From assembly GCF_000621845.1 (NCBI RefSeq), contig NZ_KK211355.1, positions 124,001 to 188,000 on the forward strand: a stretch of 64,000 nucleotides of DNA. The letters are read 5' to 3'. The notes under the pieces were generated by a model. It made no database searches. It saw only the letters and a list, made by a program, of their open reading frames with translations, and was not told where the DNA came from. Below, piece by piece: positions 1 through 64,000 of the stretch (within the stretch, counting starts at the first letter, position 1; every line of letters starts with the position of its first letter). The DNA is from Ruminococcus flavefaciens MA2007. GTDB lineage: Bacteria; Bacillota; Clostridia; Oscillospirales; Ruminococcaceae. A program made the position numbers and the translations under genes.

Positions 1-896
1 CCGTGCCATGCCTGCGTACTCTCGCAGAGAGCAGCCATGAGACAGCGGCAGTGTTCACACAGCCCGACAAGCCAAAGGGCAGAGGATACAAGCTTATCCC
101 CACACCTGTAAAGGCTGCGGCTGAGGAATACGGGATACCCGTTTATCAGCCACTTTCACTGAGAAAGGGCGAGGACGCAGAGGAGTCCATGAGGATACTC
201 CGCGGGATAGCTCCCGACCTCATAGTCGTAACGGCTTACGGACAGATACTCCCCAAGGAGATACTGGAGCTGCCGAAATACGGCTGTATCAATATCCACG
301 CTTCGCTCCTGCCTAAGTACAGGGGAGCGGCTCCCATAAACTGGGTGCTCCTCAACGGCGAAAAGGAGACAGGCGTTACCTCTATGCAGATGAGCGAGGG
401 ACTTGACACAGGCGATATGCTCATAAAGAGAGCTACGGAAATAGGCGAGAATGAGACCTATGAGGAGCTCTATGCAAGGCTTTCCGCTATGGGCGGCGAA
501 GTTCTTGCGGAGACTATAGAAGCTATCGGAAAGGGCTTGTTAAAGCCCGAGGTGCAGGACGACAGTCTGAGCTGTTATTCTCCTATGATACGCAAGGAGA
601 TGAGCGCTCTTGACTTCTCGAAGCCCGCGGCGGAGGTCCACAACACTATCCGCGGCGTTACGGGCTTTGCAATGCTGGAGGGCAAGCGCCTGAAAGTGTT
701 CAGGTCGGAGATAGCACAGGGCAGCTTCGACGGTGCCGAAAACGGCGCAATTGTCGATACTGCAAGCTTTGCGGTCAAGTGCGGCGACGGAAAAGCCGTT
801 ATCTTCCGCGAGGTACAGCCCGAGGGCAAAAAGCGTATGAAAACAGAGGACTTTCTCAGAGGAAAGAAGCTCGTAAAGGGCGATATCCTCGGATAA
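1..896 (+). CDS. fmt: Methionyl-tRNA formyltransferase, 5' end cut by the window
   Basis: Transfers a formyl group from 10-formyl-THF to Met-tRNAfMet for translation initiation in the cytosol. The 297 visible residues begin inside the N-terminal Rossmann domain: compared with the usual ~310-315 residues, about 15 are missing (the segment with the GTPDFA-type motif). The catalytic motif NIHASLLPKYRGAAPIN is intact, followed by the GLDTGDML segment carrying the conserved Asp. A C-terminal formyltransferase domain follows from about residue 195. It heads a fmt, peptidase, rsmB, rlmN, prpC, prkC, rsgA order like that of Bacillus; the next gene starts 13 bases later. Confidence 0.96.
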   Translation, partial: VPCLRTLAESSHETAAVFTQPDKPKGRGYKLIPTPVKAAAEEYGIPVYQPLSLRKGEDAEESMRILRGIAPDLIVVTAYGQILPKEILELPKYGCINIHASLLPKYRGAAPINWVLLNGEKETGVTSMQMSEGLDTGDMLIKRATEIGENETYEELYARLSAMGGEVLAETIEAIGKGLLKPEVQDDSLSCYSPMIRKEMSALDFSKPAAEVHNTIRGVTGFAMLEGKRLKVFRSEIAQGSFDGAENGAIVDTASFAVKCGDGKAVIFREVQPEGKKRMKTEDFLRGKKLVKGDILG

Positions 897-908
897 GGAG
901 GAATAGTT

Positions 909-1676
909 ATGTATATCATGAATATGTTTATGGCACTGTCAAGATATTATCACTACTACGGAACAGGCTACGGCACACGCAGTACAAGCGACCATATCGG
1001 AATATATATCATTCTCTACGTTGCTATACTGGTAATACCGCTCATTGCGCAGATAAATGTATCTTCCACATTCAAGAAGTACAGCAAGATAGTCAATTCA
1101 AGAGGGCTTACCGCAGATCAGGTTGCAAGAATGATACTTGACGCAAACGGACTTCAGTATGTTCAGATACAGCACATCAAGGGCAAGCTCAGCGACCACT
1201 TTGATCCTAAGGCAAACGTGGTAAGACTTTCCGATTCAACATTCGGACAGCGCTCTGTAGCAGCTATCGGCGTTGCGGCTCACGAGTGCGGTCATGCCTG
1301 TCAGCACGCTGAGAGCTACGGTCCTATACTTCTCAGAAGCAAGCTGGTACCTGTTACCAATATCTGCTCACACCTCTGGTACATCGTTCTCCTGATAGGT
1401 GTCGCACTGAGCAGTCTCACTATCGGTACAGGTCTTATTTACCTTTCTATCGCTATGTTTGCGGCAGTTGTCATCTTCCAGACAGTTACTCTCCCTGTAG
1501 AGTTCGACGCAAGCAACAGAGCAATAAAGACTCTTGCAAACGACGGTATCCTTGAACCAAGCGAAGTTCCGCACGCAAGCAAGGTGCTCAAGGCAGCAGC
1601 TCTCACATATGTTGCAGGACTTCTTTCTTCGATACTCCAGCTGCTCAGACTTCTCCTTTCAGTCAGAAGAAGATAA
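909..1676 (+). CDS. Neutral zinc metallopeptidase, YugP-like membrane protein
   Basis: The 255-residue protein has a hydrophobic segment at about 31-50, the zincin motif HECGH at 125-129 (two His ligands and the catalytic Glu), and further hydrophobic stretches at about 155-195. This matches the Zn_peptidase_2/YugP family of membrane-anchored peptidases whose substrates are unknown. An AGGAGG site ends 7 bases before the chosen ATG, which decides it over the later ATGs. The stop codon overlaps the rsmB start by one base (TAATG), so the two are translationally coupled. The gene is not part of the Bacillus fmt block but sits in this slot here. Confidence 0.85.
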   Translation: MYIMNMFMALSRYYHYYGTGYGTRSTSDHIGIYIILYVAILVIPLIAQINVSSTFKKYSKIVNSRGLTADQVARMILDANGLQYVQIQHIKGKLSDHFDPKANVVRLSDSTFGQRSVAAIGVAAHECGHACQHAESYGPILLRSKLVPVTNICSHLWYIVLLIGVALSSLTIGTGLIYLSIAMFAAVVIFQTVTLPVEFDASNRAIKTLANDGILEPSEVPHASKVLKAAALTYVAGLLSSILQLLRLLLSVRRR

Positions 1677-2968
1677 TGACAGATCCGCGATATCTTGCAG
1701 TAAAGCTTCTCGACAAGACCTTTTCAAGCGGCAGCTATTCAAACTTGCAGCTTGACAGCGGTCTCAAAGGCTCGGACCTTGACGACCGCGGCAGAAAGCT
1801 CTGCTCCGCGCTGTACTACGGAGTCATCGAGCGCAGGCTCACTCTTGACCATATGATCGGCGGTCTCAGCTCCCGCCCCATAGAGAAGCTTGACGGCATA
1901 ATACTGAATATACTGCGCTGCGGCGTGTACCAGATAATGTACATGGACAGCGTTCCCGACAATGCGGCGGTAAACGAGAGCGTGGCTCTTGCAAAGAAGT
2001 TCCGCAAGACCAGCGCTTCGGGCATGGTCAATGCGGTACTCAGGAATTTTATCCGCGGCGGCAGGGAGCTGAAGCTCCCAAAGGACGGCGTAAAGGCTTT
2101 ATCCGTGAAGTATTCTGCTCCTGTTGAGCTGGTAAAGAGCCTTGCGGACGACTACGGCAGAGAGGCGGCGGAGAATTTCCTTGCGGCTTCTCTTGAAAAA
2201 AATGTCACATATCTGCGTCTCAATCCGATTAGATGTACAGAGGAAGAATTTCTTTCTGCACTGGGCGGTATCAGAGCCGAAAAGCTCATGGACAACTGTT
2301 TCATGGCGGAGAGCGGCGACCTTACGGCAACAGAAGCCTTCAAAAAGGGCTGGTTCCACGTTCAGGGGCTTGCTTCGCAGCTGTGCTGCATGAGCCTTGC
2401 TCCCACGGAGCAGGACAGAGTCCTCGATATATGCGCTGCCCCCGGTGGAAAGACCTTCACTATGGCTGAGCTCATGGGCGGCAATGGCGAGATATACGCC
2501 TTTGACCTGCACGAAAAACGTGCGGAGCTCATACGCAAGGGTGCTGAGAGACTTGGTCTCACCAATATAAAGGCGGCGGCAGGGGACGCAACGAAGTTCA
2601 ACCCCGAGCTGCCGAAATTCACGAAGATACTCTGTGATGTCCCGTGCTCGGGACTGGGAGTCATCGGCAGCAAGCCCGAGATAAAGTACAAGAACATCTC
2701 GGATTTTGCGGGACTCCCCGACATACAATATAAAATAGTGTGCAATGCGCTGAATTACCTTGGATCGGGCGGAACTTTAGTCTATTCCACCTGCACGGTG
2801 AGGAAAGCTGAGAACGAAGCGGTCTGCGAGAGACTTCTGCGCGACCATTCGGAGCTTGAAGCTGTGGAGCTACCCGAGCTCATGGGTGAAAAATTCGGCA
2901 CTATGGCTACACTTATGCCGCCGAAATTCGGAAGCGGCTTCTTTATAGCAAAATTCAGAAAAAAGTAA
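1676..2968 (+). CDS. rsmB: 16S rRNA m5C967 methyltransferase RsmB
   Basis: The 430-residue protein has a NusB-like N-terminal RNA-binding domain (about 1-140) and a SAM-dependent m5C methyltransferase domain. Visible motifs are the SAM loop DICAAPGGKT, the catalytic motif DVPCSGLGV and the second-cysteine motif YSTCTV; the two Cys residues act in m5C formation and release. Length and layout fit RsmB/Sun. The start overlaps the upstream stop by one base and the gene is followed 9 bases later by rlmN. Confidence 0.95.
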   Translation: MTDPRYLAVKLLDKTFSSGSYSNLQLDSGLKGSDLDDRGRKLCSALYYGVIERRLTLDHMIGGLSSRPIEKLDGIILNILRCGVYQIMYMDSVPDNAAVNESVALAKKFRKTSASGMVNAVLRNFIRGGRELKLPKDGVKALSVKYSAPVELVKSLADDYGREAAENFLAASLEKNVTYLRLNPIRCTEEEFLSALGGIRAEKLMDNCFMAESGDLTATEAFKKGWFHVQGLASQLCCMSLAPTEQDRVLDICAAPGGKTFTMAELMGGNGEIYAFDLHEKRAELIRKGAERLGLTNIKAAAGDATKFNPELPKFTKILCDVPCSGLGVIGSKPEIKYKNISDFAGLPDIQYKIVCNALNYLGSGGTLVYSTCTVRKAENEAVCERLLRDHSELEAVELPELMGEKFGTMATLMPPKFGSGFFIAKFRKK

Positions 2969-2977
2969 GGTGATAAA

Positions 2978-4036
2978 TTGGAAAAAGTAGATATTCTCAG
3001 TCTTGATCTGGACGAACTTACGGAAGCTCTCGTTGCTCTGGGAGAGAAGAAATTCCGCGCAAAGCAGATATTTCAGTGGCTTCACGTCAAAAGAGTCCTT
3101 GATTTCGACAAAATGTCTGATATATCTATCCAATTGCGCAGTACTTTGAAAGAAAAATTTTGTATAAATGGACTATTTATACAGAAAAAGCTTGAATCTG
3201 CTATAGATAATACGGTAAAATATCTTTATAGGCTTTCTGACGGCAATTTTGTGGAGACCGTCCTGATGGAGTACAGCTACGGATACAGTATCTGTGTGTC
3301 CACTCAGGTGGGGTGCAAAATGGGCTGTCGTTTTTGCGCGTCTGCGATAGCAGGCTACGTGAGAAGCCTTGCTCCCTCGGAGATACTCATGCAGATATAT
3401 GAGGCTGAGAGGGACTCGGGCAAAAAGGTCTCGGGTGTGGTGCTCATGGGCATCGGCGAGCCCCTTGACAATTTCGACAACGTTATGAAGTTCCTCGCGC
3501 TGCTCTCCCATAAGGACGGCAACGATATGAGCCTTCGTCACGTATCGCTCTCTACCTGCGGTATAGTACCGCGTATATACGAGCTGGCTGATAAGAAGCT
3601 TCAGCTCACGCTCTGTATTTCGCTGCACTGTGCAGACAACGAGGGCAGAAGCGAGATAATGCCCGTAAATAAAAAATACAAGCTGTCAAGTCTTATGGAG
3701 GCTTGCAGATACTACATCGGCCAAACGGGACGCCGCGTCACCTTTGAGTACGCCGTCATCGACGATGTGAATAATTCCGCGGCGGACGCCGATAAGCTGG
3801 CAAAGCTGCTGCGGGGCATGAACTGCCATGTGAACCTTATTCCCGTTAATAAGGTAAGGGAACGAAATTATCGTACAGCCCGCTCGGGTGTTGCGGAATT
3901 CGCAAAGCAGCTGGGCAGGCGGGGGATAAACGCTACCGTGAGAAGAACTCTCGGCAGCGATATAGAAGCGGCGTGCGGTCAATTGCGGCGTGACGCTGCT
4001 GAGCAAAGTCAACAGAATGGGGGTGCGGATACTTGA
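2978..4036 (+). CDS. rlmN: Dual-specificity RNA methyltransferase RlmN
   Basis: Radical SAM enzyme that methylates C2 of A2503 in 23S rRNA and A37 of some tRNAs. The 352-residue protein has an N-terminal helical domain, the CxxxCxxC cluster at Cys113, Cys117 and Cys120 (CKMGCRFC), the VLMGIGEPL segment, and the C-terminal resolving-cysteine region (EAACGQL). The start is TTG, preceded by an AAGGTG site. The stop overlaps the next start by 4 bases. The C-terminal tail rich in Gln, Asp and Asn is a little longer than usual. Confidence 0.95.
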   Translation: MEKVDILSLDLDELTEALVALGEKKFRAKQIFQWLHVKRVLDFDKMSDISIQLRSTLKEKFCINGLFIQKKLESAIDNTVKYLYRLSDGNFVETVLMEYSYGYSICVSTQVGCKMGCRFCASAIAGYVRSLAPSEILMQIYEAERDSGKKVSGVVLMGIGEPLDNFDNVMKFLALLSHKDGNDMSLRHVSLSTCGIVPRIYELADKKLQLTLCISLHCADNEGRSEIMPVNKKYKLSSLMEACRYYIGQTGRRVTFEYAVIDDVNNSAADADKLAKLLRGMNCHVNLIPVNKVRERNYRTARSGVAEFAKQLGRRGINATVRRTLGSDIEAACGQLRRDAAEQSQQNGGADT

Positions 4037-4758
4037 GGTTTCGCTACGGCACGGATATCGGTCTGAAGCGCGAGGAAAACCAGGACGCGGTCAGATGCGA
4101 ATACTTCGGCCATAATGTGCTCGCCGTCGTGTGCGACGGTATGGGCGGCGAACGAGCTGGAAAGGAAGCCAGCGAGCTCGCAATAGAAGAATTCTTCCAG
4201 CGTTTTTCGGCGGATTATAAGGAGAGCCTCAGCGATGAGGATATCCGCAAGCTCCTTATATCATCTGTATCGGCGGCAAATTCCGTGATATACACACGGG
4301 CGAGGTTCGATTTCAAGAACTTCGGCATGGGTACGACCTGTGTTGCTGCCTTTGTCACCAAGAAAACAGCCTTCATAGCCAATGTCGGCGACAGCAGAGC
4401 CTATCTCATCACCGACACAGGCCTCGTCAGGATAACCACTGATCATAACGTAGCCGCTGTGCTCTTTGAGCAGGGGAAGATAACCGAGGAGGAAATGGAG
4501 GTACACCCTCAGAAGCATATGCTCGTAAGAGCTGTCGGCGTGGATAAAACGGTGCTTACCGATACGTTCATGCTGGACTATGAGGATAAGATAAGTCTGC
4601 TGCTGTGCTCGGACGGCCTTTCGGGATATTGCAGTGATGATGAAATATACGACGTTATACTAAACTCTGATTTTGATGACGCCGCAGATCAACTTATAAA
4701 ATTAGCTCTCACCAAGGGCGGCCGCGACAATGTAACAGTTGCGGTAATTTCTGACTAA
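4033..4758 (+). CDS. prpC: PP2C-type Ser/Thr phosphatase (PrpC/Stp)
   Basis: Mn/Mg-dependent phosphatase that opposes the adjacent PASTA kinase. All PP2C metal-binding motifs are visible in 241 residues: GTDIGLKREENQD near the start, VCDGMGGE, VGDSRAYL, CSDGLSGY and GRDNVTVAVI. The length is normal for bacterial PrpC. It starts with TTG overlapping the rlmN stop by 4 bases, and prkC starts 16 bases after its stop with an AGGAGGAAAGG site. Confidence 0.96.
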   Translation: MRFRYGTDIGLKREENQDAVRCEYFGHNVLAVVCDGMGGERAGKEASELAIEEFFQRFSADYKESLSDEDIRKLLISSVSAANSVIYTRARFDFKNFGMGTTCVAAFVTKKTAFIANVGDSRAYLITDTGLVRITTDHNVAAVLFEQGKITEEEMEVHPQKHMLVRAVGVDKTVLTDTFMLDYEDKISLLLCSDGLSGYCSDDEIYDVILNSDFDDAADQLIKLALTKGGRDNVTVAVISD

Positions 4759-4774
4759 CGCAGGAGGAAAGGAA

Positions 4775-7129
4775 ATGGACAAGAATATTGGCAAGAAGCT
4801 CGACGGAAGATATGAGATAACCGAGCTCATCGGCGTCGGAGGCATGGCTGAGGTCTACAAGGGCGTCGATGTTATCGACAACAAAACGGTTGCCATTAAG
4901 ATACTCAAAAAGGAATTTGCAGAGAACGAGGAATTTCTCCGCCGCTTCCGCAATGAGTCAAAGGCTATCGCAGTTCTTTCACACCCCAATATCGTAAAGA
5001 TTTACGACGTGGGCTTCTCCGAGAAGATACAGTACATCGTTATGGAGTACATCGACGGTATCACTCTCAAGGAGTATATCGAGGAGGAAAAGGTCCTCAC
5101 ATGGAAGGACACTGTTCACTTCGTTATACAGATACTCCGTGCTCTCCAGCACGCTCACGACAAGGGCATAGTTCACCGTGATATCAAGCCCCAGAACATC
5201 ATGATGTTCACTGACGGCACTATCAAGGTCATGGACTTCGGCATTGCAAAGTTCGCCCGTGAGGAGGGCAAGACAGCTACCGATCAGGCTATCGGAAGCG
5301 TTCACTATATCAGCCCCGAGCAGGCAAGCGGCAGCGTTACCGACGCAAAGAGCGATATCTACTCCGTCGGCGCAATGATGTACGAGATGCTCACAGGCAA
5401 GAAGCCTTTCGACAGCGATAACCCCGTTGCTATCGCAGTTATGCATATGCACGATATCCCCGAGCGCCCAAGAGCTATCAATCCTTCTATCCCCGACGGT
5501 CTTGAGGAGATAGTTCTCAGAGCTATGGAAAAGGCTCCGGAGGACAGATACCAGACAACTGCCGAGATGATAAGCGATATCGAAGCTTTCAAGGCTGATC
5601 CGCATATCTCATTCGGTTATTATACTGAGGAGACCGACGAGTCCGAGGAGTTGCTTGACAGCTCCGCAGGCACAGAGGTCGAGTCCGAGAGCAGACAGGA
5701 GGTAGCCAACGCTTACGCTTCAAAGGCTAAGGCTCCTGTAGCAGCTGCTGCCGCAGCAGGCGCAGGTTCGGGCTATTCATCGGGCGGCTCTGTATCACAG
5801 AGATACAACGACGCTTATACTGACAATTACGACGAGTACGATGATGACGAGGACGATGACGAAGAGGAGGAAGAGCGTTCCTCACTGGTAGTCCCCGTAC
5901 TTACGGCTGTAGTCGTAGTAGTTATCATAGTTGCCGTTATTTTCGTAGCAACTATGCTCAGCGGACTTCTCAGAAACAGCGCTAATAAAAACGGCAAGAC
6001 CATGCCCGATCTCGTAGGCTGGGACTACAATCAGGCTTATGCAGCCTACAGCAGCGATATCAAGTTTGAGATAGAGAGTCAGGAATACAACGAAGCCGAT
6101 GAGGGTACTATCATCAAGCAGAGCATCGAAAAGGGTGCTGTATTCAGCAAGGGCGATGTCTGCAAGGTAGTTATCAGTAAGGGTATGGAGACCGTTGAGG
6201 TTCCTCATGTACGAAATGTAAACCTTGAGCTCGTTAAGACGCAGCTACGTGAACGAGGACTTGAACCAAAGGTACAAAAGACCTCAGATGCGGAGATAAA
6301 GCCTGATTACGTTATCAAGTCCGAGCCTGAAGAGGGTACTATGGTACACAAGGGCACAACAGTTATCCTCTATGTCAGCATGGGCGCTAACGCAGAGCAG
6401 GTAACTATGGACGAGTATATCGGCAAGACAGCAGAGGACGCTGCTATCCTTGCAGGCTATAAGAACCTTAAAGTTAAGACAGAGCCTACACCTTCCTACG
6501 AGAAGGAGGGTATCGTTGTAGATCAGGAGCCTAAGAAGGGCACAAAGATCGAGGCAGGTTCAGAGATCACACTCTTTGTCAGCGACGGTACTATCCCTAA
6601 CGGCAAGGTAGATATCGACCTCAGCTTCCCCGGAGAGGCTTCAGGACGCTTCAGCATCGACTTTATCCTCACAGATGAGAAGAACAAGACAAAGGCTGTA
6701 TCAACAGGTACTCTTATCTGTCCTGAAATGGCAGGCTACTCACTGACTATCGAGGGCTCCGGACAGAGCGTAAGAGCTTCAGCTATCCTTACAAACCTAA
6801 CAACAGGCGCTAAGGCAAACTACGGTAGCTACACCTTCAACTTCGCTAAGGGCACATATACAACCGACAGCGAGAACGCTTGGGGCGCATTCGATCAGGT
6901 AGGCGCATTCAAGAAGGAAGAGCCTTCAACAGAGGCTCCTACAGAAGCTCCTCGCACAACAGAGGCTCCTTCACAGACAGGCAGAGATCCTTCAATAGTT
7001 GAGGGCAACACCTACTACGGAAAGTACAACAATGAAGGCGCTTGGGAATGGTACGGACACTTTGACGAAAATGACAAGTGGGTCTGGGAAGGCTACTGGA
7101 ACGACCAGAACGAGTTTGTTCACTATTGA
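4775..7129 (+). CDS. prkC: PASTA-domain Ser/Thr protein kinase (PrkC/PknB type)
   Basis: Membrane kinase that senses cell-wall fragments and phosphorylates cytosolic substrates. In the 784-residue protein the kinase domain is at about 13-270 (GVGGMAEVYKG loop, HRDIKPQN catalytic loop, DFGIAK). An Ala/Ser-rich linker and a strongly acidic run (about 350-368) follow, then one TM helix (about 370-395) and three PASTA repeats (about 405-610). A further beta-rich module, a Thr/Pro/Glu-rich spacer, and an unusual C-terminal ~40 residues dense in Trp, Tyr and Gly complete it. The stop overlaps the rsgA start (TGATG). PrkC in Bacillus is shorter (about 650 residues); the extra is mostly the C-terminal modules. 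Confidence 0.96.
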   Translation: MDKNIGKKLDGRYEITELIGVGGMAEVYKGVDVIDNKTVAIKILKKEFAENEEFLRRFRNESKAIAVLSHPNIVKIYDVGFSEKIQYIVMEYIDGITLKEYIEEEKVLTWKDTVHFVIQILRALQHAHDKGIVHRDIKPQNIMMFTDGTIKVMDFGIAKFAREEGKTATDQAIGSVHYISPEQASGSVTDAKSDIYSVGAMMYEMLTGKKPFDSDNPVAIAVMHMHDIPERPRAINPSIPDGLEEIVLRAMEKAPEDRYQTTAEMISDIEAFKADPHISFGYYTEETDESEELLDSSAGTEVESESRQEVANAYASKAKAPVAAAAAAGAGSGYSSGGSVSQRYNDAYTDNYDEYDDDEDDDEEEEERSSLVVPVLTAVVVVVIIVAVIFVATMLSGLLRNSANKNGKTMPDLVGWDYNQAYAAYSSDIKFEIESQEYNEADEGTIIKQSIEKGAVFSKGDVCKVVISKGMETVEVPHVRNVNLELVKTQLRERGLEPKVQKTSDAEIKPDYVIKSEPEEGTMVHKGTTVILYVSMGANAEQVTMDEYIGKTAEDAAILAGYKNLKVKTEPTPSYEKEGIVVDQEPKKGTKIEAGSEITLFVSDGTIPNGKVDIDLSFPGEASGRFSIDFILTDEKNKTKAVSTGTLICPEMAGYSLTIEGSGQSVRASAILTNLTTGAKANYGSYTFNFAKGTYTTDSENAWGAFDQVGAFKKEEPSTEAPTEAPRTTEAPSQTGRDPSIVEGNTYYGKYNNEGAWEWYGHFDENDKWVWEGYWNDQNEFVHY

Positions 7130-8007
7130 TGAGTAAAAACGTTATAAGCGGAATAATTATAAAATGCTTAGGGGGACTCTACAGTGTAGAGTCCCCTGAC
7201 GGTATATATGAGTGCAAGGCGAGGGGAGTTTTCCGCAACAGGGGGATAAGTCCCTGCGTGGGTGACCGCGTTGACGTTGAGGACGGCGTCATCACGGAGA
7301 TAGCTCCGCGAAAAAACTGTATCATCAGACCTCCGCTTGCTAATCTCGACCAGCTCATATTCATAGTGTCCACCTGTGAGCCTGCTCCGAATTACCTTAT
7401 TCTGGACAAGTTCATAGCCATTGCGGAGTACAAGGGCATAACCCCCGTAGTGGTCATAACCAAGACAGACCTCGGGGACAGCCGTCCCATACATGAGATA
7501 TACGGCAGTATCGGCATTGATGTTGCTGAGGTCAGCTACGATGACGAGGCTTCAATTGAGAAAGTCCGTCAGCTTCTCAGCGGTAAGATAAGTGCCTTTA
7601 CGGGCAACTCGGGAGCAGGAAAGTCTACTCTGCTCAACGCTGTCGATCCTACTCTGAATATTGCCACGGGCGAGATAAGCCGAAAGCTTGGCAGAGGAAG
7701 ACACACCACCCGTCACGCGGAGCTGTACAAACTCAGCGGCGGCGGTTACATAGCCGATACCCCCGGATTTTCCACCTTTGAGACCAATCGCTACGACATT
7801 ATCCGCAAGGAGGAGCTGGCAGGCTGTTTCCGCGAGTTTGACGGACTTACGGATAAGTGCCGTTTCAGGGACTGCGCACACATCTGCGAAAAGGGCTGTG
7901 CGGTAGTCGAGGCAGTTGAGAGGGGAGAGATATCTCTCAGCCGCCATGAGAGCTACAAGACGATGTACGAGGAAGCAAAGCAGTTAAAGGAGTGGGAGCT
8001 CAAATGA
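7129..8007 (+). CDS. rsgA: Ribosome small subunit-dependent GTPase RsgA
   Basis: Circularly permuted GTPase that acts in late 30S maturation. The 292-residue protein has an N-terminal OB fold, then G4 (TKTDLGD), G1 (GNSGAGKSTLLN) and G3 (DTPGFSTF) in permuted order, and a C-terminal zinc finger (CRFRDCAHICEKGC). The ATG at 7129 overlaps the prkC stop; an in-frame upstream start at 7078 lies inside prkC and is less likely. The stop overlaps the thiN start by 4 bases. In Bacillus rpe sits between rsgA and thiN; it is absent here. Confidence 0.95.
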   Translation: MSKNVISGIIIKCLGGLYSVESPDGIYECKARGVFRNRGISPCVGDRVDVEDGVITEIAPRKNCIIRPPLANLDQLIFIVSTCEPAPNYLILDKFIAIAEYKGITPVVVITKTDLGDSRPIHEIYGSIGIDVAEVSYDDEASIEKVRQLLSGKISAFTGNSGAGKSTLLNAVDPTLNIATGEISRKLGRGRHTTRHAELYKLSGGGYIADTPGFSTFETNRYDIIRKEELAGCFREFDGLTDKCRFRDCAHICEKGCAVVEAVERGEISLSRHESYKTMYEEAKQLKEWELK

Positions 8008-8654
8008 GAAGATGCGCGATATTTGCAGGCGGAGATATGCCTGACCTGAGATGCTACAAAAAGTGGTCATACTGGGAGAAATACAGCTGCTTCATCTGTG
8101 CCGACTGCGGCTACAGACACGCTTTGCGGCTGGGGATACTTCCCGATGTTATCGTGGGAGACTTCGATTCCTACAGCGAGGAACTTCCAAAGGGCGTTGA
8201 GGAGCTGAGAAGCGTTCCCGAAAAGGACGATACCGATACCCTTATGGCTGTAAAAAAGGCTATAGAAATGGGCTACAGCAATATCGACCTCTACGGAGCC
8301 CTTGGCGGAAGACGCTTCGAGCACAGCTTTGCCAATATACAGGCTATGATATATGCATTGCAGCAGGGCTGTCACCTTGAGATAAAGGGCGAGAGCCACC
8401 TGCTTGTTCAGGAGGCGGACGAGGGAGCTGTCACATACAAGAATATAGACGGCGGCGTTTTCCTCTCGGTATTCGCACTGACGGAGAGTGTGGGAATAGA
8501 GTATCTCCGCGGCGTTAAGTATCCCCTGGAGGACTACCGCATGGTGCAGTCCTTCCCCATAGGCGTCAGCAACGAGATAGAGGGCGAAAAGGCAGTCCTG
8601 CGCATAAAGGACGGTCTTGCGCTGGTGATAATAACGCCTAAGATAGTGGTGTAA
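8004..8654 (+). CDS. thiN: Thiamine pyrophosphokinase ThiN
   Basis: Makes thiamine pyrophosphate from thiamine and ATP. The 216-residue protein has the N-terminal ADCGYRHAL segment, the catalytic motif GDFDSYS, the segment PEKDDTDTLMAVKKA, and a C-terminal beta-rich thiamine-binding domain. The ATG at 8004 overlaps the rsgA stop (ATGA) and is preferred over a GTG at 7992. It is followed by spoVM, as in Bacillus (where the order is also thiN next to spoVM). Confidence 0.93.
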   Translation: MRRCAIFAGGDMPDLRCYKKWSYWEKYSCFICADCGYRHALRLGILPDVIVGDFDSYSEELPKGVEELRSVPEKDDTDTLMAVKKAIEMGYSNIDLYGALGGRRFEHSFANIQAMIYALQQGCHLEIKGESHLLVQEADEGAVTYKNIDGGVFLSVFALTESVGIEYLRGVKYPLEDYRMVQSFPIGVSNEIEGEKAVLRIKDGLALVIITPKIVV

Positions 8655-8711
8655 CAAAAAGCTCCCTTGCGGAATATAATGTGATATATCCTGCAAAGGA
8701 GGGGGTACATA

Positions 8712-8795
8712 TTGAAGATAGTGGTCATCAAGAGCCCGAAATTCATATCGGGGATACTGAGAGCCATTTTCGGTATTAAAAAAGAAGAACAGTAG
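8712..8795 (+). CDS. spoVM: Stage V sporulation protein M (SpoVM), 27 residues
   Basis: A very short ORF starting with TTG, with an AAGGAGGGGG site 7 bases upstream. The peptide reads MKIVVIKSPKFISGILRAIF and then GIKKEEQ. It aligns with SpoVM along its length: a basic/hydrophobic start, the central K-x-P-K-F with Gly after it, and the amphipathic LRA(I/M)(F/L)G segment. SpoVM is the curvature-sensing amphipathic helix that anchors SpoIVA to the forespore. Position next to thiN matches Bacillus. It ends directly before a strong terminator, so it closes the operon. Confidence 0.9.
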   Translation: MKIVVIKSPKFISGILRAIFGIKKEEQ

Positions 8796-8800
8796 AAAAA

Positions 8801-8827
8801 AGGCGTGATCTGTCACGCCTTTTTTTT
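8801..8827 (+). terminator. Rho-independent terminator after spoVM
   Basis: AGGCGTGA, loop TCTG, TCACGCCT followed by eight T. The same stem sequence recurs at 12889-12910. Confidence 0.93.
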
Positions 8828-8847
8828 GCAGCGTGACGCTGCACCCT
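8827..8847. repeat. Short palindromic repeat, copy 1 (GCAGCG-TGA-CGCTGC + ACCCT)
   Basis: A 6-bp-arm palindrome with a fixed ACCCT tail. An identical 21-bp copy lies at 42510-42530, and the TGCACCCTATC edge reappears inverted inside the element at 55293-55608. Confidence 0.7.
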
Positions 8848-8944
8848 TTCCCGAATAATAACGCTGTGTATCACGACGGGCACCGTCAAGCGCCCCTGCA
8901 TACATTGAAAGCAAAAAACGCTTGCAATTCAGCAATATTTACTG

Positions 8945-8973
8945 TTGCATTTTCTGATTTCATGTGTTATAAT
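8945..8973 (+). promoter_or_regulatory. purA promoter
   Basis: TTGCAT, 17-bp spacer, TATAAT. The predicted leader to the purA start is about 68 bases and holds a nested hairpin at 8985-9017 (GTGCTT/AAGCAC outside, CGGA/TCCG inside). I do not recognise it as a known riboswitch. Confidence 0.85.
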
Positions 8974-9048
8974 AGATTGTAAGCGTGCTTTTTCGGAATA
9001 TCATGCTCCGCAAGCACAAATTTTAATATTATGAAAAGAGGAAAACAA

Positions 9049-10326
9049 ATGCCTGCAAATATTGTAGTCGGAACTCAATGGGGAGACGAAGGAAAGGGTA
9101 AGATCATTGATATCCTTGCTTCCCGCGCAGACGTTGTAGTCCGCTCACAGGGCGGCAACAACGCAGGTCACACTGTTGTAAATAACGGTGAGGTATACAA
9201 GCTTCACCTTGTACCGTCGGGTATCCTTTACCCCAACGCACTCAACCTCATCGGCGCAGGTGTAGTTCTTGATCCTAAGGACTTTATCGGCGAGCTTGAC
9301 AACCTCGAATCCAGAGGTATAAAGACTCAGGGACACCTTAAAGTAGACCCTCGTGCTCAGATCGTTATGCCTTGGCATATCGCTCTCGACGGTCTTTCTG
9401 AGGCTTTCCGCGGCGGTAAGGACATCGGTACGACAAAGAGAGGCATTGGTCCTACATATATGGATAAGTACGAGCGCTGCGGCATTCGTATGTACGACCT
9501 CGTTCACCCTGAGGTGCTTGCTGAGAAGATACAGTCCACAGGCAAGCTCAAGAACGAGATAATCACCAAGGTATACGGCGGCGAAGCTTTCGACCTTGAC
9601 GCTGTTACAAAGGAGTACACAGAGTACGGCAAGAGACTTCTCCCATACATGGACGACGTTTCTGTACTCACATTCGAGGCTCACAAGGCAGGCAAGACTA
9701 TCATGTTCGAGGGCGCTCAGGCTACTCTCCTTGATATCGACTTCGGTACATATCCTTACGTTACATCTTCGCACCCCCTCTCAGCAGGCGTTTGCGTAGG
9801 TACAGGCGTAGGTCCTAAGGTAATCACAAATATCATCGGCGTTGCAAAGGCTTACACAACTCGTGTGGGCAAGGGACCATTCCCCACAGAGCTTGACGAC
9901 GCTACAGGCGACCAGATAAGAAACGTTGGCGGCGAGTTCGGTACTACCACAGGCAGACCAAGAAGAACAGGCTGGTTCGACGCTGTTATCGTTCGTCATT
10001 CAGTAAGAGTAAACGGTCTTGACAGCCTTGCTATCAACAAGCTGGATACTCTCGCTAATATAGATACACTGAAAATGTGCGTGGCTTACAAGAAGCCCGA
10101 CGGCAGCGTTATCAAGGAGTTCCCGCCGACACTGGAGGAGCTTGAGGGCTGCGAGCCTATCTATGAGGAGTTCCCCGGATTCACAGAGGATATCTCCAAG
10201 TGCACAAGCTTCGACGAGCTCCCTGCTAACTGCAAGAGCTACATCGCTCGTCTTGAAGAGCTGGTAGGCTGCCATGTAAGCATGGTAGGTATCGGTCCTG
10301 ACAGAGCACAGATACTGGAAAGATAA
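9049..10326 (+). CDS. purA: Adenylosuccinate synthetase
   Basis: GTP-dependent ligation of IMP and aspartate, the first AMP-specific step of purine synthesis. The 425-residue protein has the phosphate loop GDEGKGK near the start, GNNAGHTVV, the GTTKRGIGP segment and the C-terminal NKLDTL guanine-binding region, all at normal positions. The ATG at 9049 has an AGAGGA site 6 bases upstream; an in-frame ATG at 9031 would add six basic residues and overlaps that site. Monocistronic, with its own promoter and a GC hairpin after the stop. Confidence 0.97.
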   Translation: MPANIVVGTQWGDEGKGKIIDILASRADVVVRSQGGNNAGHTVVNNGEVYKLHLVPSGILYPNALNLIGAGVVLDPKDFIGELDNLESRGIKTQGHLKVDPRAQIVMPWHIALDGLSEAFRGGKDIGTTKRGIGPTYMDKYERCGIRMYDLVHPEVLAEKIQSTGKLKNEIITKVYGGEAFDLDAVTKEYTEYGKRLLPYMDDVSVLTFEAHKAGKTIMFEGAQATLLDIDFGTYPYVTSSHPLSAGVCVGTGVGPKVITNIIGVAKAYTTRVGKGPFPTELDDATGDQIRNVGGEFGTTTGRPRRTGWFDAVIVRHSVRVNGLDSLAINKLDTLANIDTLKMCVAYKKPDGSVIKEFPPTLEELEGCEPIYEEFPGFTEDISKCTSFDELPANCKSYIARLEELVGCHVSMVGIGPDRAQILER

Positions 10327-10335
10327 GAACTTGTT

Positions 10336-10353
10336 CAGCCGCTTCGGCGGCTG
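10336..10353 (+). terminator. GC-rich hairpin after purA
   Basis: CAGCCGC, TTCG tetraloop, GCGGCTG. Only a short interrupted T-run (TTCGCTT) follows, so termination may be partial. Confidence 0.55.
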
Positions 10354-10391
10354 TTCGCTTATACTGCTTTTTCCCCGAAAGGAGGCTTTGT

Positions 10392-11576
10392 ATGAAATTC
10401 TCCGCAAAAAAACTGGCTGTTGTCTCGGCTTTTGCCTTGCTCAGCGCCTTTGCCCTGCCTGCAACGGCTTCTGCGGCTCAGGTCTCAGTGCCAGAGATAT
10501 CGCAGAGCTGCGTTTTCAGCTCGACTGACGACGCCGCTGTGCAGATGAGAAAATACATCAAGGAGAGAACTTCCGATTTCGAGATAAATATCGACGCTTC
10601 TGTGGCTTCAAAGGAGACCGTGGGACAGCTGATGATATTCAAAGCCTTCGATGAGACGGGAGACGGCTCGGAGGGAGACTACCTCCGCTTCGCAGTAAAA
10701 AAGCTGAACTGCAAGATATACTGGAAGAATAACGAGTACAAGCTGGTCTATCACCTTGATTACTACACTACAGCCGAGGAGGAGGCAAGGCTCACCCAAA
10801 AGCTGGATAAGACTCTTGCTTCGCTGAATACAGAGGGACTTTCGGACTATAACAAGGCTCTCCTGCTGTACAGGTACGTCACCTCAAACGTGACCTATTC
10901 CACGGATATCAAGGATAAATACGCCTACACCGCCTACAGCGCCGTCGAGAACGGTCATGCGGTTTGTCAGGGCGTAGCGCAGCTGCTCTACAGGCTCTAT
11001 AACGATTCGGGGATACCCTGCCGCATTATCGCTGGCATTGCCCATGATACAAGCGGAGCCCGTGAGGACAGCTATCATGTGTGGCTGATAACAAAGATAG
11101 ACGGTAAGTACTACCTCTCCGATCCTACATGGGACCTCAAGGCAGAGGGCGATAACTTCCGATATTTTTTGAAGGGGAGCAACGACTTCGACAGCACCTT
11201 CAATATGAGGCATATCCCTCAGAACGATAACGGTCTGACCTTCCCCGAATATGATTCCGACGACTTCCGTAACGCATATCCTGTCTTTTCGGAGAACGCT
11301 CCCTCGCCTGTGTGCAGTCTGGGAGATATCAACGGAGATAAAAGCATAAACGCTGTGGACGCTTCTGTTATCCTCAGCGACTATTCCCGCGTTTCTACCT
11401 GCGGTACAAGCGCCTTTACCGTATCGCAGAAGAGCTGCTCCGACGTTAATAAGGACGGCAGCGTAAATGCAGTGGACGCCTCCTGCGTTCTTTCGTATTA
11501 CGCCTATGTCTCCTGCGGCGGAAAAGGCTCTATAGATGATTATATTAAAAACGAGGTGTTGAATAATGTACGATGA
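10392..11576 (+). CDS. Secreted transglutaminase-like protein with C-terminal dockerin
   Basis: The 394-residue protein has a Sec signal peptide (about 1-29, ending ASAAQ). A transglutaminase/cysteine-protease-like core lies at about 150-250 with the expected triad Cys192 (HAVCQG), His229 (SYHVW) and Asp244 (LSDPTWD). A type I dockerin follows at about 311-375, with two calcium-loop repeats (GDINGDKSINAVDAS and DVNKDGSVNAVDAS). The dockerin suggests attachment to a cohesin scaffold at the cell surface. Substrate unknown; the fold fits a peptidase or amidase as well as cross-linking. AAAGGAGG precedes the ATG by 8 bases. The stop overlaps the next start by 11 bases. Confidence 0.88.
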   Translation: MKFSAKKLAVVSAFALLSAFALPATASAAQVSVPEISQSCVFSSTDDAAVQMRKYIKERTSDFEINIDASVASKETVGQLMIFKAFDETGDGSEGDYLRFAVKKLNCKIYWKNNEYKLVYHLDYYTTAEEEARLTQKLDKTLASLNTEGLSDYNKALLLYRYVTSNVTYSTDIKDKYAYTAYSAVENGHAVCQGVAQLLYRLYNDSGIPCRIIAGIAHDTSGAREDSYHVWLITKIDGKYYLSDPTWDLKAEGDNFRYFLKGSNDFDSTFNMRHIPQNDNGLTFPEYDSDDFRNAYPVFSENAPSPVCSLGDINGDKSINAVDASVILSDYSRVSTCGTSAFTVSQKSCSDVNKDGSVNAVDASCVLSYYAYVSCGGKGSIDDYIKNEVLNNVR

Positions 11577-12762
11577 AAATAATCTCGGCGGTGTTATGCC
11601 AGAGGAGATAGAATATAACCCCGACGCCCCAAGAAAAGAGGCTCCCACAGGAGTAAGCGCTCCCGTGCTGGACGACTTCGGATACGTTGCTCCTACAGCA
11701 AAAAAGGACGGTCCTACAGGCGTAAGCGCTCCTGTTCTTGACGATATGGCTTCATACAACTCAGGTGCCGAGAAAAAGGGCGCTCCTACAGGAGTTTCCG
11801 CACCTGTGCTTGACGACAATATCCCATATGTAAGCGAAAAGAAGGGAGCTCCCACAGGCGTTACCGCTCCCGTACTTGACGACTCCTCTGTACCCTTTAC
11901 TCAGGAAAAGCTGGTCCTCTCAGATGAGGACATAATAGGCGGACTTACTCCAGAGCTGAAAGCGCGTTTTGACGCTCTCCCTGCCGATAAGCAGCAGCAG
12001 ATAATCGACATGAGAAGAACTCAGCTGGGAGCAGTTGCACCTCCCGTACAGGTAACAGCTCCTGTGCTTGACGAGGACAACTACACTCCTCCTCCGAAAA
12101 AAGAAGAGCCAAAGCAGCCCGAAGCTCCCGTAGCAGCTCCTATACTGGACGCCGAGCCCGAGCCGCCCAAGTATCAGCCGAAATACGTGGACGAGGACCT
12201 TGAAAGAGCAAAGGCTGAGGCTTCAAAAAAGGCTGTTTCATCACAGCTTGTATCCGAGCAGAAGGACTCAAAGGAAAGCCTGCGCATGATGCTGGAGCTC
12301 AAAGAGGAAGCAAGACGCAGAGACGCTGAAAAGGGCTTCAAGATATGTATCGTGCTTGCTGTTGTAGGCGTTATCTCGGCTATCGCATTCTATCTGCTCT
12401 ATTCGGGACAGTTAGGTCTTGGCTACAAGAACGGTCTTGAGGGCTTCGGCAAGGTAATAAAGAACTCCGCACTGTACATCGCAGGTATTGTTGGTATCTG
12501 CACACTTTCACTCATCGCAGGTATCAAGGGATTGAAATCACTTTGCTCAGTTGTGCTCCTGCTTTTCGGTATAGTGCAGATATTCCCCGGACTTCCTATG
12601 ATACCGCAGCATAAGGGCAGTATGGGACTGGTAGTTGCACTGTATGCAGTTGCACTGGCAGGAACTGTAGTCACATTCTTCATGCTTTCGGGCAGTGAGC
12701 CTGTGGGCAAGTTCTTTACCAGAAACGATAATCTCAACAGACGCGAAAGAGACGATTATTGA
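11566..12762 (+). CDS. Four-TM membrane protein with N-terminal APTGVSAPVLDD repeats
   Basis: Not recognised. The 398-residue protein starts with a long Pro- and acid-rich cytoplasmic-looking region. It holds four near-identical motifs PTGVSAPVLDD at about 27-37, 50-60, 74-84 and 96-106 (spacing 22-24), plus degenerate copies VTAPVLDE (163-170) and VAAPILDA (189-196). A short helical segment (about 128-152), a charged helix, and four hydrophobic segments between about 255 and 385 follow. There is no signal peptide. The start overlaps the transglutaminase-dockerin gene by 11 bases with a GAGGTG site, so the two are co-translated. The repeats look like linear binding or phosphorylation motifs; that is inference. 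Confidence 0.8.
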   Translation: MYDENNLGGVMPEEIEYNPDAPRKEAPTGVSAPVLDDFGYVAPTAKKDGPTGVSAPVLDDMASYNSGAEKKGAPTGVSAPVLDDNIPYVSEKKGAPTGVTAPVLDDSSVPFTQEKLVLSDEDIIGGLTPELKARFDALPADKQQQIIDMRRTQLGAVAPPVQVTAPVLDEDNYTPPPKKEEPKQPEAPVAAPILDAEPEPPKYQPKYVDEDLERAKAEASKKAVSSQLVSEQKDSKESLRMMLELKEEARRRDAEKGFKICIVLAVVGVISAIAFYLLYSGQLGLGYKNGLEGFGKVIKNSALYIAGIVGICTLSLIAGIKGLKSLCSVVLLLFGIVQIFPGLPMIPQHKGSMGLVVALYAVALAGTVVTFFMLSGSEPVGKFFTRNDNLNRRERDDY

Positions 12763-12766
12763 TAGC

Positions 12767-12803
12767 AAAACCGTAAAGAAGCTGTGCTTCTTTACGGTTT
12801 TTT
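12767..12803 (+). terminator. Strong terminator after the repeat membrane protein
   Basis: AACCGTAAAGAAGC, loop TGT, GCTTCTTTACGGTT, then a T-run. Confidence 0.95.
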
Positions 12804-12804
12804 A

Positions 12805-12859
12805 GTTATTAGTGATTAGTGCATAGTGATTAGTAGGGGCGCACAGTGTGCGCCCCTAC
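12805..12859. repeat. Heptad-palindrome element, copy at 12.8 kb
   Basis: Four 7-bp units (GTTATTA, GTGATTA, GTGCATA, GTGATTA) run in register into a perfect 12-bp-arm palindrome, GTAGGGGCGCAC, AGT, GTGCGCCCCTAC (12833-12859). See the finding on the dispersed element. Confidence 0.85.
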
Positions 12860-12888
12860 AATTATGCATTATGAATTATGCATTAAAA

Positions 12889-12910
12889 AGGCGTGACACA
12901 AGTCACGCCT
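12889..12910 (-). terminator. Bidirectional terminator overlapping the GGDEF gene stop
   Basis: AGGCGTGAC, loop ACAA, GTCACGCCT with A/T runs on both sides. The TGA stop of the leftward GGDEF gene lies inside the stem. Same stem as the spoVM terminator. Confidence 0.85.
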
Positions 12911-14279
12911 TTTTTCTGTAATATTCAGCCTTGTCGTTCTGCATTCTTTCCCTTGCAGTAATGAACACCTGACGGTAGTTCTCATGCTTTTCAGGTCTGT
13001 AGGTGCAGGAGCCCTTTGCTATGCCAAGAGGGTGAGCAAGCTTTTTGCCTGCGTTGAAGTCTCCCAGTTCCTTGTCAAATTCAGCAAAGAGGTCCTCCAT
13101 ATCGAGATTGTTCTTTTTGCGCATAAGAGCAATGAACTCATCGCCTGCAACACGATAGACATTATCGCTGCCGAATACCTTTTTCAGCAGTCTTGCGGCA
13201 TGGAACATTAGCTCGTCACCGGCTTCAAAGCCGAAGTTAGCGTTGACATTTTCCAGACCGTTGAGGTCGAAGAATGCAACGGAGAATGAAGGAGAATCGG
13301 TCTTGATATCCTCGTCCAGCTGTCTGATAGCGTTCTTGTACGCCGCCTTGTTATGTGTATTGGTCAGCTCGTCCTTGTAGATGTTGGTATCCACGTACTT
13401 CATGTACTTATCAAGCTTATTGCAGAGAGAATGAAGATTTGATGTTACCTCCTCATACTCGTCACTGAAGGACTGCTTTTTTTCCTCGCCGTCGGCAAGA
13501 GTTTTAAGAAGTTCTCTCTCTGTGTCGGGGAGGAAATCCAGCTTTTTGATAGAGGTCTGCATCAGCATATCGTTCATTTTCTGTGTAGTTGTATTGAGCT
13601 GGTCTATCTCTTTCAGCATAGCCGCAAAACGCTTTCTGTTCTGCGACATGATGATGAACGCGAGGACTATACCTACGGTAAGAGCCGCCATGAGGATAAC
13701 TATGGATATTACCGTATTATTGCTGAGCTTATCGTCGTACCATTCGGCGTTGAAATCAACTCCGATAATGCCGACAACCTTGTTTTCAGAATCGAAAATA
13801 GGGCTGTATGCCGAGTAGAATCGTCCCCATTTGTCGGAGTATGCCTTTTGGTCAACAGCGGCAACACCGTTTGCGGCACTCACGAGAGCGTCTGTAGTAA
13901 TTATCGGCTCACCGAATTCACCAGGATCATCAATGGCAGGATCAATGGTAAATGTAAAGGTGCCGTCGGGTTCAGGATTTATACCATAGATGTAGTCAAG
14001 AGCGATATTTTCCTGAAAGGCGCGGAGCGTATCAAGAGCTCTGTTGTAGGCTTCTGTGCCCTCGTCCTCCTTGGTGATATACTTTATCTCGTCGCCGTTT
14101 ATCATATAAGCCGCAGTATTGGCGATATCCAGCATACGCTGGTTTATCTGCTCACGCAGGTTCTTTTTGGCAAGCGTGGACAGTGTCATAGCCATGAGAA
14201 TATTTGTAAGCAATAGTAAAGCAAGAGCTATAATGAAGTTGCGTTTGCTTGTTCTGATTTCTTTTTCCTGTTTGCTCAT
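12903..14279 (-). CDS. Membrane-bound diguanylate cyclase with extracytoplasmic sensor
   Basis: Predicted to make c-di-GMP from two GTP. The protein (458 residues from the chosen start) has TM1 at about 14-35 and an extracytoplasmic sensor of about 155 residues that looks like a single Cache fold (YSPIFDSENKVVGIIGVDFN). TM2 is at about 190-212, then a linker and a GGDEF domain with the signature AGDEF (YRVAGDEFIAL). The ATG at 14279 follows a GGGGGG run; an in-frame start seven codons upstream is less likely. The stop is embedded in a terminator. One of three c-di-GMP turnover genes in the window. Confidence 0.88.
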   Translation of the reverse strand: MSKQEKEIRTSKRNFIIALALLLLTNILMAMTLSTLAKKNLREQINQRMLDIANTAAYMINGDEIKYITKEDEGTEAYNRALDTLRAFQENIALDYIYGINPEPDGTFTFTIDPAIDDPGEFGEPIITTDALVSAANGVAAVDQKAYSDKWGRFYSAYSPIFDSENKVVGIIGVDFNAEWYDDKLSNNTVISIVILMAALTVGIVLAFIIMSQNRKRFAAMLKEIDQLNTTTQKMNDMLMQTSIKKLDFLPDTERELLKTLADGEEKKQSFSDEYEEVTSNLHSLCNKLDKYMKYVDTNIYKDELTNTHNKAAYKNAIRQLDEDIKTDSPSFSVAFFDLNGLENVNANFGFEAGDELMFHAARLLKKVFGSDNVYRVAGDEFIALMRKKNNLDMEDLFAEFDKELGDFNAGKKLAHPLGIAKGSCTYRPEKHENYRQVFITARERMQNDKAEYYRKKA

Positions 14280-14333
14280 AGTTGTCCCCCCCTGTATCAA
14301 AACGATATATTAATCGAATAAAGCTATATGGTA

Positions 14334-14362
14334 ATTATATCATTTTGGCAGGAGTACGTCAA
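14334..14362 (-). promoter_or_regulatory. Promoter of the leftward GGDEF gene
   Basis: On the minus strand: TTGACG, 17-bp spacer, TATAAT, about 55 bases upstream of the start. Confidence 0.8.
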
Positions 14363-14410
14363 TAATAGATTACAAAAAGTCAAAGCCGCTTCACTGCTTT
14401 TTGTGAAATA

Positions 14411-15274
14411 TCACAAAGACGAGCCCTTTTCTGTGTCGATTTTTATCTGACTGCCGTCACTGACAGCGGTTATCTCACCGTTGAAGCAGGTTGCATAGGT
14501 GTTTATCTTCTGCTTTTTCAGCAGGTCCTGCATCTTGCCCGAAAACTCGTTGCTGTCCGTGCAGACTACTGCGCATTTGGGCTCCACAGCTTTGAGAAAA
14601 TCGCCCAGATTATCAAGCTTTCTGCCGTGATACGGGACTTTCAGCAGGGTACACTTGCCGATATCCATTATCTCGTCCAGTCTCTCCTCCATAGCGTCTC
14701 CCGTGAAAAGCAGGGTGTTGTTATGGTGGACAGCCTTTGTGACGAGGGAGAAATTGTTCTCGGCGCTGTCGCCGTCGCCGTAGAAGTCCTTTTTCGGCGC
14801 ATAGACCGTATAATCCACGTCGTCAAGGGTAAAGGAGATATCCTCTTTCAGCTTCATGGGAGTAATGCCCCTGCCGTCAAGAGTCTCCGCGAATTTGTCG
14901 TATTCGCTGACATTTCCCGTGTAATCGGGTGTGAGAACGTTCTTGACATCGAATGTTTTCAGCACCTTGGGAGCTCCGCCAACGTGGTCTTTATCGAAAT
15001 GGGTGATTATCAGGTAGTCGATAACGGTAGTTCCGCTCTCCTCGAGGATAGAGGATATCTTCTTGCCGTCGCCCTTTTCGCCGCAGTCGATGACCACGGT
15101 GGAGCTTTCGGACTGGAGCACAATAGCGTCAGCCTTTCCCACGTCGAGGAATGTGACTTTCAGCTCCTTGGCATTCGCCATGTCGTGGGGCTTCTTTTCG
15201 TTGCAGGCAAACAGCGATGAAACGGCAACAGCCGATGTAAGCAGCAGAGCTGCGGTTTTCTTTATATTCAGCAT
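14411..15274 (-). CDS. MBL-fold (ComEC-like) lipoprotein hydrolase
   Basis: The 287-residue protein has a lipoprotein signal peptide with lipobox LFAC (Cys24), so it is probably tethered outside the membrane. A metallo-beta-lactamase fold follows with the metal motif THFDKDHVGG (HxHxDH family with Phe at the second position), LLFTGDA and LKVPYHGR. This resembles the stand-alone C-terminal hydrolase domain of ComEC. No channel domain is present, so a role in DNA uptake cannot be assumed; phosphodiester or nucleotide hydrolysis is possible. A palindrome lies in its upstream region at 15311-15326. Confidence 0.82.
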   Translation of the reverse strand: MLNIKKTAALLLTSAVAVSSLFACNEKKPHDMANAKELKVTFLDVGKADAIVLQSESSTVVIDCGEKGDGKKISSILEESGTTVIDYLIITHFDKDHVGGAPKVLKTFDVKNVLTPDYTGNVSEYDKFAETLDGRGITPMKLKEDISFTLDDVDYTVYAPKKDFYGDGDSAENNFSLVTKAVHHNNTLLFTGDAMEERLDEIMDIGKCTLLKVPYHGRKLDNLGDFLKAVEPKCAVVCTDSNEFSGKMQDLLKKQKINTYATCFNGEITAVSDGSQIKIDTEKGSSL

Positions 15275-15310
15275 AATAATTTCCCCTTTCGGAAGTGAGT
15301 ATACACTTTC

Positions 15311-15326
15311 ATATGATACATCATAT
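15311..15326. promoter_or_regulatory. Operator-like palindrome upstream of the MBL lipoprotein
   Basis: ATATGAT, AC, ATCATAT: perfect 7-bp arms with a 2-bp centre, 37 bases upstream of the leftward start, near a possible TATACT -10 on the minus strand. Confidence 0.45.
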
Positions 15327-15373
15327 CACTTCTGACTTAAAATAATCTTAACTCCGAAAAACGGATTTGTCAA

Positions 15374-15393
15374 GTAGGGCGGCGCTCCGCCGC
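15374..15393. repeat. Short GTAGGGCGGCG palindrome
   Basis: GTAGG followed by GCGGCG, CTC, CGCCGC. It shares the GTAGGG edge with the heptad-palindrome family but lacks clear heptads. Confidence 0.55.
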
Positions 15394-15419
15394 TTTTACA
15401 GCTGACAGCTAAAAATTTC

Positions 15420-15448
15420 TTGCATTATAATGTGTTGTATGTTATAAT
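15420..15448 (+). promoter_or_regulatory. miaB promoter
   Basis: TTGCAT, 17-bp spacer, TATAAT, 40 bases upstream of the miaB start. Confidence 0.85.
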
Positions 15449-15488
15449 AATATATTAGGATTTTTCAAGGAAGGCGAGGTTCTGCCAA

Positions 15489-16862
15489 TTGAAGGACAAT
15501 ACCGCGGAAATAAGCGAAATAAAGGCACTGCTGGGCGATAAGCCCCGAAAAGCCTACATAAGGAGCTTCGGCTGTCAGCTGAACGTGTCCGACGGCGAAA
15601 AGATAAAGGGCTTGCTGAAAAAAATGGGCTACGGCTTCACCGAGGACGAGCACGAAGCTGACCTCATCATACTCAATACCTGCGCCGTCCGCGAGAGCGC
15701 CGAGGACAGAGTTTTCGGCATAGTGGGCAGTATGAAGAAGCTCAAGGAGCTGAAGCCCTCCCTTATCATCGGCATTGCAGGCTGCATGACGGCTCAGAGC
15801 CATATTGCCGAAAAGATTAAGAAGTCCTACCCACAGGTAGACCTTGTTCTGGGCACATCCGCTATAAGCGCCCTGCCGAGGCTTCTTCTTGAAGCTCTCA
15901 GGGGAGCCAAGTTCTCGGCGGATATCAGCGAGTACGACGACTTTTCCGAGGCGGCTGAGCAGGTGCGCGAGAGCAGCTTCAAGGCTTCTGTGCCTATAAT
16001 GTTCGGCTGCAACAATTTCTGCACCTACTGCATAGTGCCGTATGTCCGCGGACGTGAGCGAAGCCGCCGTCCCGAGGATATAATCGGCGAGGTCCGCGAG
16101 CTGGTATCACAGGGCTACAAGGAGATAATGCTGCTCGGTCAGAACGTCAATTCCTACGGCAATGACCTTGGCGGCGAGTGCAGCTTTCCTCAGCTTCTCC
16201 GCGAGCTGGATAAAATAGAGGGGGACTTCTGGATACGCTTCATGTCCTCACACCCCAAGGACGCCTCAAAGGAGCTTATCGACGCCATATTTGACTGCGA
16301 AAAGGTGGCAAAGCACCTGCACCTGCCCGTACAGAGCGGCAGCAGCGCTGTTCTTGACCGCATGAACCGCCGCTACACCATAGAGAAGTATCTGGGTATA
16401 GTCGATGAGATACGCCGCAGAGACGACGATTTCTCGCTGACTACGGATATAATCGTGGGCTTTCCCAACGAGACCGACGAGGAGTTCCGCGAGACTCTTG
16501 ATGTGATAAAAAAGGTCAGGTACGACAATATCTACTCATTCATCTACTCCAAGCGCTCGGGAACTAAGGCTGCGGAAATGCCCGACAGTATTTCCGATGA
16601 GGAAAAGGGACATCGCATGAGAGAGCTTCTTGAAGTCCAGCGCGAGGTCTCCACGGAGCACTACAAGCGCTTTATCGGCAGGACTATGCGAGTTCTTGTT
16701 GACGGTGTATCGAAGAAAAAGGACGGCTGGCTCACAGGAAAGAGCAGCGAGTTCATAATAGCTGAGTTTGAGGGAGACAGCTCCCTTATCGGTCAGTTCG
16801 CTGACGTTGAGATAACCGACGCCATGAACTGGGCTGTAACAGGTCATATAAAGAAAGGATAA
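15489..16862 (+). CDS. miaB: tRNA-2-methylthio-N6-dimethylallyladenosine synthase
   Basis: Radical SAM methylthiotransferase that thiomethylates i6A37 of tRNA; its substrate is made by MiaA, encoded downstream. In 457 residues the UPF0004 domain has its three cluster Cys (FGCQLN, NTCAVRE, GCMT). The radical SAM motif CNNFCTYCIVPYVRGRE and a C-terminal TRAM domain follow. The start is TTG. Gene order miaB, ymcA-like, mutS, mutL, miaA, hfq parallels Bacillus. Confidence 0.96.
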   Translation: MKDNTAEISEIKALLGDKPRKAYIRSFGCQLNVSDGEKIKGLLKKMGYGFTEDEHEADLIILNTCAVRESAEDRVFGIVGSMKKLKELKPSLIIGIAGCMTAQSHIAEKIKKSYPQVDLVLGTSAISALPRLLLEALRGAKFSADISEYDDFSEAAEQVRESSFKASVPIMFGCNNFCTYCIVPYVRGRERSRRPEDIIGEVRELVSQGYKEIMLLGQNVNSYGNDLGGECSFPQLLRELDKIEGDFWIRFMSSHPKDASKELIDAIFDCEKVAKHLHLPVQSGSSAVLDRMNRRYTIEKYLGIVDEIRRRDDDFSLTTDIIVGFPNETDEEFRETLDVIKKVRYDNIYSFIYSKRSGTKAAEMPDSISDEEKGHRMRELLEVQREVSTEHYKRFIGRTMRVLVDGVSKKKDGWLTGKSSEFIIAEFEGDSSLIGQFADVEITDAMNWAVTGHIKKG

Positions 16863-16873
16863 GATAAGATAAA

Positions 16874-17650
16874 ATGAAACGAATCATCGCATTATCATGC
16901 TTTGCAGCTCTGCTTCTTGCAGGCTGCGGAAAGACAGGTCAGAGCAGCTCCTCATCTGAGAGCACCACGGCAGCCACAGCGCCGACAAGCGCTGAAACTA
17001 CAACTGACGAGGCAGCTACAGAGACAGCTGTGACTACTGTTGCCGATACTACAGCAGCAGGAACAGAAGCCGAGACAACTACCCACGAGGCAAATGTTTC
17101 GGCAGGCGGACGCATGGATATGTATCCTGCTGTCTATCAGGGGGAGATACGCTATGTTTTCGAGCATACCGCAAAGGATAACGACGGACTTTCCAGCATT
17201 GAATACGCATTCCGCGACATGGACGCTGACGGCATTCCTGAGCTTATCCTGAAATACGGCACCTGCGAGGCTGATTACGCTATCCATGTATACAGATTCG
17301 ATGAGAACTGCGAGCTTCAGGACTTAGGCACTTTCGGCGGCGGACATACAAGCTTCTGCTATGACGAGAACACAGGCAATTTCGTTATCCTCTGGGGACA
17401 GATGGGCTATGCGACCTTGCATTATTTCGTATGGCAGGACGGCACATTGAAGGTGGCTGACACCTACGATTTCGAGCTTAACGAGCAGAATCCGTCTTAC
17501 GATGATGTTCTCAAGGAAAAGGGCATACATCGTATTGATTTCGTGTCGGCATATCAGACCGATAACAGCAGCGGCGTCAAGTCGTGGTTCTATCACGAAA
17601 ACGGCACTACCGAGGAGTTTGACGGACTTTACCTCGATTACACGGGTTAA
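16874..17650 (+). CDS. Secreted lipoprotein of unknown function
   Basis: Not recognised as a named family. The 258-residue protein has a lipoprotein signal peptide with lipobox LAGC (Cys18). A low-complexity Ser/Thr/Ala/Glu-rich linker to about residue 72 is a typical cell-wall-spanning spacer, and a globular domain of about 180 residues follows. That domain has an Asp-rich segment (FRDMDADGIPELILKYG) resembling FG-GAP/EF-hand-like calcium loops, and Tyr/Trp-rich strands. It sits 11 bases after miaB and is probably co-transcribed. Confidence 0.8.
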   Translation: MKRIIALSCFAALLLAGCGKTGQSSSSSESTTAATAPTSAETTTDEAATETAVTTVADTTAAGTEAETTTHEANVSAGGRMDMYPAVYQGEIRYVFEHTAKDNDGLSSIEYAFRDMDADGIPELILKYGTCEADYAIHVYRFDENCELQDLGTFGGGHTSFCYDENTGNFVILWGQMGYATLHYFVWQDGTLKVADTYDFELNEQNPSYDDVLKEKGIHRIDFVSAYQTDNSSGVKSWFYHENGTTEEFDGLYLDYTG

Positions 17651-17694
17651 GCGATGATCCTATCCGAATGAAGTCGGCGAATTTTAAAACAGGC

Positions 17695-17724
17695 GTCTTT
17701 TCCGCGCCGAAGGCTGGAAAAGAC
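17695..17724 (+). other. Long hairpin in the spacer before the ymcA-like gene
   Basis: GTCTTTTCC, inner GCC-GAA-GGC, GGAAAAGAC. The following bases are A-rich, not T-rich, so it is not a classical terminator; a processing or stability hairpin is possible. Confidence 0.6.
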
Positions 17725-17756
17725 AGAAAAAATCAATTATTAAGGAGAATTTTAAA

Positions 17757-18164
17757 ATGGATATTATGGAAATGACAAGAGAGCTTGGAAAGGCACTCCA
17801 GCAGGACGACAGATACACAGCTTATATGCTTGCAAAGCAGGCTAACGACGAGGATAAGGAGCTTCAGGAGGACATCGCTCATTTTGAGGACCTCCGCATG
17901 AATCTCGGCACCGCTATGAGCGCAGAGGAGCCTGATTCCGACAACATCAAGGCTCTCGATACAGAGCTCAAGGGCGTATACAACAAGATAATGAAGAATC
18001 CGAAGATGATAGTTTTCTCGGGAGCACAGCAGGCTCTTGAAAAGCTGGTATCCAATATGCAGCAGATAATCAGTATGTGCGCTAACGGCGAGGATCCCGA
18101 GACCTGCCAGATACCCGAGGGAGGCTGCACAGGCAGCTGTGCTTCCTGCGCAGGCTGTCACTGA
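17757..18164 (+). CDS. YlbF/YmcA-family protein with Cys-rich tail (RicA-like)
   Basis: The 135-residue all-helical protein fits the YlbF/YmcA family (helices DDRYTAYMLAKQA and LQEDIAHFEDLR, and the region FSGAQQALEKLV). In Bacillus YmcA (RicA) forms the Fe-S RicAFT complex that aids mRNA processing by RNase Y, and ymcA lies directly after miaB. Here the gene holds the same place after miaB and before mutS. The last ~33 residues contain six Cys, ending GGCTGSCASCAGCH, consistent with a metal or Fe-S site. Function by analogy only. Confidence 0.75.
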   Translation: MDIMEMTRELGKALQQDDRYTAYMLAKQANDEDKELQEDIAHFEDLRMNLGTAMSAEEPDSDNIKALDTELKGVYNKIMKNPKMIVFSGAQQALEKLVSNMQQIISMCANGEDPETCQIPEGGCTGSCASCAGCH

Positions 18165-18182
18165 TAAAGGAGAAAAGGGGTT

Positions 18183-18791
18183 ATGGGGAAATTCCAGAAT
18201 ACTAACAACGAGCTTATGGCGAGGATATCGGCGGTGAACGACCTCATAAAGTCGAATTATATAACACCGCCGCCAGAGCGCTTTGCTCTGACGCAGCCCG
18301 AAATGAGCATAAAGCAGTGCAGGACCTCTGCTTTTCTGTCGCTGCTCAGCTGTGCAATGCTCGCTATAGGAACTCTGCTGAGTCCGAGATTCAGCATTTT
18401 CAGGATATTGCTGCCTGTTGGCTTGCTTGCAAGCAGCATTATTTCATTCATATCTATTTCGACCATGAAAAAATTCCGCATAGACGTAAACGGTCAGGAG
18501 ATCACCGTTAAGGGAAAGATTTACCACAGCAGCGAGATAGACTGCATAAAGGGCACGGTCATGAACAGCATGAAGATAGTTTCGGGGGGCAAGGATATCA
18601 TAACGTTCAGCAAGACTCTTGACAACTGCGGTGAGCTGATAAAATGGGCAAGGTGCAATCATGTAGAGATACACGACGACGGCGCGGACGATCCCAAAAA
18701 ATCGCAGAAGATGCGGGAACTCATAATCGCTTTATCTATTCTTCTGGGCATTGTACTGGGAATACTTTTCGTGTTCCTGAGCAGAATGTAA
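18183..18791 (+). CDS. Membrane protein, tandem paralogue A
   Basis: Not recognised. The 202-residue protein has two hydrophobic hairpin segments at about 51-92, a cytosolic-looking PH-like domain (VNGQEITVKGKIYHSSEIDCIKG), and a C-terminal TM at about 180-200. The segment IVSGGKDIITFSK...CGELIKWAR matches the next gene's VLSGGRTVLRLKK...CEELIRWAK, so the two are diverged tandem duplicates. Together they fill the slot occupied by cotE in Bacillus. Confidence 0.75.
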   Translation: MGKFQNTNNELMARISAVNDLIKSNYITPPPERFALTQPEMSIKQCRTSAFLSLLSCAMLAIGTLLSPRFSIFRILLPVGLLASSIISFISISTMKKFRIDVNGQEITVKGKIYHSSEIDCIKGTVMNSMKIVSGGKDIITFSKTLDNCGELIKWARCNHVEIHDDGADDPKKSQKMRELIIALSILLGIVLGILFVFLSRM

Positions 18792-18794
18792 GCT

Positions 18795-19427
18795 ATGGGA
18801 TTTGAATTTGACAATGAGCAGCAGGCGGAGCTTAGATATATAAGCGCAGACAGCGATATAAAGCGCGATAAGATAGACCGCATCATAAACGTGAAAAATG
18901 CTGCACCGCCTAAGCGGAGCTTCGATATCGAGGTGTCCTCCCAGACAAGGGCTGTCAATAAGGTCTGGCTGGGAGCGGCTTTATCGGGACTTGCAGGCGA
19001 TGTGGTGATATTCTTCATGCGCCGCGGCATATCGGGAGATAACGGCGGCTTATTGGAGCTTGTGCTCGGTGTCCTTTTTATCATTGCGGCTGTGCTGTCT
19101 GTTTTCTGCGGCGGAAAAGGTCTTGTCCATGTGACGGGCGAGGAGCTGAGAGTTGACGGAAAGAGCTATTTTGCCAGTGATATCGACAGGATAAGCTGCA
19201 AGGGCTATGACGTGAATGTTCTGAGCGGCGGCAGGACTGTGCTCAGGCTCAAAAAGGCGGACAAGGGCTGCGAGGAGCTTATAAGATGGGCGAAAGTCTA
19301 TGATATAGCTATCGAAAACTCAGGCGGCGAGCCCTCGGGCTCCGTGAAAGTCCTCATGGCTGTGGGAGCTGTGCTGTTCGTTGCAGCTTTTACCGTTTTA
19401 TTGTTTTTTATCGTAACTAAGATGTAA
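18795..19427 (+). CDS. Membrane protein, tandem paralogue B
   Basis: Not recognised. The 210-residue protein starts 4 bases after paralogue A. Same layout: charged N-terminus, two TM segments (about 51-70 and 80-103), a PH-like domain beginning VTGEELRVDGKSYFASDIDRI, and a C-terminal TM (about 188-208). It ends 13 bases before mutS. Function unknown; co-transcription with mutS is likely. Confidence 0.75.
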   Translation: MGFEFDNEQQAELRYISADSDIKRDKIDRIINVKNAAPPKRSFDIEVSSQTRAVNKVWLGAALSGLAGDVVIFFMRRGISGDNGGLLELVLGVLFIIAAVLSVFCGGKGLVHVTGEELRVDGKSYFASDIDRISCKGYDVNVLSGGRTVLRLKKADKGCEELIRWAKVYDIAIENSGGEPSGSVKVLMAVGAVLFVAAFTVLLFFIVTKM

Positions 19428-19440
19428 AGGAGCTAAACCA

Positions 19441-22059
19441 ATGGAAATCGACAGAAGTAAGATATCCCCCATGATGCAGCAGTACTTCGAGGTCAAGGAC
19501 AAGTATACCGACTGTATCCTGTTCTTCCGCCTCGGCGACTTCTACGAGATGTTCTTCGACGACGCGGTAGTTGTCTCAAAGGCTCTGGAGCTCACCCTTA
19601 CGGGCAGGGACTGCGGTCTGGAGGAACGCGCTCCCATGTGCGGAGTTCCCTATCATGCGGCGGATATGTACATAAAGAGGCTTATAGACATGGGCTTCAA
19701 GGTGGCTGTCTGCGAGCAGCTCACCGATCCTGCCGAGACCAAGGAAATAGTTGTCCGCGACGTTATCAGGGTAGTTACTCCCGGTACTCTCACCGAGAGC
19801 AGTATGCTGGACGACGGCAGCAACAACTACATTTGCAGTATCTACTACGACGAGGACAGCAAGACCTGCGGCGTGGCTTCTGCCGACCTTTCCACAGGCG
19901 AGGCGGCTCTCAGCTATTTTGAGGGCAAGGACTTGGAGGCAGGCGTTATCAACGAGCTTTCACGCTGCAAGCCTGCGGAGATAATCTTCCCTCAGAACTT
20001 CCTGTCCCTCAAAGCGGCTGCGGAGTTCGTAAAGGTGAGACTTTCCTGCGCGGTGACTCTCCGCGATACCATATGCTTTACTCCCTCTGCACGGAGGGAC
20101 ATGGCTGCGGCAGTATTCGGCGTTAAGTCCGTCACCGAGCTCGGCATAAGCGAGGACGGAGCAGACTGCGCGGCAGTATGCGGACTTTTTGACTACATAA
20201 ACGATACCCAGAAGACCTCGGTATCGAGATTTACGAAAATAGAGCTTCTGAGCGGCGAGCAGTTCATGGGACTTGACCTCAATGCAAGGCGCAACTTAGA
20301 GCTTACGGAGACTCTCCGCAGCAAGGAGAAAAAGGGCTCTCTTATGTGGGTTCTGGACTCCACAAAGACATCTATGGGACGCCGTATGCTGAGGAACTGG
20401 ATAGAGCAGCCCCTGAAAAGCCCTGCAAGGATAATCGAGCGCCTTGACGCCGTTGAAGCACTCTACCGCAAGAGCGTTGTCCTTGCCGATATGACTGACC
20501 TGCTTGACAGAGTCTACGACCTGGAGCGCCTTATGACCAAGGTCATGTACAAGAGCGCTAATCCCCGTGACCTCAAATCACTTTCGGCTACGGCAATGCA
20601 GCTGCCCCTTATCAAGCAGGAACTGGCAAAGCTCTCCGATTCAAAGCTTCTGGCGAGATATAACGACGAGATATCCACTCTTGACGAGCTGGTGAACCTT
20701 GTTGAGAACGCTATCATGGACGAGCCGCCTATCTCCGTAAAGGACGGCGGCGTAATAAAAGAGGGCTTCAACAAGGAGCTTGACGAGCTCCGCCATATTA
20801 TGAACAACGGCAGGAGCATTATCGACGAGATAGAGCAGCGCGAAAAGGAAAAGACAGGCATCAAGAATCTGAAAATAGGCTTTAATCGCGTGTTCGGCTA
20901 CTATCTTGAAGTTACGCGCTCATACTACGACCTTATCCCCGAGGGCTGGATACGCAAGCAGACTCTCGCCAACGCCGAGCGCTTCATCACCGAGGAGCTG
21001 AAAAACGCTGAGAACTCGATACTCGGCGCAAAGGACAAGGCTCTCTCACTTGAAGCCGATATTTTCGCAGAAGTTCGCGACTTCCTTGCGACCAAGCTTG
21101 AAGCCGTACAGAAAACAGCATCGGCAGTTGCCGCTGTGGACGTTCTCTGCTCCTTTGCGGACGTGGCTCTGCGGAATCAGTACGTAAAGCCCGATATCGC
21201 CATTGACGGCTCTATCGACATCAAGGCAGGCCGCCACCCTGTTGTGGAGCTCATGCTCACCGACGAGGTATTCGTGCCAAACGACTTGTACATAGATACA
21301 AAGGCTGACCGTATGTCCATAATCACAGGACCTAATATGTCGGGTAAATCCACATATATGAGACAGGCGGCGCTTATAGTCCTCATGGCGCAGATAGGCT
21401 GCTTCGTCCCTGCGGATTCCGCTAAGATCTCCGTGGTGGACAAGATATTCACCCGTGTGGGAGCCTCCGACGACCTTACGGCAGGACAGTCCACGTTCAT
21501 GGTGGAAATGAGCGAGGTCTCGGACATACTGAAAAACGCCACCAAGGACAGCCTTGTTATCCTTGACGAGGTGGGACGTGGTACTTCTACCTTTGACGGC
21601 GTAAGCATAGCCCGTGCAGTTGCGGAGTTCATCTGCAATTCCAAGAAGCTGGGCTGTAAGACCTTATTCGCTACTCACTACCACGAGCTTATAGGTCTGG
21701 AGGACGAGCTCGAGGGCGTGAAGAACTACAGTATCGCCGTAAACAAGCACGGCGGAACAATACGATTCCTGCGAAAGATAGTCCGCGGCGGCGTGGACGA
21801 GAGCTACGGCGTTGACGTTGCGAAGCTGGCAGGACTTCCTGCAAAGGTAGTCACCCGTGCAAAGGAGCTCCTTGAAGAAATGGAGCGTCAGCACGCGTCG
21901 GAGCGCCCTGCGGCAGACCACGAGGAATCGGGACAGATAAGCTTCGGCAGTCTGGGACGGGAAGCGGCTCTGGAAATGCTTGAAAAGACCAATATAGACG
22001 AGCTTACGGACAGCGAATGCCGCGAGCTCCTCAGCGATATGCTGAAAGCTATTCAGTAG
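19441..22059 (+). CDS. mutS: DNA mismatch repair protein MutS
   Basis: Mismatch recognition ATPase. The 872-residue protein has the N-terminal mismatch-binding motif FFRLGDFYEMF with the conserved Phe and Glu, connector and core lever domains, and the ATPase with Walker A TGPNMSGKSTYMRQ, Walker B LVILDEVGRGTSTFDG and ATHYHEL. A C-terminal dimerization/helix-turn-helix region follows. Normal length. AAAGGAG precedes the ATG by 9 bases. mutL follows after one unknown gene and a 170-base repeat-filled spacer. Confidence 0.97.
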   Translation: MEIDRSKISPMMQQYFEVKDKYTDCILFFRLGDFYEMFFDDAVVVSKALELTLTGRDCGLEERAPMCGVPYHAADMYIKRLIDMGFKVAVCEQLTDPAETKEIVVRDVIRVVTPGTLTESSMLDDGSNNYICSIYYDEDSKTCGVASADLSTGEAALSYFEGKDLEAGVINELSRCKPAEIIFPQNFLSLKAAAEFVKVRLSCAVTLRDTICFTPSARRDMAAAVFGVKSVTELGISEDGADCAAVCGLFDYINDTQKTSVSRFTKIELLSGEQFMGLDLNARRNLELTETLRSKEKKGSLMWVLDSTKTSMGRRMLRNWIEQPLKSPARIIERLDAVEALYRKSVVLADMTDLLDRVYDLERLMTKVMYKSANPRDLKSLSATAMQLPLIKQELAKLSDSKLLARYNDEISTLDELVNLVENAIMDEPPISVKDGGVIKEGFNKELDELRHIMNNGRSIIDEIEQREKEKTGIKNLKIGFNRVFGYYLEVTRSYYDLIPEGWIRKQTLANAERFITEELKNAENSILGAKDKALSLEADIFAEVRDFLATKLEAVQKTASAVAAVDVLCSFADVALRNQYVKPDIAIDGSIDIKAGRHPVVELMLTDEVFVPNDLYIDTKADRMSIITGPNMSGKSTYMRQAALIVLMAQIGCFVPADSAKISVVDKIFTRVGASDDLTAGQSTFMVEMSEVSDILKNATKDSLVILDEVGRGTSTFDGVSIARAVAEFICNSKKLGCKTLFATHYHELIGLEDELEGVKNYSIAVNKHGGTIRFLRKIVRGGVDESYGVDVAKLAGLPAKVVTRAKELLEEMERQHASERPAADHEESGQISFGSLGREAALEMLEKTNIDELTDSECRELLSDMLKAIQ

Positions 22060-22081
22060 GGAACGCCGCCCTCGGCGTTCC
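22060..22081 (+). repeat. Palindrome directly after the mutS stop
   Basis: GGAACGCCG, CCCT, CGGCGTTCC. No T-run follows. It may be a transcript-end hairpin or part of the repeat cluster that follows. Confidence 0.6.
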
Positions 22082-22099
22082 GAGCCTTTAGCCGATTTA

Positions 22100-22193
22100 G
22101 AGCTAAGAGCTAAGTAGGGGCGACGTCTCGTCAACTCTCAACTCTAAACTCTCAACTTTAGAAAACGTGTAGGGACGACCAATGGTCGTCCGC
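22100..22193. repeat. Heptad-palindrome element cluster between mutS and the next gene
   Basis: Two GAGCTAA heptads (22100-22113) run into GTAGGGGCGACG-TCT-CGTC. Four heptads follow (CAACTCT twice, AAACTCT, CAACTTT; 22132-22159), then GTAGGGACGACC-AAT-GGTCGTCC (22169-22191). Confidence 0.85.
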
Positions 22194-22230
22194 AAATATA
22201 CAATTATGAATTGAAACAGAGGTGCAAATC

Positions 22231-22851
22231 ATGCCTGCTTATTTTTCTTTGATAATGGAATACAGCCGCGCAGAGCTGGATTTTGACAATATGAAGGAGC
22301 TCACTGCATATATCAAACACGCAGGGCTCGAATTCAAAAACGGCGCATACCATGCCGAAAACGATACCATTGAGGACATCATGGACTGGAACCAGAAAAA
22401 GCTTGAAGAGGACTTCGAGCTGGGCTATGATGAGGACTCTTCCAACGATTACAAGCAGATGTGCTTCAATTACGGCGGCTTTTCCGAAGTCCGCGGCTTC
22501 ATCATGAACGAGGAGCCCATACGCGGAGAGTATACCTTTACCCTGCTGATTCCGCAGGAGGAAGTCCACGTTGAGGGGGATACCTACAGGAAAGAAGCCG
22601 TTGAAAAGCTGAAAGCCCTTGCGGCAAAGCTGTGGATACTGCCGAAAACCCGTACTGTCCAGACTGAGCTGGAGCTGAGCGAGGGCATAGTTCCCGAAAT
22701 GGACATCAAGGAGGGCGCAGAGCCAAGTGCCTGTCCATTTGCTATCGTATCGGAAAAGCAGTTCGGACGCATGGACACAGCCGATTATACCGCAGAGCAT
22801 ATCGAATACGGCGGAGTTATCCTCACGCCAAATCGGGTAAAGCTGGTCTGA
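22231..22851 (+). CDS. Hypothetical protein between mutS and mutL
   Basis: Not recognised. A 206-residue soluble, acidic alpha/beta protein with no signal or TM. The ATG at 22231 has an AGAGGTG site; a GTG at 22222 lies within that site and is rejected. Segments such as FNYGGFSEVRGFIMNEEPIRGEYTF look like a compact domain. It lies in the mutS-mutL interval and runs in the same direction, with mutL 29 bases downstream, but nothing shows a repair role. Confidence 0.75.
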   Translation: MPAYFSLIMEYSRAELDFDNMKELTAYIKHAGLEFKNGAYHAENDTIEDIMDWNQKKLEEDFELGYDEDSSNDYKQMCFNYGGFSEVRGFIMNEEPIRGEYTFTLLIPQEEVHVEGDTYRKEAVEKLKALAAKLWILPKTRTVQTELELSEGIVPEMDIKEGAEPSACPFAIVSEKQFGRMDTADYTAEHIEYGGVILTPNRVKLV

Positions 22852-22880
22852 GCTGCTGACAGTCAGAAAGGAAGTAAACA

Positions 22881-24908
22881 ATGCCCCCTATCAACGTCCT
22901 TAGCAAGGAAATATCAGAGCTTATCGCCGCAGGCGAGGTCATCGAGCGCCCCTCATCGGTCATCAAGGAGTTGGTTGAGAACTCCATAGACTCGGGCGCT
23001 TCTCATATCACCGTGGAGATAAAAAACGGCGGAACTACCTATATGCGCGTTACAGACGACGGCTGCGGAATGTCATTCGGCGACGTTCCCAAAGCCTTTC
23101 TTCGTCATGCCACAAGCAAGATAAGCGCAAAGGAGGACCTTGACAATATCCTCACTCTGGGCTTCCGCGGAGAAGCTCTTGCCTCTGTTGCCGCTGTAGC
23201 CCGTGTGGAGATAATGACCAAGCAGAAAGAGGGACTCTACGGCACTCTCTATACCATAGAGGGCAGCGTGGAGAAGTCCCACGAGGAGAGCGGCTGCCCC
23301 GACGGTACTACCGTCATAATCCGCGACCTTTTCTACAATGTCCCTGCAAGGCGCAAGTTCATGAAAAAGGACGTCACCGAGGGCAATGCGGTGAGCACTA
23401 TCCTCCAGAAAATAGCCATGTCCCACCCCGATATCGCTTTCAGATTTATCCGCGACAACCGCACGGAGTTCAACTCCAGCGGCGACGGGGAGCTGTTTTC
23501 TGCGATATACGCAGTTTACGGACGTGATTTCGCCCGTGACCTTATGCCTGTGGACTATGAGTACGAGGGCGTAAAGGTAAGCGGCTTCGTTATAAAGCCG
23601 CTGTACTCCAAGAACAACCGCGCTTTCCAGAACTTTTTCGTAAACGGCAGATACGTCCGTTCAAGGCTCTGTTCTGCGGCTCTGGAAAACGCCTACACAA
23701 ACATGATAATGACGGGAAAATTTCCTGCCTGCGTACTGCTCATTGACCTGCCGCCCAGCACTATGGACGTCAATATCCACCCCACCAAGGCGGAGGTGCG
23801 ATTCACCAACGAGAAATCCGTGTCCGACGCGGTATATTTCGCTGTGAAGAATGCCATGATGAAGGACGGTCTCATCTACGAATTCGAGCTGAAGCCCCAT
23901 GCGGACTGGACAAAGGCTGCTCCCGAGCAGGAGGAGATGAAGCAGCAGGAGTTCATGTTCACTCCCGTTGACAAGATAGAGGAGACCGAGCAGAAGCTTG
24001 CCGAGACAACCAAGCCTGTATATGAAGCTCCTGCCCCTGTGTACACAGCTCCAAAGCCCGCAGCTGAGGAAACTCCTATAACTGCGGATATTACGCCGAG
24101 CCCTGCCTATGACCAGCCCGTACAGGCGGCAGCTCCCGTGTATGAAAGAGAAGCTGAGACTGCTCCCGTACAGGAGAATATCCCCGAGCCCGTAAAAGCT
24201 CCCGAGCCTGTTTCTGAGCCCGAGCCGCCTAAGGCTGTTGAGGGATTCAGCTACATCACACAGCAGGCATTCGCCGCAGCACCCGTCCAGAAGCCTGCGG
24301 AGAGCGAAGCTCCCAAGGAGTCGGTATGGACGGAAAAGCCGAAGATTCGCGTTATCGGCGAGGCATTCGGGCTTTACGTTGTTGCGGAAGTTGGCGACGA
24401 CACCATGATAATGATAGACAAGCACGCCGCTCATGAGCGAATTATTTTCGAGCGCTTAAAGAGCCGCAACTGCAAGCAGTACAGCCAGCAGCTCCTTACG
24501 GGAGTCCGTGTGCTCCTCACAGGTGACGAGTTCAGCGCCCTTGAAACAAATCAGGAGCTCCTTGCGGACTTGGGCTTCACCTTTGATTTCTCCGAGAAGC
24601 CATGTGTTGTTGCAACGGCTGTTCCCACCTTCATAATGGAGCTTGATATGGAGGATATCATCTCCGAAATAGCAAACAATCTCCGTATGTACAGCCATGA
24701 TCCACAGTCTCATGTGCTGGACGATATGCTCCACACAGTTGCCTGCAAATCGGCAATAAAGGGCAACGACAAGAACGATATCGCGGAGCTCCAGTCCCTT
24801 GCGGAGCAGGTCTACTTCGACGAGAGGATACGCCATTGCCCTCACGGCAGACCTGTTATGTTCACCATGACCAAGAGTAATATATCCCACCAGTTCAAGA
24901 GAACGTAA
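22881..24908 (+). CDS. mutL: DNA mismatch repair protein MutL
   Basis: The 675-residue protein has an N-terminal GHKL ATPase (AAGEVIERPSSVIKELVENS, DDGCGM, TLGFRGEAL) and a transducer domain to about 330. A long Pro/Ala/Glu-rich linker (about 350-470) and a C-terminal dimerization domain follow, with the endonuclease-type motif DKHAAHERIIFE and the C-terminal CPHGRP. These mark it as an endonuclease-type MutL, as expected in bacteria lacking MutH. AGAAAGGAAG precedes the ATG. Confidence 0.97.
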   Translation: MPPINVLSKEISELIAAGEVIERPSSVIKELVENSIDSGASHITVEIKNGGTTYMRVTDDGCGMSFGDVPKAFLRHATSKISAKEDLDNILTLGFRGEALASVAAVARVEIMTKQKEGLYGTLYTIEGSVEKSHEESGCPDGTTVIIRDLFYNVPARRKFMKKDVTEGNAVSTILQKIAMSHPDIAFRFIRDNRTEFNSSGDGELFSAIYAVYGRDFARDLMPVDYEYEGVKVSGFVIKPLYSKNNRAFQNFFVNGRYVRSRLCSAALENAYTNMIMTGKFPACVLLIDLPPSTMDVNIHPTKAEVRFTNEKSVSDAVYFAVKNAMMKDGLIYEFELKPHADWTKAAPEQEEMKQQEFMFTPVDKIEETEQKLAETTKPVYEAPAPVYTAPKPAAEETPITADITPSPAYDQPVQAAAPVYEREAETAPVQENIPEPVKAPEPVSEPEPPKAVEGFSYITQQAFAAAPVQKPAESEAPKESVWTEKPKIRVIGEAFGLYVVAEVGDDTMIMIDKHAAHERIIFERLKSRNCKQYSQQLLTGVRVLLTGDEFSALETNQELLADLGFTFDFSEKPCVVATAVPTFIMELDMEDIISEIANNLRMYSHDPQSHVLDDMLHTVACKSAIKGNDKNDIAELQSLAEQVYFDERIRHCPHGRPVMFTMTKSNISHQFKRT

Positions 24909-24917
24909 GGAGAGGCT

Positions 24918-25613
24918 ATGAAACGAGCAGTAAAAGCTCTTATCGCAGTATATTTTGCGGTGTTTATGTGCATTTTCGGCGGTATAAATGCCTTTGCATG
25001 GAACGTTGATACATCTCATCTGGATATAGACTTCGGCGAAGTACCCGAGGGTACTGCCTTTGCGGATATACTGGTAAAAGGAAAATGGGAAGAGAACAAT
25101 ATGGATTTCAATGTGTATAATGGTTCGGTTCTCAGAGTTGACAGCAGCTGTGAGCTTGCAAAATATAATAAGGACGGCTATACGAGCCTGTTTCTGAAGC
25201 ATAAGAGCATTACATTGGAACAAGTCGATATGTCGCCCGAGTCGAAAAACAAGCACATGGAGTTTGCAGTGGAAGTGGGCACTGAAAAACTGTTCAACCA
25301 TTGCCGTCACATAAAGATAGCCTACTGCGATAAGGACGGAAATATCCTCGGTACTACCAATGAAGTCAAGGTGAAAAAGGTAACATGGGGCGATCCGTAC
25401 TATAAAATAGAGGCAAACGGCAGCAGTCTGACCTGCGATGTGAATCAGGGACCTGCCTATTTTATGATAGTGCTTGTGCCTGTGATGTTTATAGCCCTTG
25501 CGGTAGTTATAATCTCATTGGTCATCACAGTAAGGCTGAGCAAAAAGTTAAGGCTTAAAAAGAGCATAAAACGCATACAGTCGGGAGAACTTGATAATGA
25601 ACAAAACGAATGA
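24918..25613 (+). CDS. Membrane-anchored extracytoplasmic protein of unknown function
   Basis: Not recognised. The 231-residue protein has a signal peptide (about 1-28, FGGINAFA), an extracytoplasmic beta-rich domain (about 29-178), a TM helix at about 184-208, and a basic cytoplasmic tail. It starts 9 bases after mutL and its last 17 bases overlap the miaA start, so it is embedded in the mutL-miaA operon. Confidence 0.75.
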   Translation: MKRAVKALIAVYFAVFMCIFGGINAFAWNVDTSHLDIDFGEVPEGTAFADILVKGKWEENNMDFNVYNGSVLRVDSSCELAKYNKDGYTSLFLKHKSITLEQVDMSPESKNKHMEFAVEVGTEKLFNHCRHIKIAYCDKDGNILGTTNEVKVKKVTWGDPYYKIEANGSSLTCDVNQGPAYFMIVLVPVMFIALAVVIISLVITVRLSKKLRLKKSIKRIQSGELDNEQNE

Positions 25614-26544
25614 TAAGCCCTTTGTGCTTGCAGTTGTCGGTCCGACGGCGTCGGGCAAGACATGGCTGGGCGTTGAGCTTGCGAAGATTTACGGCGGAGA
25701 AGTTATCTCCGCCGATTCCATGCAGATATACAAGGGCATGGACATAGCTTCTGCAAAGCCCACAGAAGCCGAAAAGCAGGGGATACCACATCATCTCATG
25801 GGTATCCTCGACAGGGACGTGAGCTTCAGCGCCGCAGACTATGTACAGCTTGCAAACGAGAAGATACAGGAAGTGCTCTCCCGTGGAAAGCTCCCCATAA
25901 TAGTGGGCGGTACGGGGCTTTATGTGGATTCTCTCCTTGAAAATGTGAAGTTTTCAGAGGGCGGCAGCGACGAGGCTTACCGCGATGAGCTCTATGCCTT
26001 TGCCCGTGAAAACGGCAACGAGGCGCTCCACGCCCGTCTTGCGGAGATCGACTCCGAAGCCGCAGAGGGCATACACCCAAATAATCTGGTGAGAGTAGTC
26101 CGCGCTCTTGAGGTTTGTCACGTTACGGGAAGAAAATTCAGCGACCTCAAGCGCGAGAGCAAATTGGTGGAAAGTCCGTATAATTCGCTGATCATCGGGC
26201 TGAATTACGAGGACAGGCAGACTCTCTACAACAGGATAGACCTGCGTGTGGACGAAATGGTCAAAGCAGGTCTCGTCGAAGAAGCCCGTCAGCTCTGGCA
26301 GGAGAGCGGCATGAAGACCGCCGCCAACGCTATCGGCTACAAGGAGCTTATCCCATATTTCGAGGGAAAAGCGGAGCTTTCCGACTGTATCGCCATAATA
26401 AAGCAGGAAACGCGGCGTTATGCCAAGCGTCAACTGACGTGGTTTCGGAAAAACGGGCGTATAGAATGGCTTTTTTTGGACAGATTTAATAAAAATGAAG
26501 AAATATTAGAAAAATGCAAAAAAACTATAGCAAATTATTTTTAA
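25597..26544 (+). CDS. miaA: tRNA dimethylallyltransferase
   Basis: Adds the dimethylallyl group to A37 of tRNAs, giving the substrate for MiaB. The 315-residue protein has the P-loop GPTASGKT, DSMQIYKGMDI, the IVGGTGLYVDSLL motif and the C-terminal KQETRRYAKRQLTWFR. The ATG at 25597 is 8 bases after a GGGAGA site; a TTG at 25591 is too close. It overlaps the upstream gene by 17 bases; hfq follows as in many bacteria. Confidence 0.96.
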   Translation: MNKTNDKPFVLAVVGPTASGKTWLGVELAKIYGGEVISADSMQIYKGMDIASAKPTEAEKQGIPHHLMGILDRDVSFSAADYVQLANEKIQEVLSRGKLPIIVGGTGLYVDSLLENVKFSEGGSDEAYRDELYAFARENGNEALHARLAEIDSEAAEGIHPNNLVRVVRALEVCHVTGRKFSDLKRESKLVESPYNSLIIGLNYEDRQTLYNRIDLRVDEMVKAGLVEEARQLWQESGMKTAANAIGYKELIPYFEGKAELSDCIAIIKQETRRYAKRQLTWFRKNGRIEWLFLDRFNKNEEILEKCKKTIANYF

Positions 26545-26648
26545 ATGTGCTATAATAAACTGTGTGTATTTCTGTGTACTGTATTTGGAAAAACATTTTA
26601 CTCACAAAAATACGCAGGCAAACAAATATACCAGATAGGAGAATGTGT

Positions 26649-26888
26649 ATGAACAAAACAATCAATTTGCAGGATGTATTTCTTAACCAGTGCAGAAAAG
26701 ACAAGATAATGGTTACAATTATCCTGACCAACGGCTTCCAGTTCAAGGGAATGGTAAGAGGCTTTGACAGCTATGTTGCTATCTTCGACTGCGACGGCAA
26801 GCAGCAGCTTGTTTACAAGCACGCTATTTCCACTATTATCCCCGCAAGAGCAGTTTCTATCCTCGACGCTTCAGAAAAGAACGACTAA
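26649..26888 (+). CDS. hfq: RNA chaperone Hfq
   Basis: The 79-residue Sm-like protein begins [19 protein letters not shown] and contains the Sm1 region ([21 protein letters not shown]) split by its usual loop and the Sm2 motif [10 protein letters not shown]. The conserved Gln, Phe and YKHA residues for RNA binding are present. The ATG at 26649 has an AGGAG site 7 bases upstream; longer in-frame starts are not supported. A TATAAT at 26551-26556 suggests its own promoter, with a poor -35. Confidence 0.95.
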
Positions 26889-26899
26889 GGGTGATCTGA

Positions 26900-28180
26900 A
26901 TGAGATTTTCCAAGTCGGAAGGCAGCTTCATGGTCAAGCTTCTGAGAAATGTTGTCCTTGTGCTGCTTCTGATAATCTTTGTCAGCATAGTATATAACTT
27001 CCGCAACAGAGAGAGCAATACGGTCGCGGCTCTTATGGCGACTTCGGTGTCCTCAAAGGAGTACAAGGGCGTATTTATAAGAGATGAGGAGATAATCCTC
27101 TACAGCGGAAACGGCGTGCTAAGCTATAATGTGTCCGACGGCGGAAAGGTGGGCAACGGCAGCGTTATCGCAGAAGCCTATCCCTCCGACGAGCAGCTCA
27201 GCATAAAGCGCCAGAAGGCTATGCTCCGGAAGGAACTGAATATCCTTGAAAAGATACAGAATCCGGGTACTATGGAATCTGCACAGCCTGCCAGCATCTC
27301 CGAGAATATCAACGAGAGCTACAGGAGCTTTATCTACTACAGGGATATGGGGGATTACGACAGCCTTGAAACAGTGAAGGACGATCTTCTCGTACAGCTC
27401 AGTACATATCAGATAATGACAGAAGAGGTACAGGGCTTTGACCAGAAGATATCCGATATAAAGTCAGAGATCGCCAAGCTCGACGCAAAGACGCTCTCCT
27501 CCAGCGAGACCATAAAGGCTCAGAGATCCGCTTATTTTGCCAGCTATATCGACGGCTATGAGGAGGAACTCAGCAGCAAGACGCTGGACAAGCTCACCTG
27601 CGACGAGGTGGAGAGCATAACTGACAGAAAGTCAACAGCCCCGAATGTCGTCGGAAAGCTTATCGACGGTTACGGCTGGTATCTTGCCGTGGTTGCTGAC
27701 AACTCCAAGAAGGAGTACGAGATCGGCAAGGAGGTCAAGCTGAAATTTGATTCCTCAGCCGAGACTTATCCTGCTGTTATTTACGATATCCGCGATGAAA
27801 AGCCCGACAGGAGCCTTATCATCATTTCGTGCAGCAAGTTCAATTACGAGCTTGTACAGCACAGAGCCGAGATAGTCGAGGTCATCTCGCTTATCGACGG
27901 AAAGGAGAAGTACGAGGGACTTAAAGTTCCCCGTGAGGCTATCCGCTTTGCCGATGTCAAGGAGACCTATACCGACGAAAACGGCAACGAAAAGGAAAAG
28001 TTAATGACAAGCAAGGGCGTTTATATCCGTAAGGGCGAGCAGGTGCTCTTTAAAAAGATAGATGTAAGATTTGAGGGAAATGATTACGTCCTCTCAAAGG
28101 TGCATCCCGAAAGCGAGTATTTGCAGCTTTACGATGATATTATGTTAGAGGGAGTCGATAAAGATGACGAAAAAGAATGA
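26900..28180 (+). CDS. HlyD-like membrane-anchored protein at the head of the division cluster
   Basis: The 426-residue protein has a short basic N-terminus, one TM at about 14-33, a biotinyl-lipoyl-like segment (GNGVLSYNVSDGGKVGNGSVIAEAYPSD), a coiled-coil hairpin (about 100-205) and a second beta-rich part. This matches HlyD-type adaptor topology. No transporter gene is nearby. It overlaps ylmE by 17 bases and stands where ylmD is found in Bacillus, so a link to the divisome or cell envelope is likely but unproven. Confidence 0.75.
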   Translation: MRFSKSEGSFMVKLLRNVVLVLLLIIFVSIVYNFRNRESNTVAALMATSVSSKEYKGVFIRDEEIILYSGNGVLSYNVSDGGKVGNGSVIAEAYPSDEQLSIKRQKAMLRKELNILEKIQNPGTMESAQPASISENINESYRSFIYYRDMGDYDSLETVKDDLLVQLSTYQIMTEEVQGFDQKISDIKSEIAKLDAKTLSSSETIKAQRSAYFASYIDGYEEELSSKTLDKLTCDEVESITDRKSTAPNVVGKLIDGYGWYLAVVADNSKKEYEIGKEVKLKFDSSAETYPAVIYDIRDEKPDRSLIIISCSKFNYELVQHRAEIVEVISLIDGKEKYEGLKVPREAIRFADVKETYTDENGNEKEKLMTSKGVYIRKGEQVLFKKIDVRFEGNDYVLSKVHPESEYLQLYDDIMLEGVDKDDEKE

Positions 28181-28859
28181 TCTCGCTTATATCGACGAGA
28201 ACCTGCGCATAATAAGAGAGAGATGCGCCGAAGCCAAGGACAGGTACCGAAGCTCCGACGATAATATCCGAATAATGGCGGTCACAAAGACCGTTGCTCC
28301 CGAGGCGATAAATCACGCCGTAGAGCTTGGGATAGACCTTCTCGGAGAAAACAGAGTGCAGGAGTACCTTTCAAAGGCTGACTTCTATGACAAGTCCGCC
28401 GAGGTACAGTTTATTGGACATTTACAGACCAACAAGGTCAAATATATCATAAATTCCGTAAGCATGATACAGTCAGTTGACAGCCTGAAGCTGGGACAGG
28501 AGATAAGCCGCCTCGCCGTTAAGAACGGCAGGGTAATGGATATCCTCTGTGAGGTCAACATCGGCGGAGAGGATTCCAAGAGCGGTATCGCTCCCGACGG
28601 ACTTGATGAGCTTATGGACGGGCTCTCGGAGCTCGAAGGCATACGTATAAGAGGACTTATGACTATCCCGCCGCCCTCGGACAGCGATATCTTCCTCGGC
28701 AGAATGAAGGAGCTCTACGATAAGGTCTCCTCGGAGCGAAAGGGAATGGATACGCTCTCAATGGGAATGACTCACGATTACGCAGAAGCCATAAAGTACG
28801 GCTCGACACTGGTGCGTATCGGAACAGGTCTTTTCGGCGCAAGAGACTATTCAAAGTAA
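28164..28859 (+). CDS. ylmE: YggS/PROSC-family PLP homeostasis protein
   Basis: PLP-binding protein with a single TIM-barrel domain that manages free pyridoxal phosphate. The 231-residue protein has the PLP lysine in MAVTKTV, the segments LGENRVQEYLSK and FIGHLQTNK, and the C-terminal SMGMTHDYAEAIKYGSTLVRIGTGLFG. It lies upstream of sepF as in Bacillus and overlaps the preceding gene by 17 bases. Confidence 0.94.
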   Translation: MTKKNDLAYIDENLRIIRERCAEAKDRYRSSDDNIRIMAVTKTVAPEAINHAVELGIDLLGENRVQEYLSKADFYDKSAEVQFIGHLQTNKVKYIINSVSMIQSVDSLKLGQEISRLAVKNGRVMDILCEVNIGGEDSKSGIAPDGLDELMDGLSELEGIRIRGLMTIPPPSDSDIFLGRMKELYDKVSSERKGMDTLSMGMTHDYAEAIKYGSTLVRIGTGLFGARDYSK

Positions 28860-28954
28860 TTCGCAGCGGAATGCTGAGATCAACACGGGATACTCCGCAT
28901 TGATCCTGTGAAGAGAAATATAAAAAACAAATAATGCGGAGAAGGAGTATTAAG

Positions 28955-29434
28955 ATGAAACTTTTTGACGGTATTAAGGATTTTTTCTTTGCTGCAGATG
29001 ATGATGATTTTGAAGCTGATGTTCCCGTTCGTCACGAGCGTGAGCGCGGCGGTTTCCAGCCTTCCGACCAGGAAGACGCTCCCGTAAATGAGGGCGCACC
29101 AAGCGGTCTTGGCGGCGGCGGCAGAAGAAACAAGGTCGTTAATATACAGACTACAGCACAGTTACAGGTAGTTCTCGTAAAGCCCTCTGCTTTCACAGAC
29201 GCTAAGCAGATAGCTGACCATCTCATTGCTAAGAAAACAGTAGTTCTCAACCTCGAGACAGCTTCTCCCGAGAATAAGAGAAGAATAATCGACTTCCTCG
29301 TTGGCGTTGCTTATGCAAACGGCGGAAGCCTCAAGCCGGTAGCTAACCTTACCTACATCATTACTCCTTATAATGTAGGCTTCATCGGCGAGGACTTAGT
29401 TGGCGAGCTGGAGAATAACGGCGTATTCATCTGA
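28955..29434 (+). CDS. sepF: Cell division protein SepF
   Basis: FtsZ-interacting protein that forms rings at the septum. The 159-residue protein has the N-terminal membrane-binding amphipathic helix (MKLFDGIKDFFF), an acidic/Gly-rich linker, and the globular DUF552 domain (VLVKPSAFTDAKQIADHL through VGFIGEDL). The ATG at 28955 has a GGAGAAGGAG site; an in-frame start at 28934 overlaps it. The stop overlaps the ylmH start by one base. Confidence 0.95.
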   Translation: MKLFDGIKDFFFAADDDDFEADVPVRHERERGGFQPSDQEDAPVNEGAPSGLGGGGRRNKVVNIQTTAQLQVVLVKPSAFTDAKQIADHLIAKKTVVLNLETASPENKRRIIDFLVGVAYANGGSLKPVANLTYIITPYNVGFIGEDLVGELENNGVFI

Positions 29435-30192
29435 TGAACGAGCCGTCGGATAAGCTCTTTGCCGCAAGGCTTGCGGATATGACAGCTCTGTGCGAAAGAA
29501 ACGGCGCGGCGGTGTTCTCGTCTTTTTTCGACGAGAGACAGTGCGTGGAAGCCGAGGCTTGGTGCAAAGGTCATACAGGTGAGCTCAGGTATCGGCTCTG
29601 GGGCGGATACGATGACGCAAGACGGAAAATGCTTGCGGTCTATCCCGATTACTGCGAGGACTATGTGGAGGGGGAGTACCCCTTTGTGTGCCTGACCTTC
29701 ACCTACCGAAGCGAGGACAAGCTCACCCACAGGGACTTTCTCGGCAGCTTTATGGGCTTGCAGCTCAAACGTGAGATAATCGGGGATATAGTTGTCTCCG
29801 AGGGCGTCACTCAGGCGTTTGTCACTGAGGTAGCTGCAAGGAGCATAACATCTTCCATATCAAAGATAGGCAGAGTCGGCGTGAAAATTGCTGATGACAA
29901 GCCCTTTGAGCTGGAAAATGTTCAGAAGTTCCGGACTATCAGCGGTACGGTGGCTTCATTGCGCCTTGACTGCGTGGTGGGACTTGCCGCTCATCTGAGC
30001 CGTGAAAAAGCGGCGGCGCTTATCCGTTCAGATAAGGCAGAGGTCAATCATCTGCCTGTTTCATCTGTCTCCTACGAACTCAGGGGCGGAGATGTATTGT
30101 CAATTAGGGGAATCGGAAGATTTGTGCTTTCAGAAATAAACGGCTCTACTAAAAAGGGACGCATACACATTGATCTTAAAAAATATATTTAG
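29434..30192 (+). CDS. ylmH: YlmH, S4-domain RNA-binding protein
   Basis: The 252-residue protein has an N-terminal YlmH domain and a C-terminal S4 domain (LSREKAAALIRSDKAEVNHL and GDVLSIRGIGRF). YlmH homologues bind RNA and help stalled-ribosome rescue in Bacillus. Its position between sepF and divIVA is conserved, but the membrane gene ylmG normally between sepF and ylmH is absent. It starts on the sepF stop (TGATG). Confidence 0.93.
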   Translation: MNEPSDKLFAARLADMTALCERNGAAVFSSFFDERQCVEAEAWCKGHTGELRYRLWGGYDDARRKMLAVYPDYCEDYVEGEYPFVCLTFTYRSEDKLTHRDFLGSFMGLQLKREIIGDIVVSEGVTQAFVTEVAARSITSSISKIGRVGVKIADDKPFELENVQKFRTISGTVASLRLDCVVGLAAHLSREKAAALIRSDKAEVNHLPVSSVSYELRGGDVLSIRGIGRFVLSEINGSTKKGRIHIDLKKYI

Positions 30193-30203
30193 AGGTGAAT
30201 GAA

Positions 30204-30773
30204 ATGATAACTTCAAAGGACGTCAGAAATAAGAGATTTGAAAAGGCAGCTTTCGGCTACAAGCAGGAGGAGATCGACGAGTTCCTCTCTCAGCTGGAGG
30301 CAGAGCTCGACGAAATGGAGCGCGAGCGTGCAGAGGCTAACAGCAAGATACAGGTGCTCGCTGATAAGGTAAGAGAATACATGAGAGACGAGGACGCTCT
30401 CAAGGACGCACTCCTCGGTGCTCAGAAGCAGGGACATCAGGTCCTCAACGACGCTAACGAAAAGGCTGAGCAGATAATCGCAGAGGCTAAGGAAAAGGCT
30501 GCTGCTCTCGAGGACGAGGCTGTTCGTCAGCACGCTGAGGCTATGGAAAAGAACCGCGAGGAGATCGCTAAGGAAAAGGAAGCTCTCATCGAGGCTCAGC
30601 AGCAGGTAGCAGACTTCAAGAAGAGCCTGTTCGATATGTACAAGAGCCACTTAGAGCTCATCTCATCTATGCCTGAGACATTCGACAACGAGACAGCTGA
30701 AGATGAGACAGAGGACAAGGTTGAGACAGCAGAGGAGATCGCAGCTGCTGTAGCGGCAGAGGTCGAGGAATAA
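30204..30773 (+). CDS. divIVA: Septum/pole-localised coiled-coil protein DivIVA
   Basis: The 189-residue protein has the membrane-curvature-binding N-terminus (RNKRFEKAAFGYKQEEIDEFL) followed by a long coiled coil rich in Ala, Glu and Lys and an acidic Glu/Ala tail. The ATG at 30204 has an AGAGGTG site; a GTG at 30195 lies inside that site. It recruits division or sporulation factors in relatives and closes the sepF-ylmH-divIVA unit. Confidence 0.94.
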   Translation: MITSKDVRNKRFEKAAFGYKQEEIDEFLSQLEAELDEMERERAEANSKIQVLADKVREYMRDEDALKDALLGAQKQGHQVLNDANEKAEQIIAEAKEKAAALEDEAVRQHAEAMEKNREEIAKEKEALIEAQQQVADFKKSLFDMYKSHLELISSMPETFDNETAEDETEDKVETAEEIAAAVAAEVEE

Positions 30774-30792
30774 TCAAAAATTAAAAAGATCG

Positions 30793-30833
30793 AAAGGAGG
30801 ATCCCTCAGTCTTTTGTAGAGGGATCGGATAGT
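30793..30833 (+). promoter_or_regulatory. ileS translation start region with a hairpin between Shine-Dalgarno and ATG
   Basis: GAAAGGAGG (30792-30800) is 33 bases upstream of the ATG, too far for normal use. Between them GATCCCTC (30800-30807) can pair with GAGGGATC (30819-30826), leaving an 11-base loop. Folding this stem brings the site to about 7 bases from the ATG. Confidence 0.65.
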
Positions 30834-33614
30834 ATGGCACAGGATTATAACAGTACTCTTAATTTACCGCAGACAGAATTCCCGATGCGCGGAAATCTGC
30901 CTAAGAGAGAGCCTGAAACTCTCAAAAAATGGGAAGATGAAAGACTCTACTACAAAATGGTAGAGAAGAACAAGGGCAAGCCCTCATATGTTCTCCATGA
31001 CGGACCTCCCTATGCAAACGGCGAGATACACCTCGGTCATGCTCTTAACAAGTCCCTCAAGGACTTCATCGTTAAGTATAAGAATATGAACGGTTTCTGT
31101 GCTCCCTACGTTCCCGGCTGGGACACCCACGGTCTTCCTATCGAGCTGAAGGCTATGAAGGCTATCGGCGTTGAGAACGGAGCTATCCCTGCGGTAGACC
31201 TCAGAAAGCACTGCCGTGAGTACGCTATGACTCAGGTCGCTAACCAGATGAAGGGCTTCAAGAGACTGGGCTCACTGGGCGACTATGACTATCCTTACCT
31301 GACACTTCGTCCCGAGTACGAGGCAAAGCAGGTAGAGGTATTCGGCTCAATGGTAAAGAAGGGCTATATGTACAAGGGCTTGAAGCCTGTTTACTGGTGC
31401 CCTGACTGTAACACAGCTCTCGCTGAGGCTGAGATCGAGTACTCCAACGATCCATGCTATTCTATCTATGTAAAGTTCAACGTAACTGATGACAAGGGAA
31501 TCTTCACAGGACTTGGACTTGACCTTTCAAAGATATATTTCGTTATCTGGACAACTACTACATGGACTATCCCGGGCAACCTTGCTATCTGCCTCGGTCC
31601 TGAGTACAACTATACACTTGTTCACGTAGGCGACGAGTACTACGTAATGGCTGAGGAGCTCGTAAAGACAACTATGGAGACAGCAGGTATCACTGAGTAT
31701 ACCACTGAGCATATCTTCACAGGTGCAGAGCTCGAGGGCATGAAGACCAAGCACCCCCTCTATGACCGTCCGTCACCCATAATCGTAGGCGACCACGTTA
31801 CTCTTGAAAGCGGTACAGGCTGCGTACATACAGCTCCCGGCTACGGTGTTGAGGACTTTGAGGTCTGCAAGAAGTACGACGATATCGGTATCATCGTATG
31901 CGTTGACTCAAAGGGCAAGCAGACTGCGGAAGCAGGCGAATTCGAGGGCATGGACACAGATCAGGCTAACAAGGCTATCGCTGCAAAGCTCACAGAGCTT
32001 GGCGCTATGCTGGCTACACAGAAGATCGTCCATCAGTACCCACACTGCTGGAGATGTAACAGCCCTATCATATACAGAGCTACAGAGCAGTGGTTCTGCT
32101 CCGTAAACGGCTTCAAGGACGAGGCTATCAAGGCTATCGAGTCCGTTCAGTGGATCCCTGAGTGGGGCGAGGACAGAATCAAGGGCATGGTACGCGACAG
32201 AAGCGACTGGTGTATCTCACGTCAGAGAACATGGGGCGTTCCGATACCTGTTGTTTACTGTAAGGACTGCGGCAAGCCTATCTGCAATGACGAGACTATC
32301 TCCGCTATCTCCGAGCTCTTCCGCAAGGAGGGCAGCGACGCATGGTGGATAAAGGATACAAAGGAATTTATCCCTGCAAGCGTTAAGTGCGAGTGCGGCT
32401 GCGGCGAGTTCACCAAGGAATACGACATCATGGACGTATGGTTCGACAGCGGTGTATCACATACATCTGTTATGGAGGGCAAGGACTTCCCGAGCCTTTC
32501 ATGGCCTGCTGACCTCTATCTCGAGGGTGCTGACCAGTACAGAGGCTGGTTCCAGTCATCGCTCCTCACATCAGTCGTATACAAGGGACAGTCACCATAT
32601 AAGGCTGTCTGCACTCACGGCTGGGTAGTTGACGGCGAGGGCAAGGCAATGCACAAGTCCCTCGGAAACGGTATTGATCCAAGCGAGATAACAGACCAGT
32701 ACGGCGCTGATATACTCCGTCTGTGGGCAGCTTCTTCTGACTACCACAGCGATATCCGTATCTCAAAGCCTATCCTCGGTCAGCTTTCCGACGCTTACAA
32801 GAAGATAAGAAATACTGCTCGTTTCATTCTGGGCAACCTGGGCAACGGCGCAGGCTTCGATCCCGACAAGGACAGCGTAAGCGACGACCAGCTCACAGAG
32901 CTGGACAAATGGGCTCTCATGAAGCTCGATAACCTTATCGACACAATGAAGAAGGGCTACGACGCATTTGATTTCCATATTGCGCTCCACGCTCTCCACA
33001 ACTTCTGCGTAATAGATATGTCAAACTTCTACCTTGACATAATCAAGGACAGACTTTACTGCGAGAAGGAGGATTCAGTTCTCCGCCGCGCAGCTCAGAC
33101 GGCAATGTACCGCATAATCAGTGCGATGACAAGACTTGCCGCACCTATCATTTCATTCACAGCCGAGGAGATATGGCAGTTCATGCCTCACTCCGCAGGC
33201 GACGACAAGCTCAGCGTATTCCTCAACCAGATGCCTGAGAAGAGCGGTATCGAGTTCACCGACGACTTCAAGGACAAGTGGGAGTTCATCTACAATACAC
33301 GTCTCGGAGCTAACAAGGCTCTTGAGGATGCTCGTAACGAAAAGACTATCGGTAAGTCCCTTGAGGCTAAGATAATCATCAAGAGCTCCGACGCTGACTA
33401 CGACAGATATGCTTCACTGGCAGACCAGCTCAAGGATATCCTCATCGTTTCAGGCGTTGAGGTAGAGAAGGCAGGCACAGCCGAGACAGCATTCGCTGTA
33501 GCAAAGGCTGAGGGCGACAAGTGCGAGCGCTGCTGGTGCTTCAGCAAGTACGTTGGCACAAATCACGACCACCCCACACTCTGTGAGAGATGCGCTATAG
33601 CTGTAGAAGCTTAA
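30834..33614 (+). CDS. ileS: Isoleucyl-tRNA synthetase
   Basis: Class I synthetase charging tRNA-Ile. The 926-residue protein has the HIGH-type motif GEIHLGHAL, the CP1 editing domain (TTTWTIPGN), a KMSKS position reading AMHKSLGN, and a C-terminal zinc finger (CERCWCF and CERCA). No T-box leader precedes it; only about 60 bases separate it from divIVA, so it depends on the division cluster transcript unless an internal promoter exists. The KMSKS variant keeps the second Lys. Confidence 0.97.
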   Translation: MAQDYNSTLNLPQTEFPMRGNLPKREPETLKKWEDERLYYKMVEKNKGKPSYVLHDGPPYANGEIHLGHALNKSLKDFIVKYKNMNGFCAPYVPGWDTHGLPIELKAMKAIGVENGAIPAVDLRKHCREYAMTQVANQMKGFKRLGSLGDYDYPYLTLRPEYEAKQVEVFGSMVKKGYMYKGLKPVYWCPDCNTALAEAEIEYSNDPCYSIYVKFNVTDDKGIFTGLGLDLSKIYFVIWTTTTWTIPGNLAICLGPEYNYTLVHVGDEYYVMAEELVKTTMETAGITEYTTEHIFTGAELEGMKTKHPLYDRPSPIIVGDHVTLESGTGCVHTAPGYGVEDFEVCKKYDDIGIIVCVDSKGKQTAEAGEFEGMDTDQANKAIAAKLTELGAMLATQKIVHQYPHCWRCNSPIIYRATEQWFCSVNGFKDEAIKAIESVQWIPEWGEDRIKGMVRDRSDWCISRQRTWGVPIPVVYCKDCGKPICNDETISAISELFRKEGSDAWWIKDTKEFIPASVKCECGCGEFTKEYDIMDVWFDSGVSHTSVMEGKDFPSLSWPADLYLEGADQYRGWFQSSLLTSVVYKGQSPYKAVCTHGWVVDGEGKAMHKSLGNGIDPSEITDQYGADILRLWAASSDYHSDIRISKPILGQLSDAYKKIRNTARFILGNLGNGAGFDPDKDSVSDDQLTELDKWALMKLDNLIDTMKKGYDAFDFHIALHALHNFCVIDMSNFYLDIIKDRLYCEKEDSVLRRAAQTAMYRIISAMTRLAAPIISFTAEEIWQFMPHSAGDDKLSVFLNQMPEKSGIEFTDDFKDKWEFIYNTRLGANKALEDARNEKTIGKSLEAKIIIKSSDADYDRYASLADQLKDILIVSGVEVEKAGTAETAFAVAKAEGDKCERCWCFSKYVGTNHDHPTLCERCAIAVEA

Positions 33615-33627
33615 AATATCATTCTTT

Positions 33628-33653
33628 GCCTGTCGGCTTTTTGGTCGACAGGC
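33628..33653 (+). other. Hairpin between ileS and lspA
   Basis: GCCTGTCG, 10-base loop, CGACAGGC. No real T-run follows, so read-through into lspA or mRNA processing is likely. Confidence 0.6.
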
Positions 33654-33676
33654 AGTCTTATTGAAAGGATACACAC

Positions 33677-34195
33677 TTGTTGATAATACTTGCTTTGCTG
33701 GTGGCTGTCCTTGTAGGAGCTGACCAGCTCGTGAAATACTGGGCTGTACATGAGCTCAAACCCGTAGGTACTATGGACTTTATCCGTATCGGAGACTTCA
33801 AGATATTCGACCTTACCTACCTTGAAAACGACGGCGCTATCTTTGGAAGTATGTCGGGACAGAGGTGGTTCCTCATCGGCTTTACGAGCCTTGTTGTGCT
33901 GGCAGGCATAGTGGTGCTTTTTAAGGTATACCGCCGCTCGAAGTTCCTCAGCACAGCCATCGCGCTGTTTATCGCAGGAGGTATCGGCAATCTTATCGAC
34001 CGTTTCCGCTTTGCTTACGTGGTGGATATGTTCGAGTTCAAGCCATTCAGATTTGCTATCTTCAACGTGGCTGACATCTGCGTCACCTTTGCTTTCATCA
34101 TGCTTATCTGGTACGCACTTTTCATCGATCCCAAGATAGAAAAGGCTAAGAAGGCTGCGGAAGCAGAGTCCGAAAAGGCGGAAGAAAATGAGTGA
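33677..34195 (+). CDS. lspA: Lipoprotein signal peptidase (signal peptidase II)
   Basis: Aspartic membrane peptidase that cleaves lipoprotein signal peptides, needed by the lipoproteins in this window. The 172-residue protein has four TM segments. The two catalytic Asp lie in GNLIDRFRF and YVVDMFEF, and the conserved NxGAxFG-like segment reads NDGAIFG. A charged Lys/Glu tail follows. The start is TTG with a GAAAGGA site. The stop overlaps the next start by 8 bases. Confidence 0.94.
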   Translation: MLIILALLVAVLVGADQLVKYWAVHELKPVGTMDFIRIGDFKIFDLTYLENDGAIFGSMSGQRWFLIGFTSLVVLAGIVVLFKVYRRSKFLSTAIALFIAGGIGNLIDRFRFAYVVDMFEFKPFRFAIFNVADICVTFAFIMLIWYALFIDPKIEKAKKAAEAESEKAEENE

Positions 34196-35102
34196 GCAGG
34201 TGATACTCACAGCTTCTCCCGAGGATAAGGGGAGCCGTATAGATAAGTACATTTCTGATAATATTGCGGAGCTTACGCGCTCTGCGGTACAGGGGCTCAT
34301 TGAAAAGGGACTTGTTCTCGCGGAGGGCAAGGCTGTCAGCAAGAACTACAAGCTCAGAGGCGGCGAGGAGATATCCGTGGAGATACCCGAGCCCGAGCCT
34401 ATGGACGCTGTACCCGAGGATATACCCCTTGATATCGTCTATGAGGACGACGACCTGCTGGTTGTAAACAAGCCCAAGGGCATGGTGGTACACCCTGCAC
34501 ACGGCAATTATACGGGAACACTGGTAAATGCTCTGCTTCATCACTGCGGAGACAGCCTGTCGGGGATAAACGGCGTTATCCGTCCGGGTATCGTGCACCG
34601 TATCGACAAAAACACCAGCGGACTTCTCATAGTTGCCAAGAACGACGCTTCTCATCTGAAGCTTGCTGAGCAGATAAAGGAGCACAGCTTCACCCGTGAG
34701 TACGAGGCAGTCGCCTGCGGCTATTTCAAGGAAACCGAGGGAACTGTGGACGCTCCTATAGGGCGTCACAAGACAGACCGCAAGAAGATGTGCGTTACCA
34801 CGGAAAATTCCCGAAACGCTGTTACTCATTACAGCGTAATAAAGCAGTACGGCGGCTACGCTCATGTGAGACTGCGGCTCGAAACGGGACGTACTCATCA
34901 GATACGTGTTCACCTCAGCTATATCGGACACCCCGTACTTGGGGACGACGTTTACGGAAAGCCCTACAAGGGCATAGAGGGACAATGCCTTCACGCCCGT
35001 AAAATAGGCTTTATCCATCCCACAACAGGGGAGTATATGGAGTTCGTCAGCGACCTGCCCGATTACTTTGTATCCATACTTGCAAAGCTGGAAAAAATGT
35101 AG
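34188..35102 (+). CDS. RluD-family 23S rRNA pseudouridine synthase
   Basis: The 304-residue protein has an N-terminal S4 domain (SRIDKYISDNIAELTRSAVQ) and the catalytic motif HRIDKNTSGLL with the conserved Asp. ETGRTHQIRVHL is also intact. It matches Bacillus YlyB, which lies next to lspA in the same order. The exact target uridines cannot be told from sequence alone. Overlaps lspA by 8 bases. Confidence 0.94.
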   Translation: MSEQVILTASPEDKGSRIDKYISDNIAELTRSAVQGLIEKGLVLAEGKAVSKNYKLRGGEEISVEIPEPEPMDAVPEDIPLDIVYEDDDLLVVNKPKGMVVHPAHGNYTGTLVNALLHHCGDSLSGINGVIRPGIVHRIDKNTSGLLIVAKNDASHLKLAEQIKEHSFTREYEAVACGYFKETEGTVDAPIGRHKTDRKKMCVTTENSRNAVTHYSVIKQYGGYAHVRLRLETGRTHQIRVHLSYIGHPVLGDDVYGKPYKGIEGQCLHARKIGFIHPTTGEYMEFVSDLPDYFVSILAKLEKM

Positions 35103-35112
35103 GAGTGATACC

Positions 35113-35934
35113 TTGTTTGAAGATATATCGAAAGTTGTCCTGCTCAGCGACATGGACGGAACTCTCCTCAACTCAAAAAAGGAGATAACCGACACCGACA
35201 GAGCCGCTATTGAGCGCTTTACGGCAATGGGCGGACGCTTTACCGTTGCGACGGGACGCACTATCCAGTCCTTTGACCAGTTCCGTTCTGTTCTGGGGCT
35301 GAAATATCCTATAATCATGTACAACGGAGCAGCTATCCATGACTATATCATGGGCGAAACGCTGTTCACACACTCTCTTCCCCCTGAAGCTAAGGCTTAC
35401 ACGGCGGAGCTCCTTGAGCTAATGCCGCAGGCAGGAGGAGAGGTGCTGAAAACCGAGGGCACTTACGTTTTCAGCAATACAGATTACCAGCAGCTCCATA
35501 CAAAGCTGTGCGGTATAGTGCCGAATTACGCGGAGCTCTCCGACATAGAGGACGGCGGCTGGCTGAAAGTCCTGTTCTCATTGTCTCCCGAGGACGTTGA
35601 CCATATGGAGCTCCTTGTAAAACAGCTGCGCTATGAGGGCGTGGATTTTGTGAAGTCCTCGGAAATATTCCTTGAAATGCTCCCAAAGGGAGTAAGCAAG
35701 GGCTCGGCTCTTGCACAGTATCGCAGGCTCGGCGGCATGGAGGGCTGTACCTTCGTGTCTATCGGCGACTTCGACAACGATATAGAGATGATAGTCGAAG
35801 CCGATGTGGGAGCTTGTCCCGCCAATGCGGAGGAATCAGTAAAGGCAAAGGCGGATATCGTACTCTCACGCACCAACGACGAGGGCGCTGTAGCAGAGCT
35901 TATCGACTACATTATCGAAAGGTGCAAACAGTAG
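35113..35934 (+). CDS. Cof-type HAD-family sugar or nucleotide phosphatase
   Basis: The 273-residue protein has the HAD nucleophile motif DMDGTLLNS, the Thr motif in FTVATGRT, a C2 cap domain in the middle, and the metal motif GDFDNDIEMI. It is of the Cof/YidA type, with phosphosugar-like substrates. The start is a TTG at 35113 with TAGGAGTG 6-7 bases upstream; an earlier in-frame ATG lies inside the previous gene. It sits 10 bases after the rluD-type gene. Confidence 0.9.
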   Translation: MFEDISKVVLLSDMDGTLLNSKKEITDTDRAAIERFTAMGGRFTVATGRTIQSFDQFRSVLGLKYPIIMYNGAAIHDYIMGETLFTHSLPPEAKAYTAELLELMPQAGGEVLKTEGTYVFSNTDYQQLHTKLCGIVPNYAELSDIEDGGWLKVLFSLSPEDVDHMELLVKQLRYEGVDFVKSSEIFLEMLPKGVSKGSALAQYRRLGGMEGCTFVSIGDFDNDIEMIVEADVGACPANAEESVKAKADIVLSRTNDEGAVAELIDYIIERCKQ

Positions 35935-35938
35935 AACA

Positions 35939-36262
35939 ATGAAGAAGAAGGCAGCAATAATCGTATACATAGTCGCAGTAATAATCGTGCTGGGACTTAT
36001 CGGGCTGCTGGTTTACAGCAGCATGAACGGCAGGAGCTCTGACTCCGCCGCAAGCTTTACACTCAGCGATGTGGCAACGCTGGCGCTGGCGGTATTTGCA
36101 GTACCGATGTGGATAGCGTCGCTTTGCCTGATGAAGGCGCTGAGACTCAGGGGAACTCTCCACGAAAGGCAGAACAAGATGCTCATATCCGTTCCTGCCG
36201 TGGCGTGTACAGGCTTTTCAATATTTTATATAATTGTCATTGTAATGATGATTTTCAGGTGA
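35939..36262 (+). CDS. Small membrane protein, 107 residues
   Basis: Not recognised. Three hydrophobic segments (about 5-27, 44-64 and 83-105) and a short basic loop (RLRGTLHERQNK). It starts 4 bases after the HAD gene and ends the operon before the transketolase promoter. No clear ribosome site stronger than the end of the HAD gene (AAAGG). Confidence 0.65.
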   Translation: MKKKAAIIVYIVAVIIVLGLIGLLVYSSMNGRSSDSAASFTLSDVATLALAVFAVPMWIASLCLMKALRLRGTLHERQNKMLISVPAVACTGFSIFYIIVIVMMIFR

Positions 36263-36299
36263 AAGACATAATATGTTTACATTTACAGCAAAAAATGTC

Positions 36300-36328
36300 T
36301 TGCATTTACCCATTTTTTGCGGTATAAT
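36300..36328 (+). promoter_or_regulatory. Transketolase promoter
   Basis: TTGCAT, 17-bp spacer, TATAAT. The implied leader is about 135 bases. Confidence 0.85.
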
Positions 36329-36346
36329 ATGTGTGTAGCTATAATT

Positions 36347-36453
36347 GCAGGGGCGGGCGGCTGTCTGAATAATAATTATTAGGGGGCGACCGAGTCACCC
36401 GCCTACTGCTGTCAAACTTTATTAAACTTGTATAAAGCGGCGTTAAGCCGTTA
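36347..36453 (+). ncRNA. Candidate structured leader RNA upstream of the transketolase genes
   Basis: GCAG (36347) and GCGGG pair with CCCGC and CTGC (ending near 36410). Inside, CGG/CCG and an AATAA/TTATT hairpin can form. A second hairpin CGGC-GTTAA-GCCG (near 36439-36451) is followed by TTAAATTTTT just before the ribosome site. It looks like an aptamer plus expression platform, but I match it to no known class. Confidence 0.4.
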
Positions 36454-36470
36454 AATTTTTGGAGGTCACT

Positions 36471-37310
36471 ATGGACGCAAAGCTTAAAAAAGAATTGCAG
36501 AAAACAGCCTGCAAGGTAAGAATGGGCGTTATCGAAGGCACCTACAATGCCAAGTCGGGACACCCCGGCGGATCCCTCTCGATAAGCGATACTCTCACTT
36601 ACCTCTACTTCAACAAGATGAACAACGATCCTAAGAATCCCGACGCTCCCGACAGAGACAGATTCGTTCTTTCAAAGGGACATACAGCTCCTGCTCTTTA
36701 CTCGGTACTGGCTCAGAAGGGCTATTTCTCAGTAGAGGAGCTCAAGTCTCTCCGTCACATCGGCGCTCTCTTACAGGGACACCCATGTATCCATATCCCA
36801 GGAGTTGATATGTCAAGCGGTTCTCTCGGACAGGGCATCTCCGCAGCCTGCGGCATGGCTCTGGCTGGCAAGATAGACGGCAAGTCATACAAGGTATACA
36901 CTATCCTCGGCGACGGCGAGATCGAAGAGGGACAGGTATGGGAGGCTGCTATGTTCGCAGCTCACAAGAAGCTCACTAACCTCGTTGCTATCGTAGATAA
37001 CAACGGTCTCCAGATAGATGGTCCTATCAGTGAGGTATGCTCACCTGAGCCTATCACAGATAAGTTCGCAGCATTCGGCTGGCACGTTATCACTATGGAC
37101 GCTCACGACTTCGACGATATCGACAGAGCCTTCACAGAGGCTGATTCCGTAAAGGACAAGCCTGTGGCTATCATTCAGAAGTCCACAAAGGGCAAGGGCG
37201 TTTCATTTATGGAAAATCAGGTAGGCTGGCACGGTACAGCTCCTAACAAGGAACAGTACGACCAGGCTATGTCAGAGCTTAACGCGCAGTTAAAGGAATT
37301 GGAGGACTGA
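36471..37310 (+). CDS. Transketolase, N-terminal (TPP-binding) subunit
   Basis: Half of a split transketolase. The 279-residue protein carries the TPP pyrophosphate-binding part: SGHPGGSLS, GSLGQGISAACGMA, and the GDGEIEEGQVWEAA motif ending in NN. It works with the next gene product in the non-oxidative pentose phosphate pathway. The ATG at 36471 has a GGAGGT site; an earlier in-frame start overlaps it. Five bases separate it from the partner gene. Confidence 0.95.
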   Translation: MDAKLKKELQKTACKVRMGVIEGTYNAKSGHPGGSLSISDTLTYLYFNKMNNDPKNPDAPDRDRFVLSKGHTAPALYSVLAQKGYFSVEELKSLRHIGALLQGHPCIHIPGVDMSSGSLGQGISAACGMALAGKIDGKSYKVYTILGDGEIEEGQVWEAAMFAAHKKLTNLVAIVDNNGLQIDGPISEVCSPEPITDKFAAFGWHVITMDAHDFDDIDRAFTEADSVKDKPVAIIQKSTKGKGVSFMENQVGWHGTAPNKEQYDQAMSELNAQLKELED

Positions 37311-37315
37311 TCATC

Positions 37316-38260
37316 ATGGCAGATATTATCAAAAAGGCTACCAGAGAAAGCTACGGCGAGGCTCTTAAGGAGCTTGCCGATGAATATAAGGACTTAGTAG
37401 TTCTCGACGCAGACCTTGCTGCTGCTACAAAGACAGGTATCTTCAAGAAGGCTTACCCAGACCGTTTCTTTGACTGCGGTATCGCAGAGGCTAACATGAT
37501 GGGTGTTGCAGCAGGTCTTGCAGCTTGCGGAAAGATCCCTTTCGCAAGTACATTCGCAATGTTCGCAGCAGGCAGAGCTTTTGAAATAGTAAGAAACTCT
37601 ATCGGCTACCCGCACCTCAACGTAAAGATAGGCGCTACACACGCAGGTATCTCCGTTGGTGAGGACGGCGCTACACATCAGTGCAACGAGGATATCGCTC
37701 TTATGAGAACTATCCCCGGCATGACTATCATCAACCCATGCGACGATGTTGAGGCAAAGGCTGCTGTAAAGGCTGCTCTCGACTTCAACGGTCCTGTTTA
37801 TATGCGTTTCGGCAGACTTGCTGTTCCTGTTATCAACGACGCTGCAAGCTACAAGTTCGAGCTCGGCAAGGGCGTTGTAATGAAGGACGGTAAGGACGTT
37901 ACAATCGTTGCTACAGGTCTTATGGTAAACGAGGCTGTAGAGGCTGCAAAGACTCTCGAGGCTGATGGTATCTCCGCAAGAGTAGTCAATATCCACACTA
38001 TCAAGCCTCTCGATAAGGAGCTCATCTGCAAGTGCGCTAAGGAGACAGGTCTCATCGTTACTGCTGAGGAGCACAGCATCATCGGCGGTCTCGGTTCTGC
38101 TGTTGCAGAGGCAGTTACAGAGTGCTGTCCTGTTCCTGTTATCAAGATAGGTGTAAACGACGAGTTCGGACATTCAGGTCCTGCTGTTGACCTCCTCAAG
38201 GAGTTCGGTCTTTCAGCTGAGAACATAGTTAAGACAGTCAAGGCTACTCTCAGTAAGTAA
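37316..38260 (+). CDS. Transketolase, C-terminal (pyrimidine-binding) subunit
   Basis: The 314-residue partner carries the transketolase pyrimidine-binding domain (DCGIAEANMMGVAAGLA, with the Glu that activates TPP) and the C-terminal transketolase domain. Together the two subunits (about 593 residues) are somewhat shorter than a one-piece transketolase. The split form is common in anaerobes and archaea. A strong terminator follows. Confidence 0.95.
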   Translation: MADIIKKATRESYGEALKELADEYKDLVVLDADLAAATKTGIFKKAYPDRFFDCGIAEANMMGVAAGLAACGKIPFASTFAMFAAGRAFEIVRNSIGYPHLNVKIGATHAGISVGEDGATHQCNEDIALMRTIPGMTIINPCDDVEAKAAVKAALDFNGPVYMRFGRLAVPVINDAASYKFELGKGVVMKDGKDVTIVATGLMVNEAVEAAKTLEADGISARVVNIHTIKPLDKELICKCAKETGLIVTAEEHSIIGGLGSAVAEAVTECCPVPVIKIGVNDEFGHSGPAVDLLKEFGLSAENIVKTVKATLSK

Positions 38261-38294
38261 TATATAGGAAGCGTACTGCTTGTACAGAAGCTTT

Positions 38295-38328
38295 GCCCCT
38301 GAGTGTTTCATGACGCTCAGGGGCATTT
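38295..38328 (+). terminator. Terminator after the transketolase operon
   Basis: GCCCCTGAGTGT, loop, ACGCTCAGGGGC, then ATTTTG. Almost the same stem recurs at 42200-42231. Confidence 0.88.
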
Positions 38329-38400
38329 TGATCAGGATCAGAAACATCTATATGAGCAGTCGCTCTGTCTGTGCTTTTTGTACAAAAAATATAATAGTTA

Positions 38401-38429
38401 TTGACAAACGGCGGTAATTGATGTATTAT
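38401..38429 (+). promoter_or_regulatory. Promoter of the DUF3592-like gene
   Basis: TTGACA, 17-bp spacer, TATTAT. Confidence 0.8.
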
Positions 38430-38486
38430 ATTAATATGTTTACGGTGCGATCCAAATAATCTTATTTTTTCAAGGGGGAAACTGTT

Positions 38487-39134
38487 ATGAAAAAAATGTC
38501 TATCGGCATACCGATCTTTGTGGGCTTCCTGCTGATACTGCTGCTGCCCGCAACGCTCATTTTTGTCGCAAAAGACGCCATGACACCGCCTGACGGCGGA
38601 GTGCTCACGGACTGCGTTGTTACGGACTACGTCAAGGCAGGAAAGCACGTCAGTGCAAATGTTGATTATGTCAACAGCGAGGGCAAGACCATAAACGCCA
38701 GTATCTCAAATGGAGTAGGAAGCCGCAATACATTTGTGGGTGCACATTATCAGTGCTATGTTTATGAAAGCAACCCCTTCGAGGTGTACAGAAAGCCCGA
38801 CAAGATAGGTCTCATAGCTCTGTACGTCGGTGCGGCTGCATCGGCACTGGTGGGACTTGTTGTAGTTATCATGCTTCTGAAAAAGAGAAACGTTCAGGGA
38901 TTCCTGATAAAGAACGGTCAGCATGGACAGGCTACCATAACCAATGTGGTCGTAAGGGAGGACAGTTCGGGCTTCACCAATTATATATGCGACTATAACT
39001 TCACGGACAGCCGCGGGCAGCTGCATTACGGCAAGCATACCTTCATGAACAAAAGAGTGTCCGTAGGCAATTATTTTCCTGTGCTATATGCCGAAAAAGG
39101 CGGCAAAATGATATCGGATATAGTTGATAACTGA
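38487..39134 (+). CDS. DUF3592-like membrane protein
   Basis: The 215-residue protein has TM segments at about 8-30 and 108-131. A beta-rich domain lies between them (LTDCVVTDYVKAGKHVSANV) and a second, similar one follows (QATITNVVVREDSSGFTNYI). The repeat of 'variable-V-x-V plus Tyr-x-V/C-x-Y' strands with a final 'VSVGNYFPVLY' fits the DUF3592 type. Function unknown. GGGGG precedes the ATG; monocistronic with its own promoter and terminator. Confidence 0.75.
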   Translation: MKKMSIGIPIFVGFLLILLLPATLIFVAKDAMTPPDGGVLTDCVVTDYVKAGKHVSANVDYVNSEGKTINASISNGVGSRNTFVGAHYQCYVYESNPFEVYRKPDKIGLIALYVGAAASALVGLVVVIMLLKKRNVQGFLIKNGQHGQATITNVVVREDSSGFTNYICDYNFTDSRGQLHYGKHTFMNKRVSVGNYFPVLYAEKGGKMISDIVDN

Positions 39135-39171
39135 GCAGAAATGTCTTAGTCTGTTCGCCTTAACAAAAAAA

Positions 39172-39208
39172 GAATTACCGTGCCTGAAATAGCAGGCTCG
39201 GTAATTTT
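39172..39208 (+). terminator. Terminator after the DUF3592-like gene
   Basis: AATTACCG, GCCTG, loop, CAGGC, CGGTAATT, then TTTG. The stem has one internal mismatch. Confidence 0.88.
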
Positions 39209-39324
39209 TGTATTGTCACTACAGCAAGGCGCTCTCCTACGGCTACTGTTTGCAGTAAATGGCATTGCGACAGATTGATTCCGAATGGCCGCAAAAACAT
39301 TTTCGCAAAAAACAGAAAAAATGC

Positions 39325-39353
39325 TTGACAAAGCCAAAATAATATGCTATAAT
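39325..39353 (+). promoter_or_regulatory. rplJ-rplL promoter
   Basis: Consensus-grade TTGACA, 17-bp spacer, TATAAT, followed by the L10 leader. Confidence 0.92.
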
Positions 39354-39369
39354 AATCAAGCTGTGAAAA

Positions 39370-39490
39370 AACAGTATCGTATTCTAAAGACAGCTGGCAG
39401 AGCTAACGCTCAGTAAGTCCCGCCGAGGAATAGCAATTGATAGAATTATCATTGTCCATTCCGCGCTGTCGGAATGGGCTTTTTTATTGC
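39370..39490 (+). ncRNA. Ribosomal protein L10 leader with attenuator hairpin
   Basis: The transcript start of rplJ carries AAAGACAGCTGGC and a downstream AAGTCCCGCCGAGG, the pattern of the Firmicutes L10 leader bound by L10(L12)4 for feedback control. It ends with a hairpin CCATTCCG, 6-base loop, CGGAATGG and a T-run (39454-39486), which would act as terminator when L10 binds. Confidence 0.82.
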
Positions 39491-39533
39491 TCTCTGAATA
39501 CGATGAAAATTCATTCGGAGGTGAATACACACT

Positions 39534-40049
39534 ATGCCAAGCAATGCTGTACTCGAAGCAAAGAAGGCTAAGGTCGAGAAGCTCACCGAGATCATCAAGA
39601 ATTCCGTTTCAGGCGTTCTCGTTGACTACAAGGGTATCACTGTTGAAGAGGATACCAAGCTCAGAAAGGAGCTTCGTGAGGCTGGCGTTCACTACTTTGT
39701 AGAGAAGAACACAATGCTTCTCCGCGCTTTCAAGGAATGCGGTATCGAGGGCTTTGAAGAGGCTCTCAACGGCACAACTGCTCTCGCTGTTTCTAACGAC
39801 GATCAGACTGCCCCTGCAAGAATCCTCGGTAAGTTCGCTGAGAAGGCAGGCGACGAGAAGTTCAATCTCAAGGCTGGTTACGTTGAGGGTGAAGTTTACG
39901 ATCAGGCTGGAGTTGTTGCTCTTTCCAAGATCCCTTCAAAGGACACTCTTCTCGCTCAGCTCGTTGGCTCTCTCCAGGGCCCGCTGCAGAAGCTTGCTGC
40001 TACACTCAATGCTGTTGCAGACAAGAAGAAGGAGGAAGAAGCTGCTTAA
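39534..40049 (+). CDS. rplJ: 50S ribosomal protein L10
   Basis: Stalk base protein that anchors L7/L12 dimers. The 171-residue protein begins MPSNAVLEAKKAKVEKLTEI and has the GVLVDYKGITVEEDTKLRKEL segment plus the C-terminal Ala/Lys/Glu helix that binds L12. CGGAGGTG precedes the ATG. The L11-L1 genes usually found upstream are not adjacent here, so this pair is a separate unit with its own leader. Confidence 0.97.
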   Translation: MPSNAVLEAKKAKVEKLTEIIKNSVSGVLVDYKGITVEEDTKLRKELREAGVHYFVEKNTMLLRAFKECGIEGFEEALNGTTALAVSNDDQTAPARILGKFAEKAGDEKFNLKAGYVEGEVYDQAGVVALSKIPSKDTLLAQLVGSLQGPLQKLAATLNAVADKKKEEEAA

Positions 40050-40153
40050 TTGCCGCTTGAACTTCCATTACACATTTGCGGAGACAAGCTCCGCAGCTTA
40101 ATTTAAAACCATAGCCCATAAGGGCAAATACTATTAAAAAGGAGATTATTATC

Positions 40154-40528
40154 ATGGCTTCTGAGAAGATCACAAAATTTGTTGAAGATATCAAGACTCT
40201 TTCCGTTCTTGAGCTTTCTGAGCTCGTAGACGCTATCCAGGAGGAATTCGGCGTAACAGCTGCTATCGCTGCTGCTCCTGCTGCTGGCGGTGCTGCTGGC
40301 GGCGCTGCTGCTGCTAAGACAGAGTTCGACGTAATCCTTGCTTCCTTCGGTGACGCTAAGATGGGCGTTATCAAGGTTGCTAAGGAAGTTCTCGGTCTCG
40401 GCCTCAAGGAGGCTAAGGAGATCGTTGAGGCTGCTCCTAAGGCTATCAAGGAAGGCGTTTCTGAGGCTGAGGCTAACGAGCTCAAGGCTAAGTTTGAAGA
40501 GGCTGGCGCTACAATCGAGATCAAGTAA
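40154..40528 (+). CDS. rplL: 50S ribosomal protein L7/L12
   Basis: The 124-residue protein has an N-terminal dimerization helix ([20 protein letters not shown]), an Ala/Gly-rich hinge (about 35-57) and the C-terminal factor-binding domain ([27 protein letters not shown]). It recruits translation factors. AAAGGAG precedes the ATG. It is co-transcribed with rplJ. Confidence 0.98.
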
Positions 40529-40552
40529 TTTATTACGGATCGTATACTATAC

Positions 40553-40584
40553 AGGGAGTTGTACTATATGGTACAACTCCCTTT
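40553..40584 (+). terminator. Terminator after rplL
   Basis: AGGGAGTTGTAC, loop TATATG, GTACAACTCCCT, then TTGTCT. The T-run is short. Confidence 0.82.
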
Positions 40585-40646
40585 GTCTATTGTGCTGTAT
40601 AGGAAGTTCTTCTCACTGTGTAATATGCGAATTTTCGTCATCCCTG

Positions 40647-40675
40647 TTGACTTGTCGGACAACCTGTGATATAAT
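40647..40675 (+). promoter_or_regulatory. Promoter of the CAP-dockerin gene
   Basis: TTGACT, 17-bp spacer, TATAAT; leader about 120 bases. Confidence 0.85.
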
Positions 40676-40800
40676 AAACTTAGACAGCTGGTAAACATTA
40701 TGTATAATATTTATCGGCTTCGCAGTTTTTTACAGCTTTAAAATATAAGAAGTGAAATGCATGGTTTTGGGGGAAATATGCAGAAACGGAGTGATTTTTT

Positions 40801-41574
40801 ATGAAAAAGCTTTTGGCGTCTGTAATTTCAATAGCTCTGACTATATCGGCTGTGCTGCCGATGATGAGTTTTGCTGCCCCTGATACTGCATTTGTGCTCG
40901 GCGACAACATAGTAGAGGCTTCTTCGGCAAATGCCGACGCTTATGCTGAGCAGGTAGTAAAGCTTGTGAACAGCGAGAGATCAAAGAGAGGTCTCCAGCC
41001 TGTCAAGGCTCTTATATCCATGAACAAAGCGGCTTCTGCCCGCGCAAAGGAAATAGCAGGTAAGTTCGACCATACACGCCCCGACGGCAGACGCGGCTTT
41101 ACCGCTGTTGAAGACGCAGGGCTCAACTGGAGCTGGGTAGGCGAGAATATCGCCGCAGGATATCCTACTCCCGAAGATGTTATGAGCGGCTGGATGAATT
41201 CAAACGGTCACAGAGATAATATCCTTAATTCCAGATGCAAGTACATCGGTGTGGGCTACTATAATGACGGCGGCTGTGCTAACTGGGTACAGCTGTTTAT
41301 GGACTCTCCTATGGAGTACACAGACTTCCCGACTATAAAGGTACAGAGCGGCGACAAGACTAACCTTTCAAAGGGCGATGTGAACGGTGATAATGCAATA
41401 AACGCTATCGACGCTTCTGAGGTCTTGACGGAGTACGCAAGCGTTTCCTCGGGACGAGGCTCACGTTTTTCAGCAGCTCAGAAAACTGCTGCTGATATGA
41501 ACACAAACGGCACAGTAGACGCAGTGGACGCGTCAATAATACTTGGAATATACGCGACTAATGCCACTAAATAA
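40801..41574 (+). CDS. Secreted CAP/SCP-domain protein with C-terminal dockerin
   Basis: The 257-residue protein has a signal peptide (about 1-26, MMSFAAP). A CAP domain follows at about 48-170 with the cavity residues His91 (FDHTRP), Glu115 (VGENIAAG) and His137 (NGHRDNIL). A type I dockerin at about 190-252 has two calcium loops (GDVNGDNAINAIDAS and DMNTNGTVDAVDAS). CAP proteins bind lipids or act as proteases in some cases; the role here is unknown. The dockerin implies display on a cohesin scaffold, an unusual cargo since it is not a glycoside hydrolase. Confidence 0.92.
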   Translation: MKKLLASVISIALTISAVLPMMSFAAPDTAFVLGDNIVEASSANADAYAEQVVKLVNSERSKRGLQPVKALISMNKAASARAKEIAGKFDHTRPDGRRGFTAVEDAGLNWSWVGENIAAGYPTPEDVMSGWMNSNGHRDNILNSRCKYIGVGYYNDGGCANWVQLFMDSPMEYTDFPTIKVQSGDKTNLSKGDVNGDNAINAIDASEVLTEYASVSSGRGSRFSAAQKTAADMNTNGTVDAVDASIILGIYATNATK

Positions 41575-41602
41575 AACGAAATAGGCTGTGCCTGTGAAAA
41601 GA

Positions 41603-41621
41603 CACTGATATAGAAGTTTTA
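41603..41621. repeat. Solo copy of the MITE end sequence
   Basis: GACACTGATATAGAAGTTTTA here matches the left end of the element at 55293 with only two differences. It lies immediately before the terminator of the CAP-dockerin gene. Confidence 0.6.
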
Positions 41622-41666
41622 AGCCATAGTATTTCTGATGAAAGTCAGAAGTGCTATGGCTTTTTT
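41622..41666 (+). terminator. Terminator after the CAP-dockerin gene
   Basis: AGCCATAG, TATTTCTGA, loop, TCAGAAGTG, CTATGGCT, then a T-run. A long stem with G-U pairs. Confidence 0.9.
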
Positions 41667-41667
41667 A

Positions 41668-41696
41668 TTGACATTTCAGCTGTATCATGCTATAAT
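41668..41696 (+). promoter_or_regulatory. Promoter of the GNAT gene
   Basis: TTGACA, 17-bp spacer, TATAAT. It begins directly after the upstream T-run. Confidence 0.88.
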
Positions 41697-41736
41697 GTGT
41701 ACTATTATAAATCGGAAGATGCGGAGCTGATAAACT

Positions 41737-42192
41737 GTGACGATAGAATATAGAAAAGCAGTATCAGAAGATGCGGAAATACTGGTAAATATCTACGATG
41801 CTGCTTTTTACAGCGATTACATGAGATATGGTGCGTGTCCCGGATACGGCAGAACGGTAGAAATGATGAAAGAATCAATAAGAGAGTATCCGAAATATAT
41901 CATACTGTGCGATAATAAGCCTGTTGGCTGTGTTTCTTGTAAAATGCAGGAAATGGGAGTATATGAGATAACTTGCCTGTGCATTATCCCTGAGTATCAG
42001 GGCAAAGGATTAGGTACTAAGGCAGTTAAGTTTGTAAAGGAGCTTTATGATGATTGGGAGAAGCTAACTTTAGTAACGCCTTTGGATAAGAAGGAAAATG
42101 TTAAGTTCTACACCGAAAAATGCGGATTTCATATAGTATCCATTGAAACAGACGGCAATATTGAGCTTGCCCGATTCGTTACAGAAAGATAA
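41737..42192 (+). CDS. GNAT-family N-acetyltransferase
   Basis: The 151-residue protein has the full GNAT core: an N-terminal beta strand (TIEYRKAVSEDAE), motif A (LCIIPEYQGKGLGTKAVKFV, with the acetyl-CoA loop Q/RxxGxG/A) and motif B near FYTEKCGFHIV. Substrate unknown. The start is GTG with a GCGGAGC site. Monocistronic. Confidence 0.9.
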   Translation: MTIEYRKAVSEDAEILVNIYDAAFYSDYMRYGACPGYGRTVEMMKESIREYPKYIILCDNKPVGCVSCKMQEMGVYEITCLCIIPEYQGKGLGTKAVKFVKELYDDWEKLTLVTPLDKKENVKFYTEKCGFHIVSIETDGNIELARFVTER

Positions 42193-42199
42193 ATACAAT

Positions 42200-42231
42200 G
42201 CCCCTGAGCGTTTCCAAATACGCTCAGGGGC
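42200..42231. terminator. Bidirectional terminator between the GNAT and pfl genes
   Basis: GCCCCTGAGCGT, 8-base loop, ACGCTCAGGGGC. It sits between convergent genes. The stem is nearly identical to that after the transketolase genes. Confidence 0.82.
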
Positions 42232-42257
42232 AAAACTTTATATGTTGCAGCTTTTTA

Positions 42258-42497
42258 TCAGAGACTTGAGTGGAATGTTCTTGAAATAACGTCGTCCTGC
42301 TGCTCTTTTGTGAGCTTTACGAAGTTTACTGCGTAGCCCGAAACTCTTACGGTGAGCTGTGGGTACTTCTCAGGGTGAGCCTGAGCGTCAAGGAGAGTTT
42401 CACGGGTGAAAACGTTTACGTTGAGGTGGTGTCCGCCTTTTTCAACGTAGCCGTCAAGCAATTCGATGAGGTTGTCTACCTGTTTCTGATTATCCAT
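42258..42497 (-). CDS. Stand-alone glycyl-radical subunit of pyruvate formate-lyase
   Basis: The 79-residue protein is the C-terminal glycyl-radical domain of PFL as a separate gene: [32 protein letters not shown] and [16 protein letters not shown]. The radical Gly is Gly54 in RVSGYAV. The chosen ATG at 42497 follows an AGGGAGGATAAAT site; an in-frame upstream start lacks one. The large PFL gene upstream lacks exactly this domain, so the two probably form one enzyme. GrcA/YfiD-type spare parts are similar but coexist with full-length PFL; no full-length copy is seen here. Confidence 0.88.
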
Positions 42498-42509
42498 ATT
42501 TATCCTCCC

Positions 42510-42530
42510 TGCAGCGTGACGCTGCACCCT
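42510..42530. repeat. Short palindromic repeat, copy 2 (GCAGCG-TGA-CGCTGC + ACCCT)
   Basis: Identical to 8827-8847. It lies within the 135-base spacer between the 67-residue ORF and the glycyl-radical gene. Confidence 0.7.
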
Positions 42531-42632
42531 ATCCACGTTGCCGCTTGCTTCGCTCGCTCACTTTTATTAAGCTGCTGCCCGTACATCGCTTACGGCAGTT
42601 TGATAGGAAAATGCGATTTATGCGTATGACAA

Positions 42633-42836
42633 TTATAATTCGTCGTCCTCGGGCTCAAGCTCCGTGGGCTGACAGCAGGCGCCCTTTGTGCCGCAGATAT
42701 CCGTGCTTTTCACGGTATCGACTTTCAGCTCTGAGCCGTTTCCGACTATATTTACATGACCGCTTCCCTGCGCCATGAGCTGGTCTATCAGGTCTGCAAG
42801 CTCCTCAGGGGAGCTTTTATTTTCGGGTGCGCACAT
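42633..42836 (-). CDS. 67-residue Cys-bearing protein between the two PFL parts
   Basis: Not recognised. The ATG at 42836 is one base after the PFL stop, with a GAGGCGAA site in the end of pfl, so it is probably translationally coupled. The sequence has an N-terminal helix (SSPEELADLIDQLMAQ), a Gly-rich strand (GSGHVNIVGNGSEL) and a Cys cluster (DICGTKGACC) with an acidic tail. The LIDQLMAQ-GSGHVNIV stretch resembles the linker of the glycyl-radical subunit ([17 protein letters not shown]). It may be a PFL-binding or metal-binding accessory; function is inference. Confidence 0.7.
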   Translation of the reverse strand: MCAPENKSSPEELADLIDQLMAQGSGHVNIVGNGSELKVDTVKSTDICGTKGACCQPTELEPEDDEL

Positions 42837-42837
42837 A

Positions 42838-44940
42838 TTATTCGCCTCTGAGCTTGTCAAGGTCGAGGTCTCCTGCGAATACCTCCATGTCCTTGCCCAG
42901 TGCGTTAGGAACTATTGAGAATGTGTTGGAGATACCGTCCTGTGCGTGTCTGAAAGGCAGTTTAGCTACAGACGAGAGCGAAGCTACAGCGCCGTGAGTG
43001 TCTCTGCCGTGCATCGGGTTAGCTCCCGGAGCCAGCGGAACTCCCTGCTTTCTGCCGTCAGGAGTGTTTCCTGTTTTCTTGCCGTATACAACGTTGGAAG
43101 TAATTGTAAGAATTGACATTGTTGGCACGCCGTCGCGGTAGGTGTGGTGCTTTCTTACGCAGTCCATAAAGCGGCGGACAACTTCAACAGCAAGCTGGTC
43201 AACGCGGTCATCGTTGTTGCCGTATTTCGGGAAGTCTCCCTCAATTTCGTAGTCAACGACAACGTTCTTGGCAACGCTTGTGACATTGCCTGCCTTGTCC
43301 TTTATTTCGATATCCTTGCGGATAGGCTTTACCTTTGCGTACTTGATAGCAGAGAGCGAATCGGCAACGACTGAAAGTCCTGCGATACCTGTTGCGAAAT
43401 AGCGCTTTACATCTCTGTCATGGAGAGCCATTTGCAGTCTCTCATAGCTGTACTTGTCGTGCATATAGTGGATAACGTTGAGGGTGTTGACATAAAGTCC
43501 TGCCAGCCACTCCATCATATCCATGTACTTCTCCCAAACATCGTCGAAGTCGAGATACTCGCTGTCTACAGGTCTGTACTTAGGACCTACCTGAAGTCCG
43601 AGACGCTCGTCCACACCGCCGTTTATAGCGTAGAGCAGGCACTTTGCAAGATTGGCTCTTGCGCCGAAGAACTGCATTTCCTTGCCCACACGCATTGAGG
43701 ATACACAGCAGGCGATAGCGTAGTCATCGCCGTGAACCACTCTCATCATGTCATCGTTCTCGTACTGGATAGACGAGGTCTTGATAGACATCTTAGCGCA
43801 GTATTCCTTGAACTTTCTCGGGAGCTTCGTTGACCAGAGAATAGTCATATTCGGCTCGGGAGCTGTTCCAAGGTTCTCCAGTGTGTGGAGGTATCTGAAA
43901 CTGTTCTTTGTAACGAGGTGATGACCGTCAACGTCAACGCCGCCGATAGACTCTGTTATCCATGTGGGATCGCCGGAGAAGAGCTCGTTGTACTCGGGAG
44001 TACGTGCGAACTTTACGATACGGAGCTTCATGATGAAGTGGTCAATGAGCTCCTGAGCCTGTTCCTCGGTGAGTATGCCCTTATCAAGGTCACGCTGAAT
44101 GAATATATCAAGGAATGTGGAAGTACGTCCTAATGACATAGCCGCGCCGTTCTGCTCCTTGACAGCAGCAAGATAGCCGAAGTAGAGCCACTGAACCGCT
44201 TCCTTAGCGTTTGCGGCAGGCTTTGAGATATCAAAGCCGTATATCTCGCCCAGCTTCTTGAGATCCTGCAATGCGCGGACCTGCTCTGCAAGTTCCTCGC
44301 GGAGACGGATGTTCTTGGAAGTCATTCTTACCAGTGAAGTATCTATCTGGTGCTTCTTGTCCTCGATAAGGAGATCAACACCGTAGAGTGCTACACGTCT
44401 GTAGTCGCCGATGATACGGCCTCTGCCGTAAGCGTCAGGAAGTCCTGTCAGGATAGCCGAATGACGTGCAAGTCTCATTTCGGGAGTGTATGCGTCGAAA
44501 ACGCCCTGATTGTGAGTTTTTCTGTACTTTGTGAATATCTCGACTACAGAGGGATCGACCTCATAGCCATATTCCTTGCAAGCCTGCTGAGCCATTCTGA
44601 TACCGCCGAAGGGCTGTAATGCACGCTTGAAAGGCTTGTCCGTCTGGAGACCTACTATCTGCTCCAGATCCTTTTCAATGTAGCCTGCGCCGTGTGAAGT
44701 TATTGTTGATATGATCTTGGTGTCCATGTCAAGGACTCCGCCTGCTTCGCGCTCCTGTCGGGAGAGATCCATGACCTTGTCCCATAGCTTTTTTGTTGCC
44801 TCGGTAGGAGGTGCGAGGAAGCTTTCGTCGCCCTCATAAGGAGTGTAATTCTTTTTGATGAAGTCTCTGACGTTTACAGAAGTATGACTCCAGCGCCCCT
44901 CTGTAAAGCCGTCCCATTCCTTTTGCCATGTATTGATCAT
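42838..44940 (-). CDS. Pyruvate formate-lyase, catalytic part lacking the glycyl-radical domain
   Basis: Converts pyruvate and CoA to acetyl-CoA and formate. The 700-residue protein has the PFL fold with the active-site pair Cys411-Cys412 ([23 protein letters not shown]), the [10 protein letters not shown] segment near 111 and the [12 protein letters not shown] end. It stops where E. coli PFL (about 760 residues) continues into the linker and the glycyl-radical domain; that part is encoded at 42258-42497. AAGGAG precedes the ATG by 9 bases, and a TTGACA promoter lies upstream. No PFL-activating enzyme is in this window. Confidence 0.95.
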
Positions 44941-44972
44941 AACACATTACTCCTTTACAATGATCTAAGATA

Positions 44973-45001
44973 ATATTACCACATTGTTTAAATTTTGTCA
45001 A
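44973..45001 (-). promoter_or_regulatory. pfl promoter (leftward)
   Basis: On the minus strand: TTGACA, 17-bp spacer, TAATAT, about 33 bases upstream of the start. Confidence 0.8.
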
Positions 45002-45151
45002 TCTCCCTATTAACGTCGGTTAACGGAAAAATACCGTTTTTCGTTTTATCAGATTACAAAATGTCAGCTGTCCCCTGAGGCAGCTTATGTCTCCCTGCGG
45101 AGAATTGGAGCATTCGGCTCATGCCGAATTGATCGGTATCAAAAATGTGTG

Positions 45152-45278
45152 AACTTGTTTGGCTTATTTGTGCATTAGATAGAACTTAGAACTAAGAGCT
45201 AAGAGCTAAGAACTAAGAGCTAAGAACTAAGAGCTAAGAACTAAGAGCTAAGTAGGGGACGGCGTCCTCGACGTCCCA
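45152..45278. repeat. Heptad-palindrome element with nine heptads, plus a 30-bp unit repeated at 45652
   Basis: ACTTGTTTGGCTTATTTGTG and following bases (45152-45183) recur at 45652-45683. Nine GARCTAA heptads (45189-45251) then run in register into GTAGGGGACG, a 10-base centre and CGTCCC (45252-45278). The rest of the 44941-45292 interval holds only the pfl promoter region. Confidence 0.85.
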
Positions 45279-45292
45279 CAAGTAATTAGCAA

Positions 45293-45601
45293 TTAGAAAG
45301 CGGCTTCGCCGCTGATGACGGTTTCCTTAACGACTCTTGCTCCCGTGTCGAATACCCACACTCTGTTTTTTACGGTTCTGCCGTCATCAAGGGTGAATTT
45401 GTCAAAGGTCTCGCCGCGGCAGTCAGGACTTTCGTGTATAAGCCTTGACGCAGACGGAATCGGCTCGGAGATATACCACTTGCCGAGCATATGATAAATG
45501 CAGCTTATCTTTCCGCTGTTGTAAAGCTGGTCTATCTCTGTTATCGTTTTGCCGAAGAGCTTTTCAAGTTCTTCTTCGGTGATATTTTTGTATCCTTCCA
45601 T
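45293..45601 (-). CDS. Hypothetical protein, 102 residues
   Basis: Not recognised. Small soluble protein with a helical N-terminus (ITEEELEKLFGKTITEIDQLY) and a strand-rich rest (GKWYISEPIP, VFDTGARVVKETVISG). The start has a GGAAACAACATG context with a weak AAAGGA site. Its 3' end abuts a repeat shared with the next leftward gene. A single-domain orphan. Confidence 0.6.
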   Translation of the reverse strand: MEGYKNITEEELEKLFGKTITEIDQLYNSGKISCIYHMLGKWYISEPIPSASRLIHESPDCRGETFDKFTLDDGRTVKNRVWVFDTGARVVKETVISGEAAF

Positions 45602-45651
45602 GTTGTTTCCTTTTTTCGGGCGGTAATTTGGAGTGAATCTGGCGTTTGCGG

Positions 45652-45716
45652 ACTTGTTTGGCTTATTTGTGCATTAGATAGAATTAGTTATTAGCTGTTA
45701 GTGATTAGAAAGCGGA
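45652..45716. repeat. Second copy of the 30-bp unit, with AT-rich heptad-like sequence
   Basis: The ACTTGTTTGGCTTATTTGTG unit at 45652-45683 matches 45152-45183. Both copies are followed by TTAGNNATTAG-like repeats and end in TTAGAAAGCGG next to a leftward gene's stop. Confidence 0.75.
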
Positions 45717-46010
45717 CTATTCTTCCTCGCTGTATATTATATCGTAGTCGTCGCCTAATTCCTCTTGCAGGCGACGATGTCCCTCATGGGCTTTTTGATA
45801 AAAGTTCTCTTTCTCCTCGTCCGACCATAACAGCGGAGCCAGCGGCTCGTCCCAGTTCAATGCCTTATCGTATTCTTTGCTAAGATCGTATAAAAACTGT
45901 TTCAGCTCAGAGGATAAGGGGAGCTTTTCAAGACTGACGATACCTTTATTATCCCATAGGGGAGAACCGCTGCACCAATCAAAAAAATATTTGAGTGTAT
46001 ATTTTGCCAT
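45717..46010 (-). CDS. Hypothetical protein, 97 residues
   Basis: Not recognised. Small acidic protein rich in Trp, Leu, Glu and Asp (CSGSPLWDNKG, NWDEPLAPLLWSDEEKENFY). The composition resembles small immunity or accessory proteins, but that is weak evidence. It uses ATG with AGAGGTTC upstream. Confidence 0.6.
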   Translation of the reverse strand: MAKYTLKYFFDWCSGSPLWDNKGIVSLEKLPLSSELKQFLYDLSKEYDKALNWDEPLAPLLWSDEEKENFYQKAHEGHRRLQEELGDDYDIIYSEEE

Positions 46011-46023
46011 GTTCTGAACCTCT

Positions 46024-46068
46024 TTCAGCGGACTGCCAAAGGCAGCCCCTACAAACTAATCACTAATT
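46024..46068. repeat. Heptad-palindrome element in reverse orientation
   Basis: CTGCC-AAA-GGCAG followed by CCCCTAC and heptads AAACTAA, TCACTAA, TTACTAC. This is the mirror arrangement of the copies at 12.8, 22.1 and 45.2 kb. Confidence 0.75.
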
Positions 46069-46069
46069 A

Positions 46070-47275
46070 CTACTTTCTGCTTGCTTTTTTAGGCTTCTGG
46101 GGTTTCTTGGCTTTTTCGGGCTTCTTGGGCTTTTTGTCCTCGGGAGGAGCTATGCCCTGTTCGGCTTCTTTCTTTTCAAGGACGTTGAAGCTGAGTTTAT
46201 ACAGCGTAGCCGCCAGCGGTACGCCAAGTATCATGCCAAAAATACCGAAAAGTCCGCCGCCGATAGTTACCGCCGCAAGAGTCCATATACTCGGCAGTCC
46301 CACAGAGCCGCCTACTACCTTGGGGTAGATGATATTGCCCTCGAACTGCTGGAGCAGAACTAAGAATATGAGGAAAATCAGCGCCTGCATGGGACTTTCT
46401 GTCAGGATAATGAACGCGCTTATGCCTGCACCGATGAATGCACCAACGATAGGGATAAATGCGGTAACTCCTACAAGAGTTCCCGACATTGCGGCGTAAG
46501 GGAGTTTCAGTATCTTCATGCCGATGAAGCACAGCGAGCCGAGGATAATAGCCTCAACGAACTGTCCCACAAAGAAGCTCTGGAATGTCTCGTTTGCGGT
46601 GTGGAAGATCCGTGAGAATCTCGCGTTGGATTCCTCGCTGAAATACGCCCGTCTGATACGGTTTCCGTCGCGGAAGAGCTTATCCTTGCGGAGAAGAAGA
46701 TAAATTGCGAATATCAGTCCCAGCACAAGGTTCGCCACCGCTGAGGTAAGTCCGCCGATAATGCCCATTGCGGAGCTGAGTATGCCTGCAAGCCCCGATG
46801 TGAGAAGCTTCGAGCCCTTTTCGGCAATGGAAGTCCAGTCGAATTCAAGGGAGCTTATCTGCTCCTGTATCTCGGGGTACTCGTCAAGCTTTCCGAGAGC
46901 GAAGTCACGGGCTTGGGTGAACGCAGGCGGTATCTCGGCGTAGAGAACTCCGAAAGCCTTGGCTATCTCGGGAATGATGATATACATCACGAGGATTATC
47001 ATTGCTATGGCAATGGCAAACGAGCACACCAGACACACAGGTCGCCGAGTAACTGCGGCGGCTTTTGAGGTGCTTTTGGGAAAGTAGTGCTTCTCAAAGA
47101 AGTTCATGAGGATATTGAAGATATAGCCTATCATAAATCCCATGACAAGGGGCTTCATAGCGCCCAGCACCAATGATACGAAGTTTGCCAGTACGCGGAA
47201 ATTCTGGCTTATGACGCATACTGCTATTGCCAGTGCCGCGATAAAGATGTATTTTTTTATGTCGTTTTTGTTCAT
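46070..47275 (-). CDS. AI-2E-family transporter (PF01594 type)
   Basis: Multi-spanning membrane protein of the YdiK/PerM family. The 401-residue protein has about eight hydrophobic segments, the conserved family stretch (GVTAFIPIVGAFIGAGISAFI and the later SIWTLAAVTIGGGLFGIFGMILGVPL), and a Lys/Pro-rich cytoplasmic tail. Members export small molecules or ions; the substrate here is unknown. The ATG at 47275 is served by a GGAGGG that is brought close by a small hairpin; a TTG at 47305 overlaps that site. Confidence 0.9.
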   Translation of the reverse strand: MNKNDIKKYIFIAALAIAVCVISQNFRVLANFVSLVLGAMKPLVMGFMIGYIFNILMNFFEKHYFPKSTSKAAAVTRRPVCLVCSFAIAIAMIILVMYIIIPEIAKAFGVLYAEIPPAFTQARDFALGKLDEYPEIQEQISSLEFDWTSIAEKGSKLLTSGLAGILSSAMGIIGGLTSAVANLVLGLIFAIYLLLRKDKLFRDGNRIRRAYFSEESNARFSRIFHTANETFQSFFVGQFVEAIILGSLCFIGMKILKLPYAAMSGTLVGVTAFIPIVGAFIGAGISAFIILTESPMQALIFLIFLVLLQQFEGNIIYPKVVGGSVGLPSIWTLAAVTIGGGLFGIFGMILGVPLAATLYKLSFNVLEKKEAEQGIAPPEDKKPKKPEKAKKPQKPKKASRK

Positions 47276-47280
47276 ATTGA

Positions 47281-47303
47281 GCCGAAAAAACGGCAAGCCC
47301 TCC
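47281..47303 (-). promoter_or_regulatory. Translation start region with a hairpin between Shine-Dalgarno and ATG (second case)
   Basis: On the minus strand GGAGGG (47303-47298) is 22 bases from the ATG. GCCG-TTTTTT-CGGC (47294-47281) can fold between them, giving an effective spacing of about 8 bases. Confidence 0.45.
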
Positions 47304-47322
47304 AATCATATATCATGTTTTT

Positions 47323-47356
47323 ATTATACCACATAAGCGGAGCGCTGTGGTATAAT
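47323..47356. promoter_or_regulatory. Perfect inverted repeat with divergent -10 boxes
   Basis: ATTATACCACA (47323-47333), 12-bp centre, TGTGGTATAAT (47346-47356). Each arm contains a TATAAT reading outward. It may be an operator, a divergent start region, or both. Confidence 0.5.
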
Positions 47357-47533
47357 TGCCCGATATGCAGTGAGCAGATCTTTGATCTGCGTATCTGCAA
47401 TGGCTTTAATATAAATAAAGTATAGTATCATCTTTAATGATATTATACATTATATATGTGATTATGTCACGATATTAAATGTTAAATTTGTGTGAACAAT
47501 TGCGGCGGGGAGAATACAAACTCTGATTTTTAC

Positions 47534-47605
47534 GGGCGCACACTGTGCGCCCTGCACGTTAACGGCTAAAGGCTAAGGGCTCGGGCGGATAATATCCGCC
47601 CCTAC
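47534..47605. repeat. Two palindromes linked by heptads
   Basis: GGGCGCAC-ACT-GTGCGCCC (47534-47552), then CGGCTAA, AGGCTAA, GGGCTCG heptads, then GGGCGGATA-A-TATCCGCCC ending CCCCTAC (47583-47605). The rest of 47357-47703 is AT-rich and holds nothing I recognise. Confidence 0.8.
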
Positions 47606-47703
47606 AGGCTTAATAGGTCCTGCCCTGTCTGCGCTTTTATGCTATAAGCACGGAGCCTTTTTCACCCTGAAAAATAAAAAATTGAAATTTTTAGCCGCGT
47701 GTG

Positions 47704-47732
47704 TTGCTATTTTCGTATTTTTATGATATAAT
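47704..47732 (+). promoter_or_regulatory. Promoter of the vWA-PP2C pair
   Basis: TTGCTA, 17-bp spacer, TATAAT. Confidence 0.8.
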
Positions 47733-47773
47733 ACTTTTAGCTTATTATAAATTACAGGACGGAGGTATATACC

Positions 47774-48511
47774 ATGCCAGGTTTAGACGATTACGCTCCT
47801 GCTGTCAGAAAGGTCATGACGCTTTTCTATGTCATCGACACTTCGGGAAGTATGCAGGGCAGCAAAATAGGACAAGTAGAATCAGCTCTTGAAGAAGTTA
47901 TGCAGACATTACAGGAAATAAGCGACGAAAGCGACGACGCTGAGATAAAGATCGCCGTTCTGGAATTCTCCACAGGCGCTTCATGGGTTACTCCCGAGCC
48001 TGTTTCTCCCGAGGGATACCGCTTCAAGACCTTTGAAGCCTGCGGCGTTACCGATCTGGGCGCTGCCTGCAAGGAGCTGGACAAGAAGCTCTCACGAAAT
48101 GAATTCCTACAGACTGCCGCAGGTGCATATCCGCCTGTAATTCTCCTTTTCAGTGACGGCGGTCCTACAGATAACTGGGAGAGCGGTCTTGACGTTCTCA
48201 AGAAGAATAACTGGTACAAGCGCTCTATCAAGATAGCATTCGCTATCGGCGACGACGCTGACAGGGACGTTCTTGCACGTTTCTCGGGAAGCTCCGAGAC
48301 AGTTCTTGACGTCAAGAACAAGGATCAGCTCCGCCTTATGATAGAAAAGGCAAGCGTTATCACCAGCGTATTCGCAAGCCATTCAAGCACAATTGACAGT
48401 GACACGGATCCTGTTGAAATATCCAAGAAGCTGGCTGAGGACGTTCAGACTCAGACTTCAGAGGCTCTCAGCGACGCCAATACCGCCGATTGGGACGAAT
48501 CGGACTGGTAA
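47774..48511 (+). CDS. TerY-like von Willebrand factor A protein
   Basis: The 245-residue cytosolic vWA protein has the MIDAS motif VIDTSGSMQG (DxSxS), a Thr in the CGVTDLGAA region and the LLFSDGGPTDNWE strand. This is the TerY type found in tellurite-resistance-like (Ter) stress loci. It is paired with a PP2C phosphatase 10 bases downstream. A matching TerY-associated kinase is not in the window. CGGAGG precedes the ATG. Confidence 0.88.
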   Translation: MPGLDDYAPAVRKVMTLFYVIDTSGSMQGSKIGQVESALEEVMQTLQEISDESDDAEIKIAVLEFSTGASWVTPEPVSPEGYRFKTFEACGVTDLGAACKELDKKLSRNEFLQTAAGAYPPVILLFSDGGPTDNWESGLDVLKKNNWYKRSIKIAFAIGDDADRDVLARFSGSSETVLDVKNKDQLRLMIEKASVITSVFASHSSTIDSDTDPVEISKKLAEDVQTQTSEALSDANTADWDESDW

Positions 48512-48520
48512 GGTGAGGCT

Positions 48521-49567
48521 ATGGAAAAAATTCTTTCCTTTGCTCAGACCACTGTAGGCGCTTCACATCTCAGCAGAGACATCATTTGTCAGGACAGCTC
48601 CCTTGCCGCAGACCATGAGAAGTACTCATTCGCGGCGGCGGCTGACGGTCACGGCAGTCCATGCTATCTGCGTACTGAAAGAGGCTCGAAATTTGCCGTT
48701 GAATGTGCGGCGGAGTGCGTGGCGGAGTTCCTTGACGGTATCGAGAATGCCGCAGAGGTGCTTGCCGATGTGAGACAGCGCGAGGAGCTCTTTAATCAGC
48801 TATGGCGCAGTATCATAGCTCGCTGGCACGACAAGACAGAGCAGGACTTCATAAACGAGCCCTTTACCGAGGAGGAGTACAGCCGTATCCCCGAGAAGTT
48901 CGCGTCCTATATAACGCGATATGAGAGCGGCGAGTATATCGGCGCTTACGGAACGACGCTCCTGTTTGCGGTAGTCACCGAGGACTATGCCTTCGGCGCT
49001 CAGATAGGCGACGGAAAATGCGTGGTCATCGACGGCGACAGCAACGTTTTTGCGCCTATTCCCGAGGATCCGCGCTGCTATGAGAACGTTACCACTTCCA
49101 TGTGTCAGGACGACGCGGCGCTTTCGGCAAGATTCTTCTATCTGCCAAAGGGACTTATGCCTGCGGCGGTTTTCCTTTGTACAGACGGCGTGGAGAACTC
49201 CTACTGGAACGAGGAGCAGCTTTTCAGCTTTTTCCGCGGACTTGCTCTTACAATAGTTGAAAACGGCATGGAGGACGGCGTGGCACAGCTTGCGGACTTC
49301 CTGCCTGCTATGACGAAAAAGGGCAGCGGCGACGACGTTACCTGCTCGGGTATAATCAATATGCCGAAGCTGGGCGCCTGCTCGGACGGCATACGGGAGG
49401 ACTTGGAAGCGGCGGCTGCGGCTATCTCCGAGGAGACATTGCCCGAGGATATCGAATATGCCGACGAGGAATCACAGCAGGTCATCTCAGACGTTGTGGC
49501 TGAGCCTGCCGAGAGCGAAGAATCGGCAGAAGAAGCTCCCGAGGAGCAAACAGAGATCAGTGAATAG
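48521..49567 (+). CDS. PP2C-like phosphatase paired with the TerY-like protein
   Basis: The 348-residue protein has a PP2C-like domain (about 1-285) with AAADGHGSPCY, GAQIGDGKCVV, TDGVENS and GDDVTCSG. It ends in a long acidic Glu/Ala tail (about 295-348). It is distinct from PrpC at 4.0 kb, being larger with divergent motifs. vWA plus PP2C is the core of the TerY-phosphorylation triad; the usual third member, a Ser/Thr kinase, is missing. Confidence 0.87.
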   Translation: MEKILSFAQTTVGASHLSRDIICQDSSLAADHEKYSFAAAADGHGSPCYLRTERGSKFAVECAAECVAEFLDGIENAAEVLADVRQREELFNQLWRSIIARWHDKTEQDFINEPFTEEEYSRIPEKFASYITRYESGEYIGAYGTTLLFAVVTEDYAFGAQIGDGKCVVIDGDSNVFAPIPEDPRCYENVTTSMCQDDAALSARFFYLPKGLMPAAVFLCTDGVENSYWNEEQLFSFFRGLALTIVENGMEDGVAQLADFLPAMTKKGSGDDVTCSGIINMPKLGACSDGIREDLEAAAAAISEETLPEDIEYADEESQQVISDVVAEPAESEESAEEAPEEQTEISE

Positions 49568-49570
49568 AGT

Positions 49571-49600
49571 AAGGAACGGCGCTTTTGCCGTTCCTTTTTT
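49571..49600 (+). terminator. Terminator after the PP2C gene
   Basis: AAGGAACGGC, loop GCTTTT, GCCGTTCCTT, then a T-run. A short GGACGCCGTCCCCTA palindrome (heptad-family edge) follows at 49607. Confidence 0.93.
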
Positions 49601-49756
49601 ATTTTGGACGCCGTCCCCTATATATATTCCGAAAAGGGGAGATCTTCAACGTGAACAGGTTGAAGATCACAAAAAGTTTACCGAAGATACATAGATGAGA
49701 TTCCTGCGAAAAACAGCCATAAAATACAAGTTGTTGAGCTAAATTGCGAGAATTAG

Positions 49757-49789
49757 TGACAAATGTCATTGAAACAGTGACAAATGTCA
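49757..49789. promoter_or_regulatory. Paired operator sites upstream of the Ig-like protein gene
   Basis: TGACAAATGTCA occurs twice (49757-49768 and 49778-49789), 21 bp apart centre to centre, which is two helical turns. They lie directly upstream of the probable -35, a typical activator position. The form (TGACA-2-TGTCA) resembles Crp/Fnr-like half-site spacing of PrfA type, but the regulator is unknown. The rest of 49601-49903 holds the promoter, a small GAACG hairpin near 49850 and no gene. Confidence 0.6.
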
Positions 49790-49790
49790 C

Positions 49791-49820
49791 TTGGTTTTTT
49801 ATGTTCCGATATGTTAAAAT
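49791..49820 (+). promoter_or_regulatory. Probable promoter of the Ig-like protein gene
   Basis: TTGGTT, 18-bp spacer, TAAAAT. A weak promoter next to the paired operators, consistent with activation. Confidence 0.5.
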
Positions 49821-49903
49821 ATGCACATATTAAACCTTGGGAGGCATAAAACCGTTCATGGCGCCGAACGTTTTTATATTTTATTTTAAGGAGGATTTCT
49901 GAG

Positions 49904-51226
49904 ATGAGAAACTTTAAATCAAAGGCAGTATGCCTTCTTTCAAGTGCTGTGCTTCTGTGCGGAGCAAGCGGGATGACTGCAAATGCGGCAACGAACTATA
50001 GCTTTACCGCGACTTCGCGCCCGACTATTACTGCTATGACAGTAAGCGAATATTATCTTGATAAGACAGATATCGAGATAGAAAGCGACAAGACAGCTGT
50101 TATCAATGCCAAAAAATCTTCAAGCTTTACATTGCCTGCAAATTCCACAGTAAGCTATCAGTGGTATAAGAACGGCAGTGCTTTGAGCGGAGAAACAAGG
50201 AGTAGTCTGACTGTTTCTTCGGCAGGAACCTATTACTGCGAGGTAAAGGTAAAGGAAGAGATAACTATCTATGTGAGCGTGTCAAGAAAACGAACAGGAT
50301 ATAGAACCAAAACATATACTACAGGCAATGCTAAAGTAGCCGAAAAGCTTGTAATAACAAAACAGCCCACAGGCGGCACATTCGACAACAGCAAGGGCTA
50401 TTTCGATATGTTCGTTTCAGTTAAGGGCGGAACAGGCTCATACACATATAAATGGTACTGGAACGGTAAGGAGACCGCTCTTACAGGAACAGGTATGAGA
50501 GTTTACGGCGCAGGAACGGGATATTGCGTTATCACCGACAGTAACGGAAAAACGGTTACTACTCAGAACGCTACTGTAAGCTATGCGCAGTTTAAGATAA
50601 CCTCTCAGCCAACTGGCGGATACTTCGACTATAAAAACGGTTATTATGATATGTATGTATCTGTGACAGGCGGAAGGGCACCTTATACATATAAATGGTA
50701 CTGGAACGGAAAAGAAACATCTCTTACTGGAAACGGAATGAGAGTTTACAATGAAGGAACAGGATATTGTGTAATAACCGACGCTAACGGCAACAAGGTT
50801 ACAAGCAATAGCGCTAAAGTAGTGTATGCACCATTTAATGCACATTACGAGGATTACGGCTATTTCGATGCAGCAGGTTCACTTCAAATGATGGATCTGA
50901 CTGTTACTGCTGCTGGTGGAACAGGAACATATACATATAACTGGCAGAAAAAGGTAAACGGCAAGTGGGAGGACATAGGTGTTTATACGGGAAAGGAAGC
51001 AACTTATACGGTTAGCTCATTTGACATAATTGACAACGAAGAATATAAATTTATGTTCAAGCGCGACGATATGTATATTTATTCGGCTTCTTTCTATGAC
51101 TCATATCGCTGCATCGTAGGCTATACCGATTCAACAGGATACCATACAAGAACACTCGATGAAATAAAGGTTTACAGCAAAGGTCAAATAAGCCATTGGT
51201 GGCCTATCCCCAATGTTCCAATGTAA
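49904..51226 (+). CDS. Secreted Ig-like repeat protein
   Basis: The 440-residue protein has a signal peptide (about 1-29, MTANAATN) and an Ig-like domain (about 68-115, SYQWYKNGSALSG...AGTYYCEV). Two strongly similar repeats of about 85 residues follow from about 148 and 230 (QPTGG, YKWYWNGKETSLTG, TGYCVITD), then a third, more diverged one. There is no sortase motif, lipobox or dockerin, so it is probably free or bound to another surface protein. AAGGAGG precedes the ATG. Likely an adhesin or matrix protein; that is inference. Confidence 0.82.
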   Translation: MRNFKSKAVCLLSSAVLLCGASGMTANAATNYSFTATSRPTITAMTVSEYYLDKTDIEIESDKTAVINAKKSSSFTLPANSTVSYQWYKNGSALSGETRSSLTVSSAGTYYCEVKVKEEITIYVSVSRKRTGYRTKTYTTGNAKVAEKLVITKQPTGGTFDNSKGYFDMFVSVKGGTGSYTYKWYWNGKETALTGTGMRVYGAGTGYCVITDSNGKTVTTQNATVSYAQFKITSQPTGGYFDYKNGYYDMYVSVTGGRAPYTYKWYWNGKETSLTGNGMRVYNEGTGYCVITDANGNKVTSNSAKVVYAPFNAHYEDYGYFDAAGSLQMMDLTVTAAGGTGTYTYNWQKKVNGKWEDIGVYTGKEATYTVSSFDIIDNEEYKFMFKRDDMYIYSASFYDSYRCIVGYTDSTGYHTRTLDEIKVYSKGQISHWWPIPNVPM

Positions 51227-51234
51227 AATAAAAG

Positions 51235-51264
51235 AAAAGGAACTGCAATAGCAGTTCCTTTTTT
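51235..51264 (+). terminator. Terminator after the Ig-like protein gene
   Basis: AAAAGGAACTGC, loop AATA, GCAGTTCCTTTT with a T-run. It is followed at 51282-51302 by three inverted heptads (TTAGTTC, TTAGCTC, TTAGTTC). Confidence 0.93.
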
Positions 51265-51319
51265 GCGTAAAACGGGCTTAGTTCTTAGCTCTTAGTTCTA
51301 AAGAATTTTCAAAAAGGTC

Positions 51320-51376
51320 TTGACAAATAAGAACAGATGTTCTATAATATAATCACAAGGAATGGAACGCTAGTTC
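51320..51376 (+). promoter_or_regulatory. Promoter with two LexA/DinR-type boxes
   Basis: TTGACA (51320-51325), 17-bp spacer, TATAAT (51343-51348). GAACAGATGTTC (51331-51342) fills the spacer, and GAACGCTAGTTC (51365-51376) lies just downstream of the start. Both fit GAACN4GTTC, the core of the Gram-positive SOS box. A GCAGC-ATAT-GCTGC hairpin is in the leader (51399-51412). Confidence 0.8.
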
Positions 51377-51445
51377 TTAAAGCTATCTTATCAAGGGTGC
51401 AGCATATGCTGCTCGTGCTTCTTTTTCTTAATAAGGGGGCAAATC

Positions 51446-51679
51446 ATGACACAACTTATCAAAAGCTATACCAACAGCAGAGGCCTCGTAAAACAGCGTA
51501 TCACCGAGCTTTCCGAGCTTCGGCTCAGTCTTGTGAAAAGGGGGGATATCCGCAGAGTCGCCGAGCTCGACCTTGACCGCCGCATTCGTATGCTCTATGA
51601 GGAGCACGGCGAAATGCAGGAGATAATCTCGCATCTCACTTCGTATAACAGGAGGCGTGAGAGCTTTGGCAAGATGTGA
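51446..51679 (+). CDS. Small helical protein upstream of the sigma-like gene
   Basis: Not recognised. A 77-residue, very charged, all-helical protein (RGLVKQRITELSELRLSLVKRG, EEHGEMQEIISHLTSY). The ATG has an AAGGGGG site. It overlaps the next gene and shares the SOS-like promoter; possibly a partner of the sigma-like protein. Confidence 0.75.
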   Translation: MTQLIKSYTNSRGLVKQRITELSELRLSLVKRGDIRRVAELDLDRRIRMLYEEHGEMQEIISHLTSYNRRRESFGKM

Positions 51680-51965
51680 CTTATGGTATTCTGACAAGAT
51701 GAGCGGCAGGGAGGATATGGGCATTAAGCGTATCCTCAGCCGCGGCGATAAGGACAGTGAGTCGTCAAGGCTCCGCAGTATTCTGTTAAAAGTTATTAAA
51801 AATGAGCTGACACCGAGACAAAAAGAGATTATTATGCTATACTATTTTAAGGGCGCGGATATAGCTGATATCAGCGAAAGGCTGGGTATCTCACAGCAGG
51901 CGGTCTATGCCGCTATGTCACGCGCTAAAAAAACTATCTACGGTATACTGAAATATTACATCTGA
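51666..51965 (+). CDS. Sigma-70 region 4-like protein
   Basis: About 99 residues (107 if a GTG at 51657 were used with no spacing to its AGGAGG). The C-terminal half is a sigma region 4 helix-turn-helix: LTPRQKEIIMLYYFKGADIADI followed by LGISQQAVYAAMSRAKKTI. No region 2 is visible, so it cannot be a full ECF sigma factor; it may be a regulator like UviA-type, YlxM-like or phage late-gene activators. TTG at 51666 is 10 bases from AGGAGG. Overlaps the upstream gene by 14 bases. A decarboxylase gene follows 9 bases later. Confidence 0.8.
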   Translation: MARCDLWYSDKMSGREDMGIKRILSRGDKDSESSRLRSILLKVIKNELTPRQKEIIMLYYFKGADIADISERLGISQQAVYAAMSRAKKTIYGILKYYI

Positions 51966-51974
51966 GGAGGTTGT

Positions 51975-53303
51975 ATGGATACTCCTATATACGATTTTTT
52001 GCGAAGCTACGCCGATTCGGGTACGCTGAGAGCTCATATGCCCGGGCATAAGGGGAATGCCGCGGCTGAGCTCGGGGAGCTTTTTAAGCTCGATATCACC
52101 GAAATAAAAGGCGCGGACAGCCTTTTCGAGGCTGAGGGCATAATCGCACAGAGCGAGGACAATACCGCGAAGCTCTACGGCAGTAAGGCTTCGATTTTCT
52201 CGGCAGGGGGCTCGACTCTTTGCATACAGGCTATGCTGGCTCTTATGAAGCAGGAGCGCCGCCGCGTTATAGCGGTCAGGAACGTTCACCGCGCTTTTCT
52301 CAATGCGGCGGCTCTGCTTCGTCTGGAGGTTCAGTGGATAATGCCGAGATACAGCGGCGGTATCCTGTCGGGCGAGCTTCAGCTCGCCGACGTGGCGGCG
52401 GCATTAGCCGCCGACCACACGCCAGCCTGCGTTTATGTGACCTCACCCGATTATACGGGCAGGCTGGCGGATACCGCCGCACTGGCTCGGCTCTGCCACA
52501 GCTATGGAGCGAAGCTCCTTGTGGATAACGCTCACGGAGCACATCTGGCTTTCTTTGAGGAGAGCCTGCACCCTATGGCTCTGGGAGCAGACCTGTGCTG
52601 TGATTCAGCGCATAAAATGCTGCCTGCTCTTACAGGAGCGGCTGTGCTTCATACCTCCTGCGAGGAGTACGTCCCGAAGCTGAAACAGGCTATGAGCCTT
52701 TTCGGTTCGACGAGTCCGTCATATCTTATCATGGCTTCGCTTGACCTCTGCAACCGTTATATCGCAGAGCATATACGGGACGACATTGCCGCGGCTTTGC
52801 CGCGTTTGGCGGAGCTTCGCTCCGCTCTGTCCGATAGGCTTGTTTTTGCCGAAAGCGAACCCTTCCATATCACGGTGAAAGCCGCTGAAAGCGGCTTCTG
52901 CGGCACTGAATTAGCGGAGCTTCTCCGCGAAAGGGAAGTTGAATGCGAGTACGCAGACGACGAGCTTGTGATACTTCTCATGTCGCCTTTTTCGGCGGCG
53001 GAGGACTACAGGCGGCTTCAAGCCGCGCTGGAAAGCGCGGCGTCGGGAGCTTCGCCGAGAAATAGGAAAAGCTTTAGTTTTCAGCCGAAGCTCCCGCAAA
53101 TGGCTTTAGCCATTTGTGAAGCCGCCTTTGCGGAGACCGAGAAAATTTCCGTTGAGGACGCCGAGGGACGTATCTGTGCGTCGGTAAAGGTGCCCTGTCC
53201 GCCTGCGATCCCCATAGCGGTCAGCGGCGAGGTCATAGACAGGCAATGCGTGGAGCTCTTTCGTGCATATGGCATAAAAACTGTTCTCGTGGTGAAAAAT
53301 TGA
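51975..53303 (+). CDS. Orn/Lys/Arg decarboxylase family PLP enzyme
   Basis: The 442-residue protein has the fold-type I PLP domain with the N-terminal RAHMPGHKGN motif, GADSLFEAEG, and the PLP lysine in DSAHKMLPALTG. It then has a short C-terminal domain. The length matches the small YaaO/SpeA-like group, not the ~700-residue biodegradative enzymes. The product could be agmatine or cadaverine; the substrate cannot be told. GAGGAGG precedes the ATG. The gene carries many small perfect hairpin sequences in its 3' half. Confidence 0.93.
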   Translation: MDTPIYDFLRSYADSGTLRAHMPGHKGNAAAELGELFKLDITEIKGADSLFEAEGIIAQSEDNTAKLYGSKASIFSAGGSTLCIQAMLALMKQERRRVIAVRNVHRAFLNAAALLRLEVQWIMPRYSGGILSGELQLADVAAALAADHTPACVYVTSPDYTGRLADTAALARLCHSYGAKLLVDNAHGAHLAFFEESLHPMALGADLCCDSAHKMLPALTGAAVLHTSCEEYVPKLKQAMSLFGSTSPSYLIMASLDLCNRYIAEHIRDDIAAALPRLAELRSALSDRLVFAESEPFHITVKAAESGFCGTELAELLREREVECEYADDELVILLMSPFSAAEDYRRLQAALESAASGASPRNRKSFSFQPKLPQMALAICEAAFAETEKISVEDAEGRICASVKVPCPPAIPIAVSGEVIDRQCVELFRAYGIKTVLVVKN

Positions 53304-53312
53304 CGCAGACTA

Positions 53313-53341
53313 TTGCATTTTACCTCCATATGTGATAAAAT
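53313..53341 (+). promoter_or_regulatory. Promoter of the DUF1292 gene
   Basis: TTGCAT, 17-bp spacer, TAAAAT. Confidence 0.7.
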
Positions 53342-53371
53342 ATAGTAAAATATTATTGCGGAGGTAAAGCC

Positions 53372-53683
53372 ATGAGCGATATGAACGAAAAAGACCTCGA
53401 CGAGCTTGAGGAAGAAGATGAAATAGAGAACTACATCACTCTCACCGATGACGACGGCAACGACGTATCTTTTGAGATAATCGGCAATGTTGAGTACAAA
53501 GACCACCTTTACGCGGTTCTTCTGCCATTCGACGACGAGGACGACGAGGTAGTCATTCTTGAGGTCATTCCGGGAGAGACTCCCGAGGAAGATGACTTTG
53601 TTTCCGTTGACGACGATGAGCTTCTCGGCAAGGTATTCGAGGAATTCAAGAAGAATTACGACGGCGAGTACGAATTTGAATAA
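53372..53683 (+). CDS. DUF1292 protein
   Basis: The 103-residue, highly acidic protein has the DUF1292 core (YITLTDDDGNDVSFEIIGNVEY and YAVLLPFDD). In many Clostridia this small protein lies near yrrK/yrzL-type genes; its function is unknown. CGGAGG precedes the ATG. Confidence 0.9.
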   Translation: MSDMNEKDLDELEEEDEIENYITLTDDDGNDVSFEIIGNVEYKDHLYAVLLPFDDEDDEVVILEVIPGETPEEDDFVSVDDDELLGKVFEEFKKNYDGEYEFE

Positions 53684-53693
53684 TTGATTTATG

Positions 53694-53726
53694 AGCTTCC
53701 ATGTATTTTGCACGGAAGCTTTTTTT
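53694..53726 (+). terminator. Terminator after the DUF1292 gene
   Basis: AGCTTCCATG, loop, CACGGAAGCT with one mismatch, then a T-run. Confidence 0.88.
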
Positions 53727-53860
53727 GTCAAATCCTCCAAAGAGGGCTGCTTTTCATTGTTCAAAGCTACAAATTGATTCTATTTGCTTGACGCGTTCAC
53801 AATTTGTTCTCAATTTTAAAAAGAAAATATGATATTATTTATTATATACATTATGATATA

Positions 53861-53939
53861 AACAGCTGTAAAAAAAGCTGTTTTTTGAGGATATGCTTTA
53901 TTATTGATTATTTTTATCGGGAGCGCAAAAAGCTCTCGG
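53861..53939 (+). other. Two leader hairpins upstream of the cytosolic GGDEF gene
   Basis: AACAGCT-GTAAAAA-AGCTGTT with TTTT (53861-53888) looks like an attenuator or terminator. CGGGAGC-GCAAAAA-GCTCTCG follows (53919-53939). No c-di-GMP riboswitch consensus was recognised. Confidence 0.5.
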
Positions 53940-53963
53940 AACATCATTTTAGGGGGACTCGTT

Positions 53964-55268
53964 ATGGAAAATTTTAATTTAAACGAGATGACATTAGAAA
54001 AAGCGATCGATTTATTCAAGGACAACGTTGGCGCTCTTGTCATTGCCGACAGTAAGAACGATTCCTACAAGTCCGTTGTAAGAAGAGGTATTTTTAATAA
54101 GCTTGTTGCAGAATCGGGCGGCAAGTACCATGAGCTCATTGAAAAGCTCTGGTATCATCTTAGCAAGACTTCTGATACCGTATCCGAGAAATATCAGTCG
54201 TTTGTCATGACGTCAGGTTCTTTTGCTGGAAAGTATTCCAGAAAAGTTGAGGTAATGGTAGATGATATAGCCTGCATTGTACAGGTAACTATATATCCGT
54301 TAAAGGAAAAGGAGACATACCTCTTTATACTTGATGAGCTTGACGACAGCCAGTCCATGGACGAGACTCTGACTACACAAAAGGTCAAGACCTTCCAGAA
54401 TACATATCTTTTTTCGATGTATATCGACCTTGTCAAGGATACTATCCACGGTATCAGCGTTACAGAGCTCTCTGACGACGTTATCAATCAGGAGCTTAAA
54501 TATACTCAGTGGCGAATGATGATAGTTAATGCTATAAATAAAGATTATCAAGGTCAGTTCCTTGAATGGAGCGATCCCGAGTATCTCAAAGTCAAATTTG
54601 CTCCCGGACAGACCGCTTCATTTGACTGCCTTATGACGAACCTTGAGGGCAAGGAGATATGGGTTAAGCTCATATTCAGCCGTGTGGGAACAAACAATCC
54701 CGACGACTACCGTTATATCTACATGGTCCAGAATATAAATGAAGAAGCACAGGAACTCAGAAATACCCTTGCTCAGTACGCAGACCGTGCTTCAAAGGAT
54801 CCGCTTACTGCGATATATAACCACGGAAGAATGGAAACAGAGATAAACAATGCCCTTATAGATAAGGTCGCAAAGGGAGAAGCTGTTTCGATAATGATAA
54901 TGGATATCGACTTCTTCAAGCACGTAAACGATAATTACGGTCATGCAGTCGGCGATGATACGCTCAGACACTTTGCGGCTTTGCTTAACGATTATCTCAA
55001 CAAGAACAATGGCGTAGTCGGACGCTGGGGCGGCGAGGAGTTCGTGGCTGTTTGCTACGATGCAGACCGCGAAAGAGCTGCGGCGATAGCTGAGGATATC
55101 CGACAGAAGGTAGCCGCCGAAAATTTTGCAGTTGTCGGAAATATCACCTGTAGTATCGGCGTTACTACGCTCAATGCTGCCGATGATTTTGAGAAAGCCT
55201 ACAGACGTATGGATAATGCGCTGTACGAGGCTAAATCCAGCGGAAGAAACTGCGTAAGACTTGCATAA
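53964..55268 (+). CDS. Cytosolic diguanylate cyclase with N-terminal sensor domains
   Basis: The 434-residue protein has no TM. Its N-terminal ~260 residues hold two PAS-like regions (about 1-110 and 130-260) and the GGDEF domain follows from about 265. The signature is GGEEF (GRWGGEEFVAV) with the metal site in MIMDIDFFKHVNDNYGH. No upstream RxxD inhibitory site is clear. The ATG at 53964 follows AGGGGGACTC. The HD-GYP gene lies 570 bases downstream; the two could make and destroy c-di-GMP in opposition. Confidence 0.9.
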   Translation: MENFNLNEMTLEKAIDLFKDNVGALVIADSKNDSYKSVVRRGIFNKLVAESGGKYHELIEKLWYHLSKTSDTVSEKYQSFVMTSGSFAGKYSRKVEVMVDDIACIVQVTIYPLKEKETYLFILDELDDSQSMDETLTTQKVKTFQNTYLFSMYIDLVKDTIHGISVTELSDDVINQELKYTQWRMMIVNAINKDYQGQFLEWSDPEYLKVKFAPGQTASFDCLMTNLEGKEIWVKLIFSRVGTNNPDDYRYIYMVQNINEEAQELRNTLAQYADRASKDPLTAIYNHGRMETEINNALIDKVAKGEAVSIMIMDIDFFKHVNDNYGHAVGDDTLRHFAALLNDYLNKNNGVVGRWGGEEFVAVCYDADRERAAAIAEDIRQKVAAENFAVVGNITCSIGVTTLNAADDFEKAYRRMDNALYEAKSSGRNCVRLA

Positions 55269-55292
55269 ATAAACGCCACCAATGTAACCATG

Positions 55293-55608
55293 ATACTCAT
55301 ATAGAAGTTTTATAATTATTATTGAGAGAACCCCTTTTGAAAAAGGGGCTTCTCTCAAACTCTCTCCCTAAAACTTTCGTTTTGTTTTTTCACAGATAGG
55401 GTGCACCTGCATTTTTGCAGGTCTTTTTTTATTTAAGATGCGCCCTATCTGTGAAAAAACCAGATAAAAGTCTTTGGAAAGGGGTATGGGGGTGACTCCC
55501 CGCAGTGCGGGGAGATGTCCGCAGGACAGAGGGGCGCGCCTCCGTCAGAGGAACCTTTCTTCAGAAAGGTTTCCCCCATAATTAACTATAAGCTTCTATA
55601 TAAGTGTT
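55293..55608. mobile_element. MITE-like element with terminal inverted repeats and stacked hairpins
   Basis: The left end, CATATAGAAGTTTTATAAT, and the reverse complement of the right end, TATATAGAAGCTTATAGTT, form imperfect inverted repeats of about 25 bp. Inside are GAGAGAACCCC...GGGGCTTCTCTC, a long stem based on TTTTTTCACAGATAGGG/CCCTATCTGTGAAAAAA, CTCCCCGCAGTGCGGGGAG, GTCCGCAGGAC and AACCTTTCTTCAGAAAGGTT. There is no ORF of useful length. The end sequence recurs alone at 41603. Confidence 0.65.
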
Positions 55609-55648
55609 GCGGTTAAAATGTCGGGGCTTGGCTTTATTCATAACACAC

Positions 55649-55682
55649 AACTGCCTCCGCAGCTGCGGAGGCAGTTCTATTT
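55649..55682 (+). terminator. Strong hairpin before the HD-GYP promoter
   Basis: AACTGCCTCCGC, loop AGCT, GCGGAGGCAGTT, then CTATTTT. Confidence 0.88.
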
Positions 55683-55713
55683 TCGTTTCAAAAGTAAATT
55701 TTTTGTGCAGCTA

Positions 55714-55742
55714 TTGTTTTTTTATGCTTCATATGGTATAAT
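55714..55742 (+). promoter_or_regulatory. Promoter of the HD-GYP gene
   Basis: TTGTTT, 17-bp spacer, TATAAT. Confidence 0.7.
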
Positions 55743-55838
55743 ATGTATATAATAACTTTAAATATTGAAAAACTTTTTGATATATTCTTAAAAACATATA
55801 CTGCCTGTTTTGCATAATAAAGGGGGCATATCTGAAAT

Positions 55839-58244
55839 ATGAACAGTATTATTGAATTGCTGAAAGAATACCAGCTTAATATAATGCTCGCACTGAGCCT
55901 GATATGCGGTATGCTGGCTTTTTTTGTCTTTATAACAAAGGCCATAATACCCGGGCGAAAGTACATAATCTTCTCACTTGAGCTATGTGCAATGTTCCTG
56001 CTGATATCAGAGCGAATGTCCTATCATTACCGCGGAGACACCCGACAGATAGGATACTACATGGTCAGGATAAGCAATTTTCTCGTATTTGCGCTTACTC
56101 TCGGCATTATTTTTACCTTTACATTGTACCTCATAAACGTTTATATCAATGAGGGCGGTATGGAAAAGCCGCCTGTGCGTCTGAAGCTATCCTGCATAAT
56201 GTGCGCTCTGGGACTTGTGATGCTTATTATCTCGCAGTTTACAGGCTTTTACTACACCTTTGACGAGCAGAACTGCTACCAGCGCTCAGCAGGCTTTCCG
56301 ATATGCTATATCATACCGCTGATAATACTCGTCCTTGATATGTCGGTAATTATACAGCATTACAAGCGTATCAGCAAGCATATGCGCATACCGATACTGC
56401 TTTTCTCCATCGTTCCGCTTATATCTTCGATAATACAGCTTTTCACATACGGCGTTTCCCTTACGAGCATGACTCTTGTGGGACTTGTCGTACTGCTCTA
56501 TGTATTCGCGCTTCTGGATATGAACTATATGATAGAACGCGCCAACAAGCACGAAATAGAGGTAGTCCGCGAGGAGCAGAAGAATATGCACCTGCTGTTC
56601 GAGCAGACGGCTACTGCTCTTGCAAACGCCATAGACGCCAAGGATAAGTATACTCACGGTCATTCGCGCCGAGTTGCAAAGTACTCCGTAAAGGTGGCAA
56701 GAAGCGCAGGCAAGACCGAAAAGGAATGTGAGGAGATATACTTCGCCGCACTGCTCCACGACGTTGGAAAGATCGGCATAAAGGACAGTATCATCAACAA
56801 GGAGGGCAAGCTCACCGATGAGGAATACGGCGCTATCAAGACTCACCCCGTCATCGGAATGCAGATACTTTCCAGTATCAGCCAGTCTCCGTACCTCAGC
56901 ATAGGTGCTCACTATCACCACGAGCGCTATGACGGTCACGGCTACCCCGCAGGACTAAAGGGCGAGGATATCCCTGATATCGCCCGTATAATCGCTGTTG
57001 CCGACGCCTACGACGCCATGACCTCGAAGAGAAGCTACCGCGATCCTATCCCTCAGCAGATAGTCCGCGAGGAGTTCGTAAAGGGCTTGGGCACTCAGTT
57101 TGATCCCAATTACGGAAGAATAATGCTCCACCTCATCGACCTTGATTCCGAGTACATAATGAGGGAGAGCGAGGACGCCTCCGAGGGCGAGGCTATAGGA
57201 ACTCTGCTCTGCGGACCGTACCGCACTACGCGCTCTGACGGTATACTGCTGAATAACGGCATAGTGCATATACATCTGACCAGCTATATGTCCGACGAGC
57301 GAAGCGAGGAAAATATCCCGAGCTTTGTGCTTTTCGATTCGCTGGACGGAAGAATGCACGACAACGAGCGCAAGCAGAGAGACCTGCTGTACTACGAATA
57401 CGCCACTGTCCACGCCGACGGTGTCGTCGAGCAGAAAGGCACAAGAAACGCCCGAGTCAGGACAAACGAGACCGCAGGAGCTTCCGCTGAAGCAAAGGCT
57501 ATGCTCCGCGGCGAAAAGATAGAATTCGATATCGAGGCTATGCGCTGTAAGGACCATGTGCTCATCAGACTTATGAACTGCTACCGATTCCATGAGATAA
57601 TACTCGCTCTGCCCGACAGCACAAGGTTCTGCTATCTGGCACTTACGGGCAAGAACTGCATAATCGAGGCCGTTGACGTAGCTAAGACAGGCGAGAAGAT
57701 AAACGAGGGCTATATCCCCCGTATCGCAGAGGAGATAACCTACATAGACGTTCCGCAGGGCGATATCCCCAATGTTCAGGTGGACGGCTGGCGCTCGGAT
57801 TGTTCCGAGGGCTTCGAGATAACCAACGGAACACGTATCTCATTCCATACAATGAGCCTGCCTACCGCGAGACTGGTATGGCACTGTCCGTTCATTGTTA
57901 TCTATACCTCCGAGGACGGACAGGTGAACGGCAAAAATTACCGCGAACTTACAGTTGTTCGTCTTGACGGCGAGGGCTGGGAGGAGGACGACCACGCCGA
58001 GAACAGAGTTCACGTCAACAAGCTGGACGACTTCACAGACTGGAACAGCTTCAAGGAGAAAAACAAGGCAGGTCAGGACTGCGAGCTGTTTATTAAGATA
58101 CAAAGCGGACAGATAGATATATCTGCGGAATACTGCGGTTTGTCCATACACTCGATAACAACGGTGACCGACGACGTCCCGAAGCTGTATGCGGCTCTTA
58201 CGGGAGACCAGTGCGCTATTACGAATATCAGGATAAGCCGTTAG
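55839..58244 (+). CDS. Membrane HD-GYP phosphodiesterase with a large C-terminal domain
   Basis: Predicted to hydrolyse c-di-GMP. The 801-residue protein has about seven TM segments (1-230), a short coil, and an HD-GYP domain at about 250-430. The metal site HD is at 307-308 (LLHDVGKIGI) and the signature HHERYDGHGYP is at 360-370. A C-terminal region of about 370 residues of unknown fold follows, with two related stretches (CYLALTGKNCIIEAVDV at about 595 and LYAALTGDQCAITNIRI at the end), suggesting an internal duplication. It starts with ATG after AAAGGGGGC. Confidence 0.92.
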   Translation: MNSIIELLKEYQLNIMLALSLICGMLAFFVFITKAIIPGRKYIIFSLELCAMFLLISERMSYHYRGDTRQIGYYMVRISNFLVFALTLGIIFTFTLYLINVYINEGGMEKPPVRLKLSCIMCALGLVMLIISQFTGFYYTFDEQNCYQRSAGFPICYIIPLIILVLDMSVIIQHYKRISKHMRIPILLFSIVPLISSIIQLFTYGVSLTSMTLVGLVVLLYVFALLDMNYMIERANKHEIEVVREEQKNMHLLFEQTATALANAIDAKDKYTHGHSRRVAKYSVKVARSAGKTEKECEEIYFAALLHDVGKIGIKDSIINKEGKLTDEEYGAIKTHPVIGMQILSSISQSPYLSIGAHYHHERYDGHGYPAGLKGEDIPDIARIIAVADAYDAMTSKRSYRDPIPQQIVREEFVKGLGTQFDPNYGRIMLHLIDLDSEYIMRESEDASEGEAIGTLLCGPYRTTRSDGILLNNGIVHIHLTSYMSDERSEENIPSFVLFDSLDGRMHDNERKQRDLLYYEYATVHADGVVEQKGTRNARVRTNETAGASAEAKAMLRGEKIEFDIEAMRCKDHVLIRLMNCYRFHEIILALPDSTRFCYLALTGKNCIIEAVDVAKTGEKINEGYIPRIAEEITYIDVPQGDIPNVQVDGWRSDCSEGFEITNGTRISFHTMSLPTARLVWHCPFIVIYTSEDGQVNGKNYRELTVVRLDGEGWEEDDHAENRVHVNKLDDFTDWNSFKEKNKAGQDCELFIKIQSGQIDISAEYCGLSIHSITTVTDDVPKLYAALTGDQCAITNIRISR

Positions 58245-58296
58245 CCATGGACGGATAATATGCCGAAATAATACTTTCGATTCAAGGAAATCACTC

Positions 58297-58662
58297 ATGA
58301 AACAAATCAAGAATTTACTGCTGCTTCTGGTATGCATTGCAGCGTATATCGCCCTTTGCATAGTAAACTATCCGCAGGCTGAATCCCTCGGAGCGCTGCT
58401 TGTGCTCATGGCTCTGTTTTTTCCGACGCTCCCCGTTACGGCTTCAGCGGAGCTCCTTTACCTTGCAGCAGGACGCAGAAAATGGACAGAGATAACAGGC
58501 TTTGTCCTCGATATACTGGGAACTGCGCTGATGTCCGCCTATTGGTTCTTAATGGTCATAGGCGGCGGTGATAAGAACAAGTCGGCGGCACTGGCTGTTA
58601 TCCTGATAAATGCCGCAGTTACGGCTTTTCTCGGACTAAAGCTGAAATTTCAGAAGGAATAA
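58297..58662 (+). CDS. Small membrane protein, 121 residues
   Basis: Not recognised. Four hydrophobic segments (about 5-25, 30-55, 66-86 and 97-115) with short loops. It starts 52 bases after the HD-GYP stop and probably shares its transcript. The ribosome site (AAGGAAA) is weak to moderate. Confidence 0.7.
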   Translation: MKQIKNLLLLLVCIAAYIALCIVNYPQAESLGALLVLMALFFPTLPVTASAELLYLAAGRRKWTEITGFVLDILGTALMSAYWFLMVIGGGDKNKSAALAVILINAAVTAFLGLKLKFQKE

Positions 58663-58668
58663 AAAAGC

Positions 58669-58693
58669 ACCCCGAAGTATAGCACTTCGGGGT
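58669..58693. terminator. Bidirectional terminator between convergent genes
   Basis: ACCCCGAAGT, loop ATAGC, ACTTCGGGGT. The T-run is good on the minus strand (GCTTTTTTATT), so it mainly ends the leftward sugar kinase gene; on the plus strand it is weak. Confidence 0.88.
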
Positions 58694-58703
58694 TTGTCCT
58701 GTA

Positions 58704-58728
58704 TGGACGCCGAGGCGGCGTCCCCTAC
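58704..58728. repeat. Palindrome with CCCCTAC edge
   Basis: GGACGCCG-AGG-CGGCGTCC and CCCTAC edge, followed by AGTTATA and TAGTCTT in heptad spacing. A member of the heptad-palindrome family, in reverse orientation. Confidence 0.75.
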
Positions 58729-58730
58729 AG

Positions 58731-59639
58731 TTATATAGTCTTTAGCTGCTTCAACAGCTCGAATATGAGCTCCTTTTTGGCAAGTCCCTCGGAAAATGCC
58801 GTGGCACCGCCGCAGGCTGTTCCCAGCTTCAATGCGTAGTCAAGGTCGTTCTCCGCAGAGCCTGCCACAAAGCCTGCCAGCATGGAATCGCCTGCTCCTA
58901 CGGAGTTCTTGACCGTGCCCATGCAGACTCCGCATTTAATGAGCCTGCCGTTCTCGCAAAGGAGTATAGCTCCGCTGCCAGCCATGGATACCAGAACGTT
59001 GCGAGCTCCCATAGCCTGCAATTTTACGGCGTATTCAACTACTCCGTCATAGGTGGAGATGTTCACGCCGAAAATCTCTCCCAGCTCATGGTCGTTGGGC
59101 TTGATAAGAAACGGCTTGTATTTCAGCACGTTCACAAGGAGCTCTCCCGACGCGTCCACAACAGTGCGGATATCGCGGTCTGAAAGCATTTCCAGTATGC
59201 GCTCATACACGTTGGAGGGCAGACTATTCGGGATACTTCCTGCAAGTATCAGCGTGTCGCCGTCCTTGAGCCTGTCCAGCTTCTTGAAAAGCTGTGAAAG
59301 AGCTTCGTCGTCTATGTGGGGACCTTGTCCGTTGAGCTCGGTCTCCTCCTCAGCTCTTATCTTTACGTTGATTCGGGAAGTGCCTTCTTTCAGCCTTACG
59401 AAGTCCGCGTCGATGCCCATAGCTTCAACACCGCGCTCGATAGCTTCGCCCGTAAAGCCTGCCGTGAAGCCCAGAGCCTTTGAGCGTATACCGAGCTCAG
59501 CAAGCACAGCGGAAACGTTTATGCCCTTGCCGCCGTAGTATATCTGCTCGGAAGCGGCGCGGTTGACACTGCCCAGAGCTATTTTCTCCGTCTTAACTAC
59601 ATAGTCTATAGCAGGATTGAACGTAACTGTATAAATCAT
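58731..59639 (-). CDS. PfkB-family 1-phosphofructokinase/tagatose kinase
   Basis: The 302-residue protein starts MIYTVTFNPAIDYVVKTEKI and has the PfkB signatures GGKGINVSAVLAELG and NSVGAGDSMLAGFVAG with the catalytic Asp, plus SIPNSLPSNVY. This fits FruK/LacC-type 1-phosphofructokinase or tagatose-6-phosphate kinase. No fru regulator or PTS gene is adjacent. The ATG at 59639 follows GGGAG; longer in-frame starts run through the tRNA-Leu gene and are rejected. Confidence 0.92.
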   Translation of the reverse strand: MIYTVTFNPAIDYVVKTEKIALGSVNRAASEQIYYGGKGINVSAVLAELGIRSKALGFTAGFTGEAIERGVEAMGIDADFVRLKEGTSRINVKIRAEEETELNGQGPHIDDEALSQLFKKLDRLKDGDTLILAGSIPNSLPSNVYERILEMLSDRDIRTVVDASGELLVNVLKYKPFLIKPNDHELGEIFGVNISTYDGVVEYAVKLQAMGARNVLVSMAGSGAILLCENGRLIKCGVCMGTVKNSVGAGDSMLAGFVAGSAENDLDYALKLGTACGGATAFSEGLAKKELIFELLKQLKTI

Positions 59640-59677
59640 GTTTTTTGCTCCCTTATAATGAGATATAGCAAAAGAAA

Positions 59678-59702
59678 AAGCGTTTACCTTTGGTAAACGC
59701 TT
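59678..59702 (-). terminator. Terminator of tRNA-Leu (leftward)
   Basis: AAGCGTTTACC, loop, GGTAAACGCTT, with TTTCTTTT on the minus strand. It lies between the tRNA and the sugar kinase gene. Confidence 0.88.
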
Positions 59703-59706
59703 CCCT

Positions 59707-59791
59707 TGGTGCGAGTAATGGGACTTGAACCCATACGTCTCTCGACACACGCCCCTCAAACGTGCCTGTCTGCCTATTCCAGCACACTCGC
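59707..59791 (-). tRNA. tRNA-Leu(GAG)
   Basis: 85 bases on the minus strand. It begins GCGAGTG and ends CACTCGC-type pairing with ACCA encoded. The anticodon loop is TTGAGGG with anticodon GAG (Leu CUY codons). A long variable arm and GGTTCAAGTCC T-loop are present, as expected for a class II tRNA. Confidence 0.95.
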
Positions 59792-59818
59792 ATTGCAGTA
59801 TTTCGTGACTGCTTTAAT

Positions 59819-59847
59819 ATTATACCAGAAAATAATATGCTTGTCAA
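59819..59847 (-). promoter_or_regulatory. tRNA-Leu promoter (leftward)
   Basis: On the minus strand: TTGACA, 17-bp spacer, TATAAT, about 28 bases from the tRNA start. Confidence 0.9.
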
Positions 59848-59908
59848 GCCTTTTTTCAAAAAAAAATCAGAAATTTTTAGTTAATATAAAAAATAATATT
59901 CCGCAGTA

Positions 59909-59937
59909 TTGACTTTTAAACGCCTTTAGTGTATAAT
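59909..59937 (+). promoter_or_regulatory. tRNA-Thr promoter
   Basis: TTGACT, 17-bp spacer, TATAAT, 14 bases before the tRNA. Confidence 0.88.
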
Positions 59938-59950
59938 ATTATCTGTTGGT

Positions 59951-60026
59951 GCTGATGTGGCACAGTCGGTAGCGCAACGCCTTGGTAAGGCGTAGGTCGT
60001 CGGTTCAAGTCCGATCATCAGCTCCA
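59951..60026 (+). tRNA. tRNA-Thr(GGU)
   Basis: 76 bases, GCTGATG acceptor start with matching CATCAGC, encoded CCA end. The anticodon loop is TTGGTAA with anticodon GGT (Thr ACY codons); T-arm GGTTCAAGTCC. Its 3' end is the likely attachment site of the adjacent integrase. Confidence 0.96.
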
Positions 60027-60040
60027 AAACAAATACCGAT

Positions 60041-60077
60041 AAATAGGCGTTTCTTCTATATGAGGAAACGCTTATTT
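60041..60077 (+). terminator. Terminator after tRNA-Thr
   Basis: AAATAGGCGTTTC, loop, GAAACGCTTATTT, one mismatch, AT-rich flanks. Confidence 0.82.
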
Positions 60078-60146
60078 ATTTAACTGAATATCAAAGTGTC
60101 ATTATTCTGTCATTACAGCTGTAAAAAGGCACTAAAAGAAGCGAAA

Positions 60147-60186
60147 AGCGGAGACCTTTCAAATGAAGGTACTCCGCTATTTTTTA
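60147..60186. terminator. Terminator at the 3' end of the integrase gene
   Basis: AGCGGAG, an inner CTTTCA/TGAAG hairpin, CTCCGCT, with T-rich flanks on both strands. It serves the leftward integrase gene. Confidence 0.82.
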
Positions 60187-61440
60187 TCCTATTTTCTGTA
60201 TATTATTTGGTTCTGCCTGCTCCTCAGGGCGCTTTTTCTGAGTGATGAACATATCCTGTAAGATGTTCGCCGCCTGTTCGTCTGCTTCCTGTACAGCGTG
60301 GAGATACTTGTTTGTTGTGACTATATCGGCGTGACCGAGTCTTTGCTGAACTGTCTTGATGTTTGCACCGCCATATAACAGGAGCGTGGCGGAGCTGTGG
60401 CGCAGTGCGTGGAACTTCTTATGTTCCAGACCGTGACGGGCAAGGAATTTACTGAATTGAACAGTCGGAGTCTGTGGATTGATTATTTCACCGTCTGCCT
60501 GAGTGAATACCCAGTCTGAGCCTTTCCAAGCTGTACCGAGCCTTTGAGCTTCACGGCGCTTCTCTGCCTGTAAGAGCTTTACAAGCTCTATACAGTGGGG
60601 ATTTAACGTGATTGTTCGGACTTCATAATCTTTCGGCGGTTTTATTGCTATGGGCTGCCCTTTGAGCTTATATGCGGAACGTTCAACGGTCAGCTTGCAG
60701 GTCTCATAATCAAAGTCAGAGAACTTCAATGCACATAATTCACCACAGCGGCAGCCTGACATAATAGCAAGCTGTATAAGCACTTGAAACTGTAATGGCT
60801 CATCTTCCAGACATTCAAGCATTTTTGCAGCCGCCTGTTTGCTGAATATCTCAATTTTGGGAGTTGTTACCTTTGGCAGCGTAAGCCGTTTACTGTCAGC
60901 AGGGTTCTGTGAGATCAGACCGAGTTTGACCGCCTGAGTCAGTACGCTCTGTAATACTGTCAGCTTACGGCGTATAGTCGCAGGGGATAATTTCGGGTTA
61001 TTTTCGTCAATAGTTCCGTCCTTCTTGCGTCTTACGTCGCCTTGAAGCTGATTGACAAAAGCCTGAACGTGTGCAGACCGTAACTCAGAGAGCTTGATGT
61101 GACCGAGAGCCGGGAGAATAACATCATTAAGGGTTCGCTCATACTCGAAATGTATTCGGGGAGAGAGCGAGCCTTTTTTTATATCCAGATACATCGGCAC
61201 AAAATCAGCAAGTTTGAGAGACCTCTGAGAACCTGCAAGACCGTTCTGCACCTGATCTTCAAACTCCATAGCTGCCTTTTCAGCGGCTTTTACAGCCTGC
61301 TTTTCGGTCATACCGTGAGGAACTTTCCATGTCATACTCTGGAAACGCTGTTTCCCGTCAACGCCGTATCCGTCCGATACGCGGAAGCGGAAGGATATGA
61401 GCTGACCGTCTTTATTCCTGTTTTCCTTGATGTTCGCCAT
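60184..61440 (-). CDS. Tyrosine recombinase/integrase
   Basis: Site-specific recombinase, 418 residues. It has an N-terminal arm-binding region, a SAM-like core-binding domain (about 70-180), and a catalytic domain with Arg in SGCRCGELCALKFSDFD, HALRHSSATLLL (His-x-x-Arg), the LGHADIVTT loop and the nucleophile Tyr in TNKYLHAV. It lies 158 bases from tRNA-Thr and is transcribed toward it, the usual arrangement for ICE/prophage integrases at a tRNA 3' end. Its start overlaps the preceding XRE remnant by 29 bases. Confidence 0.95.
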   Translation of the reverse strand: MANIKENRNKDGQLISFRFRVSDGYGVDGKQRFQSMTWKVPHGMTEKQAVKAAEKAAMEFEDQVQNGLAGSQRSLKLADFVPMYLDIKKGSLSPRIHFEYERTLNDVILPALGHIKLSELRSAHVQAFVNQLQGDVRRKKDGTIDENNPKLSPATIRRKLTVLQSVLTQAVKLGLISQNPADSKRLTLPKVTTPKIEIFSKQAAAKMLECLEDEPLQFQVLIQLAIMSGCRCGELCALKFSDFDYETCKLTVERSAYKLKGQPIAIKPPKDYEVRTITLNPHCIELVKLLQAEKRREAQRLGTAWKGSDWVFTQADGEIINPQTPTVQFSKFLARHGLEHKKFHALRHSSATLLLYGGANIKTVQQRLGHADIVTTNKYLHAVQEADEQAANILQDMFITQKKRPEEQAEPNNIQKIG

Positions 61441-61980
61441 TCTTCAAAACCTCCTTATACTCATTGAAAAGGTTTATCATACTTTCAGTAAGTTTTTGTT
61501 TATACAATGGTTCTAATCCTAAAGCTGATATTTCAAATTGTACATCTGTAAAAGTAGGAAAATATGCTTCTAAAAGACTTAGAGCATCACATGATTGATT
61601 TTCTCCTAATTCATCTATAAGATTTATGGAACGAGCAGCTTGTAATGCAAGTTCTGTATTGTTACCTGACAAGTATTCTTGTTTACATTTTGCTCGATAT
61701 AGAATCATTACAATTTCCTCAAATATGTTATTTTCAATAATGAAATTCAGTTCCTTATCAAGTGTTTTGCTCATGCTCTGTAATGAAAGAACGGCTTTTA
61801 CGCTTAATCCAGTTGTTGTACAAGCTTTTTGCACATCTTCATCTCGTGTAGGTGTTTCTGTAAGTCCAAGAAGATAATCGGTTGATACATTATAGTATTT
61901 TGCAATAGCGATTAGCGTTTCATAATCAGGCTGATTTCTGCCTGCTAACCAGTTACCAAAGGTTTGCCTTGTAACTGAAT
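61412..61980 (-). pseudogene. XRE-family repressor truncated at its N-terminus
   Basis: Read leftward from about 61980, the frame gives SVTRQTFGNWLAGRNQPDY then ETLIAIAKYYNVSTDYLLG, the second half of a Cro/C1-type HTH domain. A helical C-terminal region of about 150 residues follows. An in-frame TGA lies just upstream at about 61983 and no start codon precedes the HTH helices, so the first ~25-30 residues are missing. A start at 61834 could still give a protein without the HTH. It is probably the remnant repressor of an integrated element. Confidence 0.75.
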
Positions 61981-62204
61981 AAGCTCAGGACACTGTCACG
62001 GAATATGTAATAACGAAAAAACAGTATGCCTTTTTCGATTTATGCCCTTTCCAAAATTTTTTTTGAGAAATTTTCAAAAAAGGTGAGAGTTCTTGCATTT
62101 TCAAACGTCTAATAAGTGAACAGTAAAAATAACAGGCTATCTGTTTCCCCGAAAGGGTTCTGCACAGCAGACTGCCGTTTATTTACAAAAAAGGAGGGTT
62201 TACT
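61981..62204. other. Gene-free interval before the dockerin protein
   Basis: No ORF of note. It contains the break in the XRE gene, AT-rich sequence and several small stems (CCCC-GAAA-GGG, CTGC-ACA-GCAG near 62152-62172) in the probable leader of the downstream gene. No clear promoter pair with 17-bp spacing was found. Confidence 0.5.
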
Positions 62205-64000
62205 ATGAATAAAAGGAAAATACTGACGTTCATCACAGCACTGACGATGAGTCTGACATCTCTGTCATTCACCCCTGCATATGTGGTTGCGGAGGACAGT
62301 ACCGCAGCAGTTTCAGGCACTGAAACCAACGTGGTAAAGAAAAAAGGCGATATTGCGTTCAATATTTCTGCCGATTTACCAAGTATGTACACAGGCGACG
62401 AGCCGAATTTAGATGACTGCGTTCTCTGGGTAAAGACCTACGACAACATGGGATATTCTTCGATACTGCACGATATCGGCAGCTTCACAGTGGACTCGGG
62501 ACGTTATTCAGACCTGTACACCATCGACACAAGTGAGGTGGATAACACACAGGAAGGCAAATATCTGGTAACTCTTAAACCCAAAGCAGGTGCTTCTTTC
62601 AGAGAAACTTCTGAATATGACACGACCTTTGACATAACCATGCAAGGAAAAGAATCCTATAGCTATATAATGGTATATGACAAGGATAGAATCAAGGATA
62701 CTCCGATATATCTGCGATTCTACACAGAGGATATTGAAATTACCCGCGGTCTGGGCATGGGTATAGAGCTTTGCGGCGCAATGGCTTCTGATGTAAGATA
62801 TGAAATTGAGGACGAGACCATAGCAAAGGTCAGTGAAAACTCAGGTTCAAAATATCTTTTCCTTGAAGCTCTGAAAGAGGGTGAGACTACCGTCAATGTT
62901 TACACCTCCGACGGCAGAACCACGAGCGAAAAGATAAGAGTTACTCCTCAGTCAGCTACAACTGTGACACAGACTCCGCCCGTAACTACTACAACTACTT
63001 TAGCAGACCCCAACGCTACCACCACCCGTCAAACTACAACTACTATAGCAACAGTTTACAAATGGTGGTACGATTACTCGTCCTATACCACGACAACGGC
63101 GGTATATACAATGCCTGCGACCACAACCACTGCTATAGGATGCTGGGCGCCTAAAATAGAGTTTGATACCTCTCCTATGGAAATAGGCGAGGTGCGTGAG
63201 GGACGCTTCTACAATCCCGAGACAAAAAGGACCGAAAACGGCGCGGTACATACCACCAGCAATAACATCAAGGTAGAGTATACCAAGGGCAGTGATACCT
63301 TTAAGGTGACTGCATTGAAGGCAGGAAGTGCAAATATCAGCTTTTATGAAAAGGAATGTGCACTTTCGGGTTCTCTGAACATTACTGTATCGGGCGAGCC
63401 TGAACCGCCTGTAAGCCAAACAACGACTCTGCCGACTGTAACAACTACGACAACTACAACTGATGTCATAGACCATAATGAATTAAACGTTGATTTTGCT
63501 CCTACAGTGGATTTTGAAACATCTGATATGAAGGTCGGCGAGACACGAAAGGGACGTTTCTATAATCCTATCTCCGAAAAGTCCACAGGCGGCAATATAA
63601 AGGCTTCGGACAATGTATCCGTTAAGGTGGAAAAGGACGGCAGCTTTGAGGTAACTGCTTTGAAGGCAGGTCCTGCGGGACTTGAAATAACCGACAATGA
63701 CTGTCCGTTCACAGGCTCTGTGTACTTTAATGTTGTTGAAGTAAGTAAGATGAAAGGCGATTCCAACTGCGACGGTCAAATGGATATGTCGGACGTAGTC
63801 CTCATTATGCAGGCTCTTGCTAATCCGAATAAATATGGCGAAAACGGTACAGCAAAGGTTCATCTTACAGCGCAGGGCAAGGAAAACGCCGATATGGACG
63901 GCAACGGTCTTACTGTAGGCGACGCTCAGAAGATACAGCTGAAGCTTCTCGGTCTCGATGATGACAGCGAGCCTTTAACTCCTTTAGCACAGGCTGTAGG
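62205..64000 (+). CDS. Large secreted protein with Thr-rich linkers and a dockerin, cut by the window
   Basis: The open frame runs from the ATG at 62205 (AAGGAGG 7 bases upstream) to the end of the window, 598 residues without a stop. It has a signal peptide (about 1-30), a beta-rich domain, and a Thr-rich linker (about 255-310). Two related modules of about 100 residues follow (IEFDTSPMEIGEVREGRFYN and VDFETSDMKVGETRKGRFYN), separated by a second Thr-rich linker. A dockerin lies at about 515-585 (GDSNCDGQMDMSDVVLIMQ and ENADMDGNGLTVGDAQKIQ). The two modules resemble BIG-type Ig-like repeats. It is likely a cell-surface scaffold cargo; whether it continues is unknown. Confidence 0.88.
   Translation, partial: MNKRKILTFITALTMSLTSLSFTPAYVVAEDSTAAVSGTETNVVKKKGDIAFNISADLPSMYTGDEPNLDDCVLWVKTYDNMGYSSILHDIGSFTVDSGRYSDLYTIDTSEVDNTQEGKYLVTLKPKAGASFRETSEYDTTFDITMQGKESYSYIMVYDKDRIKDTPIYLRFYTEDIEITRGLGMGIELCGAMASDVRYEIEDETIAKVSENSGSKYLFLEALKEGETTVNVYTSDGRTTSEKIRVTPQSATTVTQTPPVTTTTTLADPNATTTRQTTTTIATVYKWWYDYSSYTTTTAVYTMPATTTTAIGCWAPKIEFDTSPMEIGEVREGRFYNPETKRTENGAVHTTSNNIKVEYTKGSDTFKVTALKAGSANISFYEKECALSGSLNITVSGEPEPPVSQTTTLPTVTTTTTTTDVIDHNELNVDFAPTVDFETSDMKVGETRKGRFYNPISEKSTGGNIKASDNVSVKVEKDGSFEVTALKAGPAGLEITDNDCPFTGSVYFNVVEVSKMKGDSNCDGQMDMSDVVLIMQALANPNKYGENGTAKVHLTAQGKENADMDGNGLTVGDAQKIQLKLLGLDDDSEPLTPLAQAV

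Follow-up and report, generated by a model that had tools for sequence, protein, structure and literature searches.

A pyruvate formate-lyase divided between a catalytic chain and a 79-residue glycyl-radical chain in Ruminococcus flavefaciens, with a candidate cysteine-bearing third component

Pyruvate formate-lyase (PFL) is a textbook glycyl radical enzyme. In excerpts from a 2025 paper (PMC12590467), PFL is described as a one-chain homodimer, accessory subunits of other glycyl radical enzymes are said possibly to lack annotation, and no structure is reported of a complex between a glycyl radical enzyme and its activase. It has been reported, in an excerpt on E. coli, that PflB G734A together with GrcA yields formate at an intermediate level (PMC12338860), and a PFL that relies solely on the radical of another chain can therefore work. 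According to excerpts of a further study, an E. coli PFL mimic cut at residue 695 shows poor YfiD binding and activation, the latter being 32-fold lower than with a longer fragment (PMC8683613), so natural split enzymes must have altered something. Parts of such an arrangement are already on record: the name GrcA3 exists at NCBI, and two large chains that are likely of the split type have been deposited in the PDB (38la, 38lb). Among the matches listed from open-licence papers, none concerned split PFL, GrcA3 or the small gene X described below.

The two genes and the small reading frame between them

The locus lies in a window (the whole stretch of DNA analysed) of 64,000 nucleotides and comprises the following features:

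42838..44940, minus strand: pflB', PFL catalytic chain of 700 aa with Cys411-Cys412
42633..42836, minus strand: ORF X, 67 aa, between pflB' and the radical gene
42258..42497, minus strand: grcA3-type glycyl-radical subunit of 79 aa, radical Gly54 in RVSGYAV
44973..45001, minus strand: promoter-like site TTGACA-17-TAATAT with TG, upstream of pflB'; consensus match, 10/12 (5 sites of this pattern found, 3.4 expected by chance)
42199..42232, minus strand: intrinsic-terminator-like hairpin of 13 pairs, directly 3' of the radical gene; pattern match (5 found, 2.4 expected by chance)

A sequence-only reading of this DNA had described a PFL split into genes of 700 and 79 residues, and this is upheld by the open reading frames, the Pfam and NCBIfam profiles and the alignment to E. 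coli PFL (1h16). In the Pfam search pflB' covers positions 6–647 of the 647 of PF02901 and only positions 2–51 of the 106 of PF01228, and it passes the NCBIfam PFL equivalog TIGR01255 with 1116.6 bits against a cut-off of 994.2. The alignment contains the adjacent active-site cysteines as Cys411-Cys412 and has the chain stopping soon after the LGK segment, both as the reading had it, without the linker helix, the beta-10 strand and the glycyl loop. The glycyl-radical loop resides instead on the separate 79-aa chain, which spans PF01228 positions 48–106 and carries the RVSG54YAV that the reading had pointed out, with no variation across 16 aligned sequences. The small chain exceeds the cut-off of GrcA3 (NF038360, 167.1 bits against 158) and stays below those of GrcA (TIGR04365, 97.4 against 170) and GrcA2 (NF008341, 107.7 against 145). 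Its frame has its own ATG and a ribosome-site-like stretch, GGGAGG, at about 42510–42504 on the minus strand. Against 1h16, pflB' aligns to residues 10–681, followed by 12 unaligned C-terminal residues, and the small chain to residues 677–758; the claim that the joined chains make up a whole PFL thus holds for residues 10–758, the sole missing part being a 5-residue insert of E. coli.

The gap of 340 bases, which had been said to house another gene, contains the conserved ORF X, whose ATG begins one base past the pflB' stop. X consists of a helix and a strand, then a cysteine module, STDICGTKGACCQPTE, and then an acidic end. With a wider set of X sequences, its profile matches that of the radical subunit with a probability of 95.4% (E 1.8e-8, 35 columns), the value being 9.8% when X of the genus alone is used; the X profile also picks up the corresponding part of full-length PFLs, the frames concerned being mostly some 740–810 aa long. 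Judged by these profile comparisons, the N-terminus of X is homologous to the linker helix and strand of the glycyl-radical domain, the cysteines being placed in its C-terminus. X is under purifying selection (median dN/dS 0.237, 267 pairs). X of the window belongs to no family in Pfam or NCBIfam; among 30 relatives' X, two match PF01228 weakly (best E 0.0088), and the X of two relatives match the GrcA3 model far below its cut-off. The matches of X in the PDB look like chance, and no match was obtained in the plasmid collection. Counting duplicates, 55 of 85 X have three cysteines, 19 have two and 11 have four; a single cysteine is invariant across 30 X, and the motif C-x(2-8)-C is present in 84/85 X and 20/26 tails. 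When predicted alone, X gives a pLDDT of 55.6 and a pTM of 0.27, values that are low inside the modelled complex too, and no fold is claimed for it because the lone model is too uncertain.

Distribution of the split, the activase and the cysteine module

The genome, a 98%-complete draft, possesses a second split PFL copy on contig C10, so that the radical domain sits on a separate chain in both copies, in line with the sequence-only reading. A search with PF01228 and PF02901 found no full-length PFL in this draft, and a PFL-activating enzyme is encoded at C3:317062-317751 (297.3 bits against a cut-off of 231.75). The finding that could have overturned the reading, a full-length PFL elsewhere in the genome, is consequently removed within the limits of the 98%-complete draft. 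Separately, a weak fifth PF01228 match occurs on contig C8 in a 786-aa frame (E 9.6e-4) that adjoins an activase-like match below cut-off; as a PFL candidate it was rejected, being probably an anaerobic ribonucleotide reductase.

The reading had proposed looking for the same split in related genomes, and it recurs in 52 of the 59 same-genus relatives with both genes fetched, one more having the small gene alone at a contig edge. The layout is also found outside the genus, giving 142 loci, six of them duplicates, and hence 136 distinct split junctions. Across the 142 loci, the distance between the stop codons of the two genes is spread over the three frames (53/48/41), and the small gene has a median dN/dS of 0.048 (658 pairs; 59 sequences, including two from other families). 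The split is neither chance nor a sequencing error, as the second copy, the relatives, the three frames and the low dN/dS demonstrate. Within the genus, every genome with a split-type radical gene also has the activase. The activase is absent from 3 of 60 genus genomes, and none of these three shows a clear PFL: PF01228 gives nothing in two and a lone hit at E 1e-3 in the third. G022 and G036 (64% and 88% complete) have the activase and no PF01228 match. Only one same-genus relative, G059, has a full-length PFL, and no split-type match was found for it among the matches listed.

A single origin of the split, with all split rows in one clade, was rejected (p-AU 0.00013), because full-length PFLs are interspersed among the split rows. 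L146 and L148 sit among them in the drawn tree, which omits nine full-length rows removed by a filter and retained in the one-clade test; in the tree with restored rows, the full-length L147 and L226 are nearest to L146/L148 or to split rows. Re-fusion and repeated splitting both fit the tree, and either may have produced this pattern.

What goes beyond the earlier reading is a third component, X or a cysteine tail, together with the spread of the split outside the genus, the existing GrcA3 name and the two likely split-type chains in the PDB. X stands between the two split genes in 89/142 loci, 54 of these 89 coming from one genus (duplicates kept in both counts), and in that genus it accompanies both split genes in 54/54 loci of relatives. 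Elsewhere X is rare: of 394 genomes from the order, three have a clear X (this one, G028 and G147) and G250 a weaker match, and a whole X was found in 2 of 299 genomes of the phylum. Among the 136 distinct junctions, 83 have X without a tail, 44 a tail without X, none both and nine neither. The exchange between X and tail runs in the expected direction in 4–5 of 7 well-supported independent contrasts and in the opposite direction in none (p 0.06–0.13, with L154 and L161 assigned to X by hand). In the alignment, the tail forms L173, L194 and L204 have cysteines and show nothing recognisable as the helix and strand of X. Neither X nor a tail accompanies the second split copy of this genome or six tail-less split PFLs that form a clade, and the cysteine module is therefore dispensable for a split PFL as such.

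A proposed mechanism and the competing explanations

The locus is quite probably an obligately split PFL, in which the radical domain is a separate 79-aa subunit and X an accessory cysteine subunit. pflB' would contribute the barrel and the Cys411-Cys412 pair, and the small chain the linker helix, the beta-10 strand and the radical glycine. On the small chain the PFL-activating enzyme would install the glycyl radical; this chain may dock where the C-terminal domain sits in ordinary PFL and hand the radical to the cysteine pair. Cleavage by oxygen would in that case be confined to a subunit of ~9 kDa, a new copy would replace the cut one, and the radical subunit would be a cheap, replaceable part. 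For a Ruminococcus relative, the read-through model overlays E. coli PFL with a TM of 0.93 (rmsd 2.3, 857 alignment columns), which alone is no proof of docking because the radical part is ~1/10 of the target and the alignment included full-length PFLs. The radical domain occurs here as a free 79-residue protein in gut and rumen bacteria, and activation, docking, oxygen damage and exchange can therefore each be studied on separate parts.

It is very unlikely that the GrcA3 protein is a mere YfiD-like spare part, the truncated PFL decaying and the true PFL lying elsewhere. The NCBI name of the small protein, "autonomous glycyl radical cofactor GrcA3", would suit that explanation, as would the spare owned by E. 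coli (6owr) and further ones annotated in phage records. However, the genome has no detectable full-length PFL, G059 alone in the genus has one and shows no split-type match among the matches listed, the activase accompanies the split-type radical gene in every such genus genome, the truncated chain exceeds the PFL equivalog cut-off and the dN/dS of the small gene is 0.048. Still less credible, indeed extremely improbable, is a split confined to the DNA, with programmed frameshift, stop read-through or splicing yielding a single chain. The pieces do share one frame in some relatives, with stop codons alone between them, but the distances are spread over three frames across the 142 loci, the small gene comes with an ATG and a ribosome-site-like stretch of its own, and X intervenes in 89 of the loci.

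Given the split enzyme, X would dock through its copy of the helix and strand of the radical domain and bring a flexible pair of cysteines close to the site that the radical domain has left empty. Because that helix and strand are borrowed, X would either vie with the radical subunit for a single groove or share the dimer with it, one on each half. The cysteine module would lie near the radical-domain site in trans, as X, or in cis, as a C-terminal tail of the large chain in other split PFLs. It is quite possible, though somewhat short of probable, that X and the tail are one unrecognised PFL component of this kind, with X docking via the borrowed elements, which makes them a specific candidate for an accessory subunit that annotation has missed. 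The favoured role, put forward tentatively and by analogy, is that of a redox arm keeping the exposed Cys411-Cys412 reduced, or quenching them, during the absence of the radical subunit. X may with similar plausibility, as a share among its possible roles if the enzyme is split, be a placeholder or assembly factor with structural or metal-binding cysteines, which either sits in the radical-domain groove by its borrowed helix and strand until it gives way to the radical subunit, or provides the recognition element (residues 696–733 in E. coli) on which YfiD binding depends in the E. coli enzyme. The helix and strand common to X and the radical subunit point that way, as does the poor YfiD binding and activation by E. 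coli PFL cut at 695 in the excerpted study (PMC8683613), whereas the tails L173, L194 and L204 keep cysteines without a recognisable helix and strand, so that the cysteine module would seem to be what matters. Roles other than redox arm and placeholder or assembly factor are rather unlikely taken together. One of them, that of an iron-sulphur accessory subunit which, in the manner of BSS beta/gamma or the small subunit of HPAD, steers the glycyl-to-thiyl step, is improbable: a small cysteine-bearing protein next to a glycyl radical enzyme would fit, but 74 of 85 X have two or three cysteines and 11 have four, the one cysteine invariant in 30 X is too few for a [4Fe-4S] unless the cluster is shared, and the PDB and Pfam searches gave no match to such a family. 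If X and the tail are indeed one such component, the PFL active site would alternate between radical-bearing and protecting cysteine-bearing plug-in subunits.

Comparison with known systems

Like E. coli PflB (1h16), the two chains, which jointly align to residues 10–758 of its 759, have the cysteine pair, the RVSGYAV loop and a separate radical-SAM activase; unlike it, they are two chains and are joined by a third small gene or a cysteine tail. YfiD/GrcA (6owr) and GrcA3 (NF038360) are similar in being free glycyl-radical domains that serve a PFL devoid of its own. However, YfiD of E. coli has a long disordered N-terminus and serves as a spare next to a full-length PFL, whereas the small chain is the sole radical domain found for its own PFL, and the GrcA-type pairing with a complete PFL under repair does not apply, no complete PFL having been found in the genome. 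Two PDB entries named "formate acetyltransferase" come close to the large chain: 38la_A ends at LGKED, as tail-less split chains do, and 38lb_A has an extra cysteine-bearing stretch after LGK. Both are likely split-type large chains by their sequences, engineered truncation being also possible; neither 38la nor 38lb was matched in the radical-subunit searches of the PDB.

The small subunits of benzylsuccinate synthase (BSS) and 4-hydroxyphenylacetate decarboxylase (HPAD) resemble X as small cysteine-bearing partners of a glycyl radical enzyme. In the excerpted paper they bind [4Fe-4S] (PMC12590467), and the glycine is on their large chains, whereas X has a radical-domain-like N-terminus and fewer cysteines, without the four conserved ones for such a cluster (three in 55, two in 19, four in 11). 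Similarly, in excerpts on ribonucleotide reductase (PMC5704485), a C-terminal cysteine tail or domain provides a cysteine pair that is fused or on a separate gene, for instance NrdJb. Those tails are believed to re-reduce active-site cysteines, and by analogy X and the PFL tail may do likewise. The layouts agree, as resemblance rather than homology, in a C-terminal cysteine pair that is supplied in cis or by a separate gene; in the split PFLs examined the two forms never occur together.

The split PFL operon and its genome

As listed below, the catalytic chain of pyruvate formate-lyase (PFL), the 67-aa cysteine-bearing ORF X and the glycyl-radical protein are encoded consecutively, in this order, on the minus strand.

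Features of the split PFL operon (window positions)
45001-44973, minus strand: promoter-like site (pattern match only)
44940-42838, minus strand: catalytic PFL chain, 700 aa (ORF)
42836-42633, minus strand: ORF X, 67 aa (ORF)
42497-42258, minus strand: glycyl-radical protein, 79 aa (ORF)
42232-42199, minus strand: terminator-like hairpin, 13 pairs (pattern match only)

According to Pfam, the large chain holds PF02901 nearly whole, but its glycine-radical domain stops after the first half; the second half is on the small chain. On alignment with E. coli PFL (1h16), the large chain covers residues 10-681 and the small chain 677-758, so that together they span residues 10-758 and the division of PFL into two chains, proposed in the sequence-only reading, is borne out. 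The large chain also passes the PFL equivalog cut-off of NCBIfam (1116.6 vs 994.2 bits), and the small chain passes the model GrcA3 (167.1 vs 158 bits), under which the small protein is already present in NCBI. Two neighboring features were seen in the sequence: upstream of the operon, agaactaagagcta-like units are repeated in tandem (45175-45255), and a 257-aa ORF on the plus strand at 40801-41574 resembles, by eye, a CAP-domain protein whose C-terminus is dockerin-like.

The genome assembly (3.39 Mb, 28 contigs, 98% complete) encodes the catalytic chain twice and the radical protein twice, always as split genes; the proposed whole-genome check found no full-length PFL in it and located the PFL-activating enzyme (activase) on contig C3, about 150 kb away, at 297.3 bits. 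The second split pair, on contig C10 (L008:5804-10837), is without X and is directly followed by an 888-aa adhE-like gene (named by eye), which suggests a pyruvate-to-ethanol operon.

Distribution and evolution of the split enzyme

Of 99 relatives searched, with matches listed to about E 5e-11, 59 were of the same genus, and split-type loci were fetched from 53 of these 59. Both split genes were found in 54 of 55 same-genus loci (from 52 genomes), the sole exception, L076, having the small gene only, at a contig edge; X is present in all 54. Counting the own genome, 57 of 60 genomes of the genus have the activase, which is absent in G011, G042 and G051. No PF01228 match was found in the same-genus genomes G011, G022, G036 and G042, of which G022 and G036 (64% and 88% complete) have the activase; G051 has a single match (E 1e-3). 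One same-genus genome, G059, encodes a full-length PFL, distant (62.6% identical) and with an activase on the same contig; it looks as if this PFL had replaced the split enzyme. An extra 842-aa frame in G028, with 22% identity to the window's chain, is another glycyl radical enzyme, and G046 has an extra 125-aa fragment.

In the order (394 genomes, counting the own one), the radical subunit as query gave at least 22 short-frame matches (81-152 aa, E 3.4e-47 or better) in 21 genomes of nine family codes; among the matches listed, those from E 3.5e-44 on are mostly full-length frames with some cut ones, and G260 adds one short frame (79 aa, E 2.5e-34). The best 80 loci of a scan of named genomes, many of them metagenome bins, comprise 67 split and 2 full-length PFLs and 11 radical genes with no catalytic gene upstream within the locus; their names include Ruminococcus flavefaciens, R. 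albus KH2T6, R. bicirculans 80/3, Lachnospiraceae, Erysipelotrichaceae, Olsenella, Lancefieldella rimae, Collinsella, Gastranaerophilales and a Spirochaetales bin. Five scan loci have junctions identical to those of same-genus relatives. The split PFL is real, widely spread and, as far as assemblies show, obligate.

Several side observations belong here. The split PFLs of a Muribaculaceae bin (L174) and a Melainabacteria bin (L165) are nearly identical (tree distance about 0.03), probably through a binning error. In a Eubacterium sp. bin (L201), an activase-like radical-SAM ORF (named by eye), between 4210 and 5001, sits between the radical gene and a split large chain without cysteine tail. 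In a phage collection, the radical subunit is matched (E 1e-5) in 1539 records, 57 of which cover at least 80% of it (e.g., MK268344.1 85501-85731), and in some Salmonella phages genes for anaerobic ribonucleotide reductase are annotated along with a glycyl radical cofactor. One human-stool 'Bacteriophage sp.' record of 4.8 kb (L253, MT838895.1), which has no annotation, holds a radical subunit 79% identical to the window's; this record may be bacterial DNA.

On a tree of 66 split and 23 full chains (89 in all), three changes between split and full are needed; a single clade of all split rows was rejected on this tree (p-AU 0.00013).

X or a cysteine tail as proposed third component

Nine columns of X are invariant over 55 genus sequences, own included, and its median dN/dS is 0.237 (267 pairs) versus 0.048 for the radical subunit; by its sequence, X is conserved. 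A profile of 30 X from wider taxa matches the radical subunit over the N-terminal 35 columns (95.4% probability), and in 299 phylum genomes the same stretch is matched in full-length PFLs, mostly in frames of ~740-810 aa, while X as a whole is matched in the own genome and G672 only. Genus-built X matched six of the 394 order genomes with E values up to 0.01: G000 (own genome), G028 and G147 are clear matches, G250, where an X-like ORF is present, is a weak one, and the other two look unrelated. At the C-terminus, C-x(2-8)-C occurs in 84/85 and an AC-x-PT-like motif in 85/85 sequences, duplicates included.

In many split PFLs without X, the large chain continues past the conserved LGK segment into a tail, and that of L173, FAGDIDVDLDCAGGACFSPTLFDGLD, can be aligned to X's cysteine module. 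Tails vary: AC..PT is found in 12/26 of the tree set, the rest having other motifs, e.g., CGCC. Of 162 loci examined, 142 have both split genes, 12 lack the large gene, 6 are full-length and 2 lack such a radical gene. Among the 142, 89 have X without a two-cysteine tail, 44 a tail without X, none both and 9 neither; the 89 (54 from same-genus relatives, 32 from the named-genome scan, 2 from another locus set and 1 from the own genome) include L073, which has unread bases within its large gene. Six locus pairs, all of the X kind, are one junction from two collections; without duplicates, 136 junctions divide into 83 X only, 44 tail only, 0 both and 9 neither. A recount gave 84/43/9, the difference of one most likely arising from a tail left empty where the anchor motif is missing and then counted as X. 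The third component is X or tail, never both in the loci examined.

Among the 66 split rows, at least 12 changes are needed for X and 9 for the tail. The starred branches give seven independent contrasts that differ in X (p 0.06-0.13); the tail differs in the opposite direction in 4-5 of the seven and never in the same. The X/tail exchange is therefore repeated, although the power of the contrast test is low. A single branch unites six chains that lack a tail and end no more than a few residues from LGK.

Proposed docking and comparison with known systems

In L168 (Ruminococcus sp.), all three genes share one frame, so that a single chain could be modeled by treating the two stop codons as residues. 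The model (mean pLDDT 77.6, pTM 0.80; radical part about 55-82) can be superposed on the E. coli PFL structure 2pfl at TM 0.93 (rmsd 2.3, 857 alignment columns). Docking in the manner of ordinary PFL is consistent with this superposition, which is no proof of it: the radical part amounts to only about one tenth of the target, the alignment contained full-length PFLs, and the coordinates were not visible. The X part is of low confidence; X folded alone is predicted to form a helix (10-22) and strands (27-33 and 36-42), with pLDDT 55.6. The chains of PDB 38la_A and 38lb_A end like split large chains, and radical-subunit PDB searches did not match them.

Among the literature matches listed, nothing was found on split PFL or X; R. 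bromii is called formate-producing in an excerpt of PMC9403272. Excerpts of PMC12338860 report that E. coli PflB without its own radical glycine, together with GrcA, gives intermediate-level formate; therefore, a radical from another chain works in vivo. Excerpts of PMC8683613 describe E. coli PFL truncated at 695, near where the window's large chain naturally ends: YfiD binding was undetectable by ITC and activation 32-fold less than for a longer fragment, although the portion that was activated matched wild type in activity. Split PFLs must therefore dock in some other way, and an obvious place to look is X or tail. A dimer with X on one half and the radical subunit on the other half would be consistent with half-site reactivity, although in vivo data, as excerpted from PMC12338860, speak against such reactivity in E. 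coli.

The split PFL is a known enzyme in a new form, and its third component is more surprising than the split itself. The favored analogy for the role of X or tail is ribonucleotide reductase: according to excerpts of PMC5704485, the flexible C-terminal tail of class I enzymes, and of one class II kind, bears a cysteine pair that is believed to reduce the active site again, and one subclass has the cysteine-rich part on a separate gene. This arrangement would fit the cis/trans pattern of split PFLs, as a likeness rather than evidence of the same function.
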